From: Nitrospinota bacterium
GTDB lineage: Bacteria; Nitrospinota; Nitrospinia; JACRGO01
Direction: 5' to 3'
Length of the DNA stretch: 21,064 nt
Assembly (NCBI GenBank): GCA_016212295.1
Contig: JACRGO010000089.1
Coordinates: 1-21,064, forward strand
The position numbers were made by a program, and so were the translations under genes. Below the pieces are notes generated by a model. It had not been told where the DNA came from and did not search any database. It was given only the letters and a program-made list of their open reading frames with translations. Positions 1 through 21,064 of the stretch are shown here, piece by piece. The stretch's first letter is position 1; each line of letters begins with the position of its first letter.

Positions 1-111
1 AAAGGTGTCTCCAATGTCGCGCAAAAGATGAGGCAACTACACCGTAGCGCCAGGTTGGTCTTCGATTACCTGCGCATGACAAAAAACTCCTGCACCCTTA
101 ATGGCGTGTGA
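1..111 (+). other. possible 3' end of a coding frame cut by the window edge
   Basis: Frame 1 is open from the first base to a TGA at 109-111, giving about 36 basic residues that end in ...TKNSCTLNGV. The frame could be the C-terminus of a transposase or another protein entering from the left, but I recognise no family and a chance open frame of this length is common. Repeats follow directly downstream. Confidence 0.2.
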
Positions 112-149
112 GATATGGTAGAACAAATTTACCGTGGGGGAGTTTTTGG

Positions 150-236
150 CAAGGCAAAGGTTAAGGGCTAAGGGCAAAAGGCAAAGGGTTAATGGAAACT
201 GAAAACCGTTAACCGTTAACCGGCAACTGGAAACTT
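150..236. repeat. low-complexity tandem repeats
   Basis: The stretch is built from slightly varying short units: first AAGGCAAAGG/TTAAGGGCTAAGGGC, then GTTAACC twice in a row, then CAACTGGAAACTTG. It lies just past the 3' end of the amidotransferase gene. It belongs to the same class of degenerate intergenic repeats seen at several other junctions of this window. Confidence 0.55.
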
Positions 237-258
237 GTCACTCGCCACTAAAAACCTC

Positions 259-2118
259 CTACCCTTCAATATGGGTCCGGCGCCACAAATCAAAGAGGAA
301 GAGGGACCAGACCAATCGGAAGTCCGCGCTGCCCCTGGAGTAAAAATCGTCCAGCAGCCCTGCCACCGCGTGGTGATTGAAAATCCCGGCCCTCTTCACA
401 TTCTCCGCCGAAAGGTTTTTCATGATCCAGGGCTTCAATGGACCTTTCATCCACAAAGGAATGGGGAAACTGAATCCCATCTTCTTCCTTTCATGCGCCT
501 CCGGCGGGATCAGGTCCTTGATGGACTCGATAAATATCCTTTTTCCGTCCTTGAAGGAAGGGGGCATCTCCCCGGCCAAGTCCAGTATGTCCTCATCAAG
601 TAGCGGGAAGCGGACCTCCAGGGCGTGGGCCATTGCCATGACGTCAGAGTCCCGCAGCAGGGTGTTCTGCATATAGGTCTTCAGCTCCATGCAGGAGACC
701 GCCTCCCTGGGATCAAGCCCCTTCCTCGCCCCTGAGTAACAGGCAAGCAGTTCCTGGAAGGGAAACCGCTCCGGCGCTGGTCCGGCCAGGGACCTTTTAA
801 TCGAGTCCCCGGAAAAGACCATTCTCATGGCCCGGTAAGCGGCGGAAAAGGGGTCGGGCCCATTCAACACCTCCGGCAGCCTTCCGTTCAGTCCGAAGGC
901 CTCGGCCATGCCCTTTGCCAGCGAAAAGGCCCCGCGCCGGACGCCGTTGGGAAGAGAGAAGAGCGGCGTGGTCATGGAAAGGACCCGGTGCATCATCTGA
1001 AAGATATGGTATCCGAAAAAAAGCTCGTCTCCACCCAGGCCGGACAAGGCCACGGTGACGCGCTTTTTGGTGTATTTGGAAATAAGATAGGTGTTGAGGC
1101 CGTCGCCGGAAGGCTGGTCCATGGCGCGGATTATCAGCGGCAATTCCTCAATCAGGTCCCGCGCCGTGATCTCTATTTCGTTATGCCTGCTTGAATTTTT
1201 TTCCGCCACCTTGCGGGCGTATGGAAGTTCGTTGAATTCCCCTTCCGGGAAGCCGATGGAAAAGGTCTCGATATCCGTCCGGCCCAATTCGCGAAGTATG
1301 CCGGCTATGACGCTTGAGTCCACGCCTCCGCTCAGGAAAACCCCGACCGGGACGTCGCCCACCAGCATGGAGTCCACTGAATCGAAAAGGGATTTCCTCA
1401 ATCTCGTTTTATATTCCTCGAAGGAAGGCCCCTCCTTGCCGGAGCGGAATTTCATGTCCCAGTAGCAGCGGACCCGGATTCTTTTTCCATCGAAAATCAG
1501 ATAGTGGCCCGCCGGCAGGGTTTCGATCCCCTTGTATATTGTGTGGGGCGGGGCAACGGAGTTACACTCCAGAAAGGAAACCAGGCCGTTCGGGTCCAAT
1601 TCCTTGGGTAAGAAACCCGAAGCCAGGACCGCCCGCGCCTCTGAGGCGAAGATTACCGTATCCCCCCTTCTGGCAAAGTAGACAGGCTTGATCCCAAGCC
1701 TGTCCCTTGCCAGCATCAGTTGTTTCTTCCTGGAGTCCCATATCGCGAAGGCGAACTGGCCCTTCAATTTCTCCGGCGTCCCTTCCCCTTCCTCTTCATA
1801 CAGATGAAGAAGGACCTCGGTGTCTGATTGGGAAAGAAACCTGTGCCCCTTTTTCAAAAGCTCCTCGCGCAAGGGCCGGAAATTAAAGATAGTGCCGTTG
1901 AATACCACGGCAAGGCTTTTGTCCTCGTTGAACATCGGTTGATGGCCGTTTTGGCTCAGGTCGATGACGCTCAATCTCCTGTGGCCCAGGCCTGCGCCGT
2001 GGTCGAGGAAGAGGCCGGAGTCATCCGGTCCCCGGTGGGATTGGGCAACGTTCATCTTTTCCAGGGCCTCTTTACCCAGGTTCTTTCCCTTGCTGAAAAA
2101 TCCGCAGATGCCGCACAT
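259..2118 (-). CDS. asnB: asparagine synthetase B-type glutamine amidotransferase
   Basis: The 619-residue protein is a class II glutamine amidotransferase fused to an ATP-dependent synthetase. Family members move ammonia from glutamine to a beta-aspartyl-AMP (AsnB) or to a related carboxylate. The start is MCGICGFF, placing the nucleophilic Cys at position 2, and AAAGG lies about 7 bases upstream of this ATG. The glutaminase domain covers residues 1-200, with RRLS at 47-50 and SDTE at 98-101. The PP-loop SGGVDSS is at 263-269 and an SGLGGDE motif follows. One oddity is that the usual NGEIYN signature reads NGTIFN (74-79), replacing a Glu that contacts glutamine in E. coli AsnB. Many AsnB homologues sit in polysaccharide clusters and modify sugars or peptides, so asparagine as the product is not certain. 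No neighbour clarifies its role. Confidence 0.9.
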   Translation of the reverse strand: MCGICGFFSKGKNLGKEALEKMNVAQSHRGPDDSGLFLDHGAGLGHRRLSVIDLSQNGHQPMFNEDKSLAVVFNGTIFNFRPLREELLKKGHRFLSQSDTEVLLHLYEEEGEGTPEKLKGQFAFAIWDSRKKQLMLARDRLGIKPVYFARRGDTVIFASEARAVLASGFLPKELDPNGLVSFLECNSVAPPHTIYKGIETLPAGHYLIFDGKRIRVRCYWDMKFRSGKEGPSFEEYKTRLRKSLFDSVDSMLVGDVPVGVFLSGGVDSSVIAGILRELGRTDIETFSIGFPEGEFNELPYARKVAEKNSSRHNEIEITARDLIEELPLIIRAMDQPSGDGLNTYLISKYTKKRVTVALSGLGGDELFFGYHIFQMMHRVLSMTTPLFSLPNGVRRGAFSLAKGMAEAFGLNGRLPEVLNGPDPFSAAYRAMRMVFSGDSIKRSLAGPAPERFPFQELLACYSGARKGLDPREAVSCMELKTYMQNTLLRDSDVMAMAHALEVRFPLLDEDILDLAGEMPPSFKDGKRIFIESIKDLIPPEAHERKKMGFSFPIPLWMKGPLKPWIMKNLSAENVKRAGIFNHHAVAGLLDDFYSRGSADFRLVWSLFLFDLWRRTHIEG

Positions 2119-2133
2119 AATAAAACCTTTATA

Positions 2134-2230
2134 GTTATCAGTTATCAGGTTTCAGGGGGCAGTGGGACAAGGAGCCGCATATCTTTCCTGACGCCTGATC
2201 CCTGAAACCTGACTCCTGGTAACTGACAAC
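2134..2230. repeat. imperfect inverted repeat upstream of asnB
   Basis: The left arm starts GTTATCAGTTATCAGG and runs into TTTCAGGG near 2157. The right arm, from about 2200, reads CCCTGAAACCTGACTCCTGG and continues to GACAAC. The two are complementary apart from a small gap and a few mismatches, leaving a loop of about 40 bases. It lies in the divergent space between asnB and the methyltransferase gene, so it could also affect transcription. Confidence 0.6.
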
Positions 2231-2299
2231 TGTCCCCCGCACACTGTTTTCTAGTATAATCGCTTAGGAACATCTTTCGCCACTTGAATGTTTGAATAC

Positions 2300-2329
2300 A
2301 TCGAAATTTATTTTGTTTGCGGACACGCC
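2300..2329 (+). repeat. partial copy of the polA-flanking repeat
   Basis: ATCGAAATTTATTTT followed by GTTTGCGG matches 5855-5884 (ATCGAAATTTATTTTAGTTGCGG) with few changes. It overlaps the open frame upstream of the chosen ogt start, which is why I discount that upstream extension. Confidence 0.55.
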
Positions 2330-2335
2330 GCGCTT

Positions 2336-2869
2336 ATGCAAATCAACCATGCCGTTTTCACATCCGCGTTTGGAAAAATTTTCACCGCGTCCACGCCAAG
2401 TGGATTATGCCGGTTGCATATAATGGAGGAAGGGGCAAGCAGTGGAGAGGCATTGGAAGAGCTGGCGCTTAGCTATCCGAAGGCAGTGATCAACGGCGAG
2501 TCCAAGCTCTTGAGGGAGGTCCGGCAAGAGGTATTGGAATATCTGGCCGGACGGGGGAAAAAATTTTCCGCTCCGTTGGATCTTCAGGGGACTCCTTTTC
2601 AACTAGCCGTTTGGAAGGAGCTTATAGGAATTCCATACGGCGAGACACGCTCCTATGGCCAGATAGCGGCCAAGGCGGGAAGTCCAAAGGCGGCAAGGGC
2701 CGCGGGAATGGCATGTAACCGGAACCCCGTTGCCATAATAGTCCCCTGCCACAGAGTGGTGGGATCGGACGGCCGGTTGGTTGGTTACGCAGGAGGGCTG
2801 GAGATCAAGAGAAGGCTTCTGTATCTGGAGCAAGGATTGATGAACTTAACGCCCTTCTGGCGAAGTTAA
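2336..2869 (+). CDS. ogt: methylated-DNA--[protein]-cysteine S-methyltransferase
   Basis: This is a suicide DNA-repair enzyme that moves the alkyl group from O6-alkylguanine onto its own cysteine. The hallmark PCHRVVGSDG is present near the C-terminus with the acceptor Cys. It is preceded by the helix-turn-helix part (IPYGETRSYGQIAAKAG, then RAAGMACNRNP) and followed by LVGYAGGLEIKRRLL. I start at the ATG at 2336 (MQINHAVF), giving 177 residues, typical for Ogt/AdaB. The frame opens further upstream at 2288, but that part coincides with an interspersed repeat (2300-2329). Neither start has a good ribosome site. The C-terminus is also odd: the last nine residues, MNLTPFWRS, come from the repeat that begins at 2839. 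The family normally ends about where that repeat starts. Repair activity should survive both changes. Confidence 0.92.
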   Translation: MQINHAVFTSAFGKIFTASTPSGLCRLHIMEEGASSGEALEELALSYPKAVINGESKLLREVRQEVLEYLAGRGKKFSAPLDLQGTPFQLAVWKELIGIPYGETRSYGQIAAKAGSPKAARAAGMACNRNPVAIIVPCHRVVGSDGRLVGYAGGLEIKRRLLYLEQGLMNLTPFWRS

Positions 2870-3000
2870 TAGTCATTAGTCACGGGTCATTATGGTATCT
2901 TTCTGTTTATCAATGACTATTGACCAATGACTATTATCTGATGTCGCTAATATGCAACTGTTTGATTCATAAGCGGAAAAAATGGAAATTCCTATACTAT
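2839..3000 (+). repeat. interspersed repeat, copy A (left of polA)
   Basis: It begins GATGAACTTAACGCCCTT and passes through GTCATTAGTCA-type units and CTGATGTCGCTAATATGCAA. It then runs through GATTCATAAGCG and ends in AATGGAAATTCCTATACTAT. The same blocks occur in the same order at 5693-5880. The copy supplies the last nine codons of ogt and the first ATG in the polA frame (2982). Confidence 0.8.
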
Positions 3001-3008
3001 TAAAACCC

Positions 3009-5687
3009 ATGCCCCATAAAATCTTCCTTATAGACGGCAGTTCCTATATATTCCGGGCCTTTTATGCCATCCGGACCTCCCTTGCCAATTCAAAGGGAAC
3101 CCCCACCAACGCCGTCTACGGCTTCGCGCGGATGCTGCTGAAAGTCATCCGGGACGAACAACCGGACTACCTGGCCGTGGTTTTCGATTCCGGCGGGAAG
3201 ACGACCAGGCACGGATACTATCCGGAATACAAGGCCAACCGCGCCGCCATGCCTGAAGAACTTGCGCCGCAGATCCCATACATCCATGAGTTAGTGAAAT
3301 CATTCAACATCGGGGTCGTGTGCCTGGAGGGGGTCGAGGCGGATGACATCATCGGGACCCTCGCCGTGAAGTCGAGACAAGAAGGCTTCGACGTCACTAT
3401 AGTAAGCGGCGACAAGGACATGATGCAGCTTGTCGGGGACGGCGTCACCATGCTGGACACAATGAAGGATAAGAGGATAGGTCCGGCGGAGGTCAAGGAG
3501 AAGTTAGGCGTCGGCCCGGAAAAGGTCATAGACCTGATGGGCCTCATGGGGGATTCCTCTGACAACATTCCAGGCGTCCCGGGGATCGGCCCAAAGACCG
3601 CCCTGGAATTGGTCCTGGAATTCGGGGACATGGAAAACGCCATTGCCCATGCAGGGGAGATCAAGAAAAAAAGCGTCCGGGAAAAGCTTTCCCAATTCGC
3701 GGAACATGCGCGGCTTAGCAGGAGGCTCGTGACCATTGACACCGGCCTGGAACTGGCCGTGAGGCCGGAGGACCTGAAGAGACGGGAGGTTGACCGCGAG
3801 GCTGTGGCCCGGCTGTTCAAGGAGTTGGAGTTCTCCACCCTGCTTCAGGAATTATCGCTTGCCGCCTCGCCAGCGGAAAGGCCTGAAAAAAATTACCGGA
3901 CCATTTTCCTTTGGGAGGAATTGGAGGAGGTACTTAATAAAATAATAGAGGCTGGTTCCTTCGCCCTGGACCTCGAAACCACCAGCATCCGGCCCGTCTT
4001 CGCGAAGATAGTGGGGATATCCCTTTCCTTCCAGCCGCATCAGGCCTTTTACATCCCCCTGGCCCATGATTACTTAGGATGTCCACAACAGCTTGGCCGC
4101 GCGGCGGTGTTGAAGAAACTCAGGCCCGTTCTCGAAGATCCGGGAATAAATAAATTCGGACAAAATATCAAATACGAAAAAATCGTCCTCCGGAACGCTG
4201 GGATAGAATTGCGGGGAATAGACTTTGACACAATGATCGCCTCTTATCTCCTGGAGCCGAACAAGAGGAACCATAATCTGGACTCCCTGGCCCTGGAGTA
4301 CCTGGACCACAAGACCACCACCTACAAGGAAGTGGCTGGGACAGGGCAAAAGGAGGTCCCTTTTTCTCAAGTGTCCATACAGGCGGCCACTGATTATTCC
4401 TGCGAGGACGCTGACGTCACCTTCCTGCTCACTCAAAAGCTCCGGCCCATGCTCCGGTCCCAGGGCCTGGAGGAACTCTTCCGCGATATCGAGCTGCCCC
4501 TTTTGGAGGTGCTGGCGGAAATGGAAATGAACGGGGTCGGGATCGACAGCGGCCTTCTGCGCGAGATGTCAACGTGCCTTGAAACCCAGTTGAATCTGCT
4601 TACTGACCGCATACATAAAATCGCCGGAGAGGAATTCAACATCAACTCCCCCAAGCAACTGGCCCAAATCCTCTTCGAGAAACTCCAACTCCCTGCGCAA
4701 AGAAAGACCAAGAGCGGGTTTTCCACGGACGAAGAGGTGCTGGAAAGCCTGGCCGCGCGGCATGAACTTCCTGCGGAGGTATTGAATTACAGAAAGCTGA
4801 GCAAGCTGAAATCCACTTACGTTGACGCCTTGCCGGCGCTTGTCCATCCGGAAACCGGCCGGGTCCATACCTCCTTCAACCAGACTGTCGCGGCCACGGG
4901 ACGCCTCAGCAGCACGGACCCCAACGTGCAGAATATTCCGGTCCAGACCGAGATTGGAAGGGAGGTGCGAAAGGCGTTCGTGGCCGGGAAAGGGCATTTG
5001 ATCCTCTCGGCGGACTATTCCCAGGTGGAGCTGCGCCTCCTGGCCCATCTCTCGGAGGACGAGCACCTGATGGAGTCCTTCAAGGCCGGAGAGGACATCC
5101 ATTCAAGGACCGCCTCGGAGGTCTTTCACGTCCTCCCGGAAATGGTCACTCCTGAGATGAGACGGATGGCCAAGGCGGTTAATTTCGGAATCATTTACGG
5201 GATGTCCGCCTTCGGATTGGCAAAAGAGCTAGGGGTGGGCCAGAGGGAGGCCAGGGAGTTTATCGACAATTACTTCCGATTGTACAAGAAGGTCCAGAAT
5301 TTTATTGATACGACCGTTGAGAAGGCGCGCGCAACGGGTTTTGTTTCCACCATCATGGGAAGGAGGCGTGGCATCCCGGAGTTGGCCAGCCCGGTAAAGG
5401 GCCTGCGTGAATTCGGCGCAAGGATGGCTGTTAACACCCCTATTCAAGGGTCGGCCGCGGACCTGATAAAAATCGCGATGATCCGTATCCATAATCGGAT
5501 GAGGGAAGAACAGCTTCTGTCCAGGATGGTCCTACAGGTCCATGATGAACTGGTTTTCGAGGTCCCGGAACCGGAAAAGGATGTTATGATGGAGTTGGTT
5601 CGCAGGGAAATGGAGCAGGTCCATCCGCTGAAGGTCCCGTTGGTTGTTGACCTTCATTCCGGAGCGAATTGGGACGAGGCGCATTGA
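3009..5687 (+). CDS. polA: DNA polymerase I
   Basis: This is the full-length three-domain Pol I used in repair and RNA-primer removal. The N-terminal 5'-3' nuclease shows DGSSYIFRAFYAI, GVEADDIIGTLA, GDKDMMQLV and MGDSSDNIPGVPGIGPKTA. The middle 3'-5' exonuclease domain shows FALDLETTS (Exo I), GQNIKYEKIVL (Exo II) and YSCEDAD (Exo III). The polymerase domain has motif A (DYSQVELRLLAHLSED), motif B (RRMAKAVNFGIIYGMSAFG) and motif C (LQVHDELVFEV). I prefer the ATG at 3009 (MPHKIFLIDGSS, 892 residues), which matches the normal family N-terminus. The upstream ATG at 2982 lies inside a repeat and adds nine residues. The oddity is Glu in place of the Exo II metal-binding Asp (Asp424 of E. coli). 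The gene is flanked on both sides by copies of one repeat and has no operon partner. Confidence 0.97.
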   Translation: MPHKIFLIDGSSYIFRAFYAIRTSLANSKGTPTNAVYGFARMLLKVIRDEQPDYLAVVFDSGGKTTRHGYYPEYKANRAAMPEELAPQIPYIHELVKSFNIGVVCLEGVEADDIIGTLAVKSRQEGFDVTIVSGDKDMMQLVGDGVTMLDTMKDKRIGPAEVKEKLGVGPEKVIDLMGLMGDSSDNIPGVPGIGPKTALELVLEFGDMENAIAHAGEIKKKSVREKLSQFAEHARLSRRLVTIDTGLELAVRPEDLKRREVDREAVARLFKELEFSTLLQELSLAASPAERPEKNYRTIFLWEELEEVLNKIIEAGSFALDLETTSIRPVFAKIVGISLSFQPHQAFYIPLAHDYLGCPQQLGRAAVLKKLRPVLEDPGINKFGQNIKYEKIVLRNAGIELRGIDFDTMIASYLLEPNKRNHNLDSLALEYLDHKTTTYKEVAGTGQKEVPFSQVSIQAATDYSCEDADVTFLLTQKLRPMLRSQGLEELFRDIELPLLEVLAEMEMNGVGIDSGLLREMSTCLETQLNLLTDRIHKIAGEEFNINSPKQLAQILFEKLQLPAQRKTKSGFSTDEEVLESLAARHELPAEVLNYRKLSKLKSTYVDALPALVHPETGRVHTSFNQTVAATGRLSSTDPNVQNIPVQTEIGREVRKAFVAGKGHLILSADYSQVELRLLAHLSEDEHLMESFKAGEDIHSRTASEVFHVLPEMVTPEMRRMAKAVNFGIIYGMSAFGLAKELGVGQREAREFIDNYFRLYKKVQNFIDTTVEKARATGFVSTIMGRRRGIPELASPVKGLREFGARMAVNTPIQGSAADLIKIAMIRIHNRMREEQLLSRMVLQVHDELVFEVPEPEKDVMMELVRREMEQVHPLKVPLVVDLHSGANWDEAH

Positions 5688-5692
5688 TTGGG

Positions 5693-5880
5693 GATGAACT
5701 TAACGCCCTTAGGGCGGACTTTAAAGAGTCATTGGTCACTGGTCATTAGGGGGTCTTCCTGCTTATCAATGGCAAATGACTATTGACTATAACCTGATGT
5801 CGCTAATATGCAAGTCTTTGATTCATAAGCGATAAAAATGGAAATTCCTGTCCTATCGAAATTTATTTTAGTTGCGGCCA
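5693..5880 (+). repeat. interspersed repeat, copy B (right of polA)
   Basis: It starts a few bases after the polA stop with GATGAACTTAACGCCCTTAG. It then shows the same blocks as copy A: GTCATTGGTCA units, CTGATGTCGCTAATATGCAA, GATTCATAAGCG and AATGGAAATTCCT. It extends further with ATCGAAATTTATTTTAGTTGCGG, the block that also lies upstream of ogt. A small open frame starting in this repeat at 5838 is not a gene. Confidence 0.8.
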
Positions 5881-5949
5881 TGCGAGCGAAGAGTTATATT
5901 AATAACACGGGTTCCAATTTTTTTTTAATTATTTTTCAGGAGAAAAAAA

Positions 5950-6984
5950 ATGAAACGACTGCTTATATTGGCGTTGTTGGTCTTTTTGCCCGCCTCTCTT
6001 TACGCGGCCCAGGGGTTGGGAGACGGCATAGGAAAGGGCATGGGCGGCGTAGCATCCGGCGGCATCACCGCCAGCCAGGCCCTGTTCTCCCTGCAACTGC
6101 CCGGAAACTATTCCATATCCGGCAAGGTCACCGCTAACAAAAAACCTCTCAAGGGAGTGGCCCTTGTGCTCAACGGGAACGGGGTTTCAGAAGGGGCCTC
6201 GGACTCCAAGGGCGTTTATAAATTTTCCTCCCTCCCCAAGGCCAAGTACATCCTTACTCCGTCCCTCAAGGGATACAAGTTCGCCCCCAAGAGCAAGACC
6301 TTTGGAACCCTGAAAAAGAGCACAGCGTTTAACTTCACGGCAACCGGCTCTTCCAAAAAGGGCCTCGCCGGGCCGGAGGCCCATGCGCCGGCAGCGGCCC
6401 GCCAGAGCGCGGGGACCAACCAATGGCCTTATGGCTCCGCGGACGCGGACGGATATTACACCGTGGAGGGCCAAAAGATAAAATTCCTGGACAGCAGCGG
6501 CAACGGCGTCTACCCGGACCCGGATCATTACCCGGACCCGGACCATTATGAAGCCGCGGTGAATTCCGTATCCAGCATTGAAGTAAAAGTGGATGAGCCC
6601 GGCCACGGGGTTTCCGGGACCATAACCTCGAGGACCGGTCTCCCTGTCATATTCCCGCTCACTTACAGCGGAACGCTCAACGTTGATTCGGGCGGCATGA
6701 ACGGCGTTGTAACCTTCTCCGATTGTTCCATGGGCGCGGGGGCGGAATTCTTTTCCTCCTGCACCATGGCTGTGGATGGCACGGGCACTGATCCCACAGG
6801 CCAGTATTCCAGCCCCGTGTCCGGAACCATGACCGCGGTTAACGGGACTCTGCGCGGGACCATGACCCTCACCATGAGCATGGGGCCGTCCACGACCACG
6901 GCCACCATGGATATAACCATAAATCCTGATGGCACGGGGACTTATTCCAGCGACAATGCGCTCGTCGGGAGCGGGTCTTTCTGA
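5950..6984 (+). CDS. secreted protein with carboxypeptidase regulatory-like domain
   Basis: The 344-residue protein begins with a clean signal peptide (MKRLLILALLVFLPASLYAA). AGGAGA sits eight bases upstream of the ATG, a strong ribosome site that fixes the start. Residues about 55-135 form a carboxypeptidase-regulatory-like (CnaB/transthyretin-like) beta-sandwich: SISGKVTANKKPLKGVALVL, DSKGVYKFSSLPKAKY and a closing FNFTATG. A linker rich in Gly/Ala/Pro follows, then a DPDHY-PDPDHY duplication. The Ser/Thr/Gly-rich C-terminal part is dominated by short beta-strand patterns (GTMTAVNGTLRGTMTLTMSMG) and contains two Cys (FSDCSMG, SSCTMAV). That half has no family I recognise. The protein is probably exported to the periplasm or surface as a structural or carbohydrate-facing protein; I do not assign an activity. 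Confidence 0.8.
   Translation: MKRLLILALLVFLPASLYAAQGLGDGIGKGMGGVASGGITASQALFSLQLPGNYSISGKVTANKKPLKGVALVLNGNGVSEGASDSKGVYKFSSLPKAKYILTPSLKGYKFAPKSKTFGTLKKSTAFNFTATGSSKKGLAGPEAHAPAAARQSAGTNQWPYGSADADGYYTVEGQKIKFLDSSGNGVYPDPDHYPDPDHYEAAVNSVSSIEVKVDEPGHGVSGTITSRTGLPVIFPLTYSGTLNVDSGGMNGVVTFSDCSMGAGAEFFSSCTMAVDGTGTDPTGQYSSPVSGTMTAVNGTLRGTMTLTMSMGPSTTTATMDITINPDGTGTYSSDNALVGSGSF
6514..6549 (+). repeat. 18-bp tandem duplication inside the secreted protein gene
   Basis: Two consecutive 18-base units, TACCCGGACCCGGATCAT and TACCCGGACCCGGACCAT, differ at one base. They encode YPDPDH twice. The Asp-rich repeat could bind a divalent cation, but that is inference. Confidence 0.8.
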
Positions 6985-6995
6985 CCCGGTCCCGA
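6965..6995. terminator. hairpin at a convergent gene junction
   Basis: TCGGGAGCGGGTC (6965-6977), a five-base TTTCT loop and GACCCGGTCCCGA (6983-6995) form a 13-bp stem with one mismatch. It spans the TGA of the secreted protein gene and stops two bases before the TAG of the opposing fliL-like gene. It probably acts as a shared terminator or mRNA-end stabiliser in both directions. There is no clear T-run after it, so factor-independent termination is uncertain. Confidence 0.55.
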
Positions 6996-6997
6996 TG

Positions 6998-7621
6998 CTA
7001 CTGAATTATATACTCGAGAAAAAGCACCTTCTTGACCGAGCCGCTTTGCAAATTCCTGTTGACCAATAGCTTCAGGTCCTTTTCCAGCAACTCCATATTC
7101 GCCTGGCCGCTTAAATTAGCGGAGGATTTCTCGCTCAGATAGAAAAACATGGCCTCCCTTATGCTGGGCAGGAATTTGTCCAGTTCAACGGAAACCTTGT
7201 CCGAGCTGAGTTCCATGGATATAACGAGGGAGAGGAATTTTTCTTCTTCCTTGTCTTTCAGGGGAACGAAGAAGCGGCTCATTTCGTATGTAAGTATCTG
7301 AGGTATTTGCGCTAATCGCTCCTCTTGCTTTTTCAATTCCTCCTGTTTCAGCCTCTCCTCCTCCGCCAGCCTGGCCTGTTTTTTGAGATAGGAAGAAACC
7401 CCGAAACCGATTCCACCAAGAACAAGAAGGATTGGAAGTATAATAAGGCCTAGCTTAAGAACGGATGGGTGGATGAAAGGCTTCTTTTCCTTTTTTTCCC
7501 CTTCCTCGGCCGCCGCGCCTTCTTTCGGAGAAGGAGGAGGGGCTTCTTCCGCTTTAGGCGGAGGCGCCATTTCCTCGTCGACTACATCGATGTCCAGTTC
7601 TGTTTTTCTCTTTTTTGCCAT
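6998..7621 (-). CDS. fliL: FliL-like flagellar basal-body-associated membrane protein
   Basis: The 207-residue protein has an acidic, Pro-rich cytoplasmic N-terminus (residues 1-50, PPPKAEEAPPPSP). One membrane segment follows (about 54-76, LKLGLIILPILLVLGGIGFG), then a charged coiled coil (LAEEERLKQEELKKQEERLA). The C-terminal periplasmic FliL domain runs from YEMSRFFVPLKD to VKKVLFLEYIIQ. FliL binds the flagellar stator and supports torque, and its fold is related to stomatin/prohibitin domains. The conserved end (a long helix, then a short strand such as VLFLEYIIQ) is present. No flagellar gene is nearby, so the protein is either a detached FliL or a FliL-domain paralogue with another membrane partner. 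The ATG at 7621 has no good ribosome site, and a piece of the polA-flanking repeat lies immediately upstream. Confidence 0.78.
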   Translation of the reverse strand: MAKKRKTELDIDVVDEEMAPPPKAEEAPPPSPKEGAAAEEGEKKEKKPFIHPSVLKLGLIILPILLVLGGIGFGVSSYLKKQARLAEEERLKQEELKKQEERLAQIPQILTYEMSRFFVPLKDKEEEKFLSLVISMELSSDKVSVELDKFLPSIREAMFFYLSEKSSANLSGQANMELLEKDLKLLVNRNLQSGSVKKVLFLEYIIQ

Positions 7622-7628
7622 TGGGATA

Positions 7629-7650
7629 ATAGTATAGGAATTTCCATTTT
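7629..7650 (-). repeat. inverted 22-bp match to the end of repeat copy A
   Basis: Read on the minus strand, this segment is identical to 2979-3000 (AAATGGAAATTCCTATACTA plus one base at each end). It lies just upstream of the fliL-like start, so the block again sits next to a gene start. A looser relative in direct orientation is at 7785-7807. Confidence 0.75.
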
Positions 7651-7679
7651 AAATCTTTAAAAATCAAATAGATATATGA

Positions 7680-7780
7680 ATCACACCCCCCTTGATCCCC
7701 CCTTGCCAGGGGGGAATTTTGTAGATATTCACCGCCATGGTGGAATTTTTGAGCTATTCCCCCTTTAAAAAGGGGGCTAA
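7680..7780. repeat. CCCCCTT/AAGGGGG palindromic repeat
   Basis: The stretch holds CCCCCCTTGCCAGGGGGG, a short palindrome CACCGCCATGGTGG and then CCCCCTTTAAAAAGGGGG. It resembles the G/C-run palindromes inside the larger repeats at 12139-12264 and 20898-21064, but is not an identical copy. Confidence 0.55.
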
Positions 7781-7810
7781 GTTCAAAAAATAGAAATTTC
7801 GATACTAAAT

Positions 7811-7851
7811 AAAAAAACCCCCGCCAAGCCTGGTGTCAGCGGGGGCTTTTT
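7811..7851 (-). terminator. rho-independent terminator of the carbonic anhydrase gene
   Basis: CCCCCGC (7818-7824) pairs with GCGGGGG (7839-7845). The stem is flanked by seven As on the left and CTTTTT on the right. On the minus strand the stem is followed by a run of seven Ts, 14 bases after the carbonic anhydrase stop codon. The flanking T-run on the plus strand means it could also work in the other direction. Confidence 0.9.
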
Positions 7852-7865
7852 AATATCTCTTGCTC

Positions 7866-8642
7866 TTAGTTGCTGACGTTGACTACCCTTCCATGTAGCG
7901 GCTGGACCGGCCTTGCGCTGTTCTTATAATATTTCCTGAACTCCTCAATCTGTTTCGCCGAGATCTCGACCGGCGTTTTCAAAAGGTTCCAACTTACGCC
8001 TTCGGTGCAAGGCGTCGTCGTCAGTGATCCGTCAAAATGGTAATATGCCATTGCTTCAGGCATAATGCCTTTGGCATTTATCTTTTCATCCTTGGCGGCC
8101 TTCTCGGTCCCCTGCTCATGTGGGACATTTTCCCACACGGCGCCAATGGTTTTATTCTCTTTTCCTTCCTTATACAAGATGCCGATTACCGCCAGCTTGC
8201 CGTCCTCGGACTTGTGGACGAGATGCCCCTCCAGCGGAAATGCCTTTCCTTCAACAGTGTTTTCGCTCGGTCCATGGAAGTGGAACTGGAGCAAGTCATA
8301 TCTCTTGCCGCCGATAACGGCATAGCTTCCCTTGTCGTAGTTCGCCTGGATTGCGTGGCCGTTGTTGATGACCCTCAGAGTGGTATCGCCGTAGCGGGTC
8401 TCCATCGCCGGGAGGTCCGTCTTTACGGCCCCTGTTATGTCAATGGGCGACTGGCTGTGGCCCGCCTTGCATGCTGAAAACTCAGGCTTGAGGTCACCCC
8501 ATCGCTCCGGGCCTGTTTCCCCCTCATAGGTCCAATGTACCTCGTGTTCGTGTCCAGTGGAACCAGCTCCAGAGGTCCCCGCCGTCGTGAATTGCATGAT
8601 TATCGCCGCTGCTAATACGGTTAGTAATTTTGATGGCGTCAT
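7866..8642 (-). CDS. alpha-class carbonic anhydrase, periplasmic
   Basis: The enzyme interconverts CO2 and bicarbonate with a zinc centre. Of 258 residues, the first 25 or so are a signal peptide (MTPSKLLTVLAAAIIMQFTTAG), so it acts in the periplasm. All three zinc ligands are visible: LLQFHFHGPSEN gives His121 and His123, and EGHLVHKS gives His140. Other family marks are SQSPIDI, the two Cys of the usual disulfide (FSACKAG and TTPCTEG), and SLTTTPC...SWNLLKTPVEIS. Length is typical for bacterial alpha-CAs. A strong GGAGG site lies upstream, with a second AAGGA close to the ATG at 8642. It is monocistronic, with its own terminator at 7811-7851 and a long intergenic region upstream. Periplasmic CA can help bicarbonate uptake or pH control; which applies here is not shown. 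Confidence 0.96.
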   Translation of the reverse strand: MTPSKLLTVLAAAIIMQFTTAGTSGAGSTGHEHEVHWTYEGETGPERWGDLKPEFSACKAGHSQSPIDITGAVKTDLPAMETRYGDTTLRVINNGHAIQANYDKGSYAVIGGKRYDLLQFHFHGPSENTVEGKAFPLEGHLVHKSEDGKLAVIGILYKEGKENKTIGAVWENVPHEQGTEKAAKDEKINAKGIMPEAMAYYHFDGSLTTTPCTEGVSWNLLKTPVEISAKQIEEFRKYYKNSARPVQPLHGRVVNVSN

Positions 8643-9104
8643 ATCCTTTGTTCTCCCTCCTTGATTGTGGGTTTATTATTAAAACAAATTTTTTATTGAT
8701 TTTTGAAGTCCAAAGTTTAGCAAAACAGCGTTATGAAATCAAAATATTCCCCTGCCGGGGATAAAAGTTAAAAATAAAAATTTGTTTTTCCACCGCAGAG
8801 TTAGCTAACTTTGAACTTGACAGTATAGGGCCTATCATAAATTAAAAATCTGCAAATTAATTTTTAAAAACCCAAAATCTGATTTGGTTCTCTATGGTGT
8901 TGGAATATCGAACGCCGGATTTAGAGGTGAAGTTTTTCCCCCTATAATTCATTATTCCTTGTTCAACTTATAAAAGGTTGAGTTGAGAATCCCTTATTAT
9001 AACTAGGTAATCCACATGGATTCATTCAGCTTTTTACTTATTGGCGCAAGATTCAGGTATTTACTTGTCACTTGTTGCTTCAGTTTGGCTGCGGCCATGA
9101 CGCG
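8643..9104. other. 462-bp AT-rich intergenic region
   Basis: I find no convincing reading frame. It holds a perfect 12-bp palindrome AGTTAGCTAACT (8799-8810). A TTGACA follows at 8817-8822, with an ATAGG-G-CCTAT dyad (8825-8835) and a TAAATT (8838-8843) after it. This could be a plus-strand promoter with a repressor dyad, although the 15-bp spacer is short. No gene lies to the right on the plus strand, so an RNA transcript is possible but unproven. The carbonic anhydrase promoter must lie in its left part. Confidence 0.4.
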
Positions 9105-10700
9105 CTATGAATTCGCAATATGGAAAATCTTCAAGAGTTTTACTTCCCCCCTGCCTGTTTTTATTTCATACACCTGAGAGGATTTGAAGCGGGAAAGGGC
9201 CTCCGGCGCCTCCGCTGGCGGGTCCCACAGGAAATAATAATCGATCTTGTCCCTATTAAGTTCCTCGATCAATACCCCCCCCGCCTCGTTTTTCCTTGTC
9301 TCCCCGTAATATTTGCAATCCATGTGAAAAGCCATGAACATGCTTTCACCGTAATTCTTGTTGGAAGCGATATTGCCGCGAATCTCAAGTTCCCTCTTCA
9401 GCCTGTGTCCGTTCAGATAATGATGGTCCCCGTCCCTCCTGTATTTCACAAGCTCTATTATCGGATAGTTCATGAAACACAGCATGAAGATCCCCATGGC
9501 TGCCTTGAATTTCAGCTTGTCCGGCAGGCCGCGCCCGCTCAGCTTGCTCAGGATCTGCCCTCCCATTAAGGCGATCAGGATTTCATTCGGGTAGAGGTAT
9601 CTTCTCTCAACATATACCAGGGCATAGCCGAAAGAGTACAGGAGCAAGGCCGCCAAAGGGAAAAGGGCGTTGAGGAGCCTGTCTCTCTTGAGTGGAACAA
9701 GAAACATGAAAATATAGGCGGCCACGATTATTACATGGAGATCGGAGGTTTTGTCCAGAATGGAATAAATCTCAAGGATGTTCTTGGCAACGACGATTCC
9801 GTAATGCTTGAGGTCCTCCGGGGAGTCGAGAGGGCTCCAGGGCTCCAGGGGCAGATAAGACGGGTCCTCCCACGCGGAGGGCGCGGTCTCATTGGGTGGC
9901 TTCAGAAGTCCCATGCAGAGAATGGGATGGTCCGGCATTTTAGGCGACGCCTTGACCAGGAAATTGTATCGCCCGGCGGTCCCGATTGTGAATCCGCCGT
10001 ACTTGTTGGACAGCAGATAAATCCATCCGGATGTTATCACGAAAAAAACGATATACCCAGCGCACAGATTGCGGAGAACCGCCTTTCTCCTGTTCTTTCC
10101 GGTCTCGCGGAAGTAGTGAATGAGATTGAATAAAAGGAAGTGGAGCGCGAAAAAAGGCAAGGCGTAATTCTTGGAAAAGTACGCCAGGGCGCCGAAAAGA
10201 CCGCATAAGACCCCGTAGCGAACGGATTTCGCGTAGTCCTCGCTGGACAAAAAAACCAGGTAAAAGACCAAAAAGCATGTTATCAGCAAATCCGGGGTGA
10301 TCTGGCTGTAGGCCATGTACACAACCGACGGGACCAAGGCCAGGATAGAGGCCAGCCGCGCCTCTTCCCTCATTTCAAATTCGTATGACAGGGCGGTTAT
10401 GCCTGCCAGGGTGACTCCGCCCGCGATAAAGAGAATGATCTTCACGCCCAGCAGAGGGGGAACTCCCAAGAACAAGACCGGGACGAGCAGCCAGGAAATC
10501 ATTGGTCCCCAGTGTCCGTTGACCGCGTTCGCGAAATCCCCGTTGAGGTATTTCTGGGCAATGGAGATGTAGCTGATTCCGTCCGGGTTGATCTGATATT
10601 GATAGGAGGGCAGGAAGGCGGCCCCGAGTATCGTGTATACGGCCAGGAGAGAGAAGAAATATTTAGTAATAGTCCACCTATAAAAAGTTTTTTCTTTTAT
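9105..10700 (-). CDS. GT39/PMT-like membrane glycosyltransferase, start codon unclear
   Basis: This is a large polytopic membrane protein of the dolichyl/undecaprenyl-phosphate sugar transferase type (glycosyltransferase family 39, PMT_2-like). Such enzymes move a sugar from a lipid carrier onto protein or lipid at the outer face of the inner membrane. Many hydrophobic segments are visible (for example IILFIAGGVTLAGITAL and HVIIVAAYIFMFLVPL), followed by a soluble C-terminal part. The first ATG is at 10502, but coding clearly extends upstream. The 66 preceding codons give a first membrane helix (KYFFSLLAVYTILGAAF) and a loop with NPDGISY, whose Asp matches the catalytic loop of the family. 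This part contains no ATG, GTG or TTG in frame. The best candidate is ATA at 10700-10698, preceded by ATTCCC like the hoxY start. The frame begins directly after hoxY. It may use a rare start or be a 5'-damaged gene. Confidence 0.75.
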   Translation of the reverse strand: MKEKTFYRWTITKYFFSLLAVYTILGAAFLPSYQYQINPDGISYISIAQKYLNGDFANAVNGHWGPMISWLLVPVLFLGVPPLLGVKIILFIAGGVTLAGITALSYEFEMREEARLASILALVPSVVYMAYSQITPDLLITCFLVFYLVFLSSEDYAKSVRYGVLCGLFGALAYFSKNYALPFFALHFLLFNLIHYFRETGKNRRKAVLRNLCAGYIVFFVITSGWIYLLSNKYGGFTIGTAGRYNFLVKASPKMPDHPILCMGLLKPPNETAPSAWEDPSYLPLEPWSPLDSPEDLKHYGIVVAKNILEIYSILDKTSDLHVIIVAAYIFMFLVPLKRDRLLNALFPLAALLLYSFGYALVYVERRYLYPNEILIALMGGQILSKLSGRGLPDKLKFKAAMGIFMLCFMNYPIIELVKYRRDGDHHYLNGHRLKRELEIRGNIASNKNYGESMFMAFHMDCKYYGETRKNEAGGVLIEELNRDKIDYYFLWDPPAEAPEALSRFKSSQVYEIKTGRGEVKLLKIFHIANS

Positions 10701-10722
10701 GGGAATGGAGGCGGCTTGACTC

Positions 10723-11265
10723 TTAATCGTACTTCACTAACTCGTATGGCAATTCGGCGCCGGAGGTGACAAGGGCAAGCAGCGTTTCCCAGATCAGGTC
10801 GGCGCGGGGAGGGCAACCGGGAAGGAAGTAGTCTATCTTGACCAATTCGTGGCAGGGATAAACGCGGTCCAGGATAATGGGCAACTCATCGTCGTTGGGA
10901 ATAATTCCGCCGCCCGATTTGGAAGTGGGGACGTTTCGATACGCCTCTTCAAAGCACTCCCGGATGGGGATGTTATTCCGCAAGGCCGGCAGGCCGCCCA
11001 TGATGGCGCATTCGCCGACCGAGACAAGGACCTCGCAATTCTCGCGAAACTCCTTCAAGACATGGTAATTTTCGTCATTGCAGATCCCGCCCTCAATGAG
11101 GCCGATGTCGCACCGTTTACTGATCTTCTTGATATCAGTGATGGGGGAGCGGTTGAATTCAACAAGCTCGATCAGGTCCACCAGGCGCAGGTCTATATCC
11201 AGGATGGACATGTGGCAGCCGAAACAACCTGCCAGTGACGTTGTGGCCACGATTTTTTTTCTCAT
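10723..11265 (-). CDS. hoxY: NAD-linked [NiFe]-hydrogenase small subunit (HoxY)
   Basis: HoxY carries the proximal [4Fe-4S] cluster that takes electrons from the HoxH NiFe site. The 180 residues show the expected cysteines: AGCFGCHMS (Cys14, Cys17), GECAIMGG (Cys86) and LPGCPPRAD (Cys151). Neighbouring family residues (LDIDLRLVDL, VALVEG-like IGLIEGGICND, ALRNNIPI) also match. Length and the ending ELVKYD fit group 3d small subunits, so it appears complete. AGGAAGGAA upstream of ATG 11265 is a good ribosome site. The toxin gene stops 15 bases before this ATG, so hoxY has been separated from hoxU by about 1 kb. The large subunit hoxH, normally immediately downstream, is absent and a glycosyltransferase frame follows instead. 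Without a HoxH supplied elsewhere the protein has no catalytic partner. Confidence 0.9.
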   Translation of the reverse strand: MRKKIVATTSLAGCFGCHMSILDIDLRLVDLIELVEFNRSPITDIKKISKRCDIGLIEGGICNDENYHVLKEFRENCEVLVSVGECAIMGGLPALRNNIPIRECFEEAYRNVPTSKSGGGIIPNDDELPIILDRVYPCHELVKIDYFLPGCPPRADLIWETLLALVTSGAELPYELVKYD

Positions 11266-11280
11266 GGGAATTTCCTTCCT

Positions 11281-11592
11281 CTATGTGTTTAACCTTCTTT
11301 GCCACTCCGCTGGATTTCTGCGTTGGTGAAGCACGCCAAATACTGTTGCAATATTATCATCCTGCAAAAAATACACTGCATATGGGAAACGATGTAAAAG
11401 AGCCCTCTGTAATTCGCGATATACTTTCGGGAACAAATTTGGGTATTCTTCAATTCGCTGAAACAACAAATCCGTTTCTTCAAGAAAATTATTTCCAAGA
11501 CCTATTTGCTTTGATTCGTACCACTCAAAGGTTTCTCTAACATCATCTTCAGCTTCTGGACGAACAATCAGAGTTTTTACCATGTTTTTCAA
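11281..11592 (-). CDS. ParE/RelE-family toxin
   Basis: The roughly 100-residue protein has the plain ParE/RelE-toxin layout: LIVRPEAEDDVRETFEWYESKQIGLGNNFLEE, then IEEYPNLFPKVYRELQRALLHRFPYAVYFL, then IATVFGVLHQRRNPAEWQRR. Members either poison gyrase (ParE) or cleave mRNA at the ribosome (RelE); the VLHQRRNP ending is typical for ParE-like members. The frame starts at 11592 (MKNM), with an alternative ATG at 11583. It overlaps the antitoxin gene by about 40 bases, the usual coupled arrangement. Its stop codon almost touches the hoxY ribosome site, so hoxY may be read from the same transcript. Confidence 0.88.
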   Translation of the reverse strand: MKNMVKTLIVRPEAEDDVRETFEWYESKQIGLGNNFLEETDLLFQRIEEYPNLFPKVYRELQRALLHRFPYAVYFLQDDNIATVFGVLHQRRNPAEWQRRLNT

Positions 11593-11800
11593 TAATTCGT
11601 TTCTTTACTTCAGACCAGGGTGAGCCTGCATTAGGATTCTTATGGTATGCCTCAAGCCTTTTGTCCAGTTCTGCTTTCTGCCAATCTGGAATTTCAACGG
11701 TCTCCGGCAACTCGGCTATAGAATCCCATATATCTTCCACAAGACTTATTCTCTCTTGAATAGGCATTTTCGCGATATCAGAGACTGTAATTTGCTTCAT
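11549..11800 (-). CDS. antitoxin, addiction-module component family
   Basis: The 83-residue antitoxin starts at ATG 11800 (MKQITVSDIAKMP). I chose this over a longer frame because AGGAGA stands nine bases upstream. The core, IAKMPIQERISLVEDIWDSIAELPETVEIPDWQKAELDKRLEAY, followed by NPNAGSPWSEVKKRI, is the small putative addiction-module family that pairs with ParE/RelE toxins. That pairing is exactly what lies downstream. Such antitoxins neutralise the toxin and often repress their own promoter. The pair sits between hoxU and hoxY and is more AT-rich than the hox genes, indicating acquisition. Confidence 0.88.
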   Translation of the reverse strand: MKQITVSDIAKMPIQERISLVEDIWDSIAELPETVEIPDWQKAELDKRLEAYHKNPNAGSPWSEVKKRIIEKHGKNSDCSSRS

Positions 11801-11935
11801 GTTATTGTTCTCCTGTGAATGCTTAAGAGCTAAGTCATTGACGCATAACGCCAAAATAAATGGCGCACTTTTCAACATCCACTTGATTTTATGGTTATGT
11901 ATTTTTTATCAACGGCATTCTTTCGTATGCAAATA

Positions 11936-12142
11936 TTAAAGAAGATCAACAACTCGGTGATAAAAATTTTTTGAAGTCTTCCATATCTGCTCGCGACTAT
12001 TCCAAATATTTTTTAGTGATGGTCCTTTAATATTAAAGGATGGTAATTGACCATAGAACATAAGATGTCCTCTTAAAAATTTATCTTCAAAATCTTTATG
12101 TTTATTCCATTCCAAATATTTTAAAACTAATAATTTATGTAA
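11936..12142 (-). pseudogene. AT-rich 3' gene fragment, unknown family
   Basis: A minus-strand frame is open for 68 codons to a TAA at 11938-11936. It reads like real protein, with aromatic and charged residues well spread: YLEWNKHKDFEDKFLRGH, then MFYGQLPSFNIKGPSL, then WNSREQIWKTSKNFYHRVV. Base composition is much more AT-rich than the hox genes. There is no good start or ribosome site, and the frame is cut at its 5' side exactly where the repeat at 12139-12264 begins. I take it as the C-terminal remnant of a gene truncated by that repeat. A small intact gene starting at the in-frame TTG is less likely. I do not recognise the family. Confidence 0.4.
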
Positions 12143-12264
12143 CTATTCAGCGAATAATCCCCCTTTGTTAAGGGGGAATGGGTTGTGCCGTCCATCGTGG
12201 TATGTTCCCAGACATCGCCTGATTCCCCCTTGGAAAAGGGGGCCAGGGGGATGTAAAAAGACCG
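12139..12264. repeat. MITE-like palindromic repeat, copy 1
   Basis: It starts GTAACTATTCAGCGAA and contains CCCCCTTTGTTAAGGGGGAA and GGGTTGTGCCGTCCATCG. It continues through ACATCGCCTGATTCCC and ends GGGGGATGTAAAAAGACCG. The same series occurs at 20898-21064 in the same orientation. This copy lacks about 50 bases near its left end, including the left terminal motif TTTACATCCCCCT. It ends about 33 bases from the hoxU stop codon. Confidence 0.85.
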
Positions 12265-12296
12265 CAGGCTCCCTTATTAACCCTGGCGACTCAATG

Positions 12297-12974
12297 CTAT
12301 GGCTCCTTGTCATACTTCCTAGTCCCGATCGGGCGGTCAAATCCCTTGCCCTTGAAATTGATGCATCCGACCGGACAGATATCCGCGGCTTCCCTTGCCA
12401 ACTCCTCCGGCATGGTCCGGGCGATTTCCGGGTCGATCTCAACTGTCCCCTTCGCGCCCCGGTGATGGTAGGCAAACACCTTTTTGCCGTCCTCCGTGCG
12501 GATTTTCCGCACACACCTCTGGCAGAGTATGCAGCGGCTGTGCTCCAGCACCAAGTGCTTTGGGGAGAAATCTATATGGCGGGACGGGAAACGGTAGGGG
12601 AAGCGCGGGGCCATGATGCGGTACCGGTATGCCGCGGCCTGCAGTTCGCAGTCCCCGCTTTTTTCGCAGGCCGGACAAAAGTGGTTGCCCTCCACGAAAA
12701 GCGCCTCGATGATGGCCTTTCTCATATCTTCCAATTGTCGCGTGTAGACTTGGATGTTCATTCCCTCCTGAACCCGGTTGATGCAGGCCGCCCCGTTGTT
12801 TCCGTTGATCTTGACCGTGCAGCTCCGGCATGCCCCAACGGGATTTTCCACGTACTTGGAATAGCAGAGCGTCGGCACGTAGATGCCGTTAGCCCTTGCG
12901 GCCTCGACAATGGTCTGCCCTTCCTGGGCCTTGCATTCCTTGCCGTCAATTGTAAAAGTCACTTGTCCAGGCAC
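12297..12974 (-). CDS. hoxU: NAD-linked hydrogenase diaphorase iron-sulfur subunit (HoxU)
   Basis: HoxU wires electrons between the HoxF flavin site and HoxY. It corresponds to the N-terminal part of the complex I 75-kDa subunit (NuoG). The 225 residues show a [2Fe-2S] ferredoxin domain (Cys37, Cys49, Cys52, Cys64). A His-Cys3 [4Fe-4S] site follows (HFCPACEKSGDC: His98, Cys100, Cys103, Cys109). A CxxCxxC cluster (RCILCQRCVRKI: Cys148, Cys151, Cys154) has its fourth ligand in CPVGC. Length matches the roughly 230-residue HoxU of soluble NAD hydrogenases. The start is GTG at 12974 with AAGGA eight bases upstream. It lies 84 bases after hoxF; the gap is filled by tandem repeats. Downstream lie the palindromic repeat and the toxin-antitoxin segment rather than hoxY. 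Confidence 0.93.
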   Translation of the reverse strand: MPGQVTFTIDGKECKAQEGQTIVEAARANGIYVPTLCYSKYVENPVGACRSCTVKINGNNGAACINRVQEGMNIQVYTRQLEDMRKAIIEALFVEGNHFCPACEKSGDCELQAAAYRYRIMAPRFPYRFPSRHIDFSPKHLVLEHSRCILCQRCVRKIRTEDGKKVFAYHHRGAKGTVEIDPEIARTMPEELAREAADICPVGCINFKGKGFDRPIGTRKYDKEP

Positions 12975-12989
12975 TGATTTTTCCTTCCA

Positions 12990-13058
12990 CGAGGTTAAGC
13001 GTTCAGGGTTCAGGGTTCGGCGTTCAAGGTTCGAGGTTCGAGGTTCAATGTTTAATCT
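12990..13058. repeat. GTTCAGGGTTCGAGG-type tandem repeats between hoxF and hoxU
   Basis: Units of seven to eight bases (GTTCAGG, GTTCGGC, GTTCAAG, GTTCGAG) are repeated with variation from about 12994 and end at the hoxF stop codon. They widen a junction that is usually tight in hox operons. Confidence 0.7.
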
Positions 13059-14891
13059 TCAATGGCTCGAAGGCGTCCTGCCAGTTACTTCGCAGGATTC
13101 CTTCATCGCGGCCTTGATGTCAAAGTCGTAAATCAATGCGCCGCGCTCTTTTTTAATTCTGTCCATGTATTCATCCTTGAATTTCTCGATGCTCGTAAGA
13201 ATCGAATTCGGAGAAGACTGCCCCAGGCCGCACCGGCTGGACGCCTTAATCATATTGGCCCACTCCACCATTTGGTCAATGTGTTCAGGAAGCCCTCTTC
13301 CCTCGCGTATGGTTTTCAGGAGATCGGAAAGGATCGGATTGCCCGCCCGGCACGGAACGCAGGCGCCGCAGGATTCCTCCGCGAAAAAGTCAATAAAGTT
13401 CTGGGCAACGTCCGGCATGCTGCGCTCCTGCCCGAAAACAATCATCGATCCGCCTGTGGCCAGGTCCTCGAAACAAACCTTGCGGGCGGTCTCCCTTGCT
13501 GAAATGGTCTTGCCAGAGGGTCCGCCGATTTGCAGGGCCTTGGCGTTTCCTGCGTCAAACATCTTGAGCAGGTCCTCCACCTTCCGGCCCCATTCCACCT
13601 CGTAAACTCCGGGACGGCCGCAATCCCCTGAAACGCTCAGGATTTTCGTCCCGACCGATTTAGCGGTGCCTAGGGTATTGAACCAGGTCCCTCCGTATTT
13701 AATGATCTGCGCCACAAGGCTGAAGGTCTCGACATTGTTGACAACGGTCGGCTTCCCCCTGAAACCCACGACTACCGGGAAAGGGGGACGGTTCCTAGGC
13801 TCCCCGCGCTTGCCTTCCAGTGACTCCAGCAGGGCCGACTCCTCGCCGCACACATAAGCGCCAGCGCCAAGCCTGATGCTGATATCAAAATCAAACCCGC
13901 TCTTGCCTAATATGCTGTTGCCCAGCAAATTTTCCTTTCTTAATTCATCAAGCGTCCTTTGCAAGTGCGGCGTCAGATAACGGTATTCCGCCCTTAGATA
14001 AAGATAGCCCTGTCTTGCTCCAACAGCGTAGGCCGCCGCGGCCATTCCCTCGAAAACCCTTGCGGGCCACTCGGTCAGAAGCACGCGGTCCTTGAACGTC
14101 CCAGGCTCCCCTTCATCGGCGTTGCAGACAATATACTTTTCGTCTCCCTTGGCCGAGGCGCAAAATTGCCATTTGAGGGCTGTGGGAAATCCCGCGCCTC
14201 CCATTCCTCGCAAGTTGGAATTTTTAATTAAATCGATGATTTCCCCGGGTTTGTGCTTCAGCGCGGAACGAATGCTTTCGCCCATGTTGTACCCGACCCC
14301 TAAAAGGACCGGCCCCTTGCGCCGGATGTTAGGGGGAGCGATGAATCTGGCCAGTTTATGCGGATCGGACGATAAATCCTGTCCCACCCCCATCAATTCA
14401 AGGACGCTCTTTCCCTCCCGCATTCCCTTCACCAAGCGCTCCACGGAAAAGGGTGTCAGGCTGCCGAAGGGCATTCCATTGATAAGGGCGGAGGGCTCCT
14501 GGTCGCACATGCCTATGCAGGAGGTTTCAAACAACCCGATACGCCCGTCCTTGTCCGTTTCCCCGAAAGAGCAGCCGGCTTCCTTCTCAAAGGCATCGCG
14601 GATTTTCTGGAATCCCGCCATTCGCGAGGTGATGCTGTTGTTTAAATAAACCGTGTATTCGCCGGTGTGGGCGGTGGTAAAAAAATGGTAGAAGGTGATG
14701 GTCTCCATCACATCAACCTGCGATATCCCCATTTTTTGGGCCGCCAATGGAATGGCCGCCTTAGGAATGTGATGAAACCTGTCCTGCAGTTCCCAAAGAA
14801 TATTTATCAGTTCGGACCTGTCCGCCGGATATCCGGCCAGGATAGACGCGGTTTCCGCCTTGACTGCGTCATCACCAGCAACCTTAGCCAT
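13059..14891 (-). CDS. hoxF: NAD-linked hydrogenase diaphorase flavoprotein (HoxF, NuoE-NuoF fusion)
   Basis: HoxF binds FMN and NAD(H) and is the entry or exit point for hydride in soluble NAD-reducing hydrogenases. The 610 residues fuse a NuoE-like domain (1-160) to a NuoF-like domain (about 170-600), as in the roughly 600-residue HoxF of Ralstonia-type enzymes. NuoF marks are all present: LRGMGGAGFPTALKW (FMN), CNADEGEPGTFKDR, LGAGAYVCGEESALLESLEG (NADH), and the [4Fe-4S] ligands ESCGACVPCR (508, 511, 514) with Cys554. In the NuoE part only the second Cys pair remains (SCIGMC, 125 and 129); where the first pair should be there is LNNSITSR. The start ATGGCTAA overlaps the stop of the upstream CBS-domain gene by eight bases, implying translational coupling. 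The last residues run into tandem repeats. Confidence 0.94.
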   Translation of the reverse strand: MAKVAGDDAVKAETASILAGYPADRSELINILWELQDRFHHIPKAAIPLAAQKMGISQVDVMETITFYHFFTTAHTGEYTVYLNNSITSRMAGFQKIRDAFEKEAGCSFGETDKDGRIGLFETSCIGMCDQEPSALINGMPFGSLTPFSVERLVKGMREGKSVLELMGVGQDLSSDPHKLARFIAPPNIRRKGPVLLGVGYNMGESIRSALKHKPGEIIDLIKNSNLRGMGGAGFPTALKWQFCASAKGDEKYIVCNADEGEPGTFKDRVLLTEWPARVFEGMAAAAYAVGARQGYLYLRAEYRYLTPHLQRTLDELRKENLLGNSILGKSGFDFDISIRLGAGAYVCGEESALLESLEGKRGEPRNRPPFPVVVGFRGKPTVVNNVETFSLVAQIIKYGGTWFNTLGTAKSVGTKILSVSGDCGRPGVYEVEWGRKVEDLLKMFDAGNAKALQIGGPSGKTISARETARKVCFEDLATGGSMIVFGQERSMPDVAQNFIDFFAEESCGACVPCRAGNPILSDLLKTIREGRGLPEHIDQMVEWANMIKASSRCGLGQSSPNSILTSIEKFKDEYMDRIKKERGALIYDFDIKAAMKESCEVTGRTPSSH

Positions 14892-15324
14892 AGATATATC
14901 TTTCCAGTTGATTGATCACGAATTGTTTATCGGAGATCATGGTCTTGACCGCGTCTCCAATGGAGATGACGCCTATCACTTTTCTTCTGTTTTCCAGGAC
15001 CGGCAAATGCCTGTAACGGTTTTTGGTCATCAGCCCCATGCACTCTTCAAGCGTGCTGGTCGGCTCCACGAAAAGGATTTTTTCGCTCATTAAATCCTTT
15101 ACCTTGAACTCCCTCGGCAACTTATCGCTTGCTCCCAGCTTGCGTGAAATGTCCCTTTCGGAAAGGATTCCCACCAACTCCTCTCCCTTCATGACCAAGA
15201 GAGCCCCCAGGTTTTCCCTGGCCATCAATGCCGCCGCTTCAGGAATGGACGCCTCCGGATCAATGGAAACAATGGAGCTTTCCTTGTCCTTGTCTTTAAG
15301 CATTTGCTCAACGGTAGTGGACAT
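14884..15324 (-). CDS. CBS-domain pair protein
   Basis: The 146 residues consist of little more than two CBS domains: VEQMLKD...IVSIDPEASIPEAAALMARENLGALLVMKG and VKDLMSEKILFVEPTSTLEECMGLMTKNRYRHLPVLEN. Stand-alone CBS pairs usually bind adenine nucleotides (AMP, ATP, sometimes NAD) and act as energy sensors. AAAGGA precedes the ATG at 15324. The stop overlaps the hoxF start by eight bases, so the two proteins are probably made together. Control of the diaphorase by nucleotide binding is a reasonable guess, but nothing in the sequence proves contact with HoxF. No transporter or enzyme domain is attached. Confidence 0.9.
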   Translation of the reverse strand: MSTTVEQMLKDKDKESSIVSIDPEASIPEAAALMARENLGALLVMKGEELVGILSERDISRKLGASDKLPREFKVKDLMSEKILFVEPTSTLEECMGLMTKNRYRHLPVLENRRKVIGVISIGDAVKTMISDKQFVINQLERYIYG

Positions 15325-15376
15325 AATAAATTTCCTTTAAAAAGATTTTGCCGTGCTGTGAACTATTACGTGGTCC

Positions 15377-15856
15377 TTATAATAGGTTGAACCGTCTTAA
15401 TACATTTGCCGTCTCTTTATTGTTTTCCGCCAGCGCCCTTAAGGCGTTGATTAAATCCCTCAGTTTCCCCTCTTTTTCTATCTCGCTGATAGTTTCCTCT
15501 TTTGCCTTCTTTATCATGGTTCTTCTATCCCAGTATGCAAATCCAATCACGGAGACGGTCAAAGTTGTAAATATGCCTGTTAATATCCATAAAAATGTAA
15601 ACATCTGTTCAAACCTTTTATCCACCTGCTCAAACCTTTTGTTCATGTCCTCTCTTAATTCTTCGAACCTTTTATCCACCTGTTCAAATCTTTTATCCAC
15701 CTGCTCAAATCTTTTATCAATCTCTCCCATTTTTATCCTTAGTTCCAGCAATAGGTCCCTGTCCTTTTGCGTGAAACCATCCTCGGCATATACATGATTG
15801 CCGAAGAGAAAAGCAAGACCCATAATAAACATGAGAAAACGCAGGATTTTTTTCAT
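15377..15856 (-). CDS. heptad-repeat coiled-coil membrane protein
   Basis: I see an N-terminal signal or anchor sequence (MKKILRFLMFIMGLAFLFGNHVYA) and then a coiled coil built from near-identical seven-residue units (KRFEQVD, KRFEELR, NKRFEQVD). One membrane helix (FLWILTGIFTTLTVSVIGFAYW) and a basic/acidic tail follow. Such small coiled-coil/helix proteins are common in bacteria near diverse genes and have no settled function. I chose ATG 15856 because it opens a good signal sequence with GGAA seven bases upstream; a GTG at 15868 would add four residues. It ends 52 bases before the CBS gene, so it may belong to the same transcript. Confidence 0.7.
   Translation of the reverse strand: MKKILRFLMFIMGLAFLFGNHVYAEDGFTQKDRDLLLELRIKMGEIDKRFEQVDKRFEQVDKRFEELREDMNKRFEQVDKRFEQMFTFLWILTGIFTTLTVSVIGFAYWDRRTMIKKAKEETISEIEKEGKLRDLINALRALAENNKETANVLRRFNLL
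15598..15722. repeat. 21-bp tandem repeats encoding coiled-coil heptads
   Basis: Units such as TTTTATCCACCTGTTCAAAT recur about five times every 21 bases, with one diverged unit in the middle. They encode the KRFEQVD heptads on the minus strand. The low divergence suggests recent expansion. Confidence 0.85.
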
Positions 15857-15935
15857 AGGCTGTTCCACATTCTTGCCGTCCGTTCTTCAAGAAAAAATTA
15901 TATCATCAGCCGCTGTATCATAGCCAAGGAAATTT

Positions 15936-16688
15936 TTATTCCTTCCCGGCCAGGAACTCTTCTATGTGCTTCTGGAATTCCTCGTATGGCTGCGCTCCCA
16001 CTATCAGCTTGCCCTTGATGACGCCGTCCTTGGACGCCCTTCCGAGGACAAAAGAGGGCGTCCCCTGGACCCCGGCCTTTTCCCCGGCCTCAATGTCCTT
16101 CTTCACCTTCTCCTCGTATTTTCCCTTGTCCAGGCAGTCCTCGAATTTTTTCGCGTCAAGGCCCAGTTCCTTCGCGTATCCCTTCAGGTCGTCCTTATCA
16201 ACCTTTCTTTGATTTTGAAAAATCAGGTTGTGCATTTTCCAATAACCGTCCTGGTCGCCAGCGCAACGGACCGCCTCCGACGCCTTGAGGGCCTGGGGAT
16301 GCATCTTAAGGAGAGGGAAGTCGCGGAACACGTACTTGACCTTCCCTGTGTCGATATATTTCTCTTTTATTTTGGGCAAGGTGTCTTTCTGGAACCGGCC
16401 GCAGAACGGACACTGGAAATCCGAGAAATCCATAAGGGTCAGCGGCGCGTCCTTCCGGCCCAGGATAGGGCTGTCCCCCATCCCCATCTCCACGGCTTGG
16501 GTAGGCTCAGGCTCTGGAGCGGTAAGGCGTTTTTTTATGTCCTGAACGTCCTTTTTAATTTCCGCAAGCTCCTTCTTGATCCCAGCCAGATCCTCCTCCA
16601 CTCCCGGAAAGGCGCTGAATGGAAGAGCGAGTAATGCTGATGCGAGGACCGTTGAAAAAAACACGCCGCGTGAAAAATGGTTCCTCAT
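15936..16688 (-). CDS. DsbA-family thiol:disulfide oxidoreductase
   Basis: This 250-residue exported thioredoxin-fold protein is of the DsbA/DsbG-like (thioredoxin_4) type. The signal peptide is MRNHFSRGVFFSTVLASALLALPFSAFPG. A short coiled coil (LAGIKKELAEIKKDVQDIKKRL, 34-55) follows and may drive dimerisation. The catalytic domain has FSDFQCPFCGRF (Cys93, Cys96), FRDFPLLKMHPQALKASEA and the cis-proline loop GVQGTPSFVLG. CPFC with an upstream coiled coil is seen in periplasmic oxidoreductases that make or repair disulfides. AAAGGAG is placed ideally before ATG 16688. Its direction and position next to the coiled-coil gene suggest co-expression, but partner substrates are unknown. The two Cys of the alpha-carbonic anhydrase could be one client, which is only a guess. 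Confidence 0.92.
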   Translation of the reverse strand: MRNHFSRGVFFSTVLASALLALPFSAFPGVEEDLAGIKKELAEIKKDVQDIKKRLTAPEPEPTQAVEMGMGDSPILGRKDAPLTLMDFSDFQCPFCGRFQKDTLPKIKEKYIDTGKVKYVFRDFPLLKMHPQALKASEAVRCAGDQDGYWKMHNLIFQNQRKVDKDDLKGYAKELGLDAKKFEDCLDKGKYEEKVKKDIEAGEKAGVQGTPSFVLGRASKDGVIKGKLIVGAQPYEEFQKHIEEFLAGKE

Positions 16689-16825
16689 GAAATTATTCTC
16701 CTTTAAAGAAAGTGACGAGTAACGAGTGACTAAAGTGTCAAGTGAACTATCCCCTATGAACTATTATAACCGCCACTATATATTTTCCTGGCAGGACAGT
16801 CAAGAACGTCTGTTCATTAGCCGGC

Positions 16826-17758
16826 TCAAGCCGGGGCCTTGACGGTTTTCAATATATCCTCCACTATTCCTTCCGCTGTGACGCCGGAAAAACGGGCCTG
16901 CGGGTCCAGGACCAGCCTGTGGGCAATGGCCGGCACGGCTATTTCCTGGATGTGGTCAGGGGAAACAAACTCCAGCCCGTCCAGGAAAGCAAGCGCCCGC
17001 GCACACTTCATGAGGGATAGAGAGGCGCGTGGACTTGCCCCAAGCCTAACTCCTTCCCTGGACCGGGTGGCGCGGACGATATCAACTATATAAGCCTTGA
17101 CTTCCTCGCTGATCCTGACTTTTTGAGACTCCTCTCTGAGGCTTAAGAGGTCCGCCACAGTTGAGCAAGGAGCGGTCTCGCTTATGGGGTGGCCATGCAA
17201 CTGGTCCGAGAGAATCCCAGTCTCCTGCTCAGCCGAGACATAACCAAGGTTGAACCTGAGCGCGAACCTGTCCATCTGCGCCTCCGGGAGGGGATAGGTC
17301 CCGTGGAATTCCACCGGGTTCTGAGTGGCCATGACAAAGAAAAGATCGTGCAGGCGCATAACGGCCCCTTCAACGCTGACCTGGCCTTCCGCCATTGCCT
17401 CAAGCAGGGCGGACTGGGTCCTGGGCGAGGCGCGGTTGATCTCGTCCGCCAGGACTATGTTCGCGAAAACCGGGCCTTCATGAAAATGAAAGGACTGGTC
17501 TTTCTGGTTGAAAATGGAGACGCCCAGGATGTCCGAAGGCAGGAGATCGGGGGTAAACTGAATTCGTTTGAATTTGGCCTCGATGGAGAGGGCAAGGGCC
17601 TTGGCCAGCGTGGTCTTTCCAGTGCCCGGATAGTCCTCCAGCAGCGCATGCCCTCCGCTGATCAGCGAGGCCAATAGTTTCCTGATGGCGGAGGACTGCC
17701 CGCGCATCACCTTTTCCATGTTACCGGTGATTTTCCGGACTATTTCATAGCTCGACAT
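16826..17758 (-). CDS. MoxR-family AAA+ ATPase
   Basis: MoxR ATPases act as chaperone-like factors for maturation of enzymes or envelope complexes. The sequence shows Walker A (LEDYPGTGKTTLAKAL), Walker B (IVLADEINRASPRTQSALLEAM), the family segment MATQNPVEFHGTYPLPEAQMDRFALR, and the C-terminal lid with RLGASPRASLSLMKCARA. At 310 residues the length is normal. The frame can open at a TTG 12 bases upstream; I use the ATG at 17758, though neither has a clear ribosome site. The usual partners (DUF58, transglutaminase-like or von Willebrand A proteins) are absent, so this is an orphan MoxR here. Three 11-bp repeats lie about 80 bases upstream. Confidence 0.93.
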   Translation of the reverse strand: MSSYEIVRKITGNMEKVMRGQSSAIRKLLASLISGGHALLEDYPGTGKTTLAKALALSIEAKFKRIQFTPDLLPSDILGVSIFNQKDQSFHFHEGPVFANIVLADEINRASPRTQSALLEAMAEGQVSVEGAVMRLHDLFFVMATQNPVEFHGTYPLPEAQMDRFALRFNLGYVSAEQETGILSDQLHGHPISETAPCSTVADLLSLREESQKVRISEEVKAYIVDIVRATRSREGVRLGASPRASLSLMKCARALAFLDGLEFVSPDHIQEIAVPAIAHRLVLDPQARFSGVTAEGIVEDILKTVKAPA

Positions 17759-17838
17759 GGCGGCAATCAAAATAAAATCTCGGCCTCATGATTCCTTCAC
17801 GATTTCCTCAAGATTTTTTAAAGTTGTTATTCATTTAA

Positions 17839-17871
17839 TCGCGAAGAAATCCCGAAGTAATCGCGAAGCTA
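17839..17871. promoter_or_regulatory. three 11-bp direct repeats upstream of moxR
   Basis: TCGCGAAGAAA, TCCCGAAGTAA and TCGCGAAGCTA follow one another without gaps. Spacing of 11 bases is close to one helical turn, so a protein could bind all three on one face. The site is 80-115 bases upstream of the moxR ATG. It may equally be one more degenerate intergenic repeat. Confidence 0.35.
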
Positions 17872-17997
17872 ATAAACTTGCGCGGAAAGCCGCCACTCGT
17901 ATTCCCCGGAGAGGATGGTTTTTCCCACTGACACGGGCTTGAGCATGGAGGAGTCGTAATCTATGTAGATTCCCGCCTCTCCCATGGTAAGCCCGTC
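17869..17997 (-). pseudogene. cohesin-like C-terminal gene remnant
   Basis: A minus-strand frame ends in about 40 residues that look protein-like: GLTMGEAGIYIDYDSSML, then KPVSVGKTILSGEYEWRLS. The pattern (a hydrophobic strand, then DYDSSMLKPVSV) resembles the conserved core of cohesin or related Ig-like secreted domains. The same frame continues upstream to 18138, but that part is made of known-looking intergenic repeats (AAACTTTGTGTCTTTGCGG, CCGCCAAGGACGCGGAGAA). It is therefore not an intact gene. I read it as the tail of a lost secreted-protein gene joined to repeats. Confidence 0.3.
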
Positions 17998-18180
17998 CGC
18001 GTTCTCCGCGTCCTTGGCGGCTGATTTTAAAATTGTCTCACACAAAGCCGCAAAGACACAAAGTTTTTTTTCGTAACCGTTCAGGGTTATGGAAAGCCCT
18101 TTCCCCTGGCAATATTGCCGTGTTTCACGCTCCTTCAACCCTGAACCCAGAACCTTAAACCCAGAACGGAGACTTTCTTT
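17998..18180. repeat. composite intergenic repeats downstream of the PKS gene
   Basis: Read on the minus strand, this part holds GGTTTAAGGTTCTGGGTTCAGG, then CTTTGTGTCTTTGCGGCTTTGTG, then GGACGCGGAGAACGCGG. The last block recurs as CGCGGAGACGCGGAGAAAG at 20869-20886. Together with the remnant above it fills the 447-bp gap between the moxR start and the PKS stop; no intact gene is visible. Confidence 0.5.
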
Positions 18181-18205
18181 TCTTTCTTTGTGGCTGCCTG
18201 ATGCG

Positions 18206-19288
18206 TTAATTTTTCCTCAACAAAAACGCGTGGGCGCTGAACCCGGCGCCGAAGGCAATCGCCACGAACCAGTCGCCCTTCCTGGTCCCGTTGTTCATGA
18301 TCTCCTCCATAACGAACCATACCGTGGCGGAGGACATATTCCCGTGGTTGTACAGGGTCTTGCGCGTCGGCTTCAACAGCTCTTCCGCGAGTCCCAACTC
18401 ATCCTGGATGGCGTCGATGATTTTGTCACCGCTGGCGTGCATCGCCCAATGGCTGATGTCACCAATCTTCAAGGAATTGCGGGACAGCAGGCCGTTGATA
18501 AGAATTCCCACCGAGTCCTTCACTATTTTCGGCAGACGCTGGGCGATCCTGTTGTGCAACTGCCCGTTCTTGTAAACGTAGCGGACCGCCTCCCTGTGCT
18601 CAGGGGCGTACAGGCTGGTTGAGTCCACCATCTCAATTCCCTGCGTCCCCTTGCGGACCACCGCCGCGGCCGCGCCGTCACCGAAGATGGCGTTTGAAAT
18701 GATAAGATTCAAATCGTCTTCCATCTGGAAGGTGGCCGTGCATATTTCAACCGACACGCTCAAGACCACGCCCTTTCCGTTTCCGTTGAGAAGGCCGCCC
18801 GCCAACTCCAGATTCGGGATCGCCCCGCCGCAGCCGCTGCCCACCAGGTCGTAAGCCTTGACCCTCCTGGACAGCCCCATCTTTTCTATCAGATAAGTGG
18901 ACACGCCTGGACAAAGATAGCCGGTGCATGTGTTCACAACGATCCCGTCAACATCGTCAACCCCGCACCCGGCGCACTCAAGGGCCTTTGACGCGGCCTG
19001 GGCCGACAGATCCACCGCCCATTCCTGGAACCGGTTGATGCGGCCGTCCGGCCCTTCATCAACCAGCATATCCGGATTCTCGAAGGTGAAATTTCTCTTC
19101 CCTATGCCTGGGTGCGCGAAGACCTTTTCCATTACCTCGCGGTTCCTTGGACTTAGTATCTTGCCGTAATTCCTCAGCATGAAATCCCTGGCCTGGGCCT
19201 GGTTCAGGGAATACGGGGGCGAGGCAGTGGCAATGGAAACAATGCAGGGTTTGTTTTTTTGGTCGTTCATGATTTTGTTGTCGCTCAT
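18206..19288 (-). CDS. type III polyketide synthase-like thiolase-fold enzyme
   Basis: The 360-residue thiolase-fold condensing enzyme best matches bacterial chalcone/stilbene-synthase-like (type III PKS) proteins. KAS III (FabH) is the alternative. The catalytic triad is visible: Cys153 in DLVGSGCGGAIPNLELA, His284 in ISHWAMHASG, and Asn317 in LYNHGNMSSATVWFVMEE. The C-terminal FGAGFSAHAFLL is a type III signature (GFGPG-like loop). Such enzymes condense an acyl-CoA starter with malonyl-CoA to give pyrones, resorcinols or phloroglucinols. No ACP or other PKS genes are present, as expected for type III. AAGGAG lies 13 bases from ATG 19288; an in-frame ATG at 19270 is an alternative. It follows the radical SAM gene by 121 bases on the same strand, suggesting joint action on one product. 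Confidence 0.88.
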   Translation of the reverse strand: MSDNKIMNDQKNKPCIVSIATASPPYSLNQAQARDFMLRNYGKILSPRNREVMEKVFAHPGIGKRNFTFENPDMLVDEGPDGRINRFQEWAVDLSAQAASKALECAGCGVDDVDGIVVNTCTGYLCPGVSTYLIEKMGLSRRVKAYDLVGSGCGGAIPNLELAGGLLNGNGKGVVLSVSVEICTATFQMEDDLNLIISNAIFGDGAAAAVVRKGTQGIEMVDSTSLYAPEHREAVRYVYKNGQLHNRIAQRLPKIVKDSVGILINGLLSRNSLKIGDISHWAMHASGDKIIDAIQDELGLAEELLKPTRKTLYNHGNMSSATVWFVMEEIMNNGTRKGDWFVAIAFGAGFSAHAFLLRKN

Positions 19289-19324
19289 AATACAGCGCTT
19301 CTCCTTTTTAGATTAGTCATTGGT

Positions 19325-19406
19325 CATTATGTCATTGAGTCATTGGGCCAAGGGCAAATGCAATCGTCAATCGTCAATTTGAAATCTGAAATCTGAAATC
19401 TGAAAT
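19325..19406. repeat. GTCATTG and GAAATCT tandem repeats between radical SAM and PKS genes
   Basis: TCATTGGTCATTATGTCATTGAGTCATTGG is followed by three and a half units of the seven-base GAAATCT (19381-19406). They fill most of the 121-bp space between the two biosynthetic genes and come from the same intergenic-repeat classes as at 2870-2935 and 5730-5790. Confidence 0.75.
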
Positions 19407-19409
19407 TAC

Positions 19410-20837
19410 TCATCCCCCTATCCTCAACAGCCTCATCCCCATTCGCAAAGGCCGGATATGCCGCCACAGGGGCGGCTTCATTCTCAGGGTCCGCCCAAGG
19501 CTGAGGACCCAAGGGGACGGCGCGAAACCGGACTCGCCCGCGATCAGAAAATTCATCCGCCTCGACGCCTCCTCCTTCATCCTGCGCGCAAGCCAGGCCT
19601 TGTCGAGTTCCGGGGAAACGTAAAACGCGGGCCTGAGCAGTCCGCCGGCGTTTTCCGCTAGAATTCCTTGGTCCCTGGCCAGCAGTTCCAGGGCGGTCCC
19701 TGGATAAATCCTTATGCCTATTGTGAAGTACGCCGGGTCGCCGGGCCGGATGCGTTCCCTCGCGAAACTCAGGGTCTCCTCCACTGTTTCCCTGGTCTCC
19801 CCCGGTCCGCCCATCATGAAAAACCACATGCAGGGTATGCGGCCGCGCCTGATTGTTTCAGCGGCCTTCCGGGCGTGGACTGAGGCGAAGCCCTTTTTAA
19901 AGCCTTGCAAAACAGGGTCAGAGGCGCTCTCAATCGTTATCCCAATGCCCTTGAAACCGGCCCGCTCCATGGCCCCAAGCAGGGCGCCATCAAAATGCAA
20001 GGGATTTACGTCCATGCACTCGAAACCGGCCCTGATCCCGGACCTGGCAATGCCTTCGCAGACGTCCATGGCGTGGCTGTAAGGCGAATTAAAGACATTG
20101 TCAACGAATTCAAAATTTTTAAAACCATGCCTGGAATATTTACCGACCGCCTCCACTACTATAGCCGGATCGCAAAGGACCCTGCCTCCGCCGTCGATCG
20201 TGTCGTAAGTGCAATACACGCATTGAAACTCGCACCCGGTCTTGGTCTTCAAGGGTATGGAGACCATTGAGGAGCGGTATTCCCGCCAGTCAACCCACGC
20301 GCGAAAATCAGGAAAGCGAAAGGAGTAAGGCGAAGGCCCGGTCCGGTCCATGCCCTTTCCCTTTCCGCTCTTGCCGCGCTCATGGACCCCTGGAATATTT
20401 TGCGGAGTTTCCTTTCCAGCCAGCTTTTCCAAAAGCCGCGAAAAGGCAGGGTCAGCGTTTCCGGCAATCGCGAAATCCGCGTTAGTATAATTCAAAAAGA
20501 CCTCCGGCATGATGCTTATCGCAGGCCCGCCAAGGACCACGACGGCGCTGGACCTTTCGCGAATTATCTTCATGGCCGGAAGAAGCTCCTCAGCGAAGAG
20601 GACCGGCGATTGGATATCGTTGTTATCGATGTTCCTGACTGAGATCCCGACCACGTCAGGCTGGAAGTCCTTAAGTTCCGGCTCCAATCTCAGCGCGGGA
20701 CTCCGCTCGAACATGAAGTCGATAAGCCGCGTCTCGTGTCCTGAGTCCGAGGCCGCCTCGGCGGCCATGCAGGCCCCCGCCGGAAGGACCAGCGTGGGGA
20801 GCCTGTTTCTATTAACGCTTATGATAAGGACTTTCAT
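19410..20837 (-). CDS. B12-binding-type radical SAM protein
   Basis: The 475-residue protein has an N-terminal Rossmann-like cobalamin-binding-type domain (1-140: VLIISVNRNRLPTLVLPAG, DVVGISVRNIDNND, VVVLGGPAISIMPE). The radical SAM core carries the [4Fe-4S] motif TKTGCEFQCVYCTYD (Cys202, Cys206, Cys209). Later core signatures are FVDNVFN, GIGITIESASDPVLQGF, and FFMMGGPGETRETVEETL. Class B/BchE-like members methylate or rearrange unactivated carbons in lipids, cofactors and natural products. The N-terminal domain lacks an obvious DxHxxG, so base-off cobalamin binding is not assured. ATG 20837 is followed by typical family residues but has no clear ribosome site. It lies directly upstream of the type III PKS gene, so tailoring of a polyketide or alkyl-phenol is a fair hypothesis. 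Confidence 0.9.
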   Translation of the reverse strand: MKVLIISVNRNRLPTLVLPAGACMAAEAASDSGHETRLIDFMFERSPALRLEPELKDFQPDVVGISVRNIDNNDIQSPVLFAEELLPAMKIIRERSSAVVVLGGPAISIMPEVFLNYTNADFAIAGNADPAFSRLLEKLAGKETPQNIPGVHERGKSGKGKGMDRTGPSPYSFRFPDFRAWVDWREYRSSMVSIPLKTKTGCEFQCVYCTYDTIDGGGRVLCDPAIVVEAVGKYSRHGFKNFEFVDNVFNSPYSHAMDVCEGIARSGIRAGFECMDVNPLHFDGALLGAMERAGFKGIGITIESASDPVLQGFKKGFASVHARKAAETIRRGRIPCMWFFMMGGPGETRETVEETLSFARERIRPGDPAYFTIGIRIYPGTALELLARDQGILAENAGGLLRPAFYVSPELDKAWLARRMKEEASRRMNFLIAGESGFAPSPWVLSLGRTLRMKPPLWRHIRPLRMGMRLLRIGG

Positions 20838-20897
20838 TGGTAATGTACTTAGAAATTTAAAAATAACCGCGGAGACGCGGAGAAAGATAAATTGAAA

Positions 20898-21064
20898 GTA
20901 ACTATTCAGCGAAATATTATATAACCCCGATAGTCGCCGTTAAATGCATCTTTACATCCCCCTTAATCCCCCTTTGTTAAGGGGGAATGGGTTGTGCCGT
21001 CCATCGCCCGGACATCGCCTGATTCCCTCTTGGAAAAGGGGGCCAGGGGGATGTAAAAAGACCG
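20898..21064. repeat. MITE-like palindromic repeat, copy 2 (reaches the window end)
   Basis: It begins GTAACTATTCAGCGAA like copy 1 but keeps about 50 more bases, ending with TTTACATCCCCCTTAATCCC. TTTACATCCCCCT (20950-20962) pairs with AGGGGGATGTAAA near 21045-21057, giving terminal inverted repeats about 95 bases apart. An inner palindrome CCCCCTTTGTTAAGGGGG is also present. There is no reading frame inside. The element may continue past the window. Confidence 0.85.

What the first reader, a model, noticed from the sequence alone, without database searches (positions are those of the whole stretch)
10723..14891. NAD-linked hydrogenase operon split by an inserted segment and missing hoxH
Seen directly: hoxF and hoxU are followed by about 1 kb (11266-12296) holding a palindromic repeat, an AT-rich gene fragment and a toxin-antitoxin pair, and only then hoxY. 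Known: group 3d hydrogenase genes normally run hoxF-U-Y-H closely together. Here a glycosyltransferase follows hoxY. Either hoxH is supplied from another locus or the hydrogenase is dead and HoxFU survive as a diaphorase. Intact cysteine motifs in HoxU and HoxY argue that decay, if any, is recent.
Basis: partly seen in the sequence, partly recalled or inferred. Interest (0 to 1): 0.7.

Follow-up and report, generated by a model that had tools for sequence, protein, structure and literature searches.

The report
NAD-linked hydrogenase operon split in two
The genes for an ordinary hydrogen-handling enzyme are here broken into two groups, and the catalytic subunit that looks missing is present, with its processing protease, elsewhere in the same genome, so the enzyme is probably intact and only its gene order is unusual.

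Summary
On the minus strand the window carries a CBS-domain gene, a fused hoxE-hoxF, hoxU, then 1,031 bp of foreign-looking DNA (a truncated MITE-like repeat, AT-rich DNA, an antitoxin-toxin pair), then hoxY, then a membrane glycosyltransferase. hoxH is absent from the window but not from the genome: a full-length HoxH with both CxxC pairs and a C-terminal extension, followed by a maturation protease, lies on another contig (G000:C92). It is the genome's only group-3d-like large subunit, and the window's hoxY is the only matching small subunit. HypC, HypD and HypE are present. Conserved cysteines are intact in all four proteins, and HoxEF and HoxU are not diverging unusually fast relative to HoxH. 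So "dead hydrogenase, surviving diaphorase" is not supported; "hoxH supplied from another locus" is. In the sister species and in all 80 nearest loci examined, hoxH follows hoxY, so the split looks derived in this lineage. The same arrangement (hoxEFUY together, hoxH and hoxW elsewhere) is published for two cyanobacterial genomes. A misassembly at the MITE is unlikely but not excluded, because its core recurs at 99-100% identity elsewhere. An ordinary enzyme with a locally unusual gene order.

The parts
14884..15324 (-). CBS-domain protein directly upstream of hoxEF, overlapping its start; probably the first gene of the operon
   Evidence: PF00571 E 8.4e-27; a CBS gene also lies just upstream of hoxEF in at least L129 and L160
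13059..14891 (-). hoxEF: fused HoxE-HoxF, NAD- and FMN-binding diaphorase subunit
   Evidence: PF01257, PF01512, PF10589; the same fusion in sister G001; near-invariant cysteines all kept
12297..12974 (-). hoxU: 2Fe-2S/4Fe-4S diaphorase subunit
   Evidence: PF13510, PF10588, PF22117; best NCBIfam model HoxU PRK07569, below its cut-off; 11 of 11 near-invariant cysteines kept
12139..12281 (+). truncated MITE-like element: 14-bp left terminal inverted repeat GTAACTATTCAGCG present, right end missing, 15 bp from the hoxU stop
   Evidence: core repeated at 99-100% identity in several other places, about 20 near-full copies; terminal inverted repeats and 8-bp target duplications in six intact copies
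11880..12138 (.). AT-rich DNA (26% GC) of unknown origin between the repeat and the antitoxin
   Evidence: composition; no Pfam match to its broken frame; no second copy in G000 and absent from G001
11549..11878 (-). antitoxin of a type II toxin-antitoxin pair (protein probably starts near 11800)
   Evidence: PF09720 E 4.8e-21, TIGR02574 above cut-off
11281..11592 (-). ParE/RelE-like toxin; its stop is 15 bp upstream of the hoxY start
   Evidence: PF05016 E 8.9e-6, above the gathering score; junction sequence
10723..11265 (-). hoxY: small subunit of the NAD-linked [NiFe] hydrogenase
   Evidence: PF01058; 5xf9_C E 1.6e-55; single copy in the genome; 64-76% identical to HoxY in 80 loci
9105..10700 (-). 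membrane glycosyltransferase (PMT_2) that follows hoxY; its frame has no ATG/GTG/TTG start before 10502, so it looks truncated at the hoxY junction
   Evidence: PF13231 E 5.9e-7; absent from G001; frame read

Best explanation
This is a group 3d NAD(P)-linked bidirectional [NiFe] hydrogenase whose once contiguous operon, (CBS)-hoxEF-hoxU-hoxY-hoxH-hoxW, has been split by genome rearrangement. The diaphorase genes and hoxY stayed at the window's locus, where mobile DNA (a MITE-like repeat) and a toxin-antitoxin pair now lie between hoxU and hoxY. hoxH and its protease hoxW now lie downstream of a tRNA-Arg gene on another contig. Shown: all genes present and intact, one group-3d-like hoxY and one group-3d-like hoxH in the genome, and contiguous order in relatives. 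Inferred: the two sets of products assemble in trans into a working HoxEFUYH enzyme that exchanges electrons between H2 and NAD(H). Also inferred: hoxY is read together with the toxin-antitoxin genes, 15 bp downstream of the toxin, and hoxH from its own upstream region.
For: HoxH at G000:C92:21358-22803 has RLCGICPVSHH and DPCLSCATH and a 24-residue C-terminal extension. Its best solved relative is the large subunit of the NAD-reducing hydrogenase 5xf9_D, E 2.3e-160, the same enzyme whose small subunit is HoxY's best hit. A maturation protease (TIGR00072 above cut-off) follows it. C92 belongs to this genome: its pdxJ is single-copy and 80% identical to the sister species', with folP-pdxJ-ORF synteny. 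hoxH GC is 0.538, against 0.540 for hoxY and 0.549 for hoxEF. Sister G001 and all 80 nearest loci have hoxH next after hoxY. The EF:H, U:H and Y:H divergence ratios are average, ranks 35, 44 and 37 of 70. HypC, HypE and HypD are present. HoxH data do not reject the grouping seen for HoxY (p-AU 0.685).
Against: No expression or activity data. The gene trees are poorly resolved around this genome, so a common origin of hoxY and hoxH is compatible with the data but not shown. HoxH departs from 10 of 193 near-invariant columns, the most of any row, so it is a somewhat unusual HoxH. The genome is a 237-contig draft and the joins have not been checked with reads; the repeat core at 12155-12281 is 100% identical to another contig over 127 bp.
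Confidence: 0.83

Rival explanations
1. Assembly artefact: the contig was wrongly joined through the repeated MITE-like element, or hoxY and hoxH are really adjacent and the assembler swapped the two contigs.
For: The element's core is repeated at 99-100% identity over 121-127 bp and many contigs end in or next to it. The window's own right end lies in another copy. The PMT gene after hoxY lacks a normal start codon.
Against: A random join at one of about 20 copies is unlikely to bring the genome's only hoxY back near its ancestral neighbour hoxU on the right strand. The hoxY-PMT junction (10640-10760) is single-copy in the genome. The repeat upstream of hoxH is at most 96% identical between copies, so no shared exact repeat could have swapped the hoxY and hoxH junctions.
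Confidence: 0.1
2. The hydrogenase is inactive and HoxEFU (with HoxY) is kept as a diaphorase.
For: No hoxH in the window. In Synechocystis, HoxEFU can be isolated as a sub-complex (PMC7363133, abstract).
Against: A full-length HoxH with its protease is present. HoxY, useless without HoxH, is intact and 64-76% identical to other HoxY. There is no excess divergence in EF or U.
Confidence: 0.04
3. The hoxH-hoxW pair on C92 was acquired separately and replaced a lost original hoxH, so HoxY and HoxH have different origins but still pair.
For: The poorly supported FastTree placements differ: HoxY with L105/L108, HoxH with L155.
Against: Those branches have low support. HoxH held with L105 and L108 is not rejected (p-AU 0.685). 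GC content is the same.
Confidence: 0.12

Closest known systems
Group 3d NAD(P)-linked bidirectional [NiFe] hydrogenase, HoxEFUYH (solved NAD-reducing hydrogenase 5xf9; Synechocystis Hox)
   Same: All subunits present; same cofactor cysteines; large and small subunits hit 5xf9 best; maturation protease next to hoxH
   Different: hoxE and hoxF are fused, as in the sister species, and the structural genes lie at two loci
'Group 3' hox gene arrangement in the cyanobacterial survey PMC5186783
   Same: hoxE, hoxF, hoxU, hoxY clustered in one orientation, hoxH and hoxW elsewhere, reported in two genomes
   Different: That is in cyanobacteria; here hoxH and hoxW stay together, and a MITE-like repeat and toxin-antitoxin genes sit between hoxU and hoxY
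MITEs with 8-bp target duplications and GTAA-type ends (IS66-like by my own knowledge)
   Same: 14-bp terminal inverted repeats GTAACTATTCAGCG, 8-bp target duplications in six intact copies
   Different: No transposase with these ends was found; the only PF03050 hit (C81) lies in a 706-aa ORF without such ends nearby

Membership tests
Group 3d NAD-linked [NiFe] hydrogenase | Large subunit with N- and C-terminal CxxC pairs of the HoxH type | tested here: met
   RLCGICPVSHH and DPCLSCATH at C92; 5xf9_D E 2.3e-160
Group 3d NAD-linked [NiFe] hydrogenase | Small subunit HoxY with the cysteines of the proximal 4Fe-4S cluster | tested here: met
   All six near-invariant cysteine columns kept; 5xf9_C E 1.6e-55
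Group 3d NAD-linked [NiFe] hydrogenase | Diaphorase HoxF (FMN/NAD, 4Fe-4S) and HoxU | tested here: met
   Pfam domains and cysteines
Group 3d NAD-linked [NiFe] hydrogenase | Structural genes contiguous, hoxY next to hoxH (typical, not defining) | tested here: not met
   hoxH on another contig; cyanobacterial exceptions to contiguity are published, so this does not exclude membership
Group 3d NAD-linked [NiFe] hydrogenase | Cognate protease and Hyp maturation genes | tested here: met
   TIGR00072 protease after hoxH; HypD, HypC, HypE above cut-off; HypA, HypB and HypF were not searched
Group 3d NAD-linked [NiFe] hydrogenase | H2:NAD+ oxidoreductase activity | not testable with these tools
   needs expression and assay
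Type II toxin-antitoxin pair | Adjacent antitoxin and toxin genes of known families | tested here: met
   PF09720 and PF05016, overlapping ORFs
MITE | Terminal inverted repeats, target duplication, no transposase gene inside, many copies | tested here: met
   Met for the family in this genome; the window copy itself has lost its right end

The most novel reading that the evidence does not exclude
hoxY has come under the control of an autoregulated toxin-antitoxin operon, and hoxH under a dispersed 68-bp promoter-like repeat. The two halves of one hydrogenase would then be switched by two unrelated signals.
Probability: 0.08. Interest if true: 0.5.

Novelty: new member of a known kind. Interest (0 to 1): 0.2.

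Why it matters
It corrects a likely annotation error: a single-contig reading would call this hydrogenase incomplete, whereas the genome encodes a complete enzyme. It is a further case of a hoxEFUY / hoxHW split, with mobile DNA at the locus, and a reminder to search the whole genome before declaring an operon broken.

Tried and rejected
Decay of HoxEF or HoxU tested by divergence ratios and conserved columns: not seen. A gene in the AT-rich stretch: no Pfam match. A shared repeat at the hoxY-PMT and tRNA-hoxH junctions that could explain a swap by misassembly: none. A MITE end upstream of hoxH (GCAACTGTTCAGCG, 2 mismatches): not beyond chance in that scan (0.84 matches expected at up to 3 mismatches). 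An autonomous IS66 partner for the MITE: the only PF03050 hit lacks the ends. Using the sister species as proof of the ancestral order: weaker than it looks, because its hox proteins are among the most distant in the set, although a G000+G001 clade is not rejected for HoxY.

Full report
Observation. The window is one whole contig (C37) of a 3.74-Mb, 237-contig draft genome, 90.5% complete. On the minus strand it carries, in order, a CBS-domain gene, a fused hoxE-hoxF, hoxU, a 1,031-bp gap, hoxY, and a PMT_2-type membrane glycosyltransferase. The gap contains a palindromic repeat, AT-rich DNA and an antitoxin-toxin pair. Two details differ: hoxF is a HoxE-HoxF fusion, and the AT-rich stretch is not demonstrably a gene fragment.

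Where is hoxH? A search of the genome with the NiFe large-subunit family finds several hydrogenases. Most are of other types: a complete membrane-type enzyme on C130, a NiFeSe-like one on C161, fragments at the ends of C49, C216 and C9, and a membrane complex on C171. One, at C92:21358-22803, is HoxH: 482 residues, best solved relative the large subunit of the NAD-reducing hydrogenase 5xf9 (E 2.3e-160). It has RLCGICPVSHH near the N-terminus and DPCLSCATH followed by a 24-residue extension at the C-terminus. The next gene is a hydrogenase maturation protease (TIGR00072). Upstream lie a tRNA-Arg gene, an uncharacterised ORF, pdxJ and folP. The pdxJ is single-copy and 80% identical to the one in the only other genome of the genus found in the search, where folP-pdxJ-ORF also occurs in that order. 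C92 therefore belongs to this genome.

Is the split real and derived? In the sister genome G001 the order is hoxEF-hoxU-hoxY-hoxH-hoxW without interruption. A scan of named genomes returned 80 loci with HoxY 64-76% identical. In all of them hoxH is the next hox gene, within 600 bp downstream of hoxY on the same strand, and where the contig reaches far enough the maturation gene nearly always follows. These 80 were chosen for similarity to HoxY, so they are not a random sample. The G001 hox proteins are among the most distant in the set, so the sister operon may not be the direct counterpart, although a G000+G001 clade is not rejected for HoxY. The split is in any case confined, in what was examined, to this genome.

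Is the enzyme dead? No sign of it. All near-invariant cysteines are kept in HoxEF, HoxU, HoxY and HoxH. The divergence of EF, U and Y relative to H is average among 70 loci. HypD, HypC and HypE are present. HoxH departs from 10 of 193 near-invariant positions, the highest count in the set. This is a mild oddity; the metal-binding cysteines are not among the departures.

What is the inserted segment? The repeat belongs to a family with 14-bp terminal inverted repeats GTAACTATTCAGCG and 8-bp target duplications, shown on six intact copies. There are about 20 near-full copies in the genome. The window copy (12139-12281) has its left end but lacks the right end, and stops 15 bp from the hoxU stop codon. 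The antitoxin and toxin are in the same orientation as hoxY, and the toxin ends 15 bp before the hoxY start, with a ribosome-binding-like AGGAAGGAAA between them. Co-transcription of toxin-antitoxin and hoxY is therefore likely, but it is inferred.

Assembly. Many contigs of this genome end in or next to the MITE, so a wrong join at 12155-12281 is conceivable. It is unlikely, because the join reunites the genome's only hoxY with its ancestral neighbour hoxU on the same strand. The hoxY-glycosyltransferase junction is single-copy DNA. The repeat near hoxH is at most 96% identical between copies, too little to confuse an assembler. The glycosyltransferase frame has no normal start codon downstream of hoxY before 10502, which marks that junction as a likely breakpoint, biological or technical.

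Compared with what is known. The enzyme is a standard group 3d hydrogenase. The gene arrangement is uncommon but published: a survey of cyanobacteria describes two genomes with hoxEFUY together and hoxH and hoxW elsewhere (PMC5186783). The finding is therefore a new instance of a known kind of arrangement.

Noticed in passing
L013:10831-10898 (27 bp upstream of hoxH) and more than 40 other places in G000: An oriented 68-bp dispersed repeat (CATGCGCGCTCC...GTAATAATATA). Several copies are followed within about 30 bp by a start codon in the same orientation and two by a tRNA gene; it may carry a promoter.
   Followed up: partly
L170:2574-4286 (G000:C118): A 570-aa formyltransferase plus enoyl-CoA hydratase protein next to HypD; resembles HypX, a hydrogenase maturation factor of aerobic hydrogen users (name from my own knowledge; domains).
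   Followed up: partly
window 20898-21064: A second copy of the MITE-like element forms the right end of the contig; its left inverted repeat is intact and the rest is cut by the contig end.
   Followed up: yes
L011:1484-1758 (G000:C49): An intact MITE-like element with a perfect 8-bp duplication just downstream of another hydrogenase large subunit and its protease.
   Followed up: partly
window 9105-10700: Glycosyltransferase frame lacking ATG/GTG/TTG upstream of 10502; the part with the first membrane helix and the NPDG motif would be read only from an unusual start.
   Followed up: partly
L013:1045-8213: CRISPR-associated genes (Cmr/Csm-like, Cas1-like by eye) and a repeat-rich stretch downstream of hoxW.
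   Followed up: no
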